Shown: piece by piece, positions 1-64,000 of the stretch
How positions within the stretch are numbered: position 1 is the first letter of the stretch
Layout of the letters: the number at the start of each line of letters is the position of its first letter
Assembly: GCF_020991475.1 (NCBI RefSeq)
Contig: NZ_JAJMPA010000002.1
Location: 248,001 to 312,000 of the forward strand
From: Pedobacter sp. MC2016-14
GTDB taxonomy: Bacteria; Bacteroidota; Bacteroidia; Sphingobacteriales; Sphingobacteriaceae
Direction: 5' to 3'
Length of the DNA: 64,000 nt
Program-made: the position numbers and the translations under genes
The notes under the pieces: model-generated
Told to the model about the DNA's origin: nothing
What the model saw: the letters and a program-made list of their open reading frames with translations, nothing else
Databases searched by the model: none

Positions 1-2520
1 CTGCAAAAAGCAGGTGTACGTTTTGGTGCGGATATTAATGCCTATACCAGTTTTGATGAAACGGTTTATCAATTGCCATTACCAACAGATAATCCTGAGG
101 TGCTGAAAAACGGTATCCAGATTATGCGCGACTGGGCACAGGAAGCGGCTTTGGAAACCAGCGAAATTGACAAAGAGCGGGGTGTAATTTTAGAAGAAAA
201 ACGTTTGGGTAAAGGTGCTAAAGAACGCATGCAGACCCAATACTGGCCTGTAATATTAAATGGGTCCCGTTATGCCAATAGGCTGCCTATCGGTACAGAT
301 GAAGTTTTAATGAGCTTTAAACCCGAAACCATCCGTAGCTTTTATAAAGATTGGTACCGTCCGGATTTGCAGGCTTTAATTGTTGTTGGAGACATCAATG
401 TAGACGAAATGGAGAAAACCATTAAGGCTAAGTTTTCTGACCTTAAAAATCCTGCTAATGAGAAAGCAAGAACAAAATATGATGTTGCGCTTACCGGCAA
501 AAACCAATTTATCGCTGTAACAGATAAGGAAATGACTTCTACTGTTGCGCAGGTAATTATCAAGAGCCCTGAGGCTGAACTTAAAACAGCGGCAGACTAC
601 CGTAAAGCGATTGTAGAATCGTTATTTAACCAAATGTTGGGCGAACGCTACGGCGAGCTTGCGCAAAAGCCAAATCCGGCATATTTACAAGGTAGCGCAA
701 ATGCAGGCGAATTTATAGGTGGCCTCAATGCTTATACGGCAACTGTAGTTGCAAGACCAGGTAAAGGAGAACTTGAAAAAGGTTTTAAAGCTGTATGGCG
801 TGAAACCGTACGGGCAAAGAAATTTGGCTTTACCGAAGCTGAGCTTAACCGCGCTAAAACAAGTTACCAAAACAGTATGGAGGCTGGCTACAAAGAACGG
901 GATAAGGCACCTTCTGAAGGTTTTGTAAAAGAATATCTGCAATACTTTCTGAAGGGAAATGCTGCGCCTGGTATTGATGTAGAATATAAATTGGTACAAA
1001 AAGAACTTCCGGGAATTACGTTAGCTGATGTGAACGCAGTAGGTACGGCTTACATCAAAAATACAGACCGTGATATTCTGGTAATGGCCCCTGATAAGGA
1101 TAAAGCAGATTTGCCAAATGAGGCAACACTATTGTCATGGATTGCCGCAGTAGAAGCAGAAGATTTGAAACCGCTTACAGAAGAAAGTAATGCGAAACCT
1201 TTATTGGCTAAAAAGCCGGTTAAAGGGAAAATAGTTGCAGAGAAAAAAGATGCGGAACTAAACATTACCACGCTTACGCTGAGTAATGGTATAAAAGTGG
1301 TGTTGAAGCCAACAGATTATAAAAATAATGAAGTTATTTTTAGTGGCTTTGCACCGGGTGGCACATCCCTTTATGCAGATAAAGATTACCAAAGTGCAGC
1401 AAATGCATCGGGGATTATTGCTTCTTTCGGGATTGGTAATTATTCGATTACAGAGTTGAGTAAGTTTTTAACCGGCAAACAGCTGAGCGTAAAAGCTTCA
1501 ATTAGCGAACGTAATCAAAGCGTAGGCGGTGGTGCTACACCTAAAGATCTTCCCCTGGCGTTAGAGTTGATGTACGCCTATTTTACTGAGCCCCGTAAAG
1601 ATCAGGCTCAATTTGAAAGCATCATTAGCCGTTCTAAAGCAGGATTGGCCAACCGGGGTAATGATCCTAATAGTGTGTTCCAGGATACTGCTGCTGCTGT
1701 GATGAGCAATTATAACATCCGCAGAACTGGACCAACTCTTGCAAAGCTTGATCAGATTAACCTGGATAGGGTATATGAGATTTATAAGGAGCGTTTTGCA
1801 GATGCAGGTGGTTTTACATTCACCTTTGTAGGTAGTTTTACCGTGGATAGCATTAAGCCTTTAATTGAACAGTACATCGCCAGCTTACCTTCTACCAAAA
1901 ATGTGGTGAAGGCAAAAGACCTGGGGATTCAGATTCCGGCCGGAAAAATCTCTAAAACGGTTTATAAAGGTACTGAACCAAAAGCCACTGTACAGTTGAT
2001 TTTTTCTGGTCCGTTTGAATACAATTTAGCTAATAATATTGAATTACAGTCGCTAAAAGAAGCATTGGAGATTAGATTACTGGAGCGTTTAAGAGAAGAA
2101 GAAGGTGGGGTATATACGCCGTCTGCACAAGCTGGAAGCTCTAAATTTCCTCAGCCACGTTATACAATGGGCATTTCTTTCGGCTGTTCTCCTGCAAATG
2201 TGGATAAGCTAATTGCTTCTGCGTTAGATGAGGTAAATACATTGAGAACTGTGGGTCCTCCGCAAGTAAACGTTGATAAACTTAAGGCTGAAGAACGCAG
2301 ACAACGTGAGACTTCTGTGAAAACCAATGAATATTGGATCGGATATTTAAATGGATGTTTACAAAATGGAGATGACTTCAGTTTAAGAAAAAGCTATGAC
2401 GGCTTGCTGGACAAAGTAAGCCCGGCCAGTTTAAAAGCATTTGCACAAAAATACCTGAGCGGTAAAAACCTGATCACACTGGTTTTATTGCCAGAGGCTG
2501 GTACTGCAAAATCTAAATAA
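1..2520 (+). CDS. M16 family zinc metallopeptidase, 5'-truncated
   Basis: The frame is open from base 1, so the gene starts outside the window; about 839 residues remain. It reads as a pitrilysin-type peptidase with two M16 halves, as in the roughly 930-residue Bacteroidota periplasmic enzymes that degrade peptides. The N-terminal HxxEH zinc motif is missing because it lies upstream. The stretch just after it is present (GADINAYTSFDE near the edge), followed by the conserved ERGVILEE segment that carries the third zinc-ligand glutamate. The second, non-catalytic half begins around residue 420 (LNITTLTLSNGIKVVLKP) and contains the usual RLREEEGGVYTPS segment. Signal peptide not visible. The end overlaps the stop of the convergent TspO-like gene by 8 bp. 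Family assignment is firm; the substrate is unknown. Confidence 0.93.
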   Translation: MQKAGVRFGADINAYTSFDETVYQLPLPTDNPEVLKNGIQIMRDWAQEAALETSEIDKERGVILEEKRLGKGAKERMQTQYWPVILNGSRYANRLPIGTDEVLMSFKPETIRSFYKDWYRPDLQALIVVGDINVDEMEKTIKAKFSDLKNPANEKARTKYDVALTGKNQFIAVTDKEMTSTVAQVIIKSPEAELKTAADYRKAIVESLFNQMLGERYGELAQKPNPAYLQGSANAGEFIGGLNAYTATVVARPGKGELEKGFKAVWRETVRAKKFGFTEAELNRAKTSYQNSMEAGYKERDKAPSEGFVKEYLQYFLKGNAAPGIDVEYKLVQKELPGITLADVNAVGTAYIKNTDRDILVMAPDKDKADLPNEATLLSWIAAVEAEDLKPLTEESNAKPLLAKKPVKGKIVAEKKDAELNITTLTLSNGIKVVLKPTDYKNNEVIFSGFAPGGTSLYADKDYQSAANASGIIASFGIGNYSITELSKFLTGKQLSVKASISERNQSVGGGATPKDLPLALELMYAYFTEPRKDQAQFESIISRSKAGLANRGNDPNSVFQDTAAAVMSNYNIRRTGPTLAKLDQINLDRVYEIYKERFADAGGFTFTFVGSFTVDSIKPLIEQYIASLPSTKNVVKAKDLGIQIPAGKISKTVYKGTEPKATVQLIFSGPFEYNLANNIELQSLKEALEIRLLERLREEEGGVYTPSAQAGSSKFPQPRYTMGISFGCSPANVDKLIASALDEVNTLRTVGPPQVNVDKLKAEERRQRETSVKTNEYWIGYLNGCLQNGDDFSLRKSYDGLLDKVSPASLKAFAQKYLSGKNLITLVLLPEAGTAKSK

Positions 2521-3367
2521 CCGGAGGCTTGGGCCTGAATCTTCGGATTGGGCCCATTGCCCGGTTTTTATAGCCGTGCAGCATCGTATTGATCAATACA
2601 ACAGCAGCAACGACATATGCGGTATACGCAACAATGTCGTTGCTGTTTGTGTTTTTAACGCCAATGGCTACAATTCCCCAGACAGCGGCCGTAGCATATT
2701 CCCGCATATTGCGCTTCCAGATCATGGTAATTAAAATGGCCGTTGCCACAAGCAGCATCAACATTGCCCAAAAGGTAGGTGTAAGCGGACTTCCAGTCCA
2801 GCCCAATGAGGTAAGCCAGGCGGAAACATTTGCCATAAATGCGATGTTAACCCAGCCAAAATACAGGCTGATGGGCCACCAGATAAAGGCAATAGTTACA
2901 AATGGTGCATCCCATTTTTCCATGTTTAAGTTTAAAACGATCCTTAACAAGGAACCGAAAAGAACCATCATGATAAATACCGAAAGCGTAATGTAGTTGT
3001 GGAGGAAAGCCAGTACCCAACTTGCATTTGCCAGGTTTGCCACAATAAACCATCCGCCTATTTTTAAGACAAAATCATTGTTTACTTTCGGTGTAAAAAT
3101 GTCCAGAAGCTGGTACAAAGCCAAAGCAAGTAGTCCGATGTAAATGAAGCCCCAGATGCTAAATGCATAACCTGCAGGCGTAAATAAATTCAAATACTGA
3201 TCTGATATTGCTTTCATAGAAAGGCCTATTTGTGTATTTGCATAGTAATTTACCCAGATTGTAAATAATAACGTGGCCAGATTGGCAAATTGAAGAAGTC
3301 TTTTCAAAGTATATATATTAAGATCTGGGCTGTAATGCGCCAAAAACATGCCAGTTCTGTACGCCAT
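2513..3367 (-). CDS. TspO/MBR-like (tryptophan-rich sensory protein-type) membrane protein
   Basis: Predicted polytopic inner-membrane protein of about 284 residues with 7-8 hydrophobic segments. The segment QYLNLFTPAGYAFSIWGFIY resembles the first TspO helix (proline and aromatic rich, ending WGFIY), and WWPISLYFGWVNIA resembles its central Trp/Asn-rich helix. It is longer than the classic 160-residue, five-helix TspO because of an extra N-terminal helix and a C-terminal extension ending in basic residues. TspO proteins bind tetrapyrroles; the ligand here is unknown. The start is uncertain: I chose ATG at 3367 (MAYRTG). ATG 3349 and TTG 3307 are also possible and would still keep the first helix. 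Convergent with the M16 gene and divergent from the DoxX gene. Confidence 0.7.
   Translation of the reverse strand: MAYRTGMFLAHYSPDLNIYTLKRLLQFANLATLLFTIWVNYYANTQIGLSMKAISDQYLNLFTPAGYAFSIWGFIYIGLLALALYQLLDIFTPKVNNDFVLKIGGWFIVANLANASWVLAFLHNYITLSVFIMMVLFGSLLRIVLNLNMEKWDAPFVTIAFIWWPISLYFGWVNIAFMANVSAWLTSLGWTGSPLTPTFWAMLMLLVATAILITMIWKRNMREYATAAVWGIVAIGVKNTNSNDIVAYTAYVVAAVVLINTMLHGYKNRAMGPIRRFRPKPPVI
2519..2570 (+). terminator. Rho-independent terminator of the M16 gene
   Basis: Nested hairpin: outer arms AACCGG (2519-2524) and CCGGTT (2561-2566), inner arms GGGCC and GGCCC, and an apical AATC-TTCG-GATT with a UUCG tetraloop, followed by TTTA. It begins inside the M16 stop codon and lies within the last codons of the convergent TspO-like gene. 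Confidence 0.75.
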
Positions 3368-3426
3368 TTTGCAAAAATTGTTATATTTACAAGAACTAAC
3401 TGTAAACACATTTACAATTATCTGTT

Positions 3427-3861
3427 ATGAAAAGATTGTTTAATACCAACTACAACCATCAGGCGCTTGATGTCGCATTACTTATTTTAAGGTTATCCAT
3501 AGCTGCTTTAATGCTCAGCCATGGCTTGTTAAAATTAGATAGTTTGTTGGCTGGAAATATGAAATTTGCTGATCCTATTGGCGTTGGTGAACCTGCCTCT
3601 CTTATTTTGGCCGTATTTGCTGAAGTTGGTTGCTCTATACTTATTGCCCTGGGTTTAGCAACGAGGCTGGCTGTTCTACCTTTAATATTTACAATGGTTA
3701 TCGCAGTATTTGTTATACATGCTACAGATGGCTTTGCCAAACAGGAGATGGGCTTACATTATTTGCTGGTCTACGTTTTTCTCTTGCTTTCGGGCGCAGG
3801 TAAGTTTAGTATAGATTACCTCATTAATCGCAGCAACAGCCGTTTAAGACGTAAGTACTAG
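3427..3861 (+). CDS. DoxX family membrane protein
   Basis: A 144-residue protein with four predicted transmembrane helices. The DVALLILRLSIAALMLSHGLLKL opening and the later AEVGCSILIALGLATRLA segment are typical of DoxX/SURF4-type proteins. DoxX is named after a thiosulfate:quinone oxidoreductase subunit, but most bacterial members have no proven role. The gene is first in a tightly spaced same-strand run (gap of 26 bp to the lipoprotein gene) that continues to the sodium-solute symporter. The C-terminus is basic (RSNSRLRRKY). No functional partner can be inferred from sequence alone. Confidence 0.85.
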   Translation: MKRLFNTNYNHQALDVALLILRLSIAALMLSHGLLKLDSLLAGNMKFADPIGVGEPASLILAVFAEVGCSILIALGLATRLAVLPLIFTMVIAVFVIHATDGFAKQEMGLHYLLVYVFLLLSGAGKFSIDYLINRSNSRLRRKY

Positions 3862-3887
3862 AAAAGGCCTTAACTCGTTATAGCATC

Positions 3888-4487
3888 ATGAAGAAAATCA
3901 TTTTAGTTTGTCTAACGGCAATTATTATACAAAGCTGTGGAATTAATAAACAAGCGCAGCAGATCAAAGCATTGGAAAAATGTACCTACAAAATCATATC
4001 GGCAGATAACATATCGATAGCCGGTGCCGATATCACCAAATTGCTTGGTAGTAAAAACATCAGCATGAGTAGTTTACCCGGATTGGCATTGGGGATGTTA
4101 AGGAAAGACATTCCATTACGTGCCAACCTGAATATGGAAATTACGAATCCGGCTGGCAGCGATGCAGCAATCAATGAATTTGAATACAAAATTCTTATCA
4201 ATAACGAGGAGCTTGCTACTGGATTTGTAAACCAGCAAGTAACAATTGATGCAGGACAGTCTACACGTGTTCCTGTGGCGGTAAATGCCAATGTATATTC
4301 ACTCTTCTCCAATGGAAAGGTTATGGACGACGTGATGAAGTTTTTTCAGGCAAAAGACAGTGGACAGGAGCAAAAGGGCATGGTGACACTTAAGATCAGA
4401 CCCAGCTTTATGGTTGGTGGCACACTGGTAAAATATCCAGGATTTATTACTATTGATAAGGAAATTAGCAGCAAAATTCTCCTCTAG
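3888..4487 (+). CDS. LEA type-2 (LEA14-like) lipoprotein
   Basis: 199 residues. The N-terminus is a lipoprotein signal peptide ending in IIQSC, so Cys16 is the probable lipidated residue. The mature part has alternating hydrophobic strands with the pattern ANLNMEITNPAGSDAAINEFEYKILINNEELATGFV, the hallmark of the LEA14/WHy beta-sandwich fold. These domains occur in desiccation-related proteins and in Bacteroidota lipoproteins of unknown role. The gene sits 26 bp after the DoxX gene and 9 bp before the PIG-L gene, so co-transcription is likely. Family call is moderately firm; function unknown. Confidence 0.72.
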   Translation: MKKIILVCLTAIIIQSCGINKQAQQIKALEKCTYKIISADNISIAGADITKLLGSKNISMSSLPGLALGMLRKDIPLRANLNMEITNPAGSDAAINEFEYKILINNEELATGFVNQQVTIDAGQSTRVPVAVNANVYSLFSNGKVMDDVMKFFQAKDSGQEQKGMVTLKIRPSFMVGGTLVKYPGFITIDKEISSKILL

Positions 4488-4496
4488 TACAATTTC

Positions 4497-6968
4497 ATGA
4501 AATTTAGATTATTAGTTCTTTTAACGCTCCCCGTTTTATCTTTCAACACATTTGCCCAAACTTCGCCACAGCTCAATGCTGCCGAAATAAAACAAGGTTT
4601 GGAAGAATTAGCGGTTACCGGTAGCCTGCTTTATATCGCCGCCCATCCAGATGATGAAAATACACGTTTGCTGGCCTGGATGGCACGCGAAAAGAAAGTG
4701 CGTACTGGTTACCTTGCTTTAACAAGGGGAGATGGGGGACAGAACCTAATTGGTACAGAACAAGCCGATTTATTGGGCTTAATCCGTACGCAGGAACTGT
4801 TGGCTGCCAGAAGAACAGATGGTGCAGAACAGTTTTTTACAAGAGCCAATGATTTTGGTTTTTCAAAAAATGCAGAAGAAAGCTTTAAAACCTGGGACAA
4901 GCAGAAAATACTCGGAGATGTAGTTTGGGTAATCCGTAAATTTCGTCCCGATGTAATTGTTACGCGTTTTCCCGAAGATGCACGTGCAGGTCATGGGCAT
5001 CATTCCGCATCGGCGATATTGGCCAGAGAAGCATTTTTTGCAGCAGCAGATCCTAAAAAATTCCCTGAACAGTTATCCAAAGTAAAAGTTTGGCAGGCCA
5101 AACGGATCCTTTGGAATACCTTTAATTTTGGTGGTAACAATACCACCTCCGAAAGTCAGTTGAAACTTGATGTTGGTGCTTATAATCAATTGTTAGGTAA
5201 AGGGTATGGTGAAATTTCTGCAGACAGCAGGTCTAACCACAAAAGCCAGGGTTTTGGTTCAGCAAAACAAAGAGGACAGGCCATAGAGTATTTTAGTCCA
5301 ACAGCCGGAACAGCGGCTCAAAAAGACTTGTTTGAAGGAATAGACTTAAGCTGGACCAGGGTAAAAGGCAGTACGGAAATCAGTAAACTGATACAGCAGC
5401 TTAATCAAGACTACCAGATTGCCCAGCCCTCCAAAAGCCTTCCTTTACTGGCTAAAATTTTAACCGCCCTGGAGCAGTTGAAAGGAGAGGAAGGAGAATA
5501 CTGGAAAATCCAGAAGATCAAGCAAGTTAAAACCCTCATCATTGCTGCATCGGGTTTGTGGTTTGAAAGCTACGGACAGCAACCTGAGTACGCGGTTGGT
5601 GATGATATGCACATCAATTCCCAGGTATTAATCAGGGCAGGGAATTCAATCCGTCTTGAAGCTATTACAGGGATCAGTGCCATTCCCCAAACCCTGGTTT
5701 CAACGGATAATCAGGTGCAGAATTTTGAAAGTACCATGCCTGCTGTTGAGTTATCCCAGGCCTATTGGCTGGCCGAAAAGCATCCTATTGGTTCCTACAC
5801 GGTGAACGATCCTTTATTAATTGGCTATCCCGAAAATCCGGGACCTCCTACCGTTACCTATACTTTTAACATAGAAGGGAAATCCATATCGTTTGATCGT
5901 CCCGTAGTTTACAAATATACAGATCCGGTTAAAGGCGAAATCTATCAGCCATTGGTTATTGCACCTCCTGTAACTGCAACCCTGTCAGAAAAAGCATACG
6001 TGTTTAACGGGCAGTCACCAAAAGTGCTTAAAGTACAGTTAAGGGGTTTTGCAGCTGCTGCATCCGGTTACCTTCAGCCAAAAATTCCTCAGGGCTGGAA
6101 AGTAAGTCCTGAAAAACTAGACATCAGTTTGGCGAAAGGCGCCATGCAAAGTGTAGAATTTGTAGTCACACCGGCAGGAAAAACCGAAAAAGGTGTGTTT
6201 GGCATTGATGTGGTCTTAAACCATAAAACCTATCATGAGGGTTATAAGATCGTTCGTTACGACCACATTCCACTACAGACCTTATTTCCGCTTGCTGAAG
6301 CTAATGTAGCGCAGATCGACCTTAAATTTTCGGGAGGAAAGCGGATTGCTTATCTTGCAGGAGCGGGCGATTTGGTGCCCGAGGCTTTAAAGGAAATTGG
6401 GTACGATGTAACGATGCTAAATGAAAGCCAGGTCATCAATTCAGATCCTGCAACACTTTCTTCATTTGATGCCATCATTACTGGTGTACGTTTTTATAAC
6501 ATCAATGAGCAGGCAAAAGTCTTGCAGCCAAAGTTGATGCAATATGTAGCCAATGGGGGAACATTTCTGGTGCAATACAATGTAAATACCCCGCTTAAAA
6601 TTAATGATATTGGCCCTTATCCCTTTCGCTTAAGCAGAGATCGGGTTACGGAAGAAGATGCTGAGGTCAGTTTTTTGGCACCTGAACATCCAGCCTTGAA
6701 CTATCCGAATAAAATTACCGCTAAAGATTTTGAAGGTTGGGTGCAAGAACGGGGAATCTATTTTGCTACGGACCTGGACCCTAAATATACCCCTATTTTA
6801 AGTATGCATGATACCAACGAAAAGGCAGGTGATGGTTCATTGATTATAGCTGGTTATGGTAAAGGCAAATTTGTTTATACCTCGCTGGTATTTTTTAGAG
6901 AATTACCTGCAGGTGTGCCGGGCGCTTACCGACTGTTTGTAAACTTAATCTCTAATCCTAAAAAATAA
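4497..6968 (+). CDS. Secreted PIG-L family deacetylase with C-terminal ThuA/GATase-like region
   Basis: 823 residues with a signal peptide (cleavage after FNTFAQ). Residues about 45-250 form a PIG-L N-deacetylase domain: AAHPDDEN at 48-55 is the zinc and catalytic motif (His, two Asp), and GHGHHSASA later supplies the other zinc histidine. PIG-L enzymes remove acetyl groups from N-acetylglucosaminyl substrates. The middle contains beta-rich segments, and the C-terminal 200 residues (from about FSGGKRIAYLAGAGDLVPEAL) resemble a class-I glutamine-amidotransferase/ThuA-like fold without obvious catalytic residues. Next comes a small membrane protein and a sodium-solute symporter, so I infer that the deacetylated sugar or a related product is imported by that transporter. 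Domain call firm, substrate inferred. Confidence 0.88.
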   Translation: MKFRLLVLLTLPVLSFNTFAQTSPQLNAAEIKQGLEELAVTGSLLYIAAHPDDENTRLLAWMAREKKVRTGYLALTRGDGGQNLIGTEQADLLGLIRTQELLAARRTDGAEQFFTRANDFGFSKNAEESFKTWDKQKILGDVVWVIRKFRPDVIVTRFPEDARAGHGHHSASAILAREAFFAAADPKKFPEQLSKVKVWQAKRILWNTFNFGGNNTTSESQLKLDVGAYNQLLGKGYGEISADSRSNHKSQGFGSAKQRGQAIEYFSPTAGTAAQKDLFEGIDLSWTRVKGSTEISKLIQQLNQDYQIAQPSKSLPLLAKILTALEQLKGEEGEYWKIQKIKQVKTLIIAASGLWFESYGQQPEYAVGDDMHINSQVLIRAGNSIRLEAITGISAIPQTLVSTDNQVQNFESTMPAVELSQAYWLAEKHPIGSYTVNDPLLIGYPENPGPPTVTYTFNIEGKSISFDRPVVYKYTDPVKGEIYQPLVIAPPVTATLSEKAYVFNGQSPKVLKVQLRGFAAAASGYLQPKIPQGWKVSPEKLDISLAKGAMQSVEFVVTPAGKTEKGVFGIDVVLNHKTYHEGYKIVRYDHIPLQTLFPLAEANVAQIDLKFSGGKRIAYLAGAGDLVPEALKEIGYDVTMLNESQVINSDPATLSSFDAIITGVRFYNINEQAKVLQPKLMQYVANGGTFLVQYNVNTPLKINDIGPYPFRLSRDRVTEEDAEVSFLAPEHPALNYPNKITAKDFEGWVQERGIYFATDLDPKYTPILSMHDTNEKAGDGSLIIAGYGKGKFVYTSLVFFRELPAGVPGAYRLFVNLISNPKK

Positions 6969-6971
6969 GTG

Positions 6972-7103
6972 ATGGAGCAGCAGAAACCCGAAAATGATCT
7001 TCCTCCATTTGTTAAAAGCTGGAAACAATTTTACAGGTTGCTGGTAGGCTGGCTGCTATTGCTAATTTTACTGTTTTTTATTTTTACTGTTTGCTTTAGA
7101 TGA
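6972..7103 (+). CDS. Small single-helix membrane protein coupled to the symporter
   Basis: A 43-codon ORF starting ATG at 6972, three bases after the PIG-L stop, and ending TGA at 7101-7103, where it overlaps the symporter start in an ATGA junction. The product has a polar proline-containing N-terminus (MEQQKPENDLPPFVKSWK) followed by one hydrophobic helix (LLVGWLLLLILLFFIFTV). Such 4-bp overlaps usually mean translational coupling. Small one- or two-helix partners precede other SSS transporters (the YhdT-PanF and DUF4212-SSS pairs), so I infer an accessory subunit. I do not recognise the family. Confidence 0.7.
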   Translation: MEQQKPENDLPPFVKSWKQFYRLLVGWLLLLILLFFIFTVCFR

Positions 7104-8812
7104 GTAGTATAGACTGGGCTGTTTTAATAGTCACCTTAGTTGCCATAGTATCTTATGGTGTATACAAAAGTAGAGGCGCTCAGAATATTCAAGGATACCT
7201 GTTGGGAAACCAATCCTCACCCTGGTATGCAGTATGTCTTTCTGTAATGGCTACACAAGCCAGTGCCATTACTTTTCTATCTGCCCCCGGTCAGGCTTAT
7301 TCTTCTGGAATGGGCTTTGTGCAATTCTACCTGGGCTTGCCATTGGCCATGATTGTACTCTGCATTACCTTTGTGCCTATTTTTCACCGTTTAAAAGTTT
7401 ATACAGCCTATGAGTATCTGGAGCAACGCTTTGATCTAAAAACAAGGGCATTGACGGCTTTTCTGTTTTTGATCCAACGTGGACTATCTACAGGGATCAC
7501 CATTTATGCACCCTCAATTATATTGTCTACCATCCTTAACATCAATACCACTTATACCACGCTATGTATCGGAAGTATTGTGGTGGCTTATACGGTTTAC
7601 GGCGGTACAAAGGCCGTATCCTATACGCAAATGCTGCAAATGAGTATTATCTTTTTAGGGCTTTTCGCGGCGGGCATCATGGTAGTACATTTACTTCCCG
7701 GAGATGTTGGCTTTAGCAAGGCTATTGGTATTGCGGGCAAAATGGGGCGTACCAATGCAATAGATTTTACATTTGACCTGAACAACAGATATACCGTGTG
7801 GACTGGAATCATAGGAGGTTTCTTTCTACAGCTTTCTTATTTCGGGACAGATCAGAGCCAGGTAGGACGGTACCTAACAGGGGCATCTGTAGGGCAAAGC
7901 AGGTTAGGCTTATTGATGAACGGACTGGTTAAAATACCGATGCAATTTCTTATTTTACTTATTGGTGTACTGGTTTTTACGTTTTATCAATACAACAGAC
8001 CACCCATATTCTTCAATAGTTTTGAGCTTCATAAACTCGAAAACAGCAGTTATAACCCGCAGTTAAATGTGCTGAAGAAAGAATATGAAGAAGCTTTTAA
8101 AAGTAAACAGACTGAGGTAAATAAGCTGAGTAAGGCCATCTCCTCATCTAATCAGCAGGTAATTGATCAGCAGCGCGTTGCTTTGCAGGCTGCAGACGAG
8201 CAAACAAAAGCGATTAAAACTAAGGTAACCACGCTGATGCTGCAGAACGATAAGGGTGCCAATGTTGACGATAACAATTACATCTTCTTAAGCTTTGTAA
8301 CCAAATATCTCCCAAAAGGACTGATCGGATTACTTATCGCAATAATCTTTTTGGCGTCTATGGGCTCCACAGCCAGCGCATTAAATTCATTGGCTTCTAC
8401 CAGTGTAATTGATATTTATAAGCGCCTGATCAATAAAGAAGCAGATGATGCGCAATATTTAAAGGCTTCCCGCTGGTCAACCCTCATTTGGGGTGCAGTT
8501 TGTATTGTGATGGCCATATTTGCAGGTAAAATTGGCAACCTGCTGGAGGCTGTAAATATCCTGGGTTCTTACATCTACGGCACTATTTTGGGCGTGTTCC
8601 TTGTTGCCTTCTATGTAAAACATGTAGGTGGCAGAGCCGTGTTTTGTGCCGCTTTGCTTGCGGAGCTCATGGTCTGTATTTTAGGATTTAATGATGTTGT
8701 GGCCTATTTATGGCTCAACGTTATTGGTTGCCTATTGGTGGTCATCCTTTCAATGCTCCTGCAGCCGTTTTTTAAAAAGAAAACCGCTGCTGTTTCCAGC
8801 AACGGTTCTTGA
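7100..8812 (+). CDS. Sodium:solute symporter (SSS family)
   Basis: 570 residues with about 13 transmembrane segments. The N-terminal GNQSSPWYAVCLSVMATQASAITFLSAPGQAYSSG region is the conserved TM1-TM2 block of SSS transporters, and the segment YFGTDQSQVGRYLTG matches the family signature around TM6. The substrate cannot be read from sequence; the linked PIG-L deacetylase suggests an amino sugar or glycan fragment. Unusual is a hydrophilic, predicted coiled-coil insert of about 85 residues (around 310-395, rich in Lys, Glu, Gln) between two helices. The gene overlaps the small membrane protein by 4 bp and is the last in the operon. Confidence 0.9.
   Translation: MSSIDWAVLIVTLVAIVSYGVYKSRGAQNIQGYLLGNQSSPWYAVCLSVMATQASAITFLSAPGQAYSSGMGFVQFYLGLPLAMIVLCITFVPIFHRLKVYTAYEYLEQRFDLKTRALTAFLFLIQRGLSTGITIYAPSIILSTILNINTTYTTLCIGSIVVAYTVYGGTKAVSYTQMLQMSIIFLGLFAAGIMVVHLLPGDVGFSKAIGIAGKMGRTNAIDFTFDLNNRYTVWTGIIGGFFLQLSYFGTDQSQVGRYLTGASVGQSRLGLLMNGLVKIPMQFLILLIGVLVFTFYQYNRPPIFFNSFELHKLENSSYNPQLNVLKKEYEEAFKSKQTEVNKLSKAISSSNQQVIDQQRVALQAADEQTKAIKTKVTTLMLQNDKGANVDDNNYIFLSFVTKYLPKGLIGLLIAIIFLASMGSTASALNSLASTSVIDIYKRLINKEADDAQYLKASRWSTLIWGAVCIVMAIFAGKIGNLLEAVNILGSYIYGTILGVFLVAFYVKHVGGRAVFCAALLAELMVCILGFNDVVAYLWLNVIGCLLVVILSMLLQPFFKKKTAAVSSNGS
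8782..8807 (+). terminator. Hairpin at the end of the symporter gene
   Basis: Arms AACCGCTGCTG (8782-8792) and CAGCAACGGTT (8797-8807), 11 bp with one C-A mismatch and a TTTC loop, inside the last symporter codons. No clear T-run follows, so the terminator call is weak; the next gene is convergent. Confidence 0.4.
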
Positions 8813-8837
8813 TAAGTATAAAGATTGCTGGTTAAAG

Positions 8838-9686
8838 CTATTTTTTTGTTAAAGCAAGCAGCTCAGTATTTAGACGGATATATTCCTGATTTTTCATTTC
8901 TGTAGCGGCTTTAATCCCTGCTTCAGCAGTAGCAGCAGCACCTTTTTTATCTCCGCTTTTCAGTTGCATACGGCCTTTCCATAATTTTACCCATGGCGCT
9001 TTTTGATCAGCAGCTTCAGCGGCATTCATCCATTCCAACGCTTTATTTAAGTCTTTGCCGTTTTCAAAATAGTAGATGGCAGATTGCATGTATGGTTTTT
9101 TCTCGCCTTTCATGGCTTCGTCAATACCAGCCATTACTTTAGCATCAATCTCTGTTGCAAGGCTTAAGGTAACGCTGGTATGCTCCCATGACAGTTGCAG
9201 TTGAGCCTTAGTAGGGAATACATTGATGAAGTTGATGGCAAAAGTTTCCGTATTTTCTTTAACCATTACAGGTTTTACTTTAACACGTAAAAAATCGTTA
9301 GCCGCTGCGTATTCATAGGCACCCCATTGTTTTGAAGTTTTATTTAAAATTATTGTCCACTCATCTTTTCCTGGAATGCTGAACAAGGCATACTCACCAG
9401 CCGGAACTTGTTTGCCTTCAAGTGTTACCTCTTCAGTAAATGTGATGATGGTTGCGCTATTTGCCCCTGTGCGCCAAACTGTACCATATGGCTCCAATGC
9501 CCCAAATATTTTGCGTCCTTTGGTATTAGGGCGTGAATATTTAACTGTGATTTGTCCAAGTCCAAAATCCTGAATAATTGTTTGGCCGGAACTAGGCTGA
9601 GGCATTTTAAAGCCCTGTGCTTTTAATTCTGCGCCAATTCCTAAGGTTAGGAGCAATAACAGTGTAATTTTTAAAGTTGTTTTCAT
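8838..9686 (-). CDS. DUF2911 domain protein with C-terminal helical repeat
   Basis: 282 residues with a signal peptide (MKTTLK basic start, hydrophobic core, cleavage near ELKAQG), so it is periplasmic or exported. Residues about 35-180 are a DUF2911 domain: IKVKYSRPNTKGRKIFG-type opening (here ITVKYSRPNTKGRKIFG), then YGTVWRTGANSAT and LEGKQVPAGEYALFSIPG. The remaining 90 residues are alpha-helical and TPR-like (ALEWMNAAEAADQKAPWVKLWKG). DUF2911 has no known activity. Stands alone, convergent with the symporter gene; a possible promoter of form TTG-N20-TATTTTCG lies within 60 bp upstream of the start. Confidence 0.88.
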   Translation of the reverse strand: MKTTLKITLLLLLTLGIGAELKAQGFKMPQPSSGQTIIQDFGLGQITVKYSRPNTKGRKIFGALEPYGTVWRTGANSATIITFTEEVTLEGKQVPAGEYALFSIPGKDEWTIILNKTSKQWGAYEYAAANDFLRVKVKPVMVKENTETFAINFINVFPTKAQLQLSWEHTSVTLSLATEIDAKVMAGIDEAMKGEKKPYMQSAIYYFENGKDLNKALEWMNAAEAADQKAPWVKLWKGRMQLKSGDKKGAAATAEAGIKAATEMKNQEYIRLNTELLALTKK

Positions 9687-9810
9687 GTTAATGAGTTTTG
9701 TTTGTTGCGAAAATAAGCTTAAAACACAGCGCCTGCAACTGCTAAGCGAAATCGTTAAATCTGTATTACATTTATATTATGAAAGCCTGTTACTTTCATA
9801 CTAAACTTAT

Positions 9811-11601
9811 CTAGTGATGCGAACTTAAGGAAATGGTAGCCAACAACTGTTGTGCTTCTGCCAGCTGTTGCCCAATGTCATTAATTGTAGTGTTACCTGG
9901 TAGTTTTAAACTTGTGAGCAGTGTTTTGTAGTACGCTATACCTTGTTGCAGTTGTTCGGCAAACTTAACGAAGTATTTGCTCTTCTTTTCTGTAAAGGTA
10001 TTTAGCTGCGCAGCAATATCTTTTTTTAAATATTCGATGTATAGCTGCAACTCGTTGATAAAAAGGTTTGGGCGACTCACTTCGTCTAATAAATTGACTC
10101 TTCCATAAATATGCCCTACCATTTCTTTTAAGGTATAGATGCCAGAGAAATAAGCCAGGTTAGGTCCCGGACAAATACTTACCGCTTTACTCTCCCTCGG
10201 CTTTAGTACGCCATTTTTTAGGTAAGCAGCAGCACAAAGGCCTTCACATAAACAAATTTTTTCTGTAATGGCCGCATATTGCTCCTGGTGTTGCGCTGGC
10301 TCAAGTGCAAGGCTGTTTAATTGTTTGATTTTTAAGTTTTGGTACTCCCTTGATGCCGTGCAGATTGGCTTTTCTGTAAATTCGGTATTGGTAGACAAAA
10401 ACTTTTTGGTACAAGGGCTTCCCGGTCTGCCTTTTTCGATACGTTCCATCCTCAGCTGCTCCATGGTACTTTTTCTAAAGTTGTTAAACAATACGCCCAG
10501 TGGAGAAGAATTGCTAACGTAATAATCGTCTGCAGTAGCATCTGTTAAAGCTTCCATCGTTTGCTCGTCTACATTCGTTGTTTCTGGTACCAGTAAAAAC
10601 GGACTTCCCCAACCAGCAGCATCAAGCTGATAATGGCTGATTAAAAATTGGTGCTCTTCTGCAGTACCTATTCCGCCCTGGGCAGTGATCTTAATTACAG
10701 GGGCAGCAACTGGTTTAAATTCCTTGGCCAATAGGGCAGCCTGGTATATGGTCAGCAGCTCATTCCTTAGCTCAGAACGCTTTTCTTTAAATTCCTCCAA
10801 TATGGGCCCCATCAGCATGCCCTCCGTTGCAAAAGCATGGCCGCCGCAGTTTAAACCAGATTCTATTCTGAATTCAGATACCCAAAGCCCTTTTTTAGCC
10901 AGCATTTTAGCCTGGATCAGCGCAGAGCGGAAATCGCTTACCTTCAGGATAATGTGTTTGTAAATTATTCCTTTTTTATCGGGGTAAAAATCCCGGCATT
11001 GTTCCATGTAAGTATACAGCCTTGGATTTAAACCGGCAGAGATAACCACCGAGGATTGCAGCGAGCTTTTAGCAAAACCACGCATTGCTGCCAGTGCATC
11101 TGTAAAATCGTTGCCCATAGCTTCGTGGTTAGCGGCGTAGTTTATTTTATCTACCTTAGACATGATATTTACATCAATGGAACCCATCTTCATTTGCCGG
11201 CGAAGCTCGTCCTGTAAACATGTCTTTTCTTCTCCATCTTCCATCTTCATCATGTGCAGGTAAATGGATTTCAGTCTTGAAGTATCAGGAAGCAATTCAA
11301 AGTAGGTATGGATTTCTTCACCTGGATGAAATTGCTGCAATCTCAATACTTCAAACTGTTTTCGAACCAGGGCAGACAGTAAGTTTAGGTAGGCTGTAAT
11401 TCTCTTGGCCCGCCCATCATCTTCTTTTCCGATAAATATATATTCCAGCTTATTTGCCTCGCAATGAAATTTTCTCATCCTTTCGGTAAGCTCGTCATCT
11501 ACAATTGAAACTACAGAAGATATGCCATATCTGGCTACTTTTAGTGGTGTGTCAATGGAATAGCCCAGACCTAAAACAGGAATGTGGAATGTATGCTGCA
11601 T
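9811..11601 (-). CDS. Unrecognised conserved-looking protein, TIM-barrel/nitronate-monooxygenase-like with Cys-rich tail
   Basis: 596 residues from ATG 11601; an in-frame GTG at 11628 would add nine. I do not firmly recognise it. The opening FHIPVLGLGYSIDTPLKVARYGISS resembles the first strand and helix of FMN-dependent TIM barrels, and VIKITAQGGIGTAEEHQFL followed by DAAGWGSPFLLVPE resembles the phosphate-binding GGI loop of nitronate monooxygenase-like enzymes. The last third is cysteine-rich (PCTKKF, PICTAS, CLCEGLC, SICPGPN), which could bind an iron-sulfur cluster or other metal. The C-terminal 100 residues are helical. No signal peptide. It faces the oxygen-sensor genes and carries a candidate Fnr-type box upstream, so I infer expression at low oxygen. 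Activity unknown. Confidence 0.6.
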   Translation of the reverse strand: MQHTFHIPVLGLGYSIDTPLKVARYGISSVVSIVDDELTERMRKFHCEANKLEYIFIGKEDDGRAKRITAYLNLLSALVRKQFEVLRLQQFHPGEEIHTYFELLPDTSRLKSIYLHMMKMEDGEEKTCLQDELRRQMKMGSIDVNIMSKVDKINYAANHEAMGNDFTDALAAMRGFAKSSLQSSVVISAGLNPRLYTYMEQCRDFYPDKKGIIYKHIILKVSDFRSALIQAKMLAKKGLWVSEFRIESGLNCGGHAFATEGMLMGPILEEFKEKRSELRNELLTIYQAALLAKEFKPVAAPVIKITAQGGIGTAEEHQFLISHYQLDAAGWGSPFLLVPETTNVDEQTMEALTDATADDYYVSNSSPLGVLFNNFRKSTMEQLRMERIEKGRPGSPCTKKFLSTNTEFTEKPICTASREYQNLKIKQLNSLALEPAQHQEQYAAITEKICLCEGLCAAAYLKNGVLKPRESKAVSICPGPNLAYFSGIYTLKEMVGHIYGRVNLLDEVSRPNLFINELQLYIEYLKKDIAAQLNTFTEKKSKYFVKFAEQLQQGIAYYKTLLTSLKLPGNTTINDIGQQLAEAQQLLATISLSSHH

Positions 11602-11657
11602 GCTGTATAATTTAAATATCTGTTCCACAAAAGAGCAGAGATTTAAGGGCTTAAAAT

Positions 11658-11671
11658 ATGATACAGGTCAC
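11658..11671 (-). promoter_or_regulatory. Candidate Crp/Fnr-type box for the TIM-barrel-like gene
   Basis: Plus strand ATGAT-ACAG-GTCAC (TGA-N6-TCA); read on the minus strand GTGAC-CTGT-ATCAT. Its centre (11664.5) is 36.5 bp from the last G of a weak -7-like element CTCTTTTG on the minus strand (ending at 11628). This is the spacing also seen at 11702 and 14479. The -7 match is poor (two mismatches). Confidence 0.5.
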
Positions 11672-11701
11672 TTTTTTGAGTGATGAGGATTTGTGTGCTT
11701 T

Positions 11702-11745
11702 GTGATAACGATCATGGCTGGCTGCTATAATGCTGCAGATATTTG
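11702..11745 (+). promoter_or_regulatory. Crp/Fnr-type box and -7 element of the 114-residue membrane protein gene
   Basis: GTGAT-AACG-ATCAT at 11702-11715 has intact TGAT and ATCA cores around four bases, as in Fnr sites (TTGAT-N4-ATCAA) except for the outermost bases. The -7-like element GATATTTG (one mismatch to TAnnTTTG) ends at 11745, 36.5 bp from the box centre. With a start point a few bases further on, the box centre lies near -41.5, the usual class II activator position. Confidence 0.6.
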
Positions 11746-11766
11746 AGCTAACAAATAACAAACATC

Positions 11767-12111
11767 ATGGCAACATTAACTATCACAACCGCAACAAATT
11801 CAGTAACTGCAACACCAGAGTCTTTATGGACTAAATATTTGAACTTTGCCGATGCTCAAAAACCAAATCACCTGGTATGGTTCCTTTTTTCTATTGTACT
11901 CCATGCCGGTGCACTGGTACCCCTAACTTTTATCATTGTATATGTACTTGGTGGTGCAGTACTGCCTTCTCTGGCTGTCAGTATGCTCATCTTCTTCGCC
12001 AACATTGTAGCCAACATGAGCAGTGCCAGTACCAGGGTAACCATTTTCCTTTTTGGGTTTAGCTTGATGGCACATGCTACCATTATTCTTCTGGCGCTTG
12101 CAGGTGTCTAG
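11767..12111 (+). CDS. Small three-helix membrane protein of unknown function
   Basis: 114 residues. A soluble N-terminus of about 35 residues (Thr-rich, then [19 protein letters not shown]) precedes three hydrophobic helices at about 40-60, 65-85 and 92-112. No cysteines or obvious haem or metal motif apart from scattered histidines (LHAG, MAHAT). I do not recognise the family. It is divergent from the TIM-barrel-like gene, lies directly upstream of the FixL-like kinase, and its promoter region has the best-placed Fnr-type box pair, so I infer that it is part of the low-oxygen response. Confidence 0.65.
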
Positions 12112-12133
12112 CCGCCAATACTGCTTAGTATGA

Positions 12134-12162
12134 TTGTAAGCCAGACCTAATAGCTATATTTG
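12134..12162 (+). promoter_or_regulatory. Promoter of the FixL-like kinase gene
   Basis: TTG at 12134-12136, 18 bp, then TATATTTG at 12155-12162, an exact TAnnTTTG element. The start codon at 12174 leaves a leader of about 5-8 bases. No TGA-N6-TCA box lies at the position used by the neighbouring promoters, which fits expression independent of the downstream regulator. Confidence 0.5.
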
Positions 12163-12173
12163 TAAAAAAAGCT

Positions 12174-13358
12174 ATGGAGAACGCAAAGTTATTAAGGGCC
12201 ATCATAGAAACTGCAATTGATGGGATCATTACCCTGAGTGAGCGTGGGATCATTGAGAGCCTTAATCCTGCTGCGCTGAAGCTTTTTGGCTACGAATTGG
12301 AGGAGGTAATTGGACAAAATATTTCTCTCCTGATGCCAGAACCTGATAAAAGTTCGCATGACAGGTATCTTGAACACTATAAGCAAACTGGCGAAAGACA
12401 TATTATGGGTACAGGGAGAGAAGTCCGGGGCCTTCGCAAAGATGGCTCCACTTTTCCCTTCAGGTTAGCTGTAAATGAGGTGCAATATGAAGACCGGAAG
12501 ATTTTTACTGGTTTTGTACACGATTTAAGTAAGGAGAAAGAAGCGGAGGAGCGTTTGCGCGATTATGCCAATGAACTTGAAGATCTGGTGGAAGAAAGGA
12601 CTAAATCCCTTAAGAAAACAGTGATTGCCCTTAGGGATGCTAAGGAAGAGGTTAGCTTATCGTTAGAGAAGGAAAAGGAACTGAACCAGATGAAAAGTCG
12701 TTTTGTTTCTATGGCTTCACATGAGTTTAGGACGCCCTTAAGCTCCGTGCAGCTTTCTTCTTCCCTGATCGGAAAATATGCCGAACCTTTCCAAAATAAG
12801 AACATTGATAAACATGTTCATAAAATAAAAAATGCTGTAGGTAACCTCACTACCATTTTAAATGATTTTCTCTCGCTGGAAAGATTGGAGGCTGGTAAAG
12901 TTGAGCCTGCATTTCACACTTTTGATCTCGTAAAACTTGCAGAAGAAATTACGGAAGAGATGCAGCTGATTGCCAAACAAGATCAAAATATCATTTATCA
13001 GCATACAGGATTAGGTAGTGTTGTTTCTCTTGATCAGAACCTGCTTAAAAATTGCATGATTAATTTGATCAATAACGCTATAAAATACTCCGGTGAAAAT
13101 ACCTTCATAGAGTTTAATACGGAAATTACAGGAGACAGGTGTATTGTAACCATTAAAGACAATGGTATTGGCATTCCTGAAGTTGACCAAAAACAACTAT
13201 TTCAGCCTTTTTTTAGGGCGCATAATACAGGTAATATCCCCGGCACTGGATTAGGATTGAACATTGTATTGCGTTATGCAGGATTAATGAACGGTGCAGT
13301 AAACTTTGAAAGCAAGGTTAACGAGGGTACAACTTTTACATTATCCTTCAGAAAATAA
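12174..13358 (+). CDS. FixL-like haem-PAS oxygen-sensing histidine kinase
   Basis: 394 residues, no transmembrane segment, so cytoplasmic. Residues 1-125 are a PAS domain closely resembling the haem PAS of rhizobial FixL: LLMPEPDKSSHD, then RHIMGTGREVRG and DGSTFPFRLAVNE. His62 aligns with the haem-iron ligand His200 of Bradyrhizobium FixL, His76 with His214 and Arg82 with the oxygen-gating Arg220; the spacing (14 and 20 residues) is exact. A coiled-coil linker (126-172) leads to HisKA with phospho-acceptor His183 (SHEFRTPL) and an HATPase domain (NLINNAIKYS, DNGIGIP, GTGLGLNI). The REC-Crp fusion gene follows 40 bp downstream and is the obvious partner. Known FixL shuts off when oxygen binds; the same polarity is inferred here. 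Confidence 0.85.
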   Translation: MENAKLLRAIIETAIDGIITLSERGIIESLNPAALKLFGYELEEVIGQNISLLMPEPDKSSHDRYLEHYKQTGERHIMGTGREVRGLRKDGSTFPFRLAVNEVQYEDRKIFTGFVHDLSKEKEAEERLRDYANELEDLVEERTKSLKKTVIALRDAKEEVSLSLEKEKELNQMKSRFVSMASHEFRTPLSSVQLSSSLIGKYAEPFQNKNIDKHVHKIKNAVGNLTTILNDFLSLERLEAGKVEPAFHTFDLVKLAEEITEEMQLIAKQDQNIIYQHTGLGSVVSLDQNLLKNCMINLINNAIKYSGENTFIEFNTEITGDRCIVTIKDNGIGIPEVDQKQLFQPFFRAHNTGNIPGTGLGLNIVLRYAGLMNGAVNFESKVNEGTTFTLSFRK

Positions 13359-13398
13359 AATTAGCACAGCATCATCAAATACAGATAAATTTACACGG

Positions 13399-14460
13399 AT
13401 GACAACAGCATTGAACATATTATTAATTGAGGACAATGAAGATATTAGGGAAAGTACTGCCGAAATTCTTCAACTTGCAGGTTATAACGTAATCGATGCG
13501 GATAATGGCAAAACGGGCTTGGAACTTGCGCAGGTAAAATTGCCGGATTTGATTTTGTGTGACATCATGATGCCAGAACTGGATGGCTACGGTGTACTGT
13601 ACATGTTGGGTAAAAATTCGGAAACGGCAAACATTCCCTTCATTTTTTTAACGGCCAAGGCAGAACGCATGGATATGCGTAAAGGGATGGAGATGGGTGC
13701 AGATGACTATTTGGTAAAACCTTTTGACGATGTGGAATTGCTGAACGCGGTTGAGAGCCGGCTGAGCAAAAAACAAAAGCAGGAACAGTTTTACAGCAAA
13801 TCCATTGAGGAACTGAGTACGCTGGTTTCTGGTACGGCTGGACTTAAAGAATTACAGAAATTGATTCAGGAGCGTAAAATACGCCCGGTAAAGAAAAAAC
13901 AGATCATTTATTACGAAGGAGATATGGTCTCCGGCATTTACCTGGTGCTAAGTGGCAAGGTTAAAACATTTAAAATGAGTGCCGATGGACGGGAGCTGCT
14001 GACTGGCATGCATGGTGCGGAAGAATATTTTGGCGTACCTGCTTTACTGTTAAATGAGCCTTATGCGGAAACAGCAGAGGCATTGGAGGATGCTACCATT
14101 TGTCAGCTACCAAAAGAAATGATTGACGAATTGTTGAGCCGCTATCCTGATGTGGCCAGGCAGTTTATCCGAATCCTTTCCAATAAGTTATTAGATAAGG
14201 AAGAACAGCTTCTGCAGCTGGCTTATCATTCTGTGCGCAAACGTATGGCTGATGTACTGCTTCGGCTAATTAAGACAGAAGCAGAAGGTGAACAAGTTGT
14301 TTTGCGTGTTTCCAGAGATAACCTTGCGGCAATGGCGGGCATGGCTACAGAGACCGTAAGCCGGATTTTGAGTGACTTTAAGGAAGAAGGTTTGATTGAA
14401 AGAAAAGGCGGACAGATCATCATTTTATCGCAGTTGAAACTGCAGCAGATGAAAAACTGA
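13399..14460 (+). CDS. Response regulator fused to a Crp/Fnr-type transcription factor (REC-cNMP-HTH)
   Basis: 353 residues from ATG 13399; an upstream in-frame ATG at 13306 lies inside the kinase gene and adds no domain. Residues 1-118 are a receiver: acidic pair Glu11/Asp12, phospho-acceptor Asp55 (LILCDIMMPELDG), Thr85, Lys107 (YLVKPF). Residues about 150-270 are a cyclic-nucleotide-binding-type beta-roll (YYEGDMVSGIYLVLSGKVK), without the N-terminal cysteine cluster of Fnr, followed by a Crp winged helix. Its recognition helix ATETVSRILSDF keeps the E--SR residues with which Fnr reads TGA. This places FixJ-like input and FixK/Fnr-like output in one chain. Paired with the haem-PAS kinase upstream; its stop is 18 bp from a candidate binding site of its own kind. 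Confidence 0.88.
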   Translation: MTTALNILLIEDNEDIRESTAEILQLAGYNVIDADNGKTGLELAQVKLPDLILCDIMMPELDGYGVLYMLGKNSETANIPFIFLTAKAERMDMRKGMEMGADDYLVKPFDDVELLNAVESRLSKKQKQEQFYSKSIEELSTLVSGTAGLKELQKLIQERKIRPVKKKQIIYYEGDMVSGIYLVLSGKVKTFKMSADGRELLTGMHGAEEYFGVPALLLNEPYAETAEALEDATICQLPKEMIDELLSRYPDVARQFIRILSNKLLDKEEQLLQLAYHSVRKRMADVLLRLIKTEAEGEQVVLRVSRDNLAAMAGMATETVSRILSDFKEEGLIERKGGQIIILSQLKLQQMKN

Positions 14461-14478
14461 CGAACATCATATTTCCTG

Positions 14479-14522
14479 GTGATATCACTCATTCCTTAGC
14501 GCTGTGCTTGCAGCTATTTTTG
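14479..14522 (+). promoter_or_regulatory. Crp/Fnr-type box and -7 element of the LDH-like/hemN operon
   Basis: GTGAT-ATCA-CTCAT at 14479-14492 (TGA-N6-TCA) and an exact TAnnTTTG element, TATTTTTG, at 14515-14522. Box centre 14485.5 to last G is 36.5 bp, identical to the divergent promoters near 11.7 kb. The box also contains the perfect 10-bp palindrome GTGATATCAC. Start codon of the first gene at 14538. Confidence 0.62.
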
Positions 14523-14537
14523 TGTAAATCAATTAGC

Positions 14538-14981
14538 ATGAGAGTAGTAGCCTACAGTATAAAGTCCTTCGAAAAGGAACCTTTGGCTTTAGCCAATCAT
14601 AAAAAACATGATATTACCTTAATTTCCAACCAACTGGGTGCAGAAACTGTAAATTATGCGGAGGGAAAGGAAGCAGTAATTGTATTTACCGATGATGTAG
14701 TTTCTGCTGCGGTCATCCATCAGCTTGCTGATATGGGCGTAAAATACATCGCTACACGTTCAACATCAACCATTCACATTGATCAGGAAGCTGCAGCTGC
14801 CAGAAACATCAAAATAGCCAATGTACCTGCTGTGGCCATGATGGCCGTTGCTGCAGATGAAATGCCGATGGCCCTGGCCAGGGAAACCATTTTAAATCTG
14901 GATAAATGGCAACAAAACAGATGCCTTGGTAATGCATGCGTATGCTCCAGATCTTGTGATCAGGTTCATTCCAAAATTTAA
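14538..14981 (+). CDS. Lone N-terminal half of a D-2-hydroxyacid dehydrogenase (D-lactate dehydrogenase-like)
   Basis: 147 residues from ATG 14538 (MRVVAYSIKSFEKEPLALAN). The sequence matches the substrate-side domain of D-lactate dehydrogenases up to KYIATRSTSTIHIDQEAAAARNIKIANVPA. A full enzyme (about 330 residues) then has the NAD Rossmann domain; here the frame ends within 45 residues in a segment that loses similarity (DKWQQNRCLGNACVCSRSC). Without the Rossmann fold it should not be a working dehydrogenase. It may be a decayed gene or a retained single-domain protein. It is preceded by a well-formed Fnr-type promoter and followed after 10 bp by hemN, so at least the leader position is functional for hemN. 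Call as domain firm; biological role uncertain. Confidence 0.6.
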   Translation: MRVVAYSIKSFEKEPLALANHKKHDITLISNQLGAETVNYAEGKEAVIVFTDDVVSAAVIHQLADMGVKYIATRSTSTIHIDQEAAAARNIKIANVPAVAMMAVAADEMPMALARETILNLDKWQQNRCLGNACVCSRSCDQVHSKI

Positions 14982-14991
14982 GCCAGCAGCT

Positions 14992-16353
14992 ATGGATCCT
15001 AAACTGATAGAAAAATATCATGTAGCCGCGCCACGGTACACCAGTTATCCAACAGTTCCTTACTGGGATATTGAAGGTTTTGAAGAAGAAAAATGGCTGC
15101 ATGCAGTACGTGGTACATTTAACCACAGCAATAGCAGGGACGGCATTAGTCTGTATATCCATTTGCCTTTTTGTGAAAGTCTTTGTACCTACTGTGGCTG
15201 TAACACCCGGATTACGCGCAACCATAAAGTAGAAGAACCTTATCTCAAAGCAGTATTAAAAGAGTGGTCGATGTACCTTAAAATATTCGGCCGGCAACCC
15301 ATCATCCGTGAACTTCATCTTGGTGGTGGAACACCTACTTTTTTTAGTGCAGAAAATCTGGAATTCCTGATTAAAGGTTTGCTTAAAGATGCCATTTTAC
15401 ATGCCGAAGCTGAGTTCGGTTTTGAGGCACATCCAGCCAATACTACTGATGAACATTTAGAAAGCTTATATAATTTAGGCTTCAAAAGGTTAAGCCTTGG
15501 CGTGCAGGATTTTGATCCTCTGGTGCAATTGGTCATCAACAGGATTCAAAGCGTAGATGATGTGGCCAGGGTTACAGAAAGCGCAAGGAGTAAAGGTTAC
15601 AATTCCATTAATTATGATTTGATTTATGGCTTGCCACATCAAACCATAGCGGGCCTTGCGGCAACCATTACCGCTACGTTGGAGTTAAAACCAGATCGTA
15701 TTGCATTTTATAGTTATGCGCATGTGCCCTGGGTAAAACCTGGTCAGCGCAGGTACACAGAAAAAGATCTGCCTTCTGCCGAAGTAAAGCAACAGCTGTA
15801 TGAATTGGGGCGCGAAATGTTAAAAGCCGGCGGATACGTTGAAGTGGGTATGGATCATTTTACCTTAGTAACGGATAGTTTATACAAAGCTGCTCTGGAA
15901 GGTCTTTTACACCGCAATTTTATGGGCTACACACAACAATACAGCAAATTGATGGTTGGATTGGGTGTTTCCTCTATAAGTGACAGCTGGAGTGCCTTTG
16001 CACAAAATGTTAAAAAGGTGGAGGAATACCTGGAAATTGTAAACAGCGGAAGGCTTCCGGTCTTTAAGGGACATATCTTAAACGCAGAAGATTTAATCAT
16101 CAGGATGCACATCTTAAACCTGATGTGTAAAGGCAAAACTTCCTGGACTTTGGCTGAGGCACAAACTAAGGCATTAGCAGCAGGATTGGAAAGGATGAAG
16201 TTGATTGAAGCAGATGGTTTGGTTATTTTGGAAGATACTGGAATGATGGTAACCGAAACAGGGAAAAGGTTTTTAAGAAATATATGTATGGCTTTAGACA
16301 GCAGGCTCTGGGCCAATCAGCCACAAACGCAATTGTTTAGTATGGCAGGTTAG
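14992..16353 (+). CDS. hemN: Oxygen-independent coproporphyrinogen III oxidase (radical SAM)
   Basis: 453 residues from ATG 14992 (MDPKLIEKYHVAAPRYTSYP); an upstream TTG/ATG extension to 14926 is rejected because the known family start fits here. Catalyses the oxygen-independent decarboxylation of coproporphyrinogen III to protoporphyrinogen IX in haem synthesis. The radical-SAM cluster motif is CESLCTYC (Cys61, Cys65, Cys68) with the HemN-specific extra Cys70; ELHLGGGTPTFF and the tail domain (LMCKGKTSW) are present. Length equals the E. coli enzyme. It shares the Fnr-type promoter at 14479 with the LDH-like gene, which fits its known induction at low oxygen. Convergent, without gap, with the TauE/SafE-type gene. 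Confidence 0.95.
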   Translation: MDPKLIEKYHVAAPRYTSYPTVPYWDIEGFEEEKWLHAVRGTFNHSNSRDGISLYIHLPFCESLCTYCGCNTRITRNHKVEEPYLKAVLKEWSMYLKIFGRQPIIRELHLGGGTPTFFSAENLEFLIKGLLKDAILHAEAEFGFEAHPANTTDEHLESLYNLGFKRLSLGVQDFDPLVQLVINRIQSVDDVARVTESARSKGYNSINYDLIYGLPHQTIAGLAATITATLELKPDRIAFYSYAHVPWVKPGQRRYTEKDLPSAEVKQQLYELGREMLKAGGYVEVGMDHFTLVTDSLYKAALEGLLHRNFMGYTQQYSKLMVGLGVSSISDSWSAFAQNVKKVEEYLEIVNSGRLPVFKGHILNAEDLIIRMHILNLMCKGKTSWTLAEAQTKALAAGLERMKLIEADGLVILEDTGMMVTETGKRFLRNICMALDSRLWANQPQTQLFSMAG

Positions 16354-17034
16354 TTACCTACATTCTGTAATGGTCCCGCTTTTAGCGGGACTTAAATAGG
16401 GGATGTCTAATTGTAGTCCCCTAAAAATAAACCAAATTCCAAGGCAGATCATTAACCAGGGCAGCATCTTGTTGATCTTTCTCCTGAAAGCCAAGCCTGT
16501 AAAACCTGCGCTGATCCCGGCAATTAACATCAATGGTACCGTACCCGTGCCAAACCAAAACATGTATTCAACTGCCTCAGTTATACTACCGGTGTTTACC
16601 GCACCTGCCAATGCAAGGTAAACGAATCCGCATGGCAGCAAACCGTTTAACATTCCTATAATCAGATGATTGGCCTTGTGCTTAAGCGCATAGTTAAAAA
16701 GTTTATAGAAAGGTTTTAGCAGCACTGAATTGTTAGTCCGAATACTAAAATTAAACAGCCGCGATGCTGCCGCTAGTAAGATCAGCAATCCACTCATAAT
16801 GCTCACACCATTTTGCAGGCCAGCCAGCCAGATCTGCTTTCCGAGAATACCGATTACAACGCCTAATATGCAATAGCTGATAATGCGCCCTGCTTGGTAG
16901 GATAACTTATCCCATAGCAGGTATCTCCATCCTGGTTTTAACACCGGTACAGCAAAGGCTAGCGGGCCACACATTCCTATACAATGAATGCTGCCCAGTA
17001 AGCCGATCATAAAAGCCAGGTGGGTATTTGTCAT
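16354..17034 (-). CDS. TauE/SafE-type (DsbD-like) membrane protein of the cbb3 cluster
   Basis: 226 residues, six predicted helices. The first helix carries GSIHCIGMCGPLAF (His17, Cys18, Met21, Cys22), the putative metal-handling motif of the family often annotated as sulfite exporter TauE/SafE or urease-accessory UreH-like. Proteins of this type sit at the end of cbb3 oxidase clusters and are thought to handle copper for oxidase assembly; here that role is inferred from motif and context. The start overlaps the stop of ccoH by one base, so it is the last gene of the cco operon. Not a thiol reductase like full DsbD: no thioredoxin domain. Confidence 0.82.
   Translation of the reverse strand: MTNTHLAFMIGLLGSIHCIGMCGPLAFAVPVLKPGWRYLLWDKLSYQAGRIISYCILGVVIGILGKQIWLAGLQNGVSIMSGLLILLAAASRLFNFSIRTNNSVLLKPFYKLFNYALKHKANHLIIGMLNGLLPCGFVYLALAGAVNTGSITEAVEYMFWFGTGTVPLMLIAGISAGFTGLAFRRKINKMLPWLMICLGIWFIFRGLQLDIPYLSPAKSGTITECR
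16373..16391. terminator. Bidirectional hairpin between hemN and the cco operon end
   Basis: Perfect 8-bp stem GTCCCGCT / AGCGGGAC (16373-16380, 16384-16391) with a TTT loop, inside the last codons of the minus-strand gene and 20 bp after the hemN stop. No strong T-run on either strand. Confidence 0.5.
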
Positions 17035-17456
17035 TACAGGTTTATTTCTTTTTCATATAAATAAGATTTGCCCTCACTTTGCCACTCCAGTTCTATCTTC
17101 CAGCGCCCTTTACTAAAATGTTGCAGCGGAATTTCTAACTGTTGCTGCGCATTCGTTTTAAACGGTTCTGTGCGGTCCAGTCGTTTGTCTGCAGGCCTCA
17201 TCATCCTTACCGTACCTGTGGCCGGCCTTTTAAAGGTTAGTGCAACAATGGTATTGCTGATGGCAAGTCCAGGCTCTGCATGGTCTGTTTTTACCTGCTC
17301 TTTTTTCTGATAGTCTTCATCATAATGGATACCCCGTTCATAATAGTTGCTGTCTACCAATGCATCGCTTTTACTGCGAATCATCAGTGTGCCCAGTGCG
17401 ATAATGAAAGCCATAAAAAGCCCCATTCCAATCATTAATTTTGTTCCCCAGTTCAT
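17034..17456 (-). CDS. ccoH: Cytochrome cbb3 oxidase assembly protein CcoH (FixH)
   Basis: 140 residues from ATG 17456 (MNWGTKLMIGMG); a 16-residue upstream extension would run into ccoG. One N-terminal membrane helix, then a short periplasmic domain with SNYYERGIHYDEDYQKKE, the FixH signature of an SNYY motif followed by charged residues. FixH/CcoH is required for cbb3 oxidase stability and assembly. Four bases separate it from ccoG and its stop overlaps the next start, consistent with one operon. Confidence 0.88.
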   Translation of the reverse strand: MNWGTKLMIGMGLFMAFIIALGTLMIRSKSDALVDSNYYERGIHYDEDYQKKEQVKTDHAEPGLAISNTIVALTFKRPATGTVRMMRPADKRLDRTEPFKTNAQQQLEIPLQHFSKGRWKIELEWQSEGKSYLYEKEINL

Positions 17457-17460
17457 ATTT

Positions 17461-18855
17461 TTAGTCTTTAGGTGGTGCAATAAATGTGGTTTCAAACCGA
17501 TCAATGACCTTTCCCCCGGAAACGAGTTTGAAACTTAAACCTGTTTTATATTTTTCAATTGATTTTAGGGGTAAAATCACGAAAAAGGTCATCTTAACAC
17601 TGCCTCCGTAAGCAATGCTGTCTTCCTTCTCTATATATTGTATTTTGGCTTTAGGGTCATCAGGAATAATCTCAAACTTGAGGTTATGGCTGGTTTTGTT
17701 TACCAGCTCCGCATTATACAGGTTACTTACTGTCTGCGTTTCATCTCGTAACTGGTAAAGTGTTCCGCTTGCCCTTAATATGGTCGCCTTAACCTCACTG
17801 CGGTTGATGAGCAAAAAGCTTAAGGTGCCGATGAGCACCAGCAGCACCGCACTATAGCCATAGATCCGTTTGCTGAGTTTAAAGCCCTGTTTATTTTTAA
17901 TTTCGTCTTCAGATTTAAAACCAATCAAGCGGAGCGGCCTGTTAATTTTTTCCATCACCATATCGCAGGCATCTATGCAAGCCGTACAATTGATACATTC
18001 CATTTGTGTGCCGTTCCGGATGTCGATGCCGGTAGGGCATACCTGAACACACAATTTACAATCAATACAATCGCCTTTTGGGTTCTCTTCCCGCTTTCTT
18101 TTACCCCGGGGTTCTCCCCGGATATAATCATAGGCAACCAATATGGTCTGGTTGTCCAGCAGTACCCCCTGTAATCTTCCGTACGGACAGGCTACGGTAC
18201 AAACCAATTCCCGCATTCTGGAAAATACCAGATAAAATACGGTGGTGAATACAGAGATAGACAAAAAGCCACTGATGTGCTGTGTCAGCGGTTCAGTGAT
18301 GATCGTTAACAATTGCGCAGAACCAATCAGGTAGGCCAGGAACACATTGGCAATTAAAAATGAAATGCCTATAAAAAGTACGTGTTTGAAAGTTTTCTTC
18401 AGGATTTTTTCTGTGTTCATGGGGCCCTCATCCAGCTTTTTTTGCTGAATGCTGTCTCCCTCAATCCAGTATTCAATTTTGCGGAACACCATCTCCATAA
18501 AGATGGTTTGAGGGCATGCCCAACCGCAAAAGACACGGCCAAATACAACCGTAAAAAGTACAATAAAAACAATAAAACTTAGCAGGGCCAGTACAAACAG
18601 GTAAAAATCCTGGGGCCAGAATACAATGCCAAAGAAAACGAATTTTCTTTCCAGCACATTGAGCAAAACCAACTGCTCCCCGTTTAACCTTAAAAATGGT
18701 GCTGCAAAAAGCAGCACCAGAAAAAAGTAACTTAGCAGGGAGCGATATTTGTACAATTGCCCTTTAATCACCTTCGCATAAATCCATTTTCGTTTTTTTC
18801 CGTCATCTGTAACGGTTGAAATCTGATTTCTGAAATTTTGCGGATCTTGTGACAT
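17461..18855 (-). CDS. ccoG: Cytochrome c oxidase accessory protein CcoG (RdxB/FixG)
   Basis: 464 residues with five or so membrane helices and a central ferredoxin domain holding two 4Fe-4S motifs: CIDCKLCVQVCP and CINCTACIDACD. The second helix region has GRVFCGWACPQTIF, typical of CcoG. The C-terminal periplasmic part (VSNLYNAELVNKTSHNLKFEI) is an Ig-like FixG domain. CcoG reduces copper for insertion into the CuB site of cbb3 oxidase in studied proteobacteria. Located between ccoP (18 bp) and ccoH (4 bp). Confidence 0.93.
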   Translation of the reverse strand: MSQDPQNFRNQISTVTDDGKKRKWIYAKVIKGQLYKYRSLLSYFFLVLLFAAPFLRLNGEQLVLLNVLERKFVFFGIVFWPQDFYLFVLALLSFIVFIVLFTVVFGRVFCGWACPQTIFMEMVFRKIEYWIEGDSIQQKKLDEGPMNTEKILKKTFKHVLFIGISFLIANVFLAYLIGSAQLLTIITEPLTQHISGFLSISVFTTVFYLVFSRMRELVCTVACPYGRLQGVLLDNQTILVAYDYIRGEPRGKRKREENPKGDCIDCKLCVQVCPTGIDIRNGTQMECINCTACIDACDMVMEKINRPLRLIGFKSEDEIKNKQGFKLSKRIYGYSAVLLVLIGTLSFLLINRSEVKATILRASGTLYQLRDETQTVSNLYNAELVNKTSHNLKFEIIPDDPKAKIQYIEKEDSIAYGGSVKMTFFVILPLKSIEKYKTGLSFKLVSGGKVIDRFETTFIAPPKD

Positions 18856-18873
18856 GCTGATTGATCTTGTACC

Positions 18874-19710
18874 TTATAATTTATCTCCCTGCGGGGCTTT
18901 TGCACCTGCAGGATTACTGCCCTGTAATGACAAAACATAGTTTGTAATGTCTGCGATCTGCTGGGCGCTCAATGATTTTTCCCAGGCGATCATACCTTTC
19001 TCAGGAACACCATATTTTATGGTTTTGAATACCTCTTTAACCGTGCCGCCATGCAGCCAGTATTCATCGGTAAGGTTTGGCCCTACAATTCCCTGGGCAT
19101 GATCACCATGACATGGGGTACAACGGTTGGCGAATAAACTTGCGCCGCTTTTAATCACGGCATCCTCTTTACTCAGTTCGATGTTGTTTTCGTTTACCGC
19201 ACTTGCTGCATTCACCGGGTTGGCCAGAAATGCCAGTTTGGCTTCCTCTGCTTGTTCCAGCTCTACCACATACTCTTCATCCTGTAGTTTACCGGTACCA
19301 AAAACGTGGTAGTTTAACAGGTAGCCAATTGCAAAGATGATGGTGGCATAAAAAAGAACCATAAACCAGGCTGGGGTAGGATTGTTAAGCTCTGCAATGC
19401 CATCAAACTTATGCTCCATAACCAGGTCTTTTTCCTCCTCCAGTGGTTTAAGCTGCATCAGCTTGCTCCATATAGATGGTTTTTTCGGAATTAAGGCCAA
19501 TGCTGCCTCTTCCTCCTGTTTTAACCTGGCTTTTTCTTCCGGTGTAGCAAAACGCGTTGGGTTGGTTGATTCCTTGATGTAAAATTTAATTACTTTGAGC
19601 ATCAGTATAGACACACAAAGAATGATAATTGCGGTAACCAGCATCAGGCCGATTACAATATCTACCGAAGTACTGCCGGTTGACCAGCCGCTGTTAACTG
19701 CCTCGTTCAT
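18874..19710 (-). CDS. ccoP: cbb3 oxidase subunit CcoP, mono-haem
   Basis: 278 residues. An N-terminal helix (15-45) and a charged linker lead to a second helix preceded by HKFDGIAELNNPTPAWF, the conserved CcoP anchor motif. The C-terminal cytochrome c domain has a single CTPCH (197-201) and the axial Met240 (GVPEKGMIAW). Proteobacterial CcoP has two haem c domains; this one has one, as in other Bacteroidota. Receives electrons and passes them to CcoO and the haem-copper centre. Its start overlaps the ccoQ stop by 17 bp. Confidence 0.92.
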   Translation of the reverse strand: MNEAVNSGWSTGSTSVDIVIGLMLVTAIIILCVSILMLKVIKFYIKESTNPTRFATPEEKARLKQEEEAALALIPKKPSIWSKLMQLKPLEEEKDLVMEHKFDGIAELNNPTPAWFMVLFYATIIFAIGYLLNYHVFGTGKLQDEEYVVELEQAEEAKLAFLANPVNAASAVNENNIELSKEDAVIKSGASLFANRCTPCHGDHAQGIVGPNLTDEYWLHGGTVKEVFKTIKYGVPEKGMIAWEKSLSAQQIADITNYVLSLQGSNPAGAKAPQGDKL

Positions 19711-19891
19711 CGTTATTTTGATTTGGTGAAGGTTCGCTGTTTAATGGTAGTTCGCTCATGTATTTAATTTCATCTTTTTTCATGGTGAGCAACAATAGGC
19801 CAACCACTACAAAAAAGACAACGAAGATGCCCATAGAACTTAAAAGATAAATTTCTTTGCCATCTATAAGATTTGAAAATTGCTTAAACAT
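19694..19891 (-). CDS. ccoQ: cbb3 oxidase small subunit CcoQ
   Basis: 65 residues: short polar start, one helix (IYLLSSMGIFVVFFVVVGLLLL), then a charged tail (MKKDEIKYMSELPLN). Size, topology and position between ccoNO and ccoP match CcoQ/FixQ, which stabilises the oxidase complex. Overlaps ccoP by 17 bp and follows ccoNO by 11 bp. Sequence similarity in this family is weak, so position carries part of the call. Confidence 0.82.
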   Translation of the reverse strand: MFKQFSNLIDGKEIYLLSSMGIFVVFFVVVGLLLLTMKKDEIKYMSELPLNSEPSPNQNNDERGS

Positions 19892-19902
19892 AGTCTTGTG
19901 TT

Positions 19903-22014
19903 TTATTTTGCTTTAATATCTGTTCCCAAACGTTGCAGGTAGGCAATGATGGCTATGATCTCCTTATCGCTCTTTACTTTAATGTTGTTTTGCTTTAAGT
20001 CTGCGGCAATGGCTTTCGCCTGTTCATCAAGTCTGGCATTGGCTTCATATTCAAAACCTTCCGGGTAGGGCACACCAAGTGTACGCATGGCATTTATTTT
20101 AGCTACTGTAGTGGTAGTATCCAAAGTTTGGTCAATTAACCATTCGTACGGAGGCATAATACTTCCCGGCGACATCGTCTGCGGATCATAAAGGTGGTTG
20201 TAATGCCATGCATTGCCATATTTTCCACCCTCGCGCTGTAAGTCTGGTCCTGTACGTTTGGAGCCCCATAAAAATGGATGATCGTATACGAATTCTCCTG
20301 CCTTACTGTATTCTCCATAACGCTCCGTTTCAGAACGGAATGGCCTGATCATTTGCGAGTGACAGTTTACACAACCTTCACGGATGTATACATCCCTACC
20401 ATGCAATTCTAAAGGCGTATATGGTTTTACACTGCTTATGGTAGGTACGTTAGATTTTATGGTAAATGTTGGCATCATTTCAATCATCCCGCCAATCAGG
20501 ATCACAACAAGAGAGAGCACCATAAATACCATTGGTTTACGCTCCAGTACGCGGTGCCATTTTTTCTCCGCGCCTTGTGCTACATAATCTGCTGTTAGTG
20601 CCTGCGCTTCTGCGGGTTCATTGGCAACCAGTTTACCCAATACCATGGTTTTGTAAAGGTTGTAAGTCATTACAATTACACCAATCAGGTATAATGCACC
20701 ACCTAGTGCCCTCAGCATATACATCGGGATAATTTGAATCACAGTTTCCAGAAAGTTTGGATACTTCAATACACCTTCAGCAGTAAATTCTTTCCACATT
20801 AAACCTTGTGTAAAACCGGCAAAGTAAAGTGGTACGGCATAGAATATGATACCCAAAGTGCCTATCCAGAAATGGAATGATGCCAGCTTTTTAGAATACA
20901 AATTAGTATTGAAAATTCTTGGAATTAGCCAGTAAAGAATCCCGAAAGTTAAAAATCCGTTCCAGCCCAATGCACCCACATGTACGTGAGCTACTATCCA
21001 ATCGGTATAGTGCGCTATAGCATTGATCTGTTTTAAAGCCAGCATGGGGCCTTCAAATGTGGCCATACCATAGGCGGTAATACCCACCACCATAAATTTG
21101 AGCTTAGGATCTTCCCTTACTTTATCCCAGGCACCACGAAGGGTTAACAAGCCATTGATCATGCCTCCCCAGCTTGGTGCAATCAGCATAATAGAAAAAG
21201 CTACGCCTAAAGATTGTGCCCAACCTGGTAAGGAAGTATATAACAAATGGTGCGGACCGGCCCAAATGTAGATGAAAATCAGCGACCAAAAGTGCAGGAT
21301 ACTCAGTTTGTAAGAATATACTGGTCTGCCGGCCATCTTAGGCAAGTAGTAATACATCATCCCCAGGTAAGGTGTAGTCAGGAAAAATGCCACCGCATTG
21401 TGTCCGTACCACCATTGTACCAGCGCATCTTGTACACCTGCATACAAATAGTAACTTTTGAAAGCAGAAATAGGGAGCTGAATGGAATTGGTAATGTGCA
21501 GTACTGCTACTGTCACAAATGTAGCTATGTAAAACCAGATGGCTACATACATGTGTTTTTCCCTTCTTTTAATGATGGTTCCAAACATGTTGATCCCAAA
21601 TACTACCCAAATTAGCGTGATGGCGATATCAATAGGCCATTCCATTTCGGCATACTCATGTGCTGTAGTAAGCCCCAGTGGAAGCGTAATAGCAGTAGCT
21701 ACAATAATTAATTGCCAGCCCCAAAAGTGGATAGAACTAAGTGCATCGCTGAACATGCGGGCTTTAAGTAACCGCTGAAGTGAATAATAAACGCCCATAA
21801 AAATGGCATTGCCTACAAAAGCAAAAATTACTGCATTGGTATGCAATGGACGGATGCGGCCAAAAGTGGTGTATTGCGAGCCCATGTTGAGTGCAGGTTT
21901 AAAAAGCTGCATGGCAACCAGCAGGCCCACCGTCATACCTACTATGCCCCAAACAATGGTGGCGATAGCAAAGTTCCTGACGATCTTGTTGTCGTAATAA
22001 AATTTCTCAGTCAT
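19903..22014 (-). CDS. ccoNO: cbb3 oxidase fused subunits I and II (CcoN-CcoO)
   Basis: 703 residues. Residues 1-460 are CcoN, the haem-copper subunit with about 12 helices: His58 (low-spin haem b), His205 and His255/His256 (CuB, GHN and GPHH), and His343/His345 (VAHVHVG, haem ligands). A linker leads to a helix at about 493-513 and the CcoO cytochrome c domain with CVNCH (548-552) and the RPFRSETERYGEYSKAGEF segment typical of CcoO. Separate genes in proteobacteria, fused here, which is known in Bacteroidota. Reduces oxygen to water with high affinity. Preceded by ccoS (16 bp) and followed by ccoQ (11 bp). Confidence 0.95.
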   Translation of the reverse strand: MTEKFYYDNKIVRNFAIATIVWGIVGMTVGLLVAMQLFKPALNMGSQYTTFGRIRPLHTNAVIFAFVGNAIFMGVYYSLQRLLKARMFSDALSSIHFWGWQLIIVATAITLPLGLTTAHEYAEMEWPIDIAITLIWVVFGINMFGTIIKRREKHMYVAIWFYIATFVTVAVLHITNSIQLPISAFKSYYLYAGVQDALVQWWYGHNAVAFFLTTPYLGMMYYYLPKMAGRPVYSYKLSILHFWSLIFIYIWAGPHHLLYTSLPGWAQSLGVAFSIMLIAPSWGGMINGLLTLRGAWDKVREDPKLKFMVVGITAYGMATFEGPMLALKQINAIAHYTDWIVAHVHVGALGWNGFLTFGILYWLIPRIFNTNLYSKKLASFHFWIGTLGIIFYAVPLYFAGFTQGLMWKEFTAEGVLKYPNFLETVIQIIPMYMLRALGGALYLIGVIVMTYNLYKTMVLGKLVANEPAEAQALTADYVAQGAEKKWHRVLERKPMVFMVLSLVVILIGGMIEMMPTFTIKSNVPTISSVKPYTPLELHGRDVYIREGCVNCHSQMIRPFRSETERYGEYSKAGEFVYDHPFLWGSKRTGPDLQREGGKYGNAWHYNHLYDPQTMSPGSIMPPYEWLIDQTLDTTTTVAKINAMRTLGVPYPEGFEYEANARLDEQAKAIAADLKQNNIKVKSDKEIIAIIAYLQRLGTDIKAK

Positions 22015-22030
22015 GCTAAAAATTCAAAAG

Positions 22031-22225
22031 TTAACGGATGGTTTGTTGTGGTAATATAGAATCAGCGTCCGGCTCAGCGGGCTTTTGTGTATCCTCAAAT
22101 AAGATGCGGATTGCCGGCGTACAGGTATCATCGTTCTGCCCCGTTCGGCTGGCCCAGAAAAAGGCCAGTAAAAACATCAGGGCCAGGAAAATACTCAGGC
22201 CTATCAATAAAAAGATCATGTTCAT
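22031..22225 (-). CDS. ccoS: cbb3 oxidase maturation protein CcoS
   Basis: 64 residues: one N-terminal helix (IFLLIGLSIFLALMFLLAFFWA) followed by SRTGQNDDTCTPAIRILFED, the CcoS pattern of a helix ending in FxWA and a polar tail with DD and a downstream Asp. CcoS is needed for haem b and copper insertion. The start overlaps the ccoI stop by 4 bp. Confidence 0.88.
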   Translation of the reverse strand: MNMIFLLIGLSIFLALMFLLAFFWASRTGQNDDTCTPAIRILFEDTQKPAEPDADSILPQQTIR

Positions 22226-24639
22226 AACAAGTGGTTTTTATGGGCATACCAACGTGTGGCAATGCTGGTGAAAAGAATAATGGTAGCAGTGCTCAAAGGC
22301 ATCAGGATGGCCGCAATTAAGGGTGATAAAATGCCCTGTACCGCAAAGGAGAACCCCACAATATTGTAAAGTACAGAGATGCCGAAACTCATATGGATTA
22401 CCTTAACGGCGTCTTTGGCCTGTTGCAGAAACTGAGGCAATTTTGCGAAACCTTCCGCATCCAGGATGGCATCACAACCCGGTGAAAAATTGTTTACATT
22501 GTCGGTTACCGCCACACCGAGATCACTTTGTTTTAATGCGCCGGCATCATTTAACCCATCACCGCACATCAATACTTTCTTTCCTGTATGTTGAAGTTTT
22601 AAAATGTAATCCAGCTTGTTTTGTGGAGATTGCTTAAAATGCATCTGTTGCAGACTTGGAAAAAATGGAATCAGGCTTTCTTTGTCATGGTCCTGATCGC
22701 CGGAGAGCAAATGCAGGTCTGCCTTTTTTGCCAGTTTAAAAATCAATTCTTTGAAACCCTTGCGCCATTGCTGTTTAAATAGAAAATAACCAATATATTC
22801 ATCGTTGATCATCACATGTATAGTACTTCCTTTTGGAGAGTTGATCAGTGGCAGGCCAATAAAAGTGGAACTTCCCAATTTCACGATATTGTTATTCACC
22901 CGGCCACTGATGCCCCTTCCAATTTTTTCCCTGAAAGCATCTGTGGGATATTTTTTTGACAGATCAAGCAGCCTCAGCAATTCCCGGCTTAAGGGATGTC
23001 CTGAATTTCTTGCTAAGTCAGCGATCATTTGCTGTTGAGATAAAGGCAATTCTGTTTGCTGCTGATCTCCTTTGATAAAGATGAGTTTTTCTGCATCCGG
23101 ATTGGTTATTGTACCGGTTTTATCAAATACAAAGGTGTTTATCCTGGCCAGTTCCTCTACTACAGCGGTGCTTTTAAGGTAAAATTTATTTTTATCAAAA
23201 ATGCTAAGTACCGCTGCAAGTGTGAAAGGGGAACTGAGCGCAAGCGCACAAGGACAGGCAATAATCAGCACGGCTGTAAAAGCCGCTACTGCTTTATTTA
23301 AATCATGGTTAAAAAGCCAGTAAGCTGCAGCACCAAAGGCAATAAGTAGTAAAACATAGCTAAAGTATTTGCTCACCGTATCACTAAATGTCTTGATTTC
23401 TCTTTGTTTAGATCCAAAAGTTTCGTTGTTCCACAGCTTTGTCAGGTAGCTTTGTGAAACTGGTTTTACAACTTCAAGTTCAATGGCCCCGGCCAATTGT
23501 CTGCCGCCGGCATATACAACTTCACCCAAAACTTTCTCTACCGGTAAGGATTCTCCGGTAACAAAGCTGAAATCTATTTTAGATTCACCTTTTAGCAGAA
23601 TGGCATCGGCGGGAATAATCTCTCCGCTGCGCACCAGCATCCGGTCGCCAATCCTTAATTCACTTAAAGGAGCAGGTTTTTCTATTCCGTTTTTAATCCG
23701 GGTAACGGCCACAGGGAAATAGGACCTGTAGTCCCTTTCAAATGAAAGATAGTGATAGGTGTGCTGTTGCATCCATTTGCCAATGAGCAGAAAAAATACA
23801 AGGGCACATAAGGTATCCACAAAGCCCGCACCCGTATGCGTAATGATTTCTATGGCAGAACGGATAAACATGACGGCGATACCCAATGCCAGCGGGAAAT
23901 CCAGGTTTAAATTTTTTACTTTAAGATTTTTCCATGCTGAAATAAAATAGTCACGACTGCTGTAGAGTAACACGGGAACGGAAAATGCCAGGTTAAGCCA
24001 ACCAAAAAAGTCTTTAAACTGTTGCTCAAAGCTTGCTAGTCCAAAATACTCGGGAAAACTAAGCAGCATGACATTGCCAAAGCAAAAACCCGCCACGGCA
24101 ATTTTTGTGATCAGTCCCCGGTCTGCATTTCCTGACTTTTGTTCTTTAATCACATCCTGTAAGCTGATTAAAGGCTCATATCCAATTGCGGCCAGCGTTT
24201 CTACTACACCCCGCAAGGAAACCTCTGTATTTCTATAGGTGATGGTTACTTGTTTCTTTAGAAAGTCAATCCGTGATTGTACAATAGAAGGATTAATTTT
24301 ATAAAGGTTCTCAAGCAGCCAAATGCAGGAGCTGCAATGTATAGCCGGAATGTACAGCGTAATTACCGTTGTTTTTTCATCTTTATAGTCAACTAATCCG
24401 GCGGCTATGCTTTCCTCATCCAGGTATTCAAAATGTTTTTCCTGATGCTTTTGCGTTTGTCCCGGTACATCATTATAGGCATAATAGCTGCAAAGATCAT
24501 TTTTGCTCAATATCTGGTAAACACCCTGACAGCCAACGCAGCAGAATTGCTTGCTTTCCAGTACAAATGGATTTGCCGGAAGGTCATCTCCACAGTGGTA
24601 ACATTGAGTTTGGGCGGACGTGGTTGCTGGCTTTAACAT
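22222..24639 (-). CDS. ccoI: Copper-translocating P-type ATPase CcoI (FixI)
   Basis: 805 residues. N-terminal cysteine motifs CYHC (13-16) and CCVGC (33-37) and an HMA-type domain with CSSC (102-105) precede eight membrane helices. CPC at 462-464 lies in the ion channel; DKTGT (506-510) holds the phosphorylated Asp506; TGES and GDGLNDAGAL are present. FixI-type ATPases export copper to the periplasmic side for the cbb3 oxidase. First gene of the cco operon, divergent from terC; the 120-bp gap holds a full Crp/Fnr-type box and a second half-site. Confidence 0.94.
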   Translation of the reverse strand: MLKPATTSAQTQCYHCGDDLPANPFVLESKQFCCVGCQGVYQILSKNDLCSYYAYNDVPGQTQKHQEKHFEYLDEESIAAGLVDYKDEKTTVITLYIPAIHCSSCIWLLENLYKINPSIVQSRIDFLKKQVTITYRNTEVSLRGVVETLAAIGYEPLISLQDVIKEQKSGNADRGLITKIAVAGFCFGNVMLLSFPEYFGLASFEQQFKDFFGWLNLAFSVPVLLYSSRDYFISAWKNLKVKNLNLDFPLALGIAVMFIRSAIEIITHTGAGFVDTLCALVFFLLIGKWMQQHTYHYLSFERDYRSYFPVAVTRIKNGIEKPAPLSELRIGDRMLVRSGEIIPADAILLKGESKIDFSFVTGESLPVEKVLGEVVYAGGRQLAGAIELEVVKPVSQSYLTKLWNNETFGSKQREIKTFSDTVSKYFSYVLLLIAFGAAAYWLFNHDLNKAVAAFTAVLIIACPCALALSSPFTLAAVLSIFDKNKFYLKSTAVVEELARINTFVFDKTGTITNPDAEKLIFIKGDQQQTELPLSQQQMIADLARNSGHPLSRELLRLLDLSKKYPTDAFREKIGRGISGRVNNNIVKLGSSTFIGLPLINSPKGSTIHVMINDEYIGYFLFKQQWRKGFKELIFKLAKKADLHLLSGDQDHDKESLIPFFPSLQQMHFKQSPQNKLDYILKLQHTGKKVLMCGDGLNDAGALKQSDLGVAVTDNVNNFSPGCDAILDAEGFAKLPQFLQQAKDAVKVIHMSFGISVLYNIVGFSFAVQGILSPLIAAILMPLSTATIILFTSIATRWYAHKNHLL

Positions 24640-24656
24640 ATAAATCTTTATTGCCT

Positions 24657-24722
24657 CAAAAGTGCCGCTTAGGGGTTGTTTTAAAAATGATGGAAGCCGT
24701 CCTAAAGCGTGACCTTAATCAC
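24657..24722 (-). promoter_or_regulatory. Control region of the cco operon: full box, half-site and -7-like element
   Basis: Read on the minus strand: full box GTGAT-TAAG-GTCAC at 24722-24709; 22 bp further down a half-site ending in ATCAT at 24700-24687; then CACTTTTG (one mismatch to TAnnTTTG) ending at 24657. The half-site centre (24693.5) is 36.5 bp from that G, the same spacing as at the other three promoters. The full box lies two helical turns further up, a class I-like position. The full box also sits between -7 and -30 of the terC direction. Confidence 0.5.
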
Positions 24723-24731
24723 TTTTTTAAT

Positions 24732-24739
24732 TATATTTG
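24732..24739 (+). promoter_or_regulatory. -7 element of the terC gene
   Basis: TATATTTG, exact TAnnTTTG, 22 bp before the terC start codon. No TTG at 17-21 bp upstream; that position is taken up by the Crp/Fnr-type box at 24709-24722, so the regulator could affect terC too. Confidence 0.4.
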
Positions 24740-24761
24740 AAGAATTTAGATCGAATCAAGG

Positions 24762-25553
24762 ATGGACTTTTTGCATACAATTTTAGGTGATGATATTCAG
24801 GCTGGGCTTTTAATTATCCTTAACCTTATCGTCATTGAAAGCTTACTTTCAGTAGATAATGCCGCAGTATTGGCTACTATGGTGATGGATTTACCGAAAG
24901 ATCAGCGTGAAAAAGCTTTAAAATATGGCATCATCGGGGCCTACGTTTTTCGTGGGATCTGTCTGTTCCTTGCAGCATGGCTGGTTACCATCTGGTGGTT
25001 AAAGCCGCTTGGTGGTTTTTATTTGCTGTACCTGGCTATAGATTTTTTACTTAAAAAGAGAAATAAAGCGAAGATAAAAGAAGAGGAAGAGCCTGTAGTG
25101 GATAAGGCGAAAAGCTGGATTTACCGCTCTACTGTTGGCCTGGTAGGAAATTTTTGGGCTACAGTGGCTTTGGTAGAAGTTATGGACCTTGCTTTTTCTA
25201 TAGACAATGTATTTGCCGCGGTTGCTTTTACAGACCATATCTGGCTGATCTACATCGGCGTATTTATCGGGATCCTGGCGATGAGGTTTGTTGCCCAGGC
25301 TTTTGTAAAACTGATGGAGAAATTTACTTTTTTGGAAACAGCGGCCTTTATTGTGATCGGTGTGTTAGGACTTAAACTCAGTTCTTCACTTGTGACTCAT
25401 TTTTATCCGGAATCCCCAATCTCACATATCCTTGAAAGTGAAAAAACAGATTTGTTTGTTTCTATTTTTACCGTATGCGTATTTGCCGTTCCTGTAATCA
25501 GCTCGCTTTTATTTAACTTTCCAAAACGCCATATTACGAACACAGAGGAATAA
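24762..25553 (+). CDS. TerC family integral membrane protein
   Basis: 263 residues with about seven helices. Two acidic motifs inside the membrane, ESLLSVDNAAVL in helix 1 and LAFSIDNVFAAV in the middle, are the hallmark of TerC, and a charged cytoplasmic loop (KKRNKAKIKEEEEPVVDKAK) separates the halves. TerC-type proteins have been linked to tellurite resistance and to manganese export; metal export is the best-supported general role. Divergent from ccoI with a 120-bp shared regulatory region. No tellurite-resistance partners nearby, so the Mn-type role is more likely. Confidence 0.9.
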   Translation: MDFLHTILGDDIQAGLLIILNLIVIESLLSVDNAAVLATMVMDLPKDQREKALKYGIIGAYVFRGICLFLAAWLVTIWWLKPLGGFYLLYLAIDFLLKKRNKAKIKEEEEPVVDKAKSWIYRSTVGLVGNFWATVALVEVMDLAFSIDNVFAAVAFTDHIWLIYIGVFIGILAMRFVAQAFVKLMEKFTFLETAAFIVIGVLGLKLSSSLVTHFYPESPISHILESEKTDLFVSIFTVCVFAVPVISSLLFNFPKRHITNTEE

Positions 25554-25596
25554 GGCCTCAAGAATAATCACGTAATCAACACTAACCAAATATCTT

Positions 25597-26814
25597 ATGA
25601 ACTTTAAAAATTACATCTTAAATGGCCTTCTGTGTGCAGCAACGGTTTTTATGCCTTTTGTCAGCTTTGCCCAGCAACGTAAAAGCAATACTGCAGCAGA
25701 AGTTAAATTTATCAATACGGAACTTTCTGATGCTGTGAAACAGTACAAATACCTGACTGCAAATACTAAAGCAGACAGATTTCCTAAAGCGTACTTTCCT
25801 AAAAATGATTCCCTTGCTACAAGCGCATCAGAATGGTGGTGCAGTGGCTTTTACCCAGGTACGTTATGGTACCTTTACGAAGGTACAAAAGACCCTGCTA
25901 CCTTAAAGGCAGCAATAGGCAAGCTTGCGGACCTAAAGAAAGAGGAATTTAATAAAGACACGCACGATCTGGGTTTTATGATGTATTGCAGCTTTGGCAA
26001 CGCATATAGAATTGCGCATACTGCGGCCTATAAAGAGGTGCTCATCAACAGCGCGAGGTCATTGGCGAGCCGCTTTGACCCAAAAGTGGGCTTAATTAAG
26101 TCATGGAATTCCAAAGACCCCTCAGAATATCTTGTAATCATAGACAACATGATGAACCTTGAACTTTTATTTTGGGCCACTCAAGCAACAGGTGATTCCA
26201 GCTACTATAAAATTGCGGTTACCCATGCTGACCATACTTTGAAAAATCATTTCAGAAAAGATTACTCTTCTTACCATGTGGTAAATTATGATGGTACTAC
26301 AGGAGCGGTTAAACAGCAAAAAACCCATCAGGGCTATGCGGATGCTTCTGCATGGGCAAGGGGACAGGCATGGGGATTATATGGCTATACGCTGATGTAC
26401 AGAGCAACTAAAAACAAGAAATACCTGGAACAGGCTAAAAATATTTCGTCTTTTATTCTTAACCATCCCCGCTTACCAAAAGATAAAATTCCTTACTGGG
26501 ATTTTGATGCACCGAACATTCCAAATGCACCCCGTGATGCCTCTGCAGCAGCGGTGATGGCTTCTGCCTGGATTGAACTGGCCGGCTACACAACTGGACA
26601 AGCATCGGCCAGGTATTTAAATACAGCAAAAGAAATTGTCCATACGCTGGCTTCTCCGGCTTACAAAGCAAAACCAGGTACCTACGGTGGCTTTTTGCTG
26701 ATGCATAGTGTAGGGCACTTGCCTGCCAAATCGGAGGTAGATGTAGCATTGTCTTATGCTGATTATTATTATGTAGAGTGCCTAATAAGGCTCAAAAAGC
26801 AGTTTACAAAGTAA
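25597..26814 (+). CDS. Glycoside hydrolase family 88 (unsaturated glucuronyl hydrolase)
   Basis: 405 residues with a signal peptide (cleavage after VSFAQ). The alpha/alpha-barrel has the GH88 landmarks: HDLGFMMY with Asp124 and IIDNMMNLELLFWA with Asp183, equivalent to the catalytic Asp88 and Asp149 of the Bacillus enzyme, then THQGYADASAWARGQAWG and IPYWDFDAP. The family hydrates the unsaturated uronic acid left by polysaccharide lyases acting on heparin, chondroitin or hyaluronan. No lyase or SusCD pair is next to it, so it is an orphan here. Starts 43 bp after terC. Confidence 0.93.
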   Translation: MNFKNYILNGLLCAATVFMPFVSFAQQRKSNTAAEVKFINTELSDAVKQYKYLTANTKADRFPKAYFPKNDSLATSASEWWCSGFYPGTLWYLYEGTKDPATLKAAIGKLADLKKEEFNKDTHDLGFMMYCSFGNAYRIAHTAAYKEVLINSARSLASRFDPKVGLIKSWNSKDPSEYLVIIDNMMNLELLFWATQATGDSSYYKIAVTHADHTLKNHFRKDYSSYHVVNYDGTTGAVKQQKTHQGYADASAWARGQAWGLYGYTLMYRATKNKKYLEQAKNISSFILNHPRLPKDKIPYWDFDAPNIPNAPRDASAAAVMASAWIELAGYTTGQASARYLNTAKEIVHTLASPAYKAKPGTYGGFLLMHSVGHLPAKSEVDVALSYADYYYVECLIRLKKQFTK

Positions 26815-26886
26815 CAAGTTTGTGTGTTCTTTGAATTGCATAATTTTTCATTTGATGTAAATATCCAGAGTATTCCAACAAGCAGA

Positions 26887-26894
26887 TACATTTG
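26887..26894 (+). promoter_or_regulatory. -7 element of the first RND efflux operon
   Basis: TACATTTG, exact TAnnTTTG, 18 bp before the TolC-like start at 26913. No TTG at the expected distance upstream. Confidence 0.4.
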
Positions 26895-26912
26895 CGCAGT
26901 AAAACAAAAATT

Positions 26913-28313
26913 ATGCTGCGTAAATATCTCTGTTTATCTGTTTTTTGTCTCTGCTTTATCTCTTTCTCTCCACTAAAAGCACAAACTTTAAGTTTAAAAG
27001 ATGCAATTGACACGGCTTTGGTCAACTATGGTGCGGTAAAAGCCAAAATTAATTATGTATCGGCTTCAAAAGAGGGTGTAAAACAAGCAAAAAGAGAATA
27101 CCTTCCTAATTTCTCCCTCGCTGCACAACAAGATTATGGAACCATCAATGGACAAAATGGTCCAATGGCTCCATTAGGTCCTGGTTTAAGCACAGCATCT
27201 TCGGGACCCGCACTGGCAAATCAAAATTGGAATGCTGCTTTTGGTGCATTGTATTTAAGTAATGTAAATTGGGATTTCTTTACTTTCGGCCGTACCAAAG
27301 AAAGAATTAATATTGCTAAAGAAATTCTGAAAAGAGACCTGAACGACCTGAACCAGGAGCTGTTTCAACACCGGATCAGGGTTTCTGCAGCCTACCTTAA
27401 TTTACTTGCTGCACAAAGACTAACCCGGTCTCAGGAGAAAAATCTGGAGCGGGCCATGATCTTTAAAAATAATGCCACCATAAGAGCTGCGAACGGATTA
27501 ATTGCCGGCGTAGATTCTGCGCTTGCAAACGCCGAAGTTTCGAATGCCAAAATTGCGTTAACCAAAGCACGTGATCTGGAACAAGAACAAGCCAATAGGC
27601 TTGGGATCTTAATGGGCATAACGGCTACCACATTCAAGGTAGATACTGCCGCCATAAACCACATTCCGAAATCTATTTTAGCAGATCAGCCTGGTCTGGA
27701 GTTTACGGCGCATCCTGTATTGCAATACTACAAAAGTAAAATTGACCTGAGCAATCAGCAGGTACATTATTATAAAAAGCTGGCTTACCCCACCTTTTCT
27801 TTGATTGGCATTTTTCAGGGCAGGGCTTCTGGTTTCGGCGCTGATTACGGAACCAACCAGAATTCATGGACCAGAAATTACAGCGATGGCATCAATCCAA
27901 CCCGTGGAAATTACCTGGCTGGAATTGGGGTGACCTGGAACCTGACCAGTATTTTGCGGAGCAGTCCACAAATAAAGGCGCAAAAATATACCAGCTTAGG
28001 CTTGCAGGATGAATATGATCAGGTAAACCAACAACTTCATGCACAATATGCACTGGCAGAAAATAAAATTAAAAACGCCATGGCCAATTATAATGAAGCG
28101 CCCATACAGGTTAGTGCAGCCTCTGCGGCATACCTGCAAAGAAGCGTACTGTATAAAAACGGACTCACTACGCTTACAGATCTAACCCAGGCGCTTTTTG
28201 CCCTTAACCGTGCGGAGACAGACCGGGATATTGCCTATACCAATGTATGGCAGGCCTTATTGCTTAAAGCTGCGGCTGCGGGCGACTACAACTTGTTTAT
28301 CAATGAATTTTAA
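26913..28313 (+). CDS. TolC family outer membrane efflux protein
   Basis: 466 residues from ATG 26913 (MLRKYLCLSVFCLCF), with a signal peptide ending near SPLKAQ; an in-frame TTG at 26892 is less likely because it lies in the -7 element. Two repeated halves of long helices and beta-strands match the outer-membrane efflux protein fold, for example LTLKDAIDTAL-like opening and LTDLTQALFALNRAETDRDIAYTNVWQALLLK near the end. Forms the outer-membrane channel of a tripartite pump with the RND permease and adaptor that follow (gaps 14 bp and a 4-bp overlap). Confidence 0.9.
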   Translation: MLRKYLCLSVFCLCFISFSPLKAQTLSLKDAIDTALVNYGAVKAKINYVSASKEGVKQAKREYLPNFSLAAQQDYGTINGQNGPMAPLGPGLSTASSGPALANQNWNAAFGALYLSNVNWDFFTFGRTKERINIAKEILKRDLNDLNQELFQHRIRVSAAYLNLLAAQRLTRSQEKNLERAMIFKNNATIRAANGLIAGVDSALANAEVSNAKIALTKARDLEQEQANRLGILMGITATTFKVDTAAINHIPKSILADQPGLEFTAHPVLQYYKSKIDLSNQQVHYYKKLAYPTFSLIGIFQGRASGFGADYGTNQNSWTRNYSDGINPTRGNYLAGIGVTWNLTSILRSSPQIKAQKYTSLGLQDEYDQVNQQLHAQYALAENKIKNAMANYNEAPIQVSAASAAYLQRSVLYKNGLTTLTDLTQALFALNRAETDRDIAYTNVWQALLLKAAAAGDYNLFINEF

Positions 28314-28327
28314 GTACTAAACCACAT

Positions 28328-31300
28328 ATGAATTTAATCCGTTTTGCACTTCGTAAACCCATATCCATACTTGTTTTGGTGGCAGGGCTGTTCTTTTTTG
28401 GGATTGGTGCTATTAAAGACATTAAAGTAGATATTTTGCCAAAAATGAACCTTCCGGTAATTTATCTTGCGCATCCTTTTGGTGGGTATACGCCAGATCA
28501 GATGGAATCTTATTTTGCTAAAAACTATGTAAACATCATGCTTTTTGCAAATGGGGTAAAATCAATTGAAACCAAAAATGTGCAGGGCCTTACGCTAATG
28601 AAAATCTCTTATTATGAGGATACGAATATGGCGCAGGCAGCAGCAGAAATTGGTGCGCTTTCAAACAGGATTCAGGCTGGTTTCCCCCCGGGTTCCCAAC
28701 CGCCCTTTATCATCAGGTTTGATGCTTCTTCATTACCGGTAGGACAGTTGGTATTGAGTTCTAAAACAAAATCCAATAACGAACTTCAGGATTTGGCCAA
28801 TGTTTACGTGCGTGCTTCATTTACATCCATCCCGGGTTTATTGTCGCCACCTCCATTTGGCGGGAGCCCCAGAACGATTGAAATTAATGTAAATCCTGAT
28901 TTATTGCGTTCGCACAATTTGACACCAGATCAGATTGTAGAAGCCATAAAGCTCAATAACCAGACCGCGCCTTCAGGAAACGTACGGATAGGGGATAAAA
29001 ACTACCTTACCCCAACCAACAATACCATTAAAGAAGTAAAGGATTTCGAGAAGATTCCTTTGTTTAAAGGGGGGGTGCAAAACCTAACCATAGGCGATGT
29101 GGCCACGGTAAAAGATGGTGCGGATATTACAGCGGGATATGCCCTGGTGAATGGTAAACGTTCTGTTTACATCAGTATTGCTAAAGCTGGAGATGCTTCT
29201 ACCTGGGATGTGGTACAGAATTTAAAAAAGAACCTTTCAAAAATTCAGAGCACCCTGCCCGAGGATGTTTCCCTGAGTTATGAATTTGATCAATCTGTGT
29301 ATGTCATCAACTCTGTAAAGAGTCTCATTACCGAGGGGATCATCGGTGCCGTACTAACTGGCTTAATGGTTTTGTTGTTCTTGGGTGATAAAAGGGCTGC
29401 ATTTATTGTGATCCTCACTATTCCTATTTCCATTATATCGGGGGTATTGTTTCTGAAATTATTTGGCCAAACCATCAATTTAATGTCGCTCAGTGGTCTT
29501 GCACTGGCCATCGGGATCCTCGTAGATGAAAGTACGGTAACCATAGAAAATATCCACCAGCACCTGGATATGGGCAAACCCAAGGCATTGGCCATTTGGG
29601 ATGCCTGTAAAGAAATTGCCTTGCCTAAATTGCTCATCTTATTGTGTATCCTGGCTGTTTTTGCACCAGCTTTTACCATGGTTGGTATTCCGGGAGCCTT
29701 GTTTTTACCGCTCGCACTCGCTATCGGTTTTTCTATGATTCTTTCTTTCCTGCTGTCGCAAACTTTTGTGCCCATCATGGCAAACTGGTTGATGAAAGCA
29801 CATCCCAAACATGCCCATGCCAGCGGGATCACAGATGATGAGGCTGAGTTTAATGATTCAGGAATCACAGCGGAATCTGAAAAGGATACGCTGAACCAGA
29901 AGAAAATGCTGGTTCAGCGGGAAGACTTTAACAATGACAGTAAGCTTTCTTTATTTGAAAAATTCAGGCTGCGGTTTATGCACTTGCTGGATGGACTTTT
30001 CCGTTTCAAAAAGGTAGTTAGCCTGGTTTACCTGATCGGGATCACCCTGATTGCAGTTATCCTGATCGGTGTTATTGGTAAGGATGTATTTCCAAAGGTA
30101 AATTCCAGCCAGTTTCAGCTGCGGATGCGGGCTCCTGATGGTACCCGTTTAGAACGGACGGAGGAAAAAGCGAAACTGATTTTGCGGGAACTGGAGAAAA
30201 AAGTGGGCAAAGAACATATTGGGATTTCTTCGATTTATATTGGTCAGCACCCTGCATTGTTTTCAGTTTCACCCATCTATCTTTTTATGGCTGGTTCTCA
30301 TGAAGCTGTTTTTCAGATTAGCTTAAAAGACTATCATGCAGATATGGATGAATTTAAAGATGAATTCAGACATCAGGTACATAAAATCCTTCCAGATGTG
30401 AAATTATCCTTTGAACCCATTGAACTAACAGATAAAGTTTTGAGCCAGGGTTCGCCAACACCAATTGAAATCAGGATAGCAGGGAAAAATAAAAAAGTAA
30501 ATGAGCAATATGCCAATAAAATTATTGCGAAAATGAACCAGGTCCCTTACTTCCGGGATGTACAGATTGGGCAATCGCTCCACTATCCGGCACTAGACAT
30601 TACGATAGATCGTACCGCCGCTGCACAGGTTGGTGTGGATATGAACGACATTTCGCGTTCGCTGATAGCTTCCACTTCCTCCTCCCGTTATACAGAAAAA
30701 AATACCTGGATAGATGAGAAAGCGGGGTTGTCTTACAATGTGCAGGTACAGGTGCCGCTAAACCAGATGAAAAGCAAAAATGACATTGAGGAAATCCCTT
30801 TGCTTAAAAATTCTCAGCGTCCGGTGTTGAGTGATGTGGCCACGCTTACACCTTCAACCACACCCGGTGAAAATGACAACCTGGGGGCTATGCCTTACAT
30901 CACTGTTACTGCAAATATCCATCAGGTAGATTTGGGTATAGCGGCAGAGGATACTAAAAAGATCATTGCTGAGTTGGGCGAGTTGCCCCGTGGTACATTC
31001 ATCAATCCAATTGGATTGAGTGTGGTTCTGGAAGAAACATTGGGAAGTCTGCAAACGGGCCTGATGATTGCAATTGTGGTGATCTTCCTGATGTTGTCTG
31101 CAAATTTCCAGTCCTTCAAAGTATCTATGGTTATTTTAACTACAGTTCCGGCGGTGGTGCTGGGTTCATTACTGATGTTGCTGGCTACTGGATCAACACT
31201 CAATCTGCAATCTTATATGGGGATCATCATGTCGGTAGGTGTATCCATTGCGAATGCCGTTTTGCTGATCACCAATGCAGAACAATTACGAAAGCACAAT

Positions 31301-31606
31301 GGTAATGCCCTTCAATCTGCAAGGGAAGCCGCAGGTTTAAGGTTAAGGCCAATTATCATGACCAGTATAGCCATGATTGCCGGAATGCTGCCCATGGCCA
31401 TTGGTCATGGGGAAGGCGGCGATCAGATTTCACCATTGGGCCGTGCGGTAATCGGGGGATTGATTTTTTCTACCTTTACCGTGTTGTTAATCTTGCCACT
31501 GATTTTTTCATGGGCACAAGCCAAAACCAGTACAGCATCCGTTTCCCTGGATCCGGAAGACGCCGAAAGTATCCATTACATATCTTCTTTAATTCCTGAA
31601 AAATGA
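28328..31606 (+). CDS. RND efflux permease (AcrB/CzcA superfamily)
   Basis: 1092 residues with the RND plan: helix 1, large periplasmic loop, helices 2-6, second loop, helices 7-12. Helix 4 reads GLALAIGILVDESTVTIENI, so the proton-relay pair is Asp-Glu where HAE1 pumps have Asp-Asp. A charged cytoplasmic segment with many Asp/Glu/Lys (about 500-545) lies between the halves. The C-terminal GRAVIGGLIFSTFTVLLILPLIF is typical. Transport substrate unknown; the family covers drugs, lipids and metals. Its stop overlaps the adaptor start by 4 bp. Confidence 0.92.
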   Translation: MNLIRFALRKPISILVLVAGLFFFGIGAIKDIKVDILPKMNLPVIYLAHPFGGYTPDQMESYFAKNYVNIMLFANGVKSIETKNVQGLTLMKISYYEDTNMAQAAAEIGALSNRIQAGFPPGSQPPFIIRFDASSLPVGQLVLSSKTKSNNELQDLANVYVRASFTSIPGLLSPPPFGGSPRTIEINVNPDLLRSHNLTPDQIVEAIKLNNQTAPSGNVRIGDKNYLTPTNNTIKEVKDFEKIPLFKGGVQNLTIGDVATVKDGADITAGYALVNGKRSVYISIAKAGDASTWDVVQNLKKNLSKIQSTLPEDVSLSYEFDQSVYVINSVKSLITEGIIGAVLTGLMVLLFLGDKRAAFIVILTIPISIISGVLFLKLFGQTINLMSLSGLALAIGILVDESTVTIENIHQHLDMGKPKALAIWDACKEIALPKLLILLCILAVFAPAFTMVGIPGALFLPLALAIGFSMILSFLLSQTFVPIMANWLMKAHPKHAHASGITDDEAEFNDSGITAESEKDTLNQKKMLVQREDFNNDSKLSLFEKFRLRFMHLLDGLFRFKKVVSLVYLIGITLIAVILIGVIGKDVFPKVNSSQFQLRMRAPDGTRLERTEEKAKLILRELEKKVGKEHIGISSIYIGQHPALFSVSPIYLFMAGSHEAVFQISLKDYHADMDEFKDEFRHQVHKILPDVKLSFEPIELTDKVLSQGSPTPIEIRIAGKNKKVNEQYANKIIAKMNQVPYFRDVQIGQSLHYPALDITIDRTAAAQVGVDMNDISRSLIASTSSSRYTEKNTWIDEKAGLSYNVQVQVPLNQMKSKNDIEEIPLLKNSQRPVLSDVATLTPSTTPGENDNLGAMPYITVTANIHQVDLGIAAEDTKKIIAELGELPRGTFINPIGLSVVLEETLGSLQTGLMIAIVVIFLMLSANFQSFKVSMVILTTVPAVVLGSLLMLLATGSTLNLQSYMGIIMSVGVSIANAVLLITNAEQLRKHNGNALQSAREAAGLRLRPIIMTSIAMIAGMLPMAIGHGEGGDQISPLGRAVIGGLIFSTFTVLLILPLIFSWAQAKTSTASVSLDPEDAESIHYISSLIPEK

Positions 31607-32697
31607 AACCATTAAAAAAAAGCATTGTATATTCCTTATTCCTCCTATCCGCTGCCACAGCGCTATCCAGTTGCAGTTCTGAACCAAAAAAAGAAGCACC
31701 GGTAGCTGACGAACCTAAAGTAGAAACTTTTTCGCTTCAAAAACAGAAACTAAGTACCCAGCTAAGAATGCCTGCAGAGCTCATTAGTTTTCAGCAGGTA
31801 GATATCTACGCTAAAGTGAGCAGTTTTGTGAAGGATTTGAAGGTAGATATTGGTACTCAGGTAACAAAGGGACAATTATTAATGGTACTTGAAGCTCCGG
31901 AAATCAGCTCACAGCTGTCTGCGGCAGAATCCAGGCTGAAAGCCATGCAAGCCATTTATGAAGCCAGCAAAAGCAACTACACGCGTATTTACGAAACCAG
32001 TAAAACACCCGGTACCATCTCGAAAAATGACCTTGACCAGGCCACTGCCCGGAAGAATTCTGATTATGCACAATATCAGGCTGCAGTAGCTACTTCCAAA
32101 GAAGTGGGGATCATGAGGGGCTACCTTGAAATCCGCGCGCCTTTTAGTGGGGTCATTTCTGCAAGGAACATCAACTTAGGGGCATATGTAGGCCCTGCAG
32201 GTAAAGGTTCCGATTTACCATTATTAACTATACAGGAACAAGGTAAACTCCGTTTGTCTGTAGCAGTGCCTGAAATTTATACCAGTTACCTTAATAAAGG
32301 AGATGAAATGAATTTTACTGTAAAATCTTTGCCCGATACATTTTCGGCTAAAATACAAAGACTGGCAGGCGCACTGGATTTGAGGTTACGTTCTGAGCGT
32401 GTAGAAATGGATGTAGACAATAAAGGGAAAAGACTCTTGCCAGGAATGGTTGCTGAAGTGATCCTGCCTTTAAATCCTAAAGACAGCAGTTTTGTGATCC
32501 CTAAAACTGCACTGGTCAATTCTGCCGAAGGAATTTTTGTGATTGGCGTAGTGGATGGTAAAGCAAAACACATCAATGTAACCACGGGCAGGGAACTTGA
32601 TGGACAGATAGAAATCTTCGGAAATCTTACGCAAGGCATCAGCCTGATCAAAAAAGCGAATGAGGAAATTCACAATGGTGATGTAATCAAGCTGTAA
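31603..32697 (+). CDS. RND periplasmic adaptor lipoprotein (membrane fusion protein)
   Basis: 364 residues. Lipoprotein signal with ALSSC (Cys24). Barrel-sandwich hybrid halves at VDIYAKVSSFVKDLKVDIGTQVTKGQLL and YLEIRAPFSGVISARNINLGAYVG flank a helical hairpin (SAAESRLKAMQAIYEASKSN), followed by a beta-barrel domain. Links the RND permease to the TolC channel. Translation is probably coupled to the permease (ATGA overlap). Followed after 15 bp by the AraC-type regulator. Confidence 0.93.
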   Translation: MKPLKKSIVYSLFLLSAATALSSCSSEPKKEAPVADEPKVETFSLQKQKLSTQLRMPAELISFQQVDIYAKVSSFVKDLKVDIGTQVTKGQLLMVLEAPEISSQLSAAESRLKAMQAIYEASKSNYTRIYETSKTPGTISKNDLDQATARKNSDYAQYQAAVATSKEVGIMRGYLEIRAPFSGVISARNINLGAYVGPAGKGSDLPLLTIQEQGKLRLSVAVPEIYTSYLNKGDEMNFTVKSLPDTFSAKIQRLAGALDLRLRSERVEMDVDNKGKRLLPGMVAEVILPLNPKDSSFVIPKTALVNSAEGIFVIGVVDGKAKHINVTTGRELDGQIEIFGNLTQGISLIKKANEEIHNGDVIKL

Positions 32698-32712
32698 TAT
32701 TACAATCCGGCT

Positions 32713-33660
32713 ATGGAAAAGACGTTTAAAAATCTTGAAATTTACAAAGTGAAAAAAGCAGAGTCTGTTCAGGAGTTTTACGAAAATCTTAGTTTAAACC
32801 GACCGGGCTTAACCATACCGAGCCTGGATACACTTTATGATGTAGGGCACTTTAATGTCTTTACGAGGGGGAACTGTGGCTCTACAGGTCCGGTATCTTA
32901 TAACCGCAAAGACTACTACAAAATCTCGTTGGTTATAGGCGAGGGAATCCTCTTTTATCCGGACCAGCAAATTGTGGTTGACGGTCCGGCGTTATTGCTC
33001 ACGAATCCTGACGTGCCTTACCATTGGCAGGCGGGTTCTGAAGCGCAGTCGGGCTATTTTTGTTTATTCACGGAGAATTTTATCCGGAACAGAAACGAAA
33101 CCTTGCGGGAAACTTTATTTTCGAGAATCAAAGATCATCCGGTCATCCACCTCAGCGATGCACAGGCTACTGTTTTTTCTGAGATCTTTAAAAAAATGAT
33201 GGCGGAAATGGATGGGGAATACATTCATAAATTTGACCTTTTGCGTAACTATATTCACTTGCTTACACATGAGGCCGTAAAAATTTGTCCTGTTAACGAG
33301 GCTTCCAAGCCCACCAATGCCTCCGCTCGTTTGGCATCACAGTTTATAGATTTATTGGAACGACAGTTTCCAATTGACTCTACAGACAGGGTAGTGGAAC
33401 TTAAAACCGCGCATGATTTCGCGGCTAAACTTTCTGTGCATGTCAACCACCTTAACCATGCCGTAAAGGAAGTAACGGGTAAAACTACGTCAGATCACAT
33501 TTCCAGAAGGATTGCGAATGAGGCTATTGCATTATTGCGGTACACGGAATGGAACATTTCTGAAATAGGCTATTGTTTAGGATTTGAATACCCTGCAAAC
33601 TTTAATATCTTCTTTAAAAAACAAACCCAAAGTACGCCGAAGGCGTTCAGGAAGGTATAG
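32713..33660 (+). CDS. AraC family transcriptional regulator
   Basis: 315 residues. The first 200 form a cupin-like ligand domain (GEGILFYPDQQIVVDGPALLLTNPDVPYHWQ). The C-terminal 100 are two AraC helix-turn-helix motifs: FAAKLSVHVNHLNHAVKEVTGKTTSDHISRRI and WNISEIGYCLGFEYPANFNIFFKKQTQSTPKAFR. It ends the TolC-RND-adaptor operon, only 15 bp after the adaptor, so it is probably co-transcribed and autoregulatory. The inducer is unknown. Convergent with the PIN toxin gene, 5 bp away. Confidence 0.92.
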   Translation: MEKTFKNLEIYKVKKAESVQEFYENLSLNRPGLTIPSLDTLYDVGHFNVFTRGNCGSTGPVSYNRKDYYKISLVIGEGILFYPDQQIVVDGPALLLTNPDVPYHWQAGSEAQSGYFCLFTENFIRNRNETLRETLFSRIKDHPVIHLSDAQATVFSEIFKKMMAEMDGEYIHKFDLLRNYIHLLTHEAVKICPVNEASKPTNASARLASQFIDLLERQFPIDSTDRVVELKTAHDFAAKLSVHVNHLNHAVKEVTGKTTSDHISRRIANEAIALLRYTEWNISEIGYCLGFEYPANFNIFFKKQTQSTPKAFRKV

Positions 33661-33665
33661 TAGTT

Positions 33666-34121
33666 TTACTGCTTTTCGTATATAACGAGTGGTTCGTTTA
33701 AATTGAGGGAATTATCGAATGTTATCAGAAATTCACCAGGAGATAAGATCAAAATACCTCTGAAGGGATTAAGTACACGAAGATCATGGTCACCTGTGAT
33801 AATACATGAGACATTACCAAAAAGGGCAAGCGCTAGATATTTGTCATCAGCTTCATCACGACAGATTTTGACTTTTTTATCAACGGTAATTATTTTTACT
33901 CTATTTTTAAAATTCCTGATATCTAATACTCTTCGCTTAGCAGGTATGTACTTCTCAAATTTTGGTCGCAAGTAGGCTACTGAAAATTCATTTAAGATTT
34001 CTTCTGTGCATAGAATAGTGCCCTTTTGGAAAGCTTTTTCAAACGCTTTTGAACTTACAGAATTAGGTAGAATGTGTGCGCTTATTATTGTGTTACAATC
34101 TAACACATAGTTGCTAATCAT
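33666..34121 (-). CDS. PIN-domain toxin of a toxin-antitoxin pair
   Basis: 151 residues matching PIN family toxins (putative toxin-antitoxin system toxin component, PIN family). Acidic residues of the metal-binding RNase site are visible: Asp8 (LDCNTIIS), a Glu in the CTEEILNEFSVAYL segment, Asp in CRDEADDKYLALAL and the TGDHDL motif. The domain would cut RNA when free of antitoxin. The start overlaps the antitoxin stop by 8 bp, so the pair is translationally coupled. Confidence 0.85.
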   Translation of the reverse strand: MISNYVLDCNTIISAHILPNSVSSKAFEKAFQKGTILCTEEILNEFSVAYLRPKFEKYIPAKRRVLDIRNFKNRVKIITVDKKVKICRDEADDKYLALALFGNVSCIITGDHDLRVLNPFRGILILSPGEFLITFDNSLNLNEPLVIYEKQ

Positions 34122-34419
34122 CTTCTGTTAGAATTTGTTTAAGAATTTCTTCATTCATACCATTTTTAGCAGCTTCTTTAGCCCCTTCTCTTACAACGTT
34201 TAGGTATTCAGGCAAGCTCTCTCGTACTTTGTTGTAATGTGTTAGCATTTCTTTATAGGGAGGCAAGGCAGAACCAAGAACAATATCCATTGGATTAGCA
34301 TATTCTTTCTCATCTATTATGTTGCTAAGCGCATTAATTGCCTTTCTCTGTTTTGTTTTAGTGGAAGACTCCCAGTTCCTGGCAACTTCATCGCTAACTT
34401 CAATCATTATTGTTTTCAT
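34114..34419 (-). CDS. Antitoxin partner of the PIN toxin
   Basis: 101 residues, strongly helical and acidic, no known DNA-binding motif seen with certainty, although the EVSDEVARNWESSTKTKQRKAIN opening could form a small N-terminal fold. It precedes and overlaps the PIN gene (8 bp), the usual antitoxin-first order. A weak -7-like TACATTTA lies about 20 bp upstream of the start. The identity rests on this arrangement; I do not recognise a named antitoxin family. Confidence 0.72.
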   Translation of the reverse strand: MKTIMIEVSDEVARNWESSTKTKQRKAINALSNIIDEKEYANPMDIVLGSALPPYKEMLTHYNKVRESLPEYLNVVREGAKEAAKNGMNEEILKQILTEDD

Positions 34420-34455
34420 CTGTATAATCTTTGCATTAAATGTATAATATGATTG

Positions 34456-35112
34456 TTAATTATAGTTGCGCAATGATGGAAATAACTCGCTTAAATTCAA
34501 TTTAAAACCGGGCAGCAAAGCTGAGGTAAGCTCGCCATCTCCTGTAAATTGTGTGTTTTTTTCATATTTTCCTGAAGCATCCAATTCATATTTCATCACG
34601 CTCTTTTTAACAGGATGAACTACCCAGTATTCTTTTATGCCGAATTCTTCATACAAGTGGAATTTGAGGTTGAGTTCTTTTTTATTATTACTGGGCGAAA
34701 GTATCTCAACCATGATATCTGGTGCACCTATGCAACCACGGGAATCCAGTTTGTTTACATCACAAACTACACAAATATCTGGCTGCACTACAGTGGTTAC
34801 CGCTGCATCATCTGTAGAATTATGGGCTAAGCGTACGTCAAAAGGGGCAGAAAAGACTTCACAGCTTTTATTTTTTAAATAAATATAAAGCTCGCCAAAG
34901 AGGGTTCTTGATACTCTTTGATGTGCCAGTGAAGGCCCGGCCATACGATAAATGTGGCCCCTAATCAATTCTAAACGTTCATCAATTTCCCAGCGGAGGT
35001 ACTGCGCATACGAGTAAAAACCTGTAAGATCAATGTCTGATAACTTAGCAATAGGCTTGTCTTCTCCATTAGGATAGGGTTTGGGCGTTGCTTGTTTTTT
35101 ATCCTTAGTCAT
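34456..35112 (-). CDS. Uma2 family endonuclease-like protein, tandem copy 1
   Basis: 218 residues. Uma2/DUF820 proteins have a PD-(D/E)XK nuclease fold; the visible core is VQPDICVVCD, then GAPDIMVEILSPSNNKKE with Asp and Glu ligands and a following Lys. This copy is one codon longer near the N-terminus and has a different C-terminal end (ELFPSLRNYN) from copies 2 and 3 (ELFHN). From GCIGAPDIM to the end it is almost identical to them, while the first 110 residues differ at many positions. Function of the family is not settled. Start codon at 35112 follows a TAAATTTG element with only four bases between, which points to a leaderless or nearly leaderless transcript. Confidence 0.87.
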   Translation of the reverse strand: MTKDKKQATPKPYPNGEDKPIAKLSDIDLTGFYSYAQYLRWEIDERLELIRGHIYRMAGPSLAHQRVSRTLFGELYIYLKNKSCEVFSAPFDVRLAHNSTDDAAVTTVVQPDICVVCDVNKLDSRGCIGAPDIMVEILSPSNNKKELNLKFHLYEEFGIKEYWVVHPVKKSVMKYELDASGKYEKNTQFTGDGELTSALLPGFKLNLSELFPSLRNYN

Positions 35113-35116
35113 ACCA

Positions 35117-35173
35117 CAAATTTAACTAACGATCATCAAACTAGTCGTGGATTTTCAGGAACTTACGTAAGTT
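35117..35173 (-). promoter_or_regulatory. Promoter region of Uma2 copy 1 with 14-bp palindrome
   Basis: Perfect palindrome AACTTACGTAAGTT at 35160-35173 and -7 element TAAATTTG at 35124-35117 (minus strand). Palindrome centre is 49.5 bp from the last G. A dimeric regulator site is the simplest reading. Confidence 0.5.
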
Positions 35174-35228
35174 ATAAATTACTACGGTTATGGTGTCTTA
35201 AGGTATAAAAAAAAACTTATCCTACTCT

Positions 35229-35867
35229 TTAATTATGAAACAGTTCGCTTAAATTCAATTTAAAACCGGGCAGCAAAGCTGAGGTAAGCTCGCCATCTCC
35301 TGTAAATTGTGTGTTTTTTTCATATTTTCCTGAAGCATCCAATTCATATTTCATCACGCTCTTTTTAACAGGATGAACTACCCAGTATTCTTTTATGCCG
35401 AATTCTTCATACAAGTGGAATTTGAGGTTGAGTTCTTTTTTATTGTTACTGGGAGAAAGGACTTCAACCATAATATCCGGGGCGCCAATACAACCGCGGG
35501 CATCTACTTTGGTCAAATCACAGATCACACAAATATCCGGCTGCACTACGGTTGTTACCGCTTCATCATCTTTAGCATCATGGGTTAAGCGCACATCAAA
35601 AGGTGCTGCAAAAACTTTGCAACTTTTATTTTTTAAATAGAAGTAAAGTTCGCCGGAAAGATTCATTGCTATTTCCTGGTGTACTGAGGAAGGCGCAGCC
35701 ATTTGATAAATACGTCCCCTGATCAATTCTAAGCGTTCGTCAATTTCCCAGCGCAGGTAATTGGCATATGAATAAAAGCCAGTAAGGTCTATGTCAGATA
35801 ATTGCTGAGCAGGTTCATCCGTTCTATCTGGATATGGTTTGTGAGGTAGTTCTTTATCCTTCGTCAT
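35229..35867 (-). CDS. Uma2 family endonuclease-like protein, tandem copy 2
   Basis: 212 residues, same fold and core motifs as copy 1 (VQPDICVICD, GAPDIMVEVLSPSNNKKE). Copies 2 and 3 are the same length and differ mainly in residues 5-25 and 40-95, for example LSGELYFYLKNKSCKVFAAPFDVRLTHDAKDD here. The start lies 755 bp from that of copy 1 and of copy 3. The exact -7 element TATCTTTG at 35872-35879 ends four bases before the ATG. Confidence 0.88.
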   Translation of the reverse strand: MTKDKELPHKPYPDRTDEPAQQLSDIDLTGFYSYANYLRWEIDERLELIRGRIYQMAAPSSVHQEIAMNLSGELYFYLKNKSCKVFAAPFDVRLTHDAKDDEAVTTVVQPDICVICDLTKVDARGCIGAPDIMVEVLSPSNNKKELNLKFHLYEEFGIKEYWVVHPVKKSVMKYELDASGKYEKNTQFTGDGELTSALLPGFKLNLSELFHN

Positions 35868-35871
35868 GATA

Positions 35872-35928
35872 CAAAGATAAATAACCCTAATGCTATTAGT
35901 CGTATGGTTTCAGGAACTTACGTAAGTT
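35872..35928 (-). promoter_or_regulatory. Promoter region of Uma2 copy 2 with 14-bp palindrome
   Basis: Same palindrome at 35915-35928 and exact -7 element TATCTTTG at 35879-35872, 49.5 bp apart (centre to last G). Confidence 0.5.
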
Positions 35929-35983
35929 ATAAATTACTACGGTTATGATGTCTTAAGGTGTTAAAAAAAACTTATCCTGCTCC

Positions 35984-36622
35984 TTAATTATGAAACAGTT
36001 CGCTTAAATTCAATTTAAAACCGGGCAGCAGAGCTGAGGTAAGCTCTTCATCTCCGGTAAATTGTGTGTTTTTTTCATATTTTCCTGAAGCATCTAATTC
36101 ATATTTCATCACGCTCTTTTTAACAGGATGAACTACCCAGTATTCTTTTATGGCGAATTCTTCATACAAGTGGAATTTGAGGTTGAGTTCTTTCTTATTG
36201 TTACTGGGAGAAAGGACTTCAACCATAATATCCGGGGCGCCAATACAGCCGCGGGCATCTACTTTGGTCAAATCGCAGATCACACAAATATCCGGCTGTA
36301 CCACAGTTGTTACCGCTGTATCATCGGTAGAGTCATGGGTTAAGCGCACATCAAAAGGTGCAATAAATACTTGACAGCTTTTCTTTTTCAGGTAAAAGTA
36401 AAGCTCTGCAAATAGGGTTCCCGCTATTACCTGGTGTGTTGAGGAAGGCGCAGTCATTTGATAAATACGTCCCCTGATCAATTCTAAGCGCTCGTCAATT
36501 TCCCAGCGCAGGTAATTGGAATAAGAATAAAAGCCAGTAAGGTCTATGTCAGATAATTGATGAACAGGTTCATCCGCTCTATCCGGATATGGTTTGTGAT
36601 GTAGTTCTTTATCCTTCGTCAT
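35984..36622 (-). CDS. Uma2 family endonuclease-like protein, tandem copy 3
   Basis: 212 residues, nearest to copy 2. Differences include TLFAELYFYLKKKSCQVFIAPFDVRLTHDSTDD and YEEFAIKEYW in place of YEEFGIKEYW. The upstream element is TATCTTCG (one mismatch), again four bases before the start. It is the first of the three in the direction of transcription; whether each copy has its own promoter, as the repeated upstream sequence suggests, or they are read together cannot be told. Confidence 0.87.
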   Translation of the reverse strand: MTKDKELHHKPYPDRADEPVHQLSDIDLTGFYSYSNYLRWEIDERLELIRGRIYQMTAPSSTHQVIAGTLFAELYFYLKKKSCQVFIAPFDVRLTHDSTDDTAVTTVVQPDICVICDLTKVDARGCIGAPDIMVEVLSPSNNKKELNLKFHLYEEFAIKEYWVVHPVKKSVMKYELDASGKYEKNTQFTGDEELTSALLPGFKLNLSELFHN

Positions 36623-36626
36623 GATA

Positions 36627-36683
36627 CGAAGATAAATAAGCCTAATGCTATTAGTCGTATGGTTTCAGGAACTTACGTAAGTT
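36627..36683 (-). promoter_or_regulatory. Promoter region of Uma2 copy 3 with 14-bp palindrome
   Basis: Same palindrome at 36670-36683; -7 element degenerate, TATCTTCG at 36634-36627. Spacing again 49.5 bp. Confidence 0.45.
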
Positions 36684-37010
36684 ATAAATTATTACGGTTA
36701 TGGTTTTAAGGATTTGAAAGGTTTTTTTTCGATGAAATAATATAGCTGTAGCAGCTTATACCAAGGCAAAACATAGATAGCTCTTGTATATTCATAATAA
36801 GTTATTTACTATTTATTTAAAAATAAGATATATACTTAATAAGTATCTTTTAAAGATGTTTAACAGGTCATTTACATATCAAAATGACCTTTATATAATA
36901 TTTAAAAGTTATATTATATATATTTTATTAATCTTTAAATAATGTATAAGAATTTGGTTTATTAACAGTTTGTTTCTATTTTAGGCCATTGTTAATTAAA
37001 ATCAGAAAAA
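36684..37010. other. AT-rich intergenic region between divergent Uma2 and DUF6266 genes
   Basis: No convincing ORF. Very AT-rich, with two inverted repeats: AGGTCATTT / AAATGACCT (36865-36873, 36882-36890, 8-base loop) followed by TTTATATAA, and ATACTT-AAT-AAGTAT (36832-36846). They lie upstream of the DUF6266 gene and could be operators or leader hairpins. No exact TAnnTTTG element was identified with confidence. Confidence 0.5.
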
Positions 37011-37847
37011 ATGGGTATAGCACTTCAGGGTATCAATGGAGCCTTCTCCGGAAAAGTAGGGACTGTAGTAGGTTATGTTTTAAAGGGGCAAAATGTGATG
37101 CGTTCGCTTCCTAAGAAAAGAACAGGTAAAGTCTCTAAAGCTGAACTGGGGAACCGTGATAAAATGAAGTTGCTCAGTGAGCTATCTAAACCGTTGAAGC
37201 CATTTTTGAACATGACCTTAACACCCGGGGCACGCGGCACTACCTATAATTGGTATAACCTTTACATTGCATATAACAATCCTAATGCTGTTAAAGGCGA
37301 ATACCCGAAGCTGGAAATCGATTATCAGAATGTGGTGCTGAGTCGTGGTGATTTAAAACAACCTGTTAATGTAGCGCTGGAACGTGTGGTTAATGACATT
37401 AAAATTAGCTGGGAAGTGTTGGATGAGGATAAAAACAACAATGACCAGACGATGATTGCGGTCTATTTTCCAAGAATTGGTGCCGCTAAGACGATACTGG
37501 GGGGTAATAAAAGAAAAGAAGGATTTGAACTTGTGGAGCTTAATGATAAACTAGCAAAAGAAGAAATGGAAATCTATATTTCTTTTGTGAGTAATGACAG
37601 GCAAAAGTTCTCTGATAGTTTATATGCCGGCAGATTTGAAGGTAAGAAGACGGCAAAGAAAAAGGTAGTGGCTAAAGTTAATGTTCCAGCTGGTGAAGCG
37701 ACAGATGAAGTACCCGCAGCAGATTTAAGAGAAGCAACTCAAATAAAAGCGCTTGAAATCGCAAAAAACCTTAAGACCATGGGCATGTCGCCTATTGCGA
37801 TCTCAACTGCAACTGGGCTAACGATAGATGTTGTTGTGGGGTTATAG
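37011..37847 (+). CDS. DUF6266 family protein with nuclease/transposase-like C-terminal tail
   Basis: 278 residues. The opening GINGAFSGKVGTVVGYVLKGQNVMRSLPK is the DUF6266 signature, a family expanded in Pedobacter and relatives; function unknown. The body (to about residue 215) is beta-rich and lysine-rich. The last 35 residues, EATQIKALEIAKNLKTMGMSPIAISTATGLTIDVV, resemble the helical tail that ends Rpn-type PD-(D/E)XK recombination-promoting nucleases (pattern A..LK..G.S...IS..TGL....). I read this as a fusion or chance addition; no nuclease core is present. Flanked by Uma2 genes and a TetR gene, in an accessory-looking patch. Confidence 0.8.
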   Translation: MGIALQGINGAFSGKVGTVVGYVLKGQNVMRSLPKKRTGKVSKAELGNRDKMKLLSELSKPLKPFLNMTLTPGARGTTYNWYNLYIAYNNPNAVKGEYPKLEIDYQNVVLSRGDLKQPVNVALERVVNDIKISWEVLDEDKNNNDQTMIAVYFPRIGAAKTILGGNKRKEGFELVELNDKLAKEEMEIYISFVSNDRQKFSDSLYAGRFEGKKTAKKKVVAKVNVPAGEATDEVPAADLREATQIKALEIAKNLKTMGMSPIAISTATGLTIDVVVGL

Positions 37848-37976
37848 TGCTAAACCTACTCGTCTTTTATGAAGCTATGACCTGTTTGCGCCATAAAAAA
37901 TGTGGCTTGCAGCATATACTGCGGCGCTTTAAATTTGTTTTGACAATAAAGTGATACTGCCTTTAAAAAAGAGTTC

Positions 37977-37999
37977 TACATTTGTCTAACACTGTTAGA
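37977..37999 (+). promoter_or_regulatory. tetR promoter with operator O1
   Basis: Exact -7 element TACATTTG at 37977-37984 directly abuts the perfect 15-bp palindrome TCTAACACTGTTAGA at 37985-37999, which would cover the transcription start. Three more copies follow between tetR and the pump operon, so autorepression is the natural reading. Confidence 0.7.
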
Positions 38000-38012
38000 T
38001 TATTTATGGTTT

Positions 38013-38066
38013 TAACAGAATGTTTGCTGGCTATTTAATTAAGTTATGCCGGCAAAATTTCTGTTA
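38013..38066 (+). promoter_or_regulatory. Large stem-loop in the tetR leader
   Basis: Outer arms TAACAGAA (38013-38020) / TTCTGTTA (38059-38066), a 2x2 internal mismatch, inner arms TTTGCTGGC (38023-38031) / GCCGGCAAA (38048-38056, one G-T pair) and a 16-base AT loop. It lies between the operator and the tetR start codon (38084). Confidence 0.55.
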
Positions 38067-38083
38067 GAGAATTAAAGTAGAAC

Positions 38084-38683
38084 ATGGGTAGCAAAGAAAG
38101 AATTCAAAGAGGCAAAGAAGAAACTAAGGCGAACATCCTGGATGCGGCTTTGGAGATCGTTAAAGAAGACGGTTGGCAGGCTTTGAGTATGCGCAAAATT
38201 GCGGATAAGATTGAGTACACTGCGCCCATTATCTATGAGTACTTTGCCAATAAAGAAGGTATTTTGCTGGAGTTGACACGTGTGGGTAATGGCTTATTGC
38301 TGAAACAATTTAAAGTTGCGCAGGCTACCCACCATACTCCGGAAGAGCAGCTGAGCGCAATGTGGATGGCCTATTGGGATTTTGCATTTGAGCATAAGGA
38401 ACTTTATAAGCTGATGTTTGGTGTGGATGTGATGTGTTGTGAGCTTAAAAGTAGCTTGCCCGAAGCGGAAGCCGCAGAAGAGTTACTTTGGGACGCCATC
38501 ATTATGGTGATGAACGATAAAAACGCATCTGAAGAGATTGTATGCAGGAAATACTATACTTTTTGGTCTATTATACATGGATTGATTTCAATCAATTTAG
38601 TTCGTAAAGGAAGAAATGATGAAATGAACCAGCATATCCTGAAAGACGCCATTAATGGCATTATAAGAACAATAAACGATTAA
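38084..38683 (+). CDS. TetR/AcrR family repressor of the downstream RND pump
   Basis: 199 residues. N-terminal helix-turn-helix: TKANILDAALEIVKEDGWQALSMRKIADKIEYTAPIIYEYFANKEGILLEL, the TetR pattern. The C-terminal ligand domain includes MWMAYWDFAFEHKELYKLMFGVD, as in the TetR C-terminal WHG-type domain. The same-strand RND adaptor, permease and outer-membrane genes begin 272 bp downstream. Four palindromic sites with the core TTAACACTGTTA or TCTAACACTGTTAGA lie before tetR and before the pump genes, so it most likely represses both. The inducing compound is unknown. The start at 38084 leaves a leader of about 90 bases. Confidence 0.92.
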   Translation: MGSKERIQRGKEETKANILDAALEIVKEDGWQALSMRKIADKIEYTAPIIYEYFANKEGILLELTRVGNGLLLKQFKVAQATHHTPEEQLSAMWMAYWDFAFEHKELYKLMFGVDVMCCELKSSLPEAEAAEELLWDAIIMVMNDKNASEEIVCRKYYTFWSIIHGLISINLVRKGRNDEMNQHILKDAINGIIRTIND

Positions 38684-38703
38684 TCTCTTTTTTTTATGGA
38701 ATA

Positions 38704-38718
38704 CTTAACACTGTTAGA
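38704..38718 (+). promoter_or_regulatory. TetR operator O2
   Basis: CTTAACACTGTTAGA, 20 bp after the tetR stop; shares 20 identical bases with O1 (AACACTGTTAGATTATTTAT). Confidence 0.65.
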
Positions 38719-38835
38719 TTATTTATACGTGATTACCGCCCCGGAAAGGAAGCGCGTACAAGCAAAAGCGAAGCAGCTAGCCTTAAATACCAGCGCTAAA
38801 CTAACAAGTGAAACTGCGTTTTTTTTGCGCGGTAA

Positions 38836-38850
38836 CTTAACACTGTTAAA
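38836..38850 (+). promoter_or_regulatory. TetR operator O3
   Basis: CTTAACACTGTTAAA; core TTAACACTGTTAA is a perfect 13-bp palindrome. Confidence 0.6.
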
Positions 38851-38922
38851 TAGATTACGCTCGTTAAAACATCACCATCCAGCACATTAGAAACACAAAC
38901 AAATATATTTTTTACCCCATCA

Positions 38923-38937
38923 CTTAACACTGTTAGA
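38923..38937 (+). promoter_or_regulatory. TetR operator O4 at the RND operon promoter
   Basis: CTTAACACTGTTAGA, 18 bp before the adaptor start codon. A TATATTTT element (one mismatch to TAnnTTTG) at 38904-38911 lies just upstream, so O4 would cover the start region of the pump transcript. Confidence 0.65.
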
Positions 38938-38955
38938 TTATAAAAAACAAACATT

Positions 38956-40101
38956 ATGAAAACTCCAATATTACTTTTACTATCCGTTATACTTTTAGCC
39001 GCAGGATGTGCAGGCGATAAAGTTCAGGTTGCAGAACCTGTAGTTCAATCCTTACCGGTAGCTGCCCTGGAAAGCAACATGGAAACTACCTATGTTGATT
39101 ATCCTGCTTCCATTCAGGGTACGGTAGATTTAGAGATCCGTCCGCAAGTTTCTGGTACACTGGATCAAATTTATGTCAATGAAGGTGCCCAGGTACAAAA
39201 AGGTCAGCCCCTTTTTAAAATCAATGAATTGCCTTACAGGGAAGCCTTAAACAATGCGAAGGCATTATTGCATGCAGCCCAGGCTGCAGTTTTAAATGCT
39301 CAGCTTGAGGTACAGAAATTAACTCCGCTTGTGCAAAATAAGGTGGTGTCTGACTTCCAGTTAAAGAGTGCAAAAGCTTCTTTTGAAGTGGCGCAAGCCA
39401 ATGTAGAGCAGGCCAGGGCTGGTGTAGCTGCTGCCCAGATTAATTTAGGTTATACGCTGATTAAAGCGCCTGTAAATGGTTATATAGGCAGGTTGCCTAA
39501 AAAACAGGGTAGTTTGGTAAGTCCGGCAGATCCTGCTGCACTGACTTCACTTTCTGATGCGCATGAGGTACATGTTTATTTCTCTTTAGGAGAAGATGAC
39601 TTTATTGGCTTTAATGCCAAATACCCGGGCAAAACTGTTGCGGAAAGAATAAAAAATGTACCGGGTGTATCATTAGTATTGGCTGATGAACAGGTATATG
39701 GTCAGAAAGGAAAGATTGACATGGTGGATGGCCAGTTTGATAAGCAAACCGGTTCCATTACACTTAGGGCAACGTTTGCAAATGCACAGGGCTTGCTGAG
39801 ATCAGGCAATACAGGGAAGATCCGCCTTGGTTTAGACCATAAAGATGCTGTATTGGTTCCACAATCGGCTACTTTGGAAATGCAGGATAAGATTTTTGTC
39901 TTTGCGATGGCAGACAGCAATAAGGTTAAAAAAACACCAATTACAGTGATGGGTAAAGTTGGCAACAGTTACCTGATTAAAGATGGTTTGAAATCTGGCG
40001 ATCAGATTGTACTGAGCGGACTAGACCGCCTGCAAGAAGGCCAGGTGATCCATCCTGAAAAACAAGTTGCTAAAACAGCAGAAAAGGTAGCTAAGCTGTA
40101 A
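38956..40101 (+). CDS. RND periplasmic adaptor lipoprotein (AcrA-type)
   Basis: 381 residues. Lipoprotein signal LLAAGC (Cys19). Barrel-sandwich segments VDLEIRPQVSGTLDQIYVNEGAQVQKGQPLFKI and LIKAPVNGYIGRLPKKQGSLVSPAD flank a helical hairpin (LLHAAQAAVLNAQLEVQKL); beta-barrel and membrane-proximal domains follow (VLVPQSATLEMQDKIFVF, LSGLDRLQEGQVI). AcrA/MexA-like layout, distinct from the shorter adaptor at 31.6 kb. First gene of the TetR-controlled pump; 43 bp before the permease. Confidence 0.94.
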   Translation: MKTPILLLLSVILLAAGCAGDKVQVAEPVVQSLPVAALESNMETTYVDYPASIQGTVDLEIRPQVSGTLDQIYVNEGAQVQKGQPLFKINELPYREALNNAKALLHAAQAAVLNAQLEVQKLTPLVQNKVVSDFQLKSAKASFEVAQANVEQARAGVAAAQINLGYTLIKAPVNGYIGRLPKKQGSLVSPADPAALTSLSDAHEVHVYFSLGEDDFIGFNAKYPGKTVAERIKNVPGVSLVLADEQVYGQKGKIDMVDGQFDKQTGSITLRATFANAQGLLRSGNTGKIRLGLDHKDAVLVPQSATLEMQDKIFVFAMADSNKVKKTPITVMGKVGNSYLIKDGLKSGDQIVLSGLDRLQEGQVIHPEKQVAKTAEKVAKL

Positions 40102-40144
40102 GTTTTGCATTCCTTTAATTTAATAACAACTCATACAAATTACA

Positions 40145-43100
40145 ATGTTTAAGATATTTATACAAAGACCCGTATTGGCTACCGTAATCTCCATTTTGTT
40201 GGTGATACTGGGTGTGCTGGGTTTAACTAAACTGCCTTTACAGCAGTTTCCGGACATTGCGCCGCCGGCAGTATTGGTCGCAGCCGTTTACCCGGGTGCC
40301 AACGCCGAAACTGTATTGCGTTCTGTAGCACCATCTTTAGAGGAGTCTATTAACGGGGTAGAAAATATGAGCTACATGAGCTCAACTGCCAGTAACGACG
40401 GTACTTTGGCCATTACCGTTTACTTTAAACAGGGAACTGATCCGGATCAGGCGGCGGTAAATGTGCAAAACAGGGTAGCCCAGGCTACAAGTCAGCTTCC
40501 TCAGGAGGTTGTGCAACAGGGGATCACCACCACGAAACAGCAGAACAGCTTAATTGGTGCCGTGGGGATTTACACAGAACATCCTGAAAAATACGACCAG
40601 ACTTTTGTAGCGAATTACGCGCAGATTAATATCATTCCTGAAATTAAACGGATTCCGGGGATAGGTTCTGCAGTGATCTTTGGTGGGGTTAAAGACTACT
40701 CTATGCGTGTTTGGCTTAATCCGGCACAGATGGCGGCCTACAAAATTACCCCTGCCGAAGTGATGGGCGCTATACAGGACAAAAACCTGGAAGCTGCACC
40801 CGGAAAATTTGGGGAAACCAGCAAGGAAGTATTTGAGTATGTGATTAAATACAAAGGCAAGCTAACCAAACCGGAGGAATATGAAAATATTGCGATCCGT
40901 GCCAATAACGACGGTTCTGTACTGCATTTAAAAGATGTAGCGCGTGTAGAACTGGGTGCCTATTCTTACACTAGTGTTAGTCATTTAAACGGTAAAGATG
41001 GGATCGCAATCGGTTTGATCCAGCTGGCAGGTTCAAATGCCAATGAAATTCAAATTGAGGTAGACAAGCTGATGGAAAAAGCAGCAAAAGATTTTCCGGA
41101 TGGCATTAAATACAATCAGTTTTACCGTACCAAAACGGCACTTGATGAATCCATCAGTCAGGTTGAACATACGCTTATTGAAGCCTTTATCCTGGTATTT
41201 ATTGTGGTGTTCATTTTCCTTCAGGATTTCAGGTCTACCTTAATTCCGGCTATTGCCGTTCCTGTGGCCTTAATGGGTACATTCTTCTTCATGAGCCTGT
41301 TTGGATTTTCTATTAACCTGCTCACCTTGTTTGCCCTTGTTCTGGCCATAGGTATTGTGGTAGATGATGCTATTGTGGTGGTGGAGGCGGTGCACGCTAA
41401 ACTGGAACACCACCCGGGAATGAGCCCCAAAACCGCTACTAAAAAGGCCATGCATGAAATTACTGGTGCTATTATATCTATTACCTTAGTGATGGCAGCG
41501 GTGTTTTTACCGGTAGGTTTTATGACCGGATCAACGGGTATTTTTTACCGGCAGTTTGCCTTTACCATGTCCATAGCCATTGTGATCTCGGCGGTTAACG
41601 CCTTAACTTTGAGTCCTGCTTTGGCCGCATTGTTCTTGAAAAGTACACATGTTAACGAACACGGAGCAGTAGTTAAAACAGGATTTGTACAAAAGTTTTA
41701 TACTGGCTTTAACAGTGCTTTCGGAGTAATTACCGACAGGTATATCAATGGGGTAAAGTTTCTGATTAAGAAAAGATGGGTAGCCATTAGCGGATTGGTA
41801 GTGATTGTGGTGGCCACTGTTTTTATGGTGATGAATACCAAGTCTGGATTCATCCCTACGGAAGACCAGGGTTTTATTGCCGTGTCTATGTCAACGCCCT
41901 CAGGGACTTCCTTAGATGGAACCACTAAAATACTGAATGCAGCAGAAGAATCTGTACGTTCATTGCCTGCGGCAAGATTTGTGACCGCTATATCTGGGTT
42001 TAACTTGTTAACGAACTCCAACAGTCCATCTTCCGCAGTGTTTTTTGTACTGCTTAAACCTAATAAAGACCGCGGAGAGGTTAAAGACATCAATGCCATA
42101 CAGGACATCATCCGTGGTAAATTGGGTGCTATAACTGGGGGTAGTTTCTTTGTGTTTAGTTTTCCAACGGTGCCTGGTTTTAGCAACGTAGAAGCACTTG
42201 ATTTGGTGTTGCAGGATAAAACTGGTGGTAAATTGGAGAAATTTAGTGGTGTGGCCAATGAGTTTATCGGCAAACTGATGCAAAGGAAGGAAATAGCATA
42301 TGCTTTTACTTCTTTTAAAGCAGATTATCCGCAATTACAACTGGAAGTTAACGATGAAAAAGCTAACCAGCTAGGTGTAAATGTGAAAGACATTCTGCAA
42401 ACAATGCAAGCCTATTTCGGGAGTGCCCAGGCTTCGGATTTTAACCGCTTTGGTAAATATTACAGGGTAATTGTACAAGCTGACGTGAGCGACAGAACAG
42501 ATCCATCATCGATAGACAGGGTATTTGTGAAAAACAAAGCCGGTGAGATGGTGCCAATTAATACATTGGTTAAACTGACCCGGATTTATGGGTCTGAAAC
42601 GGTTTCACGTTACAACCTGTTCAATTCTATACAAATTAATGCAATTCCTAAACCTGGATTTAGTTCTGGTGATGCGATTAAGGCAATTCAGGAGACTGCT
42701 GCGGAGCAATTGCCATCTGGCTTTGCGTACGAGTTTTCTGGTCAGACACGTGAAGAAATTTCATCCGGTGGCCAGTCTACCGTTGTATTTCTGCTTTGTT
42801 TGGTCTTCGTTTACTTTTTGTTATCTGCACAGTACGAAAGTTACATCTTGCCACTGGCCGTAATTCTTTCCATCCCTACAGGTATATTTGGTGTGTTTGT
42901 GGTACTTGGTTTAACAGGGATTGAAAACAATATCTATGTGCAGGTGGCCCTGATTATGCTTATTGGTTTGCTGGCAAAAAATGCGATCCTGATTGTAGAA
43001 TTTGCGGTGCAAAAGCGAAAAGCAGGAATGGGATTGGTTGAAGCCGCCATTGATGCCGCAAGGTTAAGGATCAGGCCAATTATCATGACCTCACTGGCTT

Positions 43101-43339
43101 TCGTATTCGGTTTGTTCCCAATGAGTATTGCTACAGGTCCATCAGCCCAGGGTAACCACTCTATCAGTATCGGCGCAGCCGGAGGAATGGTGTCCGGGGT
43201 AATTTTGGGATTGTTCATCATTCCGGTGCTCTTCATCATTTTCCAGCATTTGCAGGAAAAACTTAGTGGTAAAGCCAATGCTGTTGACCACAATCAACAT
43301 AACCATAAAGAAATTGAATATGAACCCGACATGATTTAA
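40145..43339 (+). CDS. RND multidrug efflux permease (HAE1 family)
   Basis: 1064 residues, AcrB/MexB-like throughout. FKIFIQRPVLATVISILLVILGVLGLTKLPLQQFPDIAPP is the classic HAE1 N-terminus; helix 4 carries the proton-relay Asp pair (AIGIVVDDAIVVVEAV); RIRPIIMTSLAFVFGLFPM and GAAGGMVSGVILGLFIIPV end the protein. Pumps of this type export amphiphilic drugs and solvents; the substrate here is unknown. The last codons lie in a perfect 18-bp inverted repeat that precedes the outer-membrane gene. Confidence 0.95.
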   Translation: MFKIFIQRPVLATVISILLVILGVLGLTKLPLQQFPDIAPPAVLVAAVYPGANAETVLRSVAPSLEESINGVENMSYMSSTASNDGTLAITVYFKQGTDPDQAAVNVQNRVAQATSQLPQEVVQQGITTTKQQNSLIGAVGIYTEHPEKYDQTFVANYAQINIIPEIKRIPGIGSAVIFGGVKDYSMRVWLNPAQMAAYKITPAEVMGAIQDKNLEAAPGKFGETSKEVFEYVIKYKGKLTKPEEYENIAIRANNDGSVLHLKDVARVELGAYSYTSVSHLNGKDGIAIGLIQLAGSNANEIQIEVDKLMEKAAKDFPDGIKYNQFYRTKTALDESISQVEHTLIEAFILVFIVVFIFLQDFRSTLIPAIAVPVALMGTFFFMSLFGFSINLLTLFALVLAIGIVVDDAIVVVEAVHAKLEHHPGMSPKTATKKAMHEITGAIISITLVMAAVFLPVGFMTGSTGIFYRQFAFTMSIAIVISAVNALTLSPALAALFLKSTHVNEHGAVVKTGFVQKFYTGFNSAFGVITDRYINGVKFLIKKRWVAISGLVVIVVATVFMVMNTKSGFIPTEDQGFIAVSMSTPSGTSLDGTTKILNAAEESVRSLPAARFVTAISGFNLLTNSNSPSSAVFFVLLKPNKDRGEVKDINAIQDIIRGKLGAITGGSFFVFSFPTVPGFSNVEALDLVLQDKTGGKLEKFSGVANEFIGKLMQRKEIAYAFTSFKADYPQLQLEVNDEKANQLGVNVKDILQTMQAYFGSAQASDFNRFGKYYRVIVQADVSDRTDPSSIDRVFVKNKAGEMVPINTLVKLTRIYGSETVSRYNLFNSIQINAIPKPGFSSGDAIKAIQETAAEQLPSGFAYEFSGQTREEISSGGQSTVVFLLCLVFVYFLLSAQYESYILPLAVILSIPTGIFGVFVVLGLTGIENNIYVQVALIMLIGLLAKNAILIVEFAVQKRKAGMGLVEAAIDAARLRIRPIIMTSLAFVFGLFPMSIATGPSAQGNHSISIGAAGGMVSGVILGLFIIPVLFIIFQHLQEKLSGKANAVDHNQHNHKEIEYEPDMI

Positions 43340-43379
43340 ATAATTATTAAGTACACGGTACAATAATTATTTAAATCAT
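43331..43379 (+). repeat. Perfect 18-bp inverted repeat between pump permease and outer-membrane gene
   Basis: Arms ATGATTTAAATAATTATT (43331-43348) and AATAATTATTTAAATCAT (43362-43379); the 13-base loop AAGTACACGGTAC can pair further (GTAC-ACG-GTAC). It contains the permease stop codon (43337-43339) and ends 41 bp before the next start. Could attenuate, protect or process the mRNA between the two genes. Confidence 0.8.
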
Positions 43380-43420
43380 CAAAGGCTCCATCTAACAATT
43401 AAAATAAAATAAATAAACAG

Positions 43421-44845
43421 ATGAAAACGCATAATTTTATATATGGCTTTTTAATCCTTGCGCTAATTGCGCAGGGATGTAAAGTCTCTAAAGACATCAA
43501 AACCCCGGTTTCGGCCGCACCTGCTGCTTTCAGAAATAGCGCTGCGGGAAGCAGTATAAACGATACGCTTAATATTGCCAGTAAGCCGGTAAGCGATTTC
43601 TTTAGCTCAACTGTGCTCAAAGCCTTAATTGATACCGCATTGGTTAGAAACTATGATTTACAGCTGGCGGTAAAAAACATAGAATCTGCTGAGCAGTTGT
43701 TTAAACAAGCCCGGTTGGGTAATGTGCCAACGCTAAACCTTCAGGTAACGGCAAGTTCAAACCGCCCTTCAGACAACAGTTTGAATGGCTTAAGTACAAG
43801 TCAGTTTTTAGGTACCAAACACCTGGAAGATTTTAATGCGGCACTGGGCCTGAGCTGGGAAGCTGATATCTGGGGCAAGATTAAAAATCAAAAGCAAGCT
43901 GCTTTGTCTTCTTACCTGCAAACCACAGAAGCTAAAAAAGGTATTCAAACCCGTCTTGTTGCCAATGTTGCCCAGGGTTTTTACAGACTCCTGATGTTGG
44001 ATGCCCAGCTGGCTGTAGCTAAAAGAAACCTTTTGTTGAATGACAGTACTTTAAGGATCATCAGGATGCAGTTTACGGCAGGTCAGGTTACCTCTCTTGC
44101 CATACAACAGGCCGAAGCACAACAGTTGGTTGCCGCACAACTGGTGCCTCAAATGGAGCAAAATATAGAAATACAGGAAAATGCATTGAGGGTACTTACA
44201 GGACAATTGCCATCGGCAATTGAGCGCTTGGTTACTTTAGATGAGTTAAATGTACAGGAAAATATGGCTGCCGGCGTTCCGTCACAGTTGTTAAGCCGCA
44301 GACCTGATGTAAAAGCCTCGGAGTTTGCATTAGCTGTGGCTAACGCCAGAGTTGGTGTTTCCAAAGCCAATATGTACCCTACGCTGGCCATTACGGCTAA
44401 TGGTGGATTAAATTCTCTTCGTGCAAGCAATTGGTTTAATGTACCCGCTTCCCTGTTTGGCGTAGTTAGTGGTGGCATCACCCAGCCTTTACTTCAACGC
44501 AGACAATTAAAAACGCAGTATGAACTTGCCAAAATAGATCGTGAGAAAGCGGTGATCGAATTTAGACAAGCTGTTTTAAACGCAGTAGCAGAAGTATCGG
44601 ACGAATTGACAAGGGTTGAAAAACTAAAAACACAATATACCATTGCCACCTCTCGTACGGCAACTTTGCAGCAAGCTGTAAAAAATGCAAACTTGTTGTT
44701 TAAGAATGGTATGGCCAATTATTTAGAAGTGATTACTGCACAAAGTAATTTACTTCAAAGCGAGCTGGATCTTGCAACGCTTAAAACTTCGCAGCTAAGT
44801 GCCTCGGTAGAGTTGTACCGTGCGCTTGGAGGAGGATGGCAATAA
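43421..44845 (+). CDS. Outer-membrane efflux lipoprotein (NodT/OprM family)
   Basis: 474 residues. Lipoprotein signal LIAQGC (Cys20). Two outer-membrane efflux repeats; typical OprM phrases are seen: LGLSWEADIWGKIKNQKQAALSSYLQT, PSQLLSRRPDVKASEFALAVANARVGVSKANMYPTLAIT and GMANYLEVITAQSNLLQSELDLATLKTSQL. Completes the TetR-controlled tripartite pump with the two genes upstream. Followed by a strong terminator-like hairpin. Confidence 0.94.
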   Translation: MKTHNFIYGFLILALIAQGCKVSKDIKTPVSAAPAAFRNSAAGSSINDTLNIASKPVSDFFSSTVLKALIDTALVRNYDLQLAVKNIESAEQLFKQARLGNVPTLNLQVTASSNRPSDNSLNGLSTSQFLGTKHLEDFNAALGLSWEADIWGKIKNQKQAALSSYLQTTEAKKGIQTRLVANVAQGFYRLLMLDAQLAVAKRNLLLNDSTLRIIRMQFTAGQVTSLAIQQAEAQQLVAAQLVPQMEQNIEIQENALRVLTGQLPSAIERLVTLDELNVQENMAAGVPSQLLSRRPDVKASEFALAVANARVGVSKANMYPTLAITANGGLNSLRASNWFNVPASLFGVVSGGITQPLLQRRQLKTQYELAKIDREKAVIEFRQAVLNAVAEVSDELTRVEKLKTQYTIATSRTATLQQAVKNANLLFKNGMANYLEVITAQSNLLQSELDLATLKTSQLSASVELYRALGGGWQ

Positions 44846-44887
44846 GCGATATTAATAACCGTTAGAGACGTTATATTCTGGCCGAAT

Positions 44888-44934
44888 ATTTGGAGTATTA
44901 GCTTTTTGTTGTACATTAAGCTAATATTCCAAAT
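44888..44934 (+). terminator. Terminator after the TetR-controlled efflux operon
   Basis: 17-bp stem with one G-T pair: ATTTGGAGTATTAGCTT (44888-44904) / AAGCTAATATTCCAAAT (44918-44934), then TTTCGTTTT. About 40 bp after the outer-membrane gene. Confidence 0.7.
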
Positions 44935-44966
44935 TTTCGTTTTAAAAGGTAGGCCCGGCGTTTTCT

Positions 44967-47549
44967 ATGGTAAATTTTATTCCCAAGTCTTTTTGTATAC
45001 TGACTTTGCTGTTATTTTTCTTTTTTGCTCCAAGTTCAGCGCAACAAACGCAAGGTTTATCCCGTACGCTGGTTTCCGGCACGGTTACCGACAGCAAAGA
45101 CCGAAGCCCTATTCCTTATGCAACGGTATCTTTTAGCAATTCTAAAATTGTAACCAAAACCGATGCTAACGGCAAATATACCATTAGCAGTACTACGCCC
45201 TACAGCCAGTTACAGGTTGTTTATGTAGGGTACAAAATACAAACATTGTCGGTTAAGCCTTCTGAAAGCCAGGTAATCAATATCAGGCTTCAAGAATCTG
45301 CCCAGCGGTTAAATGAAGTAACCATCAATACGGCGAAGAAAAAGGAGCGGTACCGGAATAAAGACAATCCGGCTGTTGAATTGATTCATAAGGTTATTGA
45401 ACACAAACCGATGAACCGGATGCAAAGCGAGCAGACGGTGCAGTATCAGCAATACGACTGGATGCAGTTCTCTATGAGCAACATCAGCGATAAATTTAAA
45501 AACAAGAAAATCTTTCGCAAATATCAGTTTTTGTTTAATGAACAGGATTCGACCGAAGTAGGAGGGAAAAATACGCTGCCTATCTATTTGAGGGAGCGGT
45601 TTTCAAATAATTATTACCGTAAAAATCCTGAAAAAACAAAAGTAATTGTACTGGCAGATAAACACGTAAACTTTGATGCGGGCGTGGTAGATAACAATGC
45701 CATAGCGCAGTATTTTGAGCGGATGTATGCTGATGTAAATATTTATGATAATAACATCATTTTTACGAACAGCCAGTTCCTGAGTCCAATTGCAGATGGT
45801 GCACCATCGTTCTATAAGTTTTTTATCACAGATACGATTAAATCGCATAGTCCAAACCTGATTGAACTTTCATTTATCCCACGCAATCCCAATACCTTAC
45901 TTTTTGAAGGAAAAATCTTCATTACCATGGATGGCAAATATGCCGTTCAGGATGCGTATTTAAAAACTGCTAAAGGCGTAAACATCAATTTTGTACGCTC
46001 GCTGGAAGTTAAACTTAATTTTGAAAAGGACACAGCTGGCAAGTACCACTTAAATAAAAGTCACCTTGTTATGGATTTTGGTACTGGTAAAGAAGGTGCA
46101 AGGGGCTTTATAGGAGAGCGGTCTGTAGTCATTAAAGATTATAAAAGCAATGTCGTCCAGCCCGATAGTTTATATAGAGGTGAAGACGTGGTAGTAGCAG
46201 TTAATGCCGAAAAACAATCTGACCAGTTTTGGCAACAGAACCGTTTAGATAGTGCGGCTAATTCAAAAATTAAGATCTATAGCAATATGGATAGCCTGGG
46301 CAGAATGAAATCTTTCAAAAGAATTATGGCCATTGGCGGAATTGTTTTTGTAGGCTATAAACAATTCGGCCCAGTTGATGTAGGTCCCTTTTACAGCTTT
46401 TATAGTTTCAATAGTCTTGAAGGACTGAGGCTGAGACTTGGCGGGCGTACCAATGAAGAATTTAGCAAGAGTTTTTATTTTGATGGTTATGGTGCTTACG
46501 GTTTTGGAGACCAAAAATGGAAAACTCTTTTAAGCGCTGCGTATGCCTTTAATCATAAGTCTATTTATACTTTTCCCCAAAGTTTTATCCGGGCCAGTTT
46601 TCAACGTGATGTAGATGAACCTGGAGATGGAGCAAAAAACTTTATTGCAGAGAGCAACCTGTTAACCGCTTTAAGGCGGGGCGAGAACAATAAGTTTATG
46701 TATAGTGACTATTACCGTTTAAACTATATACAGGAGTATGCTAACCATTTCTCTTTTGATTTGGGATTTCGAAAATGGTCACAGACTCCTGCAGGTGTCC
46801 TTTTATTTCAAAGTTATCAGAACAATCAGCTGTTTAACCAGGATAAGGTAACCACCTCAGAGCTAAGCCTGGAGTTGAGATACGCACCTAAAGAGAAATT
46901 TTACCAGGGCAAGCGTTACCGTGAGCGTACGATAGAGAAGTACCCTGTTTTTGAACTGAACTATACTGCGGGTATCAAAGGGCTGCTTGGTGGACAATAC
47001 AGTTACCAAAGTCTGCTGGGTACAATAGACAAGCGGTTCTACTTGTCACAGTTCGGACGGTCAGATGTTCGTTTGGAAGGTGGCTACATTTTTGGCCGGG
47101 TTCCTTTTCCACTATTAAATATTCACAGGGCCAACCAAAGCTATTCTTATGAGGTATATGCGTATAACCAAATGAATTTTTTGGAGTTTGTGAGTGATCA
47201 TTATGCCGGTTTAACAGTTGATCATAACTTTAACGGATTGATTTTAAACCGGATTCCATTGATTAAAAAGTTAAAATTGAGGGAGTACATCACCTTTAAA
47301 GCCCTTTATGGCGGACTGCGCTCAGAGAACGACCCGCTAAAAGATAGATCTTTATTGCAGTTTCCTGTAAATACATCTGGTGTTCCCACTACTTATTCGC
47401 TCGGTTCACAGCCTTATATGGAGGGTAGTATCGGAATCGGGAATATCTTAAAAGTAATCAGATTAGACGTTGTACGTCGTTTCAATTACCTTAACAATCC
47501 TAACGTAAGTAAATACGGTTTAAGGGCCAAAGTTCAGTTCGAATTTTAG
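44967..47549 (+). CDS. DUF5686 protein with N-terminal carboxypeptidase-regulatory-like domain
   Basis: 860 residues with a signal peptide (LLLFFFFAPSSAQ). Residues about 38-115 are a CarboxypepD_reg-like beta-sandwich: VSGTVTDSKDRSPIPYATVSFSNSKIVTKTDANGKYTI, the type also found before TonB-dependent receptors. The rest is DUF5686, with many amphipathic strands and aromatic-rich segments near the end (FNYLNNPNVSKYGLRAKVQFEF), ending in Phe as outer-membrane barrels do. No plug domain, so it is not a standard TonB receptor. Probably an outer-membrane protein; function unknown. Confidence 0.88.
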   Translation: MVNFIPKSFCILTLLLFFFFAPSSAQQTQGLSRTLVSGTVTDSKDRSPIPYATVSFSNSKIVTKTDANGKYTISSTTPYSQLQVVYVGYKIQTLSVKPSESQVINIRLQESAQRLNEVTINTAKKKERYRNKDNPAVELIHKVIEHKPMNRMQSEQTVQYQQYDWMQFSMSNISDKFKNKKIFRKYQFLFNEQDSTEVGGKNTLPIYLRERFSNNYYRKNPEKTKVIVLADKHVNFDAGVVDNNAIAQYFERMYADVNIYDNNIIFTNSQFLSPIADGAPSFYKFFITDTIKSHSPNLIELSFIPRNPNTLLFEGKIFITMDGKYAVQDAYLKTAKGVNINFVRSLEVKLNFEKDTAGKYHLNKSHLVMDFGTGKEGARGFIGERSVVIKDYKSNVVQPDSLYRGEDVVVAVNAEKQSDQFWQQNRLDSAANSKIKIYSNMDSLGRMKSFKRIMAIGGIVFVGYKQFGPVDVGPFYSFYSFNSLEGLRLRLGGRTNEEFSKSFYFDGYGAYGFGDQKWKTLLSAAYAFNHKSIYTFPQSFIRASFQRDVDEPGDGAKNFIAESNLLTALRRGENNKFMYSDYYRLNYIQEYANHFSFDLGFRKWSQTPAGVLLFQSYQNNQLFNQDKVTTSELSLELRYAPKEKFYQGKRYRERTIEKYPVFELNYTAGIKGLLGGQYSYQSLLGTIDKRFYLSQFGRSDVRLEGGYIFGRVPFPLLNIHRANQSYSYEVYAYNQMNFLEFVSDHYAGLTVDHNFNGLILNRIPLIKKLKLREYITFKALYGGLRSENDPLKDRSLLQFPVNTSGVPTTYSLGSQPYMEGSIGIGNILKVIRLDVVRRFNYLNNPNVSKYGLRAKVQFEF

Positions 47550-47679
47550 AAAGAAAACTGTTCATCCTGTTCATTTTTTTCTATAAATGCCCTTGGTGAT
47601 ACATTTAGATTCACCTGGATTTTATTTACTTGTTTTTGTACTATATTTAGTGACCAATCGAACTTAATACCAGTTTACC

Positions 47680-50600
47680 ATGTCACCTAACCAAATAAAC
47701 GAACAGGAACGGCTCAGGGCGCTTCATAATTACGAAATTTTGGATACGCTTGCTGAAGAGGAATTTAACAGGATTACTGAACTAGCTGCATTAATCTGTG
47801 AGGTTCCCATATCATTAATTTCTCTGGTAGATGAAAATAGACAATGGTTTAAAGCTACAACAGGATTGGATGTTGCTGAGACGCCAAGAGAGGTTGCATT
47901 CTGTGACTATACCATCCGTGGAAACGGTTTGATGGAAATTAAAGATGCCAGTAAAGATGATCGGTTTAAAGACAATGAATTTGTAACTGATGAACCCAAT
48001 ATCCGCTTTTATGCAGGGTATCCGCTTACAGATCCCAATGGGTATAATCTGGGCAGTTTATGTGTCATTAGTTCAGAAGCCAAGGTGCTAAATGATTCGC
48101 AGAAGAAAGCGCTTAAAATACTTACTGACCAAACGGTAGCGCTAATTAAAAACAGAAGGCAGCAGCAAGAATCCCGGTATTTTAGTTCTTTATTTAATTT
48201 GTCTAACGATTTGATTTGTGTGGCTGGAGAAGATGGGAAATTTAAAAAAATCAACCCTGCATTTTCTAGACTGCTGGGTTGGGATGACGAATTTTTGCTG
48301 AATAAGGCTTTAACAGACTTGGTTCATCCAGATGATATAGAGAATACCAGGTTCCGTATGATGGAACTGCTGAGTGACCGGAACGATCTAACTCATTTTG
48401 TGCAGCGATTACAGGCTAAAAGTGGTGAATATAAGGTGTTGCAATGGACAGCTACCTTAGAAAATGGTACGGGTAATATTTTCGCCATAGCCAGAGATAT
48501 TAGCCATGAAAAGATGCAGGAAGAGAAGTTACGGGTAAGCGAAAATAGTTTAAGGTCATTTTTTGAGAATTCTCAGGGGCTAATGTGTACGCATGATCTG
48601 GAAGGAAATTTCATTTCTGTAAATGCTGCGGGTGCCGGGCTTCTGGGTTACACTACGGACGAGGTGTTACAGAGGAGTTTGTTTGATATTATCCCGCCCG
48701 CCAACCGGCATTTAATGGAGGCTTACATACAGGAGATTCAAAATAATGGAACTTCAAGTGGTTTAATGACCACTGTAACAAAGGATGGAAGGATCCGGAT
48801 ATGGATGTACAATAATATCATTGAATGGGATTTTAAAGGACATCCTTATGTGATTGCAAATGCTATAGACATTACAGATAAGTATTTACTGGAAAGGGAT
48901 CTGGAACGAACTAAGAATATGCTGGAAGAAACCAACCAGGTAGCCAAAATTGGGGGTTGGGAGTGGGATATAGGGAATAATAAGATCATGTGGTCAAAAC
49001 TTACCTACCAGATTCATGAGGTTGATGAAAATCATAAACCTGAATTGTCTACTGGACTCGATTTTTACGTGGAAGGTGAGCATAGAAACGCCATAGCGAA
49101 AGCAATTGAACTGGCATTGCTAAATGGCACCCCATGGGATCTGGAAGCGCAATTTATTACGGCCAAAGGAAATGTCATTTGGGTGCGCTCCATCGGGAAT
49201 CCTGAATTTGAAGATGGGAAGTGTAAATGTATATTTGGTGCATTCCAGGATATAAATGAAAAAAAGCTAGCAGAAATTGCCCTTCAAAAGGCAAAAGAGC
49301 AGGCAGAAATGGCTAGTGTTGCAAAATCGGAATTTCTCGCTAACATGAGCCACGAAATCCGAACGCCACTAAATGGAGTAATTGGTTTTACAGATTTGGT
49401 ACTCAAAACAGATTTGAATGTGGTTCAAATGCAGTATATAGGTATCGTAAACCAGTCTGCGAATGCATTATTAAGTATCATTAATGACATCCTTGACTTT
49501 TCTAAAATAGAGGCTGGTAAGCTCGAATTAGATATAGAAAGGTGCGATTTGTATGAGATTGCTGGCCAGTCGGCAGATATTATCACTTATCAGGTTCAGC
49601 ACAAGAACCTGGAAATGCTTTTGAACATTCCGGTCAATTTGCCTCGTTTCATTTGGGCTGATGAGGTAAGGTTAAAACAGGTGCTGATTAACCTGTTGGG
49701 CAATGCGGTAAAATTTACTAGCCAGGGCGAAATTGAATTGAAGGTGGAATGTATTTCAGATCCGAATGAACTTGAAGTTGTTTTTCGCTTTTCTGTGCGG
49801 GACACCGGAATTGGCATTAAACAAGAAAAACAGCAGAAGATTTTTGAAGCTTTTGCACAGGAGGATGGTTCTACCACAAAGAAGTATGGCGGAACGGGGC
49901 TTGGTCTTACCATTTCTAATAAATTACTGGAACTAATGGGCAGTAAACTCCAGATCATCAGTAGTCCTGGGGCTGGTAGTATATTCTTTTTTGATGTAGC
50001 TTTAAAATCTGAGCAGGGAGTACCTATAGCCTGGGACAATCTTGAAAAGATTAAAACAGTTTTAATTGTTGACGACAACGACAATAACAGAACGATTATG
50101 AGGCAGATGCTTTTGTTAAAAAGTATACAGGTTACAGAAGCTAACAATGGATTTGAAGCGCTAAAACTTCTGGCCCAGGGAGAGCGCTATGATGTGATCC
50201 TGATGGATTACCATATGCCTTATATGGATGGTCTGGAGACCATTCAGAAAATCAGAAAAAGCTTTTTCCCTTCAGCAGAAGATCAGGCAATTGTTCTGCT
50301 TTATAGTTCTTCTGACGATGAAACGGTAATTAAAGCCTGCGACGAGCTTCAGGTGAGTTTGCGTCTTGTAAAGCCGATAAAAATGCAGGAAATGTACAGA
50401 GCACTGTCCCGCTTGTATCAAAAAGAACAAGAGCCGGGGCTTACAATTGTGCCTGATTTTACAAAAAATGATGAACGTGTGATTAACGTGCTGGTTGCCG
50501 AGGATAATACGATCAATATGTTTTTGTCTAAAACCATCATTCATAGAATTGCCCCTAATGCTGTTATTTATGAGGCTTATAATGGCTCTCAATGCGTGGC

Positions 50601-50850
50601 AATTTGTGAACGGCACACCCCGGATATCATTTTAATGGATGTACAAATGCCTGATATGAATGGTTATGAGGCCACACAAAGGATTAGAAAGTTTGAGGGC
50701 TTCGCTGATATTCCAATTATCGCATTTACTGCCGGTAATGTGAAGGGTGAGCGGGAGAAGTGCCTTGATGTGGGCATGAATGATTTTGTATCTAAGCCGG
50801 TAATTGAAGAGGATATCGCATTAATGTTTAGGAAGTACCTGGAGTTTTAA
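47680..50850 (+). CDS. Hybrid sensor histidine kinase (GAF-PAS-PAS-PAS-HisKA-HATPase-REC-REC)
   Basis: 1056 residues, no membrane helix. GAF domain at 1-165 ([29 protein letters not shown] is the typical start), three PAS domains at about 170-285, 290-405 and 420-530, HisKA with His558 ([18 protein letters not shown]), HATPase ([25 protein letters not shown]), then two receivers with the acceptors in [13 protein letters not shown] and [13 protein letters not shown]. No HPt or output domain, so the second receiver either takes phosphate through an HPt protein elsewhere or signals by itself. Monocistronic; ligand unknown. The neighbouring phosphorylase-like gene follows on the same strand after 59 bp. 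Confidence 0.93.
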
Positions 50851-50909
50851 ACCTCTTTTTTTTAAAATATTCCTTCTTTGCAGGTGTGCTTTCTTATATA
50901 TTTACCTCT

Positions 50910-52562
50910 ATGCTAACAAAGAAAGACATATTCGGATATATACCGGATCAAAAATACGATACTTCAGTTGCTTATTTCTCTATGGAATTTGCTGTTGACC
51001 AGGCATTGAAAATTTACAGTGGTGGCCTTGGATTTTTAGCTGGTTCTCATTTGAGAAGTGCTTATGAACTTAAACAAAATCTGTTGGGGATAGGCATGCT
51101 TTGGGAATATGGATATTATGATCAAACCAGGGATGAAAAGGCCTTGATGAAGCCGGGTTTTACAGAAAAACAATATTCGTTTCTGCTGGATACAGGCATC
51201 GTATTTACAGTGCCTGTTCATGATGCCCAGGTTCATGTAAAGGCTTATTTGTTAAAACCAGAAACTTTTGGTTCTGCTCCTTTATTTTTATTGAGCACAA
51301 ATATCCCGGAAAATGATTACCTCTCCAGGACCATTACGCAGCGCTTATACGATCCACATGAAACGACCCGGATTTCTCAAAGTATTATTTTGGGCATTGG
51401 TGGTGCCATGCTTTTAGATATTCTGGAAATGACGCCTGATGTATACCATATGAATGAGGGACATGCCGTTCCGCTGAACTTTTACTTGTATGCCAAACAT
51501 AAAAGTTTAGAGGAGGTTAAAAAAAGAGTGGTCTTTACTACCCATACTCCTGAAATGGCCGGGAATGAAGAGCACCGGTATGAATTGTTAAAGGAAATGT
51601 CCTTCTTCTATCATCTTCAGGACCATGAGGTAAAGTATATTTTAGGTATGGATGGCGATATGTTCAATTACACGCTTGCTGCATTAAAGTTTGCCCGTAA
51701 AGCCAATGGTGTATCTGCCTTGCATGGCCAGGTAGCCAGGGAGATGTGGAGCCACAATGCCGGGGTTTGTGAAATTACCTCGATTACAAATGCCCAAAAT
51801 GCAACATACTGGGTTGATCCGGAAATAGGCAAGTCTATCCAGGCTAAAGATGATGCTGCTATACTGATCCGTAAAAAAGAGATGAAGCGTGAACTATTCA
51901 AAGTTGTGGCTGATCAATGCGGGAAGATTTTTGATGAAAATGTACTTACTATTGTTTGGGCGAGACGTTTTGCGGGGTATAAACGTGCTGATTTGATGAT
52001 GCAGGATTGGGATAGGTTTCTTAAATTGATAGAGAACGCAGAATATCCTGTACAGGTAATTTGGGCGGGGAAACCTTATCCGGAAGATTTTGCTGCGATA
52101 GATATGTTTAACCAGATTATCAGCAGGGCCAAACCTTATAAAAATTGTGCGGTATTGCTGGGTTACGAACTTGGGCTGTCGGCATTGCTGAAGAAAGGAT
52201 CGGATGTTTGGCTAAACAACCCGCGCATGTACCGTGAAGCTTCTGGAACAAGTGGTATGACGGCCGCCATGAACGGATCTGTAAATTTATCCCTGCCTGA
52301 TGGCTGGGTACCTGAATTTGCCAAAGATCTCGAAAACTGTTTTATCATACCTGCTGCGCCAGATCAGTTTTCAACAGAAGAGAAAGATCAAAAAGAAAAT
52401 GCCAGTTTAATGGATACTTTTGAAAGCAGGGTATTGCCCATCTATTACAATAGTCCAGCACAATGGCTGGATATTGTAAAACAAGGATTTGCTGATGTGA
52501 TGCCAGATTTTGAAGCAGGACGCATGGCAAATGAGTATTATGTAAAAATGTATAAGGCCTAA
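50910..52562 (+). CDS. Alpha-glucan phosphorylase-like protein (GT35, short type) lacking the PLP lysine
   Basis: 550 residues from ATG 50910 (MLTKKDIFGYIPDQ). VAYFSMEFAVDQALKIYSGGLGFLAGSHL is the usual start of the short, archaeal/Thermotoga-type alpha-glucan phosphorylases, and HMNEGHAVPLNF, WARRFAGYKRADLM and VWLNNPRMYREASGTSG follow in order. Phosphorylases split glycogen or maltodextrin with phosphate and need PLP held by a lysine in the motif EASGTSGMKAA or EK. Here the position is Thr451 (GTSGMTAAMNG), so Schiff-base PLP binding is not expected. It may be a non-phosphorolytic glucan-binding or transferase relative, or inactive. The stop codon forms the loop of a terminator hairpin shared with fabF. 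Confidence 0.82.
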   Translation: MLTKKDIFGYIPDQKYDTSVAYFSMEFAVDQALKIYSGGLGFLAGSHLRSAYELKQNLLGIGMLWEYGYYDQTRDEKALMKPGFTEKQYSFLLDTGIVFTVPVHDAQVHVKAYLLKPETFGSAPLFLLSTNIPENDYLSRTITQRLYDPHETTRISQSIILGIGGAMLLDILEMTPDVYHMNEGHAVPLNFYLYAKHKSLEEVKKRVVFTTHTPEMAGNEEHRYELLKEMSFFYHLQDHEVKYILGMDGDMFNYTLAALKFARKANGVSALHGQVAREMWSHNAGVCEITSITNAQNATYWVDPEIGKSIQAKDDAAILIRKKEMKRELFKVVADQCGKIFDENVLTIVWARRFAGYKRADLMMQDWDRFLKLIENAEYPVQVIWAGKPYPEDFAAIDMFNQIISRAKPYKNCAVLLGYELGLSALLKKGSDVWLNNPRMYREASGTSGMTAAMNGSVNLSLPDGWVPEFAKDLENCFIIPAAPDQFSTEEKDQKENASLMDTFESRVLPIYYNSPAQWLDIVKQGFADVMPDFEAGRMANEYYVKMYKA

Positions 52563-52572
52563 GGCCTTATAC
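52550..52572. terminator. Bidirectional terminator whose loop is the phosphorylase-like stop codon
   Basis: Perfect 10-bp stem GTATAAGGCC (52550-52559) / GGCCTTATAC (52563-52572) around TAA 52560-52562, the stop of the plus-strand gene. The fabF stop (minus) lies in the right arm. A-rich on the left and TTTAAAAA on the right give short T-runs both ways. Confidence 0.65.
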
Positions 52573-53814
52573 TGCTTTAAAAACTATAGTTGCATTGTGA
52601 CCGCCGAAACCGAAAGTATTGCTCATTGCTACATCAACCTGTAGAGGTAGGGAAGATCCAGTAACAATGGTAATATTTTCTGGAATGGCAGGATCCAGTG
52701 CTGTAGTATTTATTGTTGGTGGAATGACCTTATCCCGAATAGCCAATAAGCATAATATAGCCTCTATGGCGCCTGCAGCGCCTAAAAGGTGACCGGTCAT
52801 AGATTTTGTAGCACTGATTTTTAGTTTTATTTTTTCATCACCAACAAGGTTGGTGACCGCTTTAATTTCCGATAAATCACCAACAGGTGTTGAAGTGGCA
52901 TGCGTATTTAAATAATCCACATCGGCAATACTTAACCCAGCTTCCTTTAACGCTAATTTCATAGCCTGTGCCGCACCTAATCCTTCAGGATGCGTGGAGG
53001 TCATGTGGTATGCATCAGCAGTCATGGCCGCACCAACAACTTCAGCATAGATCTTTGCACCTCTGGCCAGGGCATGTTCATATTCTTCCAATACTAATGC
53101 ACCCGCACCTTCGCCCATTACAAATCCATCTCTGTTTACATCGAAGGGCCTTGAGGCAGCTCCCGGCTCGTCGTTTAAATTAGACATGGCTTTCATTGCG
53201 GTAAATCCGCCTATAGAAGCAGCAGAAATAGGTGCTTCAGAACCACCGGTGATGATGATATTGGCTTTGCCCCAGCGGATGTAGTTAAAGGCGTCCATAA
53301 TGGCCGTATTCCCTGTAGCACATGCAGAGACTGCGGTATAATTGATGCCCATGTAGCCATTTCTTAATGAAATTAAGCCTGCTGCCATGTTAACCAAAAA
53401 TTTAGGAACAAAGAAGGGGCTATACCTGGGTTGTCCGTTGCCCTGTGCAAATTCAGTTACCTGTTGCTCGTAGGTATCCATTCCGCCCTGGGCCGATCCC
53501 CAGATCACACCCACGTCAAAAGGGTCCATGGTCTTTAGGTCGAAACCGGCATCTTTGATCGCCTCATCGCTGGCAACCAGCGCGTATTGTGTGTATAAAT
53601 CCGTTCTTTTTAAATCTGCCCTGTCCAAATGCTTTGTAACATCAAAGTCCTTAAGCTCACAGGCAAATTGAGTTTTAAATAGGGTGGCGTCAAACCTGGT
53701 AATCTTAGCAGCACCGCTTACACCTGCAAGCGCATTGTTCCAGAATGTCTCCCTGTCGTTTCCAATCGGGGTAAGCGCTCCAATACCGGTAACTACAACT
53801 CTTCTATGCATCAT
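52567..53814 (-). CDS. fabF: Beta-ketoacyl-ACP synthase II (FabF-type)
   Basis: 415 residues. Condensing enzyme of type II fatty-acid synthesis with the Cys-His-His triad: Cys165 (AVSACATGN), His305 (NTHATSTPVGD) and His342 (SMTGHLLGAAG). RRVVVTGIGALTPIGN opening and FGFGGHNATIVF end are typical. It stands alone, with no acpP, fabG or other fab gene beside it, so it may be the housekeeping FabF or a paralogue for a special lipid. Second ATG at 53811 would also do. Convergent with the phosphorylase-like gene, divergent from the L,D-transpeptidase. Confidence 0.93.
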   Translation of the reverse strand: MMHRRVVVTGIGALTPIGNDRETFWNNALAGVSGAAKITRFDATLFKTQFACELKDFDVTKHLDRADLKRTDLYTQYALVASDEAIKDAGFDLKTMDPFDVGVIWGSAQGGMDTYEQQVTEFAQGNGQPRYSPFFVPKFLVNMAAGLISLRNGYMGINYTAVSACATGNTAIMDAFNYIRWGKANIIITGGSEAPISAASIGGFTAMKAMSNLNDEPGAASRPFDVNRDGFVMGEGAGALVLEEYEHALARGAKIYAEVVGAAMTADAYHMTSTHPEGLGAAQAMKLALKEAGLSIADVDYLNTHATSTPVGDLSEIKAVTNLVGDEKIKLKISATKSMTGHLLGAAGAIEAILCLLAIRDKVIPPTINTTALDPAIPENITIVTGSSLPLQVDVAMSNTFGFGGHNATIVFKAV

Positions 53815-53867
53815 ATTTCAATATTAAGGCGCAAAGCTACTAATTGTGGCATCATTTTTAGTATTTG

Positions 53868-55427
53868 ATGGCTATGATAAAATTAAACCAGCGGTCTGTC
53901 TCTCTTATAGCGTACTACTTTTTATTTTTTGTGATGCTTAGTCTAACTATTTTTTCATGTAAAAAGAAAGAACGTTCAGACATCTCCAAAGTGCTATTTA
54001 CGGAAACCCGAAATAAGGTATTCAAAAATCTGGATGCAGATACATTTGCATTGGTGATGAAAAAGAACCTGGAAGCGAAAAGGGCACAGCTGAGCAATCC
54101 AAAGCTGATTACGGGTTTTTATGCATCCAAAGATTATGAGCCGATTTTAATCTTGCAGCATTTACCTAAAGGGGTATTAAAGGTAATTCCCGAGTATTTA
54201 AATAAATCTGCCGAGCATGGTCTTAGCCCAGATATTTTTCATGCTTCTGCCATTGCAGCTTTAATGTCAAAGTTTTATGATAAAAAAGCCATAAAGACTA
54301 AAGAAGAAGCCTATCAGGATTTAGCCGACCTGGAAATGATGCTGGCCAATTCCTTAATTAACTATACCAATGCATTGCAGTTTGGGATATTGAGTCCGAG
54401 AAAAATTTACGCCAATTATTATACAGAAACTAAAAGGCCGGATAGTGCCAGTATGATGCATGTGTTTGCGGTACGGGATGTACGCGGTTTTCTGGATAGC
54501 ATTCAGCCTAAGGATGGGCAATATCTTGCACTACAGAAAGCACTGCAAAGTGGAGTTACTGCGGCAGGGATGACTAAAGAGGAAACAAGCAGGATTTTAC
54601 AGGTTAACCTTGAACGTTTAAGATGGAAGAATAAGCCCTCGCAGGATAAGTATGTATTGGTAAATATTGCTGATTATAGGTTGGATGTGATGGAAAAAGG
54701 TAAATCTGTATTGAATATGAAAGTTTGTGTAGGAGAGGGCCGCAACAAGGGTTTAAATCCGGAATTAAAAGAATATGATGAAACAGGTTTAAACAAAGAC
54801 CGTCCTTTTTCCAGGGAAACACCACAGCTGAATAGTATGATCCATAGTGTGCAGGTAAATCCGGTTTGGAATATTCCGGAAAGTATTGCTACGAATGAAA
54901 TTACCAAATATGCGGCTGCCGACCGTTATTATCTGGACAACAAGAATATAGATGTATATAAGGATGGACAGAAAATAGAAGATCCGGAGACAATAGATTT
55001 TAGCGCCGCTGGCGCAGGTAAAATATATAGTTTTAAACAGCGCCCTGGTGACGATAACTCATTGGGCAAGATAAAGTTTCTTTTTAAAAATGACCTGAGC
55101 GTTTACCTTCATGATACACCTGCAAAAGAGGCCTTTAACCAATCCATGCGTGCCGTAAGCCATGGTTGTGTAAGGGTAGAAAAACCGCTTGATCTTGCGC
55201 ATGCTTTGTTTGGCGACGGGTCAAAGTTTGAAACCATTAAAAAGGAAATGAGTGCAGAGACACCCGAAGCCAAAGATATTTCTTTGAAACCGCAGGTACC
55301 GGTTTACTTATCCTATTTTACAAGCTGGGCAGATGAAAAAGGGACCATACAGTTCCGTAAGGACGTGTATGGTCTTGATATCGTTTTGGATAGTTACCTG
55401 CAAAGGTTAAACCGGATCAAAAACTAA
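53868..55427 (+). CDS. L,D-transpeptidase family lipoprotein with large N-terminal scaffold
   Basis: 519 residues from ATG 53868; ATG 53874 (MIKLNQRS) is an equal choice. The N-terminal hydrophobic stretch ends LTIFSC, a probable lipoprotein Cys, followed by KKKERSD. Residues about 80-260 match the scaffold region of YcbB-type enzymes (LEMMLANSLINYTNALQFGILSPRKIYANYY). The YkuD catalytic domain follows, with DRPFSRETPQLNSMIHSVQVNPVWNIPESI and the active-site motif SHGCVRVEKPLDLA. These enzymes form 3-3 cross-links in peptidoglycan or attach proteins to it. Overlaps the convergent YkuD_2 gene by 4 bp. Confidence 0.9.
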   Translation: MAMIKLNQRSVSLIAYYFLFFVMLSLTIFSCKKKERSDISKVLFTETRNKVFKNLDADTFALVMKKNLEAKRAQLSNPKLITGFYASKDYEPILILQHLPKGVLKVIPEYLNKSAEHGLSPDIFHASAIAALMSKFYDKKAIKTKEEAYQDLADLEMMLANSLINYTNALQFGILSPRKIYANYYTETKRPDSASMMHVFAVRDVRGFLDSIQPKDGQYLALQKALQSGVTAAGMTKEETSRILQVNLERLRWKNKPSQDKYVLVNIADYRLDVMEKGKSVLNMKVCVGEGRNKGLNPELKEYDETGLNKDRPFSRETPQLNSMIHSVQVNPVWNIPESIATNEITKYAAADRYYLDNKNIDVYKDGQKIEDPETIDFSAAGAGKIYSFKQRPGDDNSLGKIKFLFKNDLSVYLHDTPAKEAFNQSMRAVSHGCVRVEKPLDLAHALFGDGSKFETIKKEMSAETPEAKDISLKPQVPVYLSYFTSWADEKGTIQFRKDVYGLDIVLDSYLQRLNRIKN

Positions 55428-56215
55428 GTTCCGGAAGCGATTAGCGCTGTACTGATTTTTTCTGGGTAAATACCAGCTAGATCTGCAGCTTTGTGCTCGT
55501 CTAAAAACTTAGAGGTATATCGTTGATCGCTGCTGTTGATGAACAGTACAGTCTTACCTTCAATAGTATTGATGACTTCATTGGCAAGTTCGGGCGCAAC
55601 CGCAGGGCAACCCTGACTGCGACCCAGCCTGCCTAATGCGTTAATGGTACCCTGGCTTACATAAGCAGCACCGTGAACCACTATTGAGCGCCTACGTGCA
55701 TTATCGTTATAGCCATTGTCCATGCCATCCAGTTTAAGTGATCTTCCATGTTTACCGGTATAAATTTCTCCGGTTACATAAAAGCCTAAACTGCTTTGAA
55801 AAGAATCATTGGTGTTGGAAAAACGAGTAGCTTTATCGTCTCCGCTATGTTGTCCATGAGCAACCCAGGTATTAAGAAGCAATTCTTTTTTATCCAAATC
55901 AATAATCCAAAGACGTTTTGAACTGCTGAGCTGGTCCATATCCGCAATGCTGAGAATGGATTTTGCATTACTTACTTTTCCGGTTATTTTAAGGTTGTAA
56001 TAGCCGGTTATTGCTTTTTCAAAAACAGTTCTGCTCAATCCGGTTGTGGCCAGTTTTACTGAATCATAAAGGTCCTTTACGTATTTGTTATACAAAGAAT
56101 CTTCCGATGCAGTGCGTACAACCGGGCTGGTTTCTACTGGAGATTTCCAGCTCATGGTAAAAAGCGAAAGGGTGATTAGAACAATACCAGCTCCGCCTAA
56201 AATGTATTTTCTCAT
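55424..56215 (-). CDS. Murein L,D-transpeptidase catalytic domain protein (YkuD_2 family)
   Basis: 263 residues with an N-terminal signal or anchor helix. The catalytic domain contains WVAHGQHSGDDKATRFSN, HGRSLKLDGMDNGYNDNARRRSIVVHGA and SQGCPAVAPELA, where His and Cys are the active-site pair. YkuD_2 proteins are annotated as peptidoglycan L,D-transpeptidases. Its stop overlaps the end of the other L,D-transpeptidase gene by 4 bp, tail to tail. Confidence 0.88.
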   Translation of the reverse strand: MRKYILGGAGIVLITLSLFTMSWKSPVETSPVVRTASEDSLYNKYVKDLYDSVKLATTGLSRTVFEKAITGYYNLKITGKVSNAKSILSIADMDQLSSSKRLWIIDLDKKELLLNTWVAHGQHSGDDKATRFSNTNDSFQSSLGFYVTGEIYTGKHGRSLKLDGMDNGYNDNARRRSIVVHGAAYVSQGTINALGRLGRSQGCPAVAPELANEVINTIEGKTVLFINSSDQRYTSKFLDEHKAADLAGIYPEKISTALIASGT

Positions 56216-56542
56216 AGAATGTATTTAACTCTGTGTGGTGATACGTTGATTAGGTAAGTTATCTTCAAATAAATTGTTTAAGTATTTCGTCTTATTTCTA
56301 AAACAAATATACGTATTTGTAAACGAATGTCAGCATATGTCCTTCGGTTTTACGCTTTTGTGACTATTCGGAACTTCAATACTATCAGTTAATTAGTGGA
56401 ATTATCAGCCCTGCTCAACGTTTAAAGTGTAGTTTTGTAATTTATTGTATGGAATATCTAATTTATTGAAGATTTTTCGCAAAACAAATGTTTAAAAAAA
56501 TGATGAGTTAACTATATATTTGTTGTATTAACTTATGGCGAT
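56216..56542. other. Intergenic region between YkuD_2 and Uma2 copy 4
   Basis: 327 bp, AT-rich, no convincing ORF. On the plus strand an exact TAnnTTTG element, TATATTTG at 56515-56522, lies 20 bp before the Uma2 start. No TTG at the expected -33 spacing. No 14-bp palindrome of the 35-kb Uma2 array is present. Confidence 0.6.
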
Positions 56543-57184
56543 ATGGAAGATGATAAATTGGAAGAAAAAAAATACAATATTGAAGATCCGGTTATTAGTA
56601 AAGTGGAGGAGATTGACCTTTCCGGAACCTATAGCTATGCACAGTATTTGAAATGGGAAATTGACGAACGCCTGGAGCTTATAAAAGGGAAGATTTTTGC
56701 CATGAGTGCCCCGAACCGCAACCACCAGAAGATTTGCGGGCATATATTTAGTAAATTATATAATTACCTTGAAAAACATCCCTGCGAAGTATATATCGCT
56801 CCTTTTGATGTGAGGTTGGCTAATAGGTACAATCCGGATTCAAAGGTTTTTACCGTAGTGCAGCCAGACATATGTGTGGTATGCGATCAAAATAAGCTGG
56901 ATGAAAAAGGCTGCATTGGCGCTCCGGATATTATGGTTGAGATTTTATCTCCCGGTAATAATGCCAAAGAAATGCTAAATAAATACGATGTGTATGAAGA
57001 ATCTGGCGTGAGGGAGTATTGGGTAGTGGTGCCCGCAGAAAGAATTCTTTTGCAATACGTTTTAAACGAGGCCGGCGTATTTGAAGCACAGCGCCCTATT
57101 ACTGGAAAAGGGATGTTGGTTTCTGTGGTGTTGCCCGGATTTCAAATTGAAGCAGACCTTGTTTTTAAAGGAATTAGTGAATAA
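56543..57184 (+). CDS. Uma2 family endonuclease-like protein, solitary fourth copy
   Basis: 213 residues. Same family as the array at 34.5-36.6 kb but diverged over its whole length: IDLSGTYSYAQYLKWEIDERLELIKGKIFAMSAPNRNHQKI, VQPDICVVCDQNKLDEKGCIGAPDIMVEILSPGNNAKEML, and YEESGVREYWVVVPAERILLQYVL. Core PD-(D/E)XK positions are kept. Own promoter element at 56515 and a strong terminator at 57189. Function not settled. Confidence 0.87.
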   Translation: MEDDKLEEKKYNIEDPVISKVEEIDLSGTYSYAQYLKWEIDERLELIKGKIFAMSAPNRNHQKICGHIFSKLYNYLEKHPCEVYIAPFDVRLANRYNPDSKVFTVVQPDICVVCDQNKLDEKGCIGAPDIMVEILSPGNNAKEMLNKYDVYEESGVREYWVVVPAERILLQYVLNEAGVFEAQRPITGKGMLVSVVLPGFQIEADLVFKGISE

Positions 57185-57188
57185 ATGT

Positions 57189-57229
57189 TAAAAGATTACC
57201 CGTTAGCCTAAGCTAATGGTAATCTTTTA
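57189..57229. terminator. Bidirectional terminator between Uma2 copy 4 and the GH28 gene
   Basis: 12-bp perfect outer stem TAAAAGATTACC (57189-57200) / GGTAATCTTTTA (57218-57229) and inner TTAGC / GCTAA with CTAA loop. The right arm lies in the last codons of the GH28 gene; A/T runs in the arms serve both strands. Confidence 0.8.
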
Positions 57230-58685
57230 CCGCATCCATCTTTTTGGGAAATGCCGAAGTACCTTCCAGTCCAATTACTTTTACGCTTCCTGATTGATGT
57301 ATTTCCACCGCGTGGCCAAAATAATCAGGAAGCTGCGTTCCCCATTTTATGCTGCTGTTGCGAATGAGTACATCATTGGCCTTATCAATATAGAACGCAG
57401 AGACATTGGCTTTTGGTAAACCTTCTACATTAGAGGGACGGCGGTCAAAGAAGCCTCCAGAGATGTTTGTTGTTTTATCAATGAAGAGATCTACCTGGTC
57501 AAATGTAATTCCAGACACAAGCTCCGGACTTTCGCCGCCTACGTAAATGCCATTTTCACTGCTGCATTTGATGTTGCTGAAAAAGATGTTTTTTACGGCA
57601 CCTGCGCGGCCTTCGGTTGCCCCTTTCGGAAAACGCCAGCCTGCGTCCTTGTTATTGCCTTTTGCACGGGCATAAGAAGTAACATATATCGGCTCTGATT
57701 TGCCCCACCATACATCAGAAAACAAATGAGACTCTATAATAATGTTAGAGAAGATCACATCAGATACGGTTCCCTCATCTCTGTTCTGAATACCAATACC
57801 GCGGTTACTTTTTTTAATGATGCAGTTATTGATCAGCACCTGGCTAATTTTGTCCATGTTCTCAGAACCTATTTTAATGGCACAAGAGCGTGAGGTCATG
57901 GTGCAGTTATTTACGGTAATATTTTCACAAGTACCAAATTCTTCATATTCTCGTCTGTTTTTGAGACAGATACAATCATCACCTGATTCGATATAACAAT
58001 TGCTGATGCGCACATTTTTGCTGTGATCAAGGTCTATGCCATCGCTGTTTCTAACTTTAAGGCTATTTAGAAGTGTAATGTTATCAATGGTTACATCATT
58101 GCATCCAATTAAATGAATGGTCCAGTAAGCGGAGTTAACGATGCTTAAGTCACGAATCCTGATGTTTTTACCGCCAACTATCGTTAAGAGATGCGGGCGT
58201 GGATCTACAACAGTAAACGGTTTTAGTACGTATGAATCCTCCAGCTCCGCACCCATAAAGGAAATGCCATTGCCATCAATAGTTCCTCCTCCGCTAATGG
58301 TAACATTGATCAGGTTTTCTCCTCCAATCCAGATTGTACCTTCACCTTTGTTTTCCCTGAAGGCACTTTTGGTGTAAACTTTCTCATTTGGATTAGCCAG
58401 TACTTTCGCATTTACCTCAACATTAAATTCAATATTAGATTTCAAGTTAAAAGGGCCGGTTAAAAATACTGCACCTGCAGGGACAATTACCTTTCCACCA
58501 CCAGAATTTGATGCGGCGTCAATGGCTTTCTGTATGGCCTGGGCATTGTCTGTCTTTCCATCTCCGATAGCACCGTAAGCTTTAATGTTAAATTCCTTTT
58601 GAAGAGCTGGTAAAGGGTATTTCGCTTTCAGGTTTACTGTAAAAAGGATACAAACTGTAAGTATGGCTAAAACTTTTTTGAACAT
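57213..58685 (-). CDS. Glycoside hydrolase family 28 (polygalacturonase-like) secreted enzyme
   Basis: 490 residues from ATG 58685 (MFKKVLAILTVCILFTVNLKAK, signal peptide); the frame extends ten residues upstream without a better start. Right-handed beta-helix with the Pectate_lyase_3-type opening NIKAYGAIGDGKTDNAQAIQKAIDAASNSGGGKVIVPAG. GH28 acids are present in NSDGIDLDH and SGDDCICLK; the GHG and RIK motifs are replaced by SCAIKIGSE and RGIGIQNRD, as in the subfamilies that act on rhamnogalacturonan or other substituted pectins. Substrate uncertain. No SusCD or other glycan genes adjacent. Confidence 0.88.
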   Translation of the reverse strand: MFKKVLAILTVCILFTVNLKAKYPLPALQKEFNIKAYGAIGDGKTDNAQAIQKAIDAASNSGGGKVIVPAGAVFLTGPFNLKSNIEFNVEVNAKVLANPNEKVYTKSAFRENKGEGTIWIGGENLINVTISGGGTIDGNGISFMGAELEDSYVLKPFTVVDPRPHLLTIVGGKNIRIRDLSIVNSAYWTIHLIGCNDVTIDNITLLNSLKVRNSDGIDLDHSKNVRISNCYIESGDDCICLKNRREYEEFGTCENITVNNCTMTSRSCAIKIGSENMDKISQVLINNCIIKKSNRGIGIQNRDEGTVSDVIFSNIIIESHLFSDVWWGKSEPIYVTSYARAKGNNKDAGWRFPKGATEGRAGAVKNIFFSNIKCSSENGIYVGGESPELVSGITFDQVDLFIDKTTNISGGFFDRRPSNVEGLPKANVSAFYIDKANDVLIRNSSIKWGTQLPDYFGHAVEIHQSGSVKVIGLEGTSAFPKKMDAVKDYH

Positions 58686-58797
58686 ATTTTGGATTATTTG
58701 GTTAGCAAGGGCCAATATAGCTATTTATGGCGGTTTAAAGGCTTTGCTAAACATTTATACAGGGCAACTGTTAACACCATATTTAAACAGGTAAATC

Positions 58798-61428
58798 ATG
58801 AGTCTGGAGAAATATATAAAAAAACGTGATTTTAGTAAAACATCAGAACCTGCGGGTGAAAAGGCTAAAAGCAAGGCTAAAGGAAAAACTGTTAAGGCTG
58901 GTTCAGCATTAACTTTTGTGATTCAAAAGCATGCAGCCTCACATTTACATTACGATTTCAGGCTTGAAATGGAAGGCGTGCTCAAAAGCTGGGCGGTGCC
59001 AAAGGGTCCTTCTACAGATCCGAAAACCAAACGATTGGCCATGATGGTAGAAGATCATCCTTACGATTACAGAACCTTTGAGGGCTTGATCCCAAAGGGA
59101 GAATACGGAGGGGGAACCGTTATTGTGTGGGATGAAGGGACTTATGAGCCGATTGAAAAAATTAAAGGTAAAAAGGCACAGGAAAAACATTTACTTACAC
59201 AATTGGAAGAGGGGTCATTGAAGATTGTACTCCATGGACATAAAGTAAAAGGGGAGTTTGCGCTGGTTAAGACCAAAGGTATGGGCGAAAATGGATGGTT
59301 ACTGATCAAACATAAAGATAAGTATGCCTCTGAAAATGACATTACAAAAAAAGACAAATCTGTATTGTCTAAAAAGACGGTTGAGCAGGTGGAGAAAACA
59401 AGTGATCAGGTTTGGCACAGTACCCAAACCGATTATTTACGGGACGGGAAAAAGGCTAAAATACCTGTTGGTATTAAGCCTATGCTGGCTACATTGGTAG
59501 ATGAGCCTTTTGACGACCCGGACTGGATATATGAAGTGAAATGGGATGGCTACCGTGCCCTCGGTTTTATAAATGAAGGTAATGTAGAACTGCTGTCCAG
59601 GAATTACAAATCTTTCAATGATAAGTTTTACCCCATTTATAAAGCCCTTCAACAATGGAAAATTAATGCGGTAGTGGATGGCGAAATTGTGGTGATAAAC
59701 GATAAGGGGATCAGCAATTTTGCTAAGCTGCAAAACTGGCGAAGTGAAGATGATGGCGACTTGGTTTATTATATTTTTGACCTGCTTTGGTATAATGGTA
59801 TGGACCTTACAGAATTGCCCCTGGCACAGCGCCAAGCTATTTTAAAGGATGTTCTACCTGAAGGCGACGATCAAATTAGGATGAGTAAGGTATTTGAAGC
59901 AAATGGAATAGATTTCTATAACGCATCTAAAAGAATTGGTTTGGAGGGTATTATTGCCAAGAAGGCTAGCAGTACCTATTCTGCCGGTGCCAGAAGCAAA
60001 GAATGGCTTAAAATAAAAGTTGGCAAACGCCAGGAGGTTGTGATAGGAGGCTATACGCTCAATAAAGATTCGTCCAAATTGTTCAGCTCCCTGTTGCTTG
60101 GCGTATTTGATCAGGGCAAGTTTAAGTATGTTGGAAAAGTGGGTACAGGTTTTAACGATGAAATGCAGAAAGAGCTGATGCAGCAGTTCCAACCCCTTAT
60201 CCTAAAAAAAAGTGCCTTTGATGAAGAACCGGATTACAACAAACCTTCGCGTTTCAGACCCAATCCTCCTCATGCCAAAGCTACCTGGTTAAAACCTGAA
60301 CTGGTTTGTGAGGTTGCTTTTAGTGAGGTTACCAGCGATGGCGTTTTCCGTCATCCATCGTTTCAAGGTATGAGGATTGACAAAAAGGCTAAAGATATTG
60401 TTAAGGAAGTCGCAGTTGCTACAGATCGGATAGTTGAGGAGGCAGATGTTTCAGAACATGATACAGCTATAGTTCCTCCGAAGGGAAAGTCCCGTAAAAC
60501 TTTGCTTAATCCTAAGGATGAAACCCAGGTGCGGAAAGTAAAAGGGCATGAGCTTAAGTTTACGCACTTGAGTAAATTGTACTGGCCGGAAGATCAAATT
60601 GAGAAAAGAGAAATGTTCAATTACTATTATCAGGTGGCAGATTATATCTTGCCTTATTTAAAAGATCGGCCCATGTCATTAAACCGGTTTCCTGGTGGTA
60701 TCCATGCCAAGAGCTTTTATCAGAAAGATGTGCGGGGTAAAGCGCCGGATTGGGCCAAAACTTTTCCTTATGAAAATGGAGATGGCGAGCATAAAGAATA
60801 TCTTGTAGGCCAGGATGAAGCTACTTTACTTTGGATGGCTACGCTGGGCTGCATTGAAATGAACCCCTGGTTTAGCAGGATTTCTTCACCAGAACATCCT
60901 GATTATTGCGTAATTGATCTTGATCCTGATAAAAATACTTTTGATCAGGTGATTACTGCTGCGCAAGAGGTAAAAAAGGTTTTAGATGAACTGGATATCC
61001 CAGGTTACTGCAAGACTTCAGGTTCAACCGGAATGCATATTTATATCCCCCTGGCGGCAAAATATGATTATGAGCAGTCGCAATTGTTTGCCCGGATCCT
61101 GGTTAAAATAGTGCATCAGCAAATTCCAAAGTTTACCACGCTGGAACGGATGATAAGCAATCGAAAAGGGAAGATGTATCTTGATTTTTTACAAAACCGG
61201 CCGGGCGCTACCATTGCCGGTCCTTATTCATTAAGACCAAAACCAGGTGCTACCGTTTCTATGCCTTTGCATTGGGATGAAGTTAAAGCTGGTTTGAAAA
61301 TGAAAGATTTTACGATTTTAAATGCTGTTGACAGGTTGAAAGAAACCGGAGATTTGTTTAAAGGTGTATTGGGTAAGGGAATAGACTTGGAGAAAACCAT
61401 TAAAAAAGCACAAAGCATATTTAAGTAA
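58798..61428 (+). CDS. ligD: Multidomain DNA ligase D (3'-phosphoesterase, ligase, polymerase)
   Basis: 876 residues, no signal peptide. Residues about 35-165 are the 3'-phosphoesterase domain (HAASHLHYDFRLEMEG, SWAVPKGPS, EGLIPKGEYGGG). Residues about 225-530 are the ATP-dependent ligase with adenylated Lys248 (YEVKWDGYRAL) and an OB fold. Residues about 585-865 are the archaeo-eukaryotic primase-type polymerase (LKFTHLSKLYWPED, MSLNRFPGGI, CVIDLDPDK, GSTGMHIYIPL). The order PE-LIG-POL is the usual Bacteroidota form. LigD joins double-strand breaks with Ku in bacterial end joining; no ku gene lies in the window. Divergent from GH28. Confidence 0.95.
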   Translation: MSLEKYIKKRDFSKTSEPAGEKAKSKAKGKTVKAGSALTFVIQKHAASHLHYDFRLEMEGVLKSWAVPKGPSTDPKTKRLAMMVEDHPYDYRTFEGLIPKGEYGGGTVIVWDEGTYEPIEKIKGKKAQEKHLLTQLEEGSLKIVLHGHKVKGEFALVKTKGMGENGWLLIKHKDKYASENDITKKDKSVLSKKTVEQVEKTSDQVWHSTQTDYLRDGKKAKIPVGIKPMLATLVDEPFDDPDWIYEVKWDGYRALGFINEGNVELLSRNYKSFNDKFYPIYKALQQWKINAVVDGEIVVINDKGISNFAKLQNWRSEDDGDLVYYIFDLLWYNGMDLTELPLAQRQAILKDVLPEGDDQIRMSKVFEANGIDFYNASKRIGLEGIIAKKASSTYSAGARSKEWLKIKVGKRQEVVIGGYTLNKDSSKLFSSLLLGVFDQGKFKYVGKVGTGFNDEMQKELMQQFQPLILKKSAFDEEPDYNKPSRFRPNPPHAKATWLKPELVCEVAFSEVTSDGVFRHPSFQGMRIDKKAKDIVKEVAVATDRIVEEADVSEHDTAIVPPKGKSRKTLLNPKDETQVRKVKGHELKFTHLSKLYWPEDQIEKREMFNYYYQVADYILPYLKDRPMSLNRFPGGIHAKSFYQKDVRGKAPDWAKTFPYENGDGEHKEYLVGQDEATLLWMATLGCIEMNPWFSRISSPEHPDYCVIDLDPDKNTFDQVITAAQEVKKVLDELDIPGYCKTSGSTGMHIYIPLAAKYDYEQSQLFARILVKIVHQQIPKFTTLERMISNRKGKMYLDFLQNRPGATIAGPYSLRPKPGATVSMPLHWDEVKAGLKMKDFTILNAVDRLKETGDLFKGVLGKGIDLEKTIKKAQSIFK

Positions 61429-61442
61429 ATTGTCCTTTTTTG

Positions 61443-63272
61443 CTATTGCCCCTTGAAATGAGCTTCTATATCTGCGATGTTGTTTTTTGCCTTTTCAAAT
61501 ACTTCAGGTTCTGAGGACGAAGATACCGGTGCATAGCGGGCCATTTCGCACATTTCTAAAGTTTTCAATAGCTCATTGATGGTATTTTCGTTCAGTTTCG
61601 TATCACGAAGCCTGCTCACAATATTATGATGGTTTAGGTCTGATACGGCAATACTTAGTTTATGGCTCAGGTATCCATAGATTCCTTTATAAATGGCTTC
61701 ATAAAAGGCTATTCTATCTGCTTTTTGAAGCTCTGTTTTTGCCTGTGCTAAATATTTTGCCGCCAGTTTATTGGCATTTCTTTTTTTAATGGCTTCGGGA
61801 TCAATGTTACGTGCTAAGTTCCAGTTGCGGTAGTACCGGTAACCGAACCAGGAGCTTACTGCTACTACAAGAATAATGTATAACCATACGGTTCCAAAAA
61901 GGGCCTTCATAGCAGTGCTAAAATGATTTTGGGTAGACTGAATGTCTATTTCATCTCCATCAAGCATGTTGCCGTCTTTTTTGTTTCCCGAAGTAAAGAC
62001 CTTGCTCTCTGCACTTACATCGCCTTTATTTACGGTAACCGGAAAAGTGCCGGAAATAAGGGTATGATACTGACCTGTTGCAGGGTTAAAGTAGGAGAAT
62101 TTATAAGCTGGAATTGTATATTTTCCTTCCTTTCGTGGAATGGTCAGGAAAGTATAATCTCTGCTTCCCGAAACACCGTTTACGCTTTCTGTAATTTTAT
62201 CTGTGATTTTTGGGTCGTATTTTTCAAATCCTTCAGGGAAATCAACCGTTAAATTTGGAAGTAGTTTGAGGTTTCCGGAACCGGATATTTTGATGGTATA
62301 ATTTAAAGATTCATTGGCTTTTAAAACATCCTTATCTACAACGGTGCCCAACGAGAAATCACCCACTGCACCTTGAAATCCTGCTGGTTTACCCGCCATT
62401 GGGAGTGGTTTTACGCGAATGGTAACCTGTGCGCTTTTAACCTTATACTTGCTGTCTTTAAAAGAACCGCCTCCAAAAAGCTGCTCGAAGGGATCGTTGG
62501 AAGGAACGGCTTGTCTTACAGAAAAGGTGGCACCCAATGGATCAAGGGCAAGGTTACCTGCATGTTCAGGGAAAAGGATAATCTGCTTGATGATCCCTGT
62601 ATGATAGGATACGCCTTTGTATACCTCAGTTGCCCATTCAATATTTGGATTGTTATTTTTGATCTCCTGACTCCAGAACCCATTAAATTCAGGTAGTTTA
62701 TCTGGTTGCATATCTACCAGAGACACATTGGTATATAGTTTATAGGTAACAGAAATTTGCTCTCCCTGATAAACGGATGTTTTGTCTGGAATGGCCCTTA
62801 TAAACAGACTTTTTGCAAGGTTTGCCGGATTTCCAGGCGCCACATCCTGCTGTTGCGCAGAATTAGAGGAAGAGCCATTTTGCTGTTGTTGTACCGCTCT
62901 GCCTTTAACTACCTTTATTTTTAGGGGATTTGACCGGTAAGTTTTTCCGTTGGCTGTAATCGTTGCTGCGCCAATGGTGTATTCGCCCTCTTTAACAGCC
63001 ATTAAATCGTATCCAAGAGACATAGACATCGTGGTATTCCCGTTGATAGAAGTCATGCTTGAACTCTGATTAGGGCCGCCCAGTACACGAAATATGGAAA
63101 GATCTGGTGGATTAAAAGATTCTATATTGCCGTTAACGCTAAAACTGAGTTCAAATGCTTCTCCCGTACCAACAGTGTTTTGGCTCAGTGATGCCGTAAA
63201 TTTTATGTTTTGAGCCAGTAAAGTCACTGACCACAACATCAATAGGACTAAAATATATGGTGTCTTCTTCAT
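61443..63272 (-). CDS. batD: BatD family protein
   Basis: 609 residues. Signal peptide (LMLWSVTLLAQ). The exported part is a series of beta-sandwich domains (KFTASLSQNTVGTGEAFELSFSVNG, PDKTSVYQGEQISVTYKLYTNVSLVDMQPD), followed by one membrane helix at about 455-475 (TVWLYIILVVAVSSWFGY) and a cytoplasmic helical tail. Typical BatD of the Bacteroides aerotolerance (bat) operon, where BatA and BatB are von Willebrand A proteins and BatC/BatE carry TPRs. Lies 12 bp after the BatC-like gene; batA and batB would be upstream, outside the window. Confidence 0.92.
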   Translation of the reverse strand: MKKTPYILVLLMLWSVTLLAQNIKFTASLSQNTVGTGEAFELSFSVNGNIESFNPPDLSIFRVLGGPNQSSSMTSINGNTTMSMSLGYDLMAVKEGEYTIGAATITANGKTYRSNPLKIKVVKGRAVQQQQNGSSSNSAQQQDVAPGNPANLAKSLFIRAIPDKTSVYQGEQISVTYKLYTNVSLVDMQPDKLPEFNGFWSQEIKNNNPNIEWATEVYKGVSYHTGIIKQIILFPEHAGNLALDPLGATFSVRQAVPSNDPFEQLFGGGSFKDSKYKVKSAQVTIRVKPLPMAGKPAGFQGAVGDFSLGTVVDKDVLKANESLNYTIKISGSGNLKLLPNLTVDFPEGFEKYDPKITDKITESVNGVSGSRDYTFLTIPRKEGKYTIPAYKFSYFNPATGQYHTLISGTFPVTVNKGDVSAESKVFTSGNKKDGNMLDGDEIDIQSTQNHFSTAMKALFGTVWLYIILVVAVSSWFGYRYYRNWNLARNIDPEAIKKRNANKLAAKYLAQAKTELQKADRIAFYEAIYKGIYGYLSHKLSIAVSDLNHHNIVSRLRDTKLNENTINELLKTLEMCEMARYAPVSSSSEPEVFEKAKNNIADIEAHFKGQ

Positions 63273-63284
63273 TCTGTAATGCGG

Positions 63285-64000
63285 TTACCAGTCCTTAACA
63301 ATTCTTGCTTTAGTCCCTTTTGCCTTCTTATTTTTGAGTTTGTCCTGTGTGTTTTTTTCCTCATTGTTTAAGGCTTGCAACATGCGCTCGGCATCTTCCT
63401 TTGATAATTTGTCAGGTTGCGGCTGCTGTCCTTTTTGATCTTTATTCTGTTGATCTTTGTCCTTGCCGTCTTTGTCCTTTTTGTCTTTATTCTTATCGTC
63501 CTTATCCTTTTGCTCCTGGTTCTTATTGTCCTTGCTCTTATCGTCCTTGTTTTTGTCCTTGTTCTTTTCGTTTTTCTTATCCTGCTGTTGCTGCTGTTTC
63601 AGCTTTTCCATGGCATAAGCAAGGTTGTACCTGGTTTGCTCATCTTTTGGGTTGTTCATCAAAGATTTCTTATAAGCATCTACGCTTTCCTGTAGCTTTT
63701 TATCTTCCAGCAGGGCATTTCCAAGGTTATGATAGGCTTTGGCTTTTACATCAGGACGAGTAGCCGATTCGGCAAGTTCCGTAAACTTCTGTGCTGCATC
63801 TTTAAAGTTTTTCTGTTTGTATAAGGCATCTCCAAGGTTAAAATTGCCTTCCAGCGATTGGCTCGCTTTCGTTACAGACTTTCGGTAGCTGGCTTCAGCT
63901 TCCTTATATTTCTGTTCCTTGTACAGCTGGTTCCCTTTATGAATATCTCCCTTTTCTTTTTGTGCTAAGAGTATGCCGGCATGCAGCAGCAAAGCCGCAA
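63285..64000 (-). CDS. BatC-like TPR protein, 5'-truncated by window edge
   Basis: At least 238 residues. The frame stays open to base 64000; the visible N-terminal AALLLHAGILLAQ is the end of a signal peptide, so the start is just outside. Four TPR-like repeats (GNQLYKEQKYKEAEASYRKSV, GNFNLGDALYKQKNFKDAAQKF, KAYHNLGNALLEDKKLQESVDAYKKSL, TRYNLAYAMEKL) are followed by a low-complexity stretch of about 60 residues made of Lys, Asp, Asn and Gln, then a short basic tail (KARIVKDW). BatC of the Bacteroides aerotolerance operon is the closest match by repeats and position before batD. Confidence 0.87.
   Translation of the reverse strand, partial: AALLLHAGILLAQKEKGDIHKGNQLYKEQKYKEAEASYRKSVTKASQSLEGNFNLGDALYKQKNFKDAAQKFTELAESATRPDVKAKAYHNLGNALLEDKKLQESVDAYKKSLMNNPKDEQTRYNLAYAMEKLKQQQQQDKKNEKNKDKNKDDKSKDNKNQEQKDKDDKNKDKKDKDGKDKDQQNKDQKGQQPQPDKLSKEDAERMLQALNNEEKNTQDKLKNKKAKGTKARIVKDW

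Follow-up and report, generated by a model that had tools for sequence, protein, structure and literature searches.

A FixL-like PAS kinase and a receiver–Crp/Fnr regulator beside the cbb3 oxidase and hemN genes of Pedobacter and other Bacteroidota: a candidate oxygen switch

The paired genes and their neighbours

The window (the whole 64,000-nucleotide stretch of Pedobacter sp. MC2016-14 DNA analysed here) carries on its plus strand a gene for a FixL-like PAS histidine kinase in which haem binding is inferred (12174..13358; 394 aa; PAS domain at residues 7–135 with H62 and R82; phospho-acceptor H183 in the motif HEFRTP), and a gene for a REC-Crp/Fnr response regulator, REC-Crp (13399..14460, plus strand; D55, a cNMP-binding fold, and a helix-turn-helix with E318, S321 and R322). 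A check of open reading frames found both to be genuine, with REC-Crp ending at the stop codon at 14460 and most likely starting at the ATG at 13399 rather than the TTG at 13306. The kinase operon begins with a gene for a 114-aa hydrophobic protein of unknown family (11767..12111, plus strand), taken by eye to be a membrane protein and found in only part of the orthologous loci. The first gene behind the hemN promoter encodes a 147-aa protein with a match to the N-terminal dehydrogenase family 2-Hacid_dh (14538..14981, plus strand), followed by hemN itself, the oxygen-independent coproporphyrinogen III oxidase (14992..16353, plus strand; TIGR00538, 415.9 bits against a cut-off of 325). Further on, the minus strand carries ccoG (17461..18855; over the TIGR02745 cut-off), a ccoP-like subunit (18874..19710; below the TIGR00782 cut-off), a fused ccoNO for the cbb3-type oxidase (19903..22014; over the cut-offs of PRK14485, TIGR00780 and TIGR00781) and, as the first gene of the cco operon, a heavy-metal-type P-ATPase that we call CcoI by context (22222..24639; over the TIGR01494 cut-off, short of the copper and heavy-metal subfamily cut-offs). 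The cbb3 operon and hemN which an earlier, sequence-only reading of this DNA had placed next to the pair are thus present.

The domain assignments are firm for both proteins, with PAS, HisKA and HATPase_c in the kinase, and Response_reg, cNMP_binding, HTH_Crp_2 and Crp in the regulator, each over its Pfam gathering score. H183, E184, R186, T187 and P188 are found in 106 of 107 kinases (the remaining one has a gap there), and the receiver keeps E11, D12 and D55 without exception in 107/107 relatives, so that adjacent genes encode the phospho-acceptor His, the Asp and the acidic pair which are the hallmark of a two-component system. The recognition helix of REC-Crp reads ETVSR, and its cNMP-binding fold and Crp-type HTH with E--SR are as in FixK and Fnr. 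The domains, the invariant D55 and this helix bear out the earlier statement that one protein joins a full receiver to a complete Crp/Fnr factor. The AlphaFold models agree with these assignments but leave the domain arrangement uncertain (pTM 0.44 for the kinase and 0.42 for the regulator); the 50 PDB matches listed for the regulator model are of the Crp/Fnr type, and among the 50 listed for the kinase model are histidine kinases, phytochromes and LOV–kinase chimeras with no haem-PAS entry, two of the chimeras (4gcz and 8a3u) being named as carrying FixL in the PDB sequence matches.

The sequence-only reading had also described REC-Crp as FixJ and FixK collapsed into one chain, which cannot be upheld in an evolutionary sense. 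The regulator gave 362 solved-structure matches, with no FixJ among the best 60; it has cNMP_binding and HTH_Crp_2 in place of the FixJ-type output of a receiver plus LuxR/FixJ-type HTH, and neither the FixK model NF050806 (85.5 vs 300 bits) nor the Fnr model NF008365 (102.9 vs 228 bits) is met; domain content, family models and structure matches rule out a literal fusion. A FixL-type transmitter is likewise ruled out for the kinase, as the whole protein falls far below the cut-off of the FixL equivalog model NF041777 (175.2 vs 850 bits) and only its PAS domain resembles FixL. By the models tested, the receiver is not of the FixJ type and the transmitter not of the FixL type.

The pair is widespread and not peculiar to this genome. 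In 107 of the 108 Bacteroidota loci examined, the gene immediately upstream of REC-Crp encodes a kinase; these include all 77 named loci (34 closer and 43 distant). Of the 77 taken together, 43 also have ccoNO. The pair is found beside hemN and cco in 13 of 14 fetched close-orthologue regions (L041–L054, with L051 the exception), and among the closer named loci hemN is within the fetched stretch in 26/34; synteny with cco and hemN in relatives was a test which the earlier reading had set for itself, and it was passed.

Predicted operators and promoters

Three boxes singled out earlier, at 11702, 14479 and 24709, proved to be genuine sequence motifs, the first and last as full palindromes and the second as the proximal member of a pair. 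Upstream of the kinase operon there is a predicted operator at 11658..11671 (ATGATACAGGTCAC, fitting RTGAYN4RTCAY) and a proximal one at 11702..11715 (GTGATAACGATCAT), 44 bp apart (a distance also seen between two boxes in L041–L045), with a -7-like element at 11738..11745 on the plus strand (GATATTTG) which begins 29.5 bp from the centre of the proximal box, a spacing shared by 7/7 members of the closest clade (the window and L041–L046). The hemN promoter has a distal predicted operator at 14458..14469 (TGACGAACATCA), overlapping the REC-Crp stop codon, and a proximal one 22 bp from it at 14480..14491 (TGATATCACTCA), followed by a -7 element at 14515..14522 on the plus strand (TATTTTTG), which again begins 29.5 bp from the centre of the proximal box. 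The predicted operator of the ccoI–cco operon lies at 24709..24722 (GTGATTAAGGTCAC as read on the minus strand), with a proximal site that keeps its right half (TCA) 22 bp downstream and a -7-like element at 24657..24664 on the minus strand (CACTTTTG) which begins 51.5 bp from the centre of the box. The ccoNO gene of the window lacks its own TGA-N6-TCA box, apparently because transcripts reach it by way of ccoI and a ccoS-like frame (judged by eye).

Across loci, TGAY-N4-RTCA boxes precede the kinase, hemN, ccoI and ccoNO genes and are often paired 22 bp apart. A TGAYN4RTCA box is found upstream of the kinase operon in 13/14 orthologous loci, in the hemN promoter region in 14/14, and before ccoI in 13/14 (strict) or 14/14 (relaxed). 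The spacer of 4 stands out, with 13, 14, 12 and 14 of 14 orthologous loci for the kinase, hemN, ccoNO and ccoI promoters while spacers of other lengths between 0 and 12 reach no more than 2 of 14; in a thinned set (loci with regulators less than 75% identical) it was seen in 15/22 kinase and 12/12 ccoNO promoters, with other spacers at 2 or fewer. A -7-like element is held in fixed register in 14/14 orthologous loci for ccoI (an octamer; the best other of 60 offsets gave 4), 12/14 for ccoNO (best other offset 1) and 14/14 for hemN. This box and -7 geometry is as for a class II activator, with boxes predicted near -41.5 and -63.5, for which there are no binding data.

The kinase-operon promoters are less regular. 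Their -7 register is met in 7/14 orthologous loci (next best offset 6/14) and in 3/22 after thinning, and the distant and class-sample loci give a register count of 3 with TAnnTTTG present in 20/66. For the 34 closer named loci, the six highest-ranking dyads upstream of the kinase do not include TGA-N6-TCA, perhaps because another gene intervenes in some loci. In three loci with regulators 53% identical (L057–L059) the kinase is not preceded by a TGAYN4RTCA box, and only L058 among them has one behind the regulator. It should be noted that a ccoI count of 1/17 was judged an artefact and set aside in favour of the counts from the orthologous loci, because the 10-kb flanks end inside ccoI.

The classical TTGAT-N4-ATCAA Fnr box was tried and rejected: with at most 2 mismatches allowed, the window has 68 matches vs 57.7 expected, which is no enrichment; position 1 of the box consensus found here is a purine or C, not T. 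A regulon derived from the bare palindrome would also be weak, given a modest genome-wide enrichment (44 places vs 10 for the reversed control when strict, and 76 vs 54 among the matches listed when relaxed) with most sites inside reading frames (only 11/58 are intergenic, from 55 fetched stretches and a simple ORF caller). Palindrome and -7 element together gave 8 vs 4 and 9 vs 2 for the control.

A putative oxygen switch and the alternatives to it

Both architectures with their invariant catalytic residues, the FixL residues of the PAS domain, the adjacency of kinase and regulator, and the box and -7 geometry are seen directly in the sequence. These support a circuit in which the pair would act directly on the cbb3 and hemN promoters, with function inferred, and we put the probability of a direct two-component oxygen switch at about 0.72, in which haem, phosphotransfer, DNA binding and the sign of regulation are all inferences. 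At low oxygen, the deoxy-haem PAS kinase would autophosphorylate at H183 and then phosphorylate D55 of REC-Crp, which would bind the TGAY-N4-RTCA boxes as a Crp-type dimer centred near -41.5 and -63.5. Bound REC-Crp would activate the ccoI–cco operon (giving the high-affinity cbb3 oxidase and the ATPase), the hemN operon (with oxygen-independent haem synthesis feeding both oxidase and sensor) and its own kinase operon, and oxygen on the haem, held by R82, would turn the kinase off.

One alternative concerns the nature of the signal. The top solved-structure match of the kinase PAS domain among PDB sequences is FixL (E 4.5e-34), and blue-light photoreceptors rank below FixL and DosP. H62 and R82 align with the axial-His and distal-Arg positions of FixL, and H62, H76 and R82 fall on what we take to be H200, H214 and R220 in the numbering of Bradyrhizobium japonicum FixL. 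Of the haem-PAS fingerprint proposed earlier from these three residues the alignment stands, but H76 had to be dropped as many relatives have Arg, Ser, Asn or Lys at position 76. Position 82 also varies, being Met in 37/43 of the distant named loci and one of Met, Ile, Leu and Lys in 16/30 of the class sample, and one kinase (L172) has neither H62 nor R82; the haem pocket is therefore not constant across the family, and FixL-like chemistry is backed only for the window's own group. This leaves room for a haem-bound PAS domain that responds to NO, CO or redox rather than to oxygen, or for a kinase which acts mainly as a phosphatase, the pair being a respiratory regulator with another input, and we regard this as unlikely since H62 and R82 are kept together in 33/34 closer named loci of the window's group and the neighbours are low-oxygen genes.

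A different question is which protein binds the boxes. The genome encodes a second Fnr-like protein (L220) with cysteines at 7, 12, 15 and 106 and an ETVFR helix, and as a TGA core is common to Fnr-family boxes, this protein could bind the same sites; the boxes would then serve an Fe-S Fnr-type protein, with the kinase operon as a member of the Fnr regulon and the targets of REC-Crp elsewhere. A search of 35 genomes with L220 as query (E ≤ 1e-10) gave REC-Crp, however, as the only match in 12 of them, and at least one box remains at each of these 12 loci, so REC-Crp is probably the binder, an inference made without binding data (the search took in 35 of 80 named loci, and Crp proteins of greater divergence may have escaped it). 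The box flank also varies with a residue of the REC-Crp helix, half-site position 1 being G in 35/78 cases with helix Ser vs 10/168 with helix Ile, with no correction for phylogeny. We therefore find the L220 explanation quite improbable.

That the PAS domain is an ordinary one without haem, its FixL likeness due to shared fold and ancestry, would suit the unconserved H76 and the poor AlphaFold model at residues 73–80 but is made very unlikely by FixL and DosP entries (E ≤ 2.7e-17) outranking all other PAS entries (≥ 1.5e-9) and by an axial His position retained in 75/77 named loci.

Known oxygen-responsive systems and the wider meaning

The E--SR helix and the TGA/TCA box core are those of FNR, which REC-Crp also resembles in the predicted -41.5 activator position. 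FNR carries a [4Fe-4S] cluster, whereas the window regulator has only C54 and C235 and therefore no Fnr-type cluster (102/108 family members have 1 to 3 cysteines), and its activity is presumably set by phosphorylation of the fused receiver. Escherichia coli DosP, whose haem PAS forms the second best PDB match group of the kinase PAS domain, differs in having a c-di-GMP phosphodiesterase as output, and the position of its Met ligand is, we assume, not that of the Met site in distant relatives of the kinase.

The closest parallel is the FixL–FixJ–FixK system of Bradyrhizobium and Sinorhizobium, described in part in PMC4999443, which shares a kinase whose haem PAS has the axial His and the distal Arg, and cbb3 genes under low-oxygen control through a Crp/Fnr-type factor. 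In the Bacteroidota pair, by contrast, the Crp/Fnr factor itself bears the receiver, regulator and transmitter are not of the FixJ and FixL types by the models tested, and direct autoregulation of the kinase operon is predicted. In the hFixL–FxkR–FixK pathway of Rhizobium leguminosarum (PMC7888657), a kinase acts through a response regulator and a Crp/Fnr factor on fixNOQP, with FxkR and FixK as separate proteins where the window has the single protein REC-Crp.

No haem-PAS kinase with a REC-Crp regulator was found in the literature searched (the REC-Crp domain pair by itself has probably been mentioned before), nor was a description of the oxygen sensing and high-affinity respiration switch of aerobic Bacteroidota. 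We see about an even chance that aerobic Bacteroidota have this pair, in place of Fnr, as their main low-oxygen regulator, with a code readable across the phylum and a retuned sensor. If so, an autoregulated two-component system with a Crp/Fnr factor as response regulator would stand in for Fnr, its operator code (TGAY-N4-RTCA, as a 22-bp tandem at about -41.5/-63.5) could be read across the phylum, and a single pocket residue (Arg to Met, or others) would retune ligand chemistry between lineages. The pair looks like a conserved and little-described route to low-oxygen respiration. With only two proteins and promoters whose code can be read, such a system would allow direct regulon predictions and offer a simple, testable path from haem to promoter. 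It would also add a second evolutionary path by which haem-PAS sensing came to govern the cbb3 oxidase through a factor of the Crp/Fnr type.

The kinase and its receiver-Crp partner

The predicted haem-PAS kinase (12174-13358, 394 aa) has a PAS-HisKA-HATPase_c architecture and the adjoining REC-Crp regulator (13399-14460, 353 aa) combines Response_reg, cNMP_binding and HTH_Crp_2 domains (all Pfam). The top solved-structure match of the kinase PAS domain was B. japonicum FixL (E 4.5e-34). E. coli DosP ranked next (6.4e-19) and blue-light photoreceptors matched much more weakly (8.3e-9). H62, H76 and R82 align onto H200, H214 and R220 of FixL. The receiver residues E11, D12 and D55 of the regulator are invariant in 107 relatives. 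Because the regulator has only two cysteines it should not, as judged from sequence, hold an Fnr-type cluster. One of these, Cys54 (13558-13560), lies immediately N-terminal to the phospho-acceptor D55 and is invariant in 107/107 relatives.

The sequence-only reading had suggested a collapse of FixJ and FixK into one chain, and we reject such a literal fusion. The window kinase scored 175.2 bits against the whole-protein FixL model (cut-off 850), and the regulator scored 102.9 bits against the Fnr model (cut-off 228) and 85.5 bits against that of FixK (cut-off 300). FixJ was absent among the 60 PDB matches listed (of 362) for the regulator, in which the best relatives of the receiver were of the PleD, RpaA, CpxR and PhoB types, and none of these 60 had a best stretch spanning both the receiver and the Crp half. 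The pair therefore resembles the rhizobial system only in its PAS domain, its Crp/Fnr output and its general logic.

The FixL haem-PAS fingerprint ascribed to the kinase survives only in part. H62 and R82 are both kept in 33 of the 34 closer loci (Pedobacter, Mucilaginibacter, Daejeonella, Chryseobacterium, Epilithonimonas and further relatives), the exception being Chryseobacterium soli (L172) with Tyr and Lys in their place. Position 76 is not conserved, many relatives having Arg, Ser, Asn or Lys there. Amongst the 43 distant named loci, 42 retain H62, and the residue at position 82 is Met (37 loci), Arg (four) or Leu (one), with L190 truncated. The relatives and class samples (n = 30) include seven with both residues, 16 with H62 alone and seven with neither, some of the last being fragments.

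Distribution and gene neighbourhood

REC-Crp matches were found in 49/59 near genomes including the window's own (E <= 1e-40; the nearest named relatives are mostly Pedobacter), in 74/149 genomes of the class (1e-60; at most 13 candidates scored per genome) and in at least 43/296 genomes of the phylum (1e-40), the last being a lower bound with at most seven candidates scored per genome. Six of the 11 matching records in a plasmid collection span >= 80% of the regulator (Hymenobacter, Runella and Spirosoma); their annotation is either response regulator or transcriptional regulator.

We examined 77 named loci (L139-L215) out of the best 80 of 122, excluding three (L216-L218) with receiver-only matches. 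The kinase gene lies immediately upstream of REC-Crp in all 77, and in 107/108 when 31 relatives and class-sample loci are included (L028 is the miss; these sets share genomes and are not independent). ccoNO was found within the fetched stretch of 43/77 named loci and hemN in 26/34 of the closer loci (L139-L172), with many stretches ending at contig ends. A block running kinase, REC-Crp, a short dehydrogenase-like gene and hemN, with cco following on the opposite strand, is conserved in 13/14 close-orthologue regions (L041-L054, except L051), and where regulators are 53% identical (L057-L059) the pair is near hemN and cco, with cco on the same strand. Synteny of the pair with cco and hemN in relatives, a check proposed in the sequence-only reading, was borne out.

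We also note several features of these neighbourhoods. The short gene (14538-14981) encodes only part of a D-2-hydroxyacid dehydrogenase and is conserved between REC-Crp and hemN in orthologues. The first gene below two boxes (11767-12111) encodes a 114-aa hydrophobic protein without Pfam or NCBIfam match which only part of the orthologues have, and the 605-aa frame running divergently from this operon (9811-11628, minus strand) has no Pfam match at E 0.01. In genome G002 (L023 / L054) the REC-Crp frame is split, with the kinase and cco/hemN neighbours still recognisable.

Elsewhere in the window's genome, G000:C1:1507478-1508293 (minus; L039 1480-2298) encodes a 272-aa histidine kinase without a sensor domain, 49% identical to the transmitter of the window kinase and with a box, ATGATTAAGATCAT, ~141 bp upstream. 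Its matches in 58 other near genomes are longer kinases, except for one 293-aa frame near a contig end. One possible role is feedback on the REC-Crp regulator, as a kinase or a phosphatase.

Predicted operator boxes and promoter geometry

Of 14 orthologous loci (window included), the predicted operator in its strict form, RTGAYN4RTCAY, precedes the kinase operon in 13, ccoI in 13 and ccoNO in 10, compared to 0.14, 0.04 and 0.05 loci expected from shuffles. TGAY-Nx-RTCA with x = 4 was found at 13 kinase, 14 hemN, 12 ccoNO and 14 ccoI promoters of the 14, with every other spacer (x 0 to 12) in no more than two at each. In the wider set, x = 4 was found at 35/43 distant, 13/23 class-sample and 14/34 closer kinase promoters (other spacers, <= 4 loci). 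In a motif-free test of 1024 trinucleotide dyads, TGA-N6-TCA ranked highest upstream of the kinase (35/42 distant loci; 66/97 overall vs 51 for the next dyad), though in the closer group alone it was not among the six top dyads. The box is present in 38/42 ccoNO promoters, and in a set thinned to regulators <75% identical, at 15/22 kinase and 12/12 ccoNO promoters.

The commonest spacing of TGA-N6-TCA pairs is exactly 22 bp, with 21 such pairs in 43 ccoNO promoters, 20 in 26 hemN promoters (plus three at 23 bp) and 18 in 66 kinase promoters (distant and class-sample loci). At L106 (1973-2023), a DJ-1/PfpI gene is preceded by two boxes with a spacing of 37 bp. The Bacteroidota -7 element has the consensus TAnnTTTG (as cited in PMC7366714). 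Measured to its start, the distance is 29.5 bp for the proximal box centre and 51.5 bp for the distal one, with 21 and 23 counts respectively for ccoNO (25 loci with the element) and 19 and 16 for hemN (19 loci; three more at 52.5), and <= 3 at any other distance; kinase promoters gave only three counts in register. Across the orthologous loci, an octamer resembling the -7 element (at least 5 of its 6 letters matched) was in register at hemN in 14/14, ccoI in 14/14 (best other of 60 offsets, 4), ccoNO in 12/14 (best other, 1) and the kinase operon in 7/14 (next best, 6). If the -7 element is assumed to span about -12 to -5, the box centres fall at about -41.5 and -63.5, which matches class II activation.

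The boxes predicted at 11702, 14479 and 24709 are present with such elements. The hemN promoter has boxes at 14458-14469 and 14480-14491 with TATTTTTG at 14515-14522, the ccoI promoter a box at 24709-24722 with CACTTTTG at 24664-24657, and the kinase-operon promoter a box at 11702-11715 with GATATTTG at 11738-11745 and another box 44 bp upstream. The window ccoNO has no box of its own, and as a ccoS-like frame (recognised by eye) connects ccoI to ccoNO, the ccoI promoter probably serves the whole stretch. A -7-type element, TATATTTG (24732-24739, read by eye), precedes a divergent gene at 24762 which the 24709 box might repress, since the element is 16.5 bp from its centre.

Predicted box recognition and regulon

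A rival candidate for box binding is another Crp/Fnr protein of the window's genome (L220), which has a cysteine set and adjoins a mobA-like gene (by eye). This was used to query 35 genomes, each carrying one of the 80 named loci (E <= 1e-10). In 12/35 the single match was REC-Crp itself, and each of these 12 loci has at least one box, either upstream of the kinase or ccoNO or downstream of the regulator, though Crp proteins too divergent for this search could still occur there. Residue 321 of the REC-Crp helix could be scored at 99 loci (L215 yielded no helix), with Ser at 38 and Ile at 61. Half-site position 1 is G in 35/78 with Ser321 vs 10/168 with Ile321 (Fisher 1.6e-12, uncorrected for phylogeny).

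Across the 5.04 Mb genome, box plus -7 patterns matched eight places (control 4; six intergenic boxes) and nine (control 2; three intergenic), including all three window promoters. Those outside lie in front of genes for an acyl-CoA dehydrogenase-like protein and a metallo-beta-lactamase/rhodanese protein, an unassigned gene that follows a small Crp-like regulator, and two genes resembling (by eye) an epimerase and a short-chain dehydrogenase. Given the control counts, part of these matches is chance.

We found no account of the system in the open-access literature searched (including PMC8199190, PMC10710014, PMC4558063, PMC1183210 and PMC7888657); PMC4999443 and PMC5733055, in which FixL and Bacteroidetes occur as words, concern Alphaproteobacteria and sediment communities. 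With phosphotransfer and DNA binding inferred from sequence, the pair is a real, conserved two-component system with a Crp/Fnr factor as response regulator, and on inferred haem binding it is probably oxygen-responsive. Because position 82 varies across the family, FixL-like oxygen chemistry is a claim about the window's group and not about the entire REC-Crp/kinase family.
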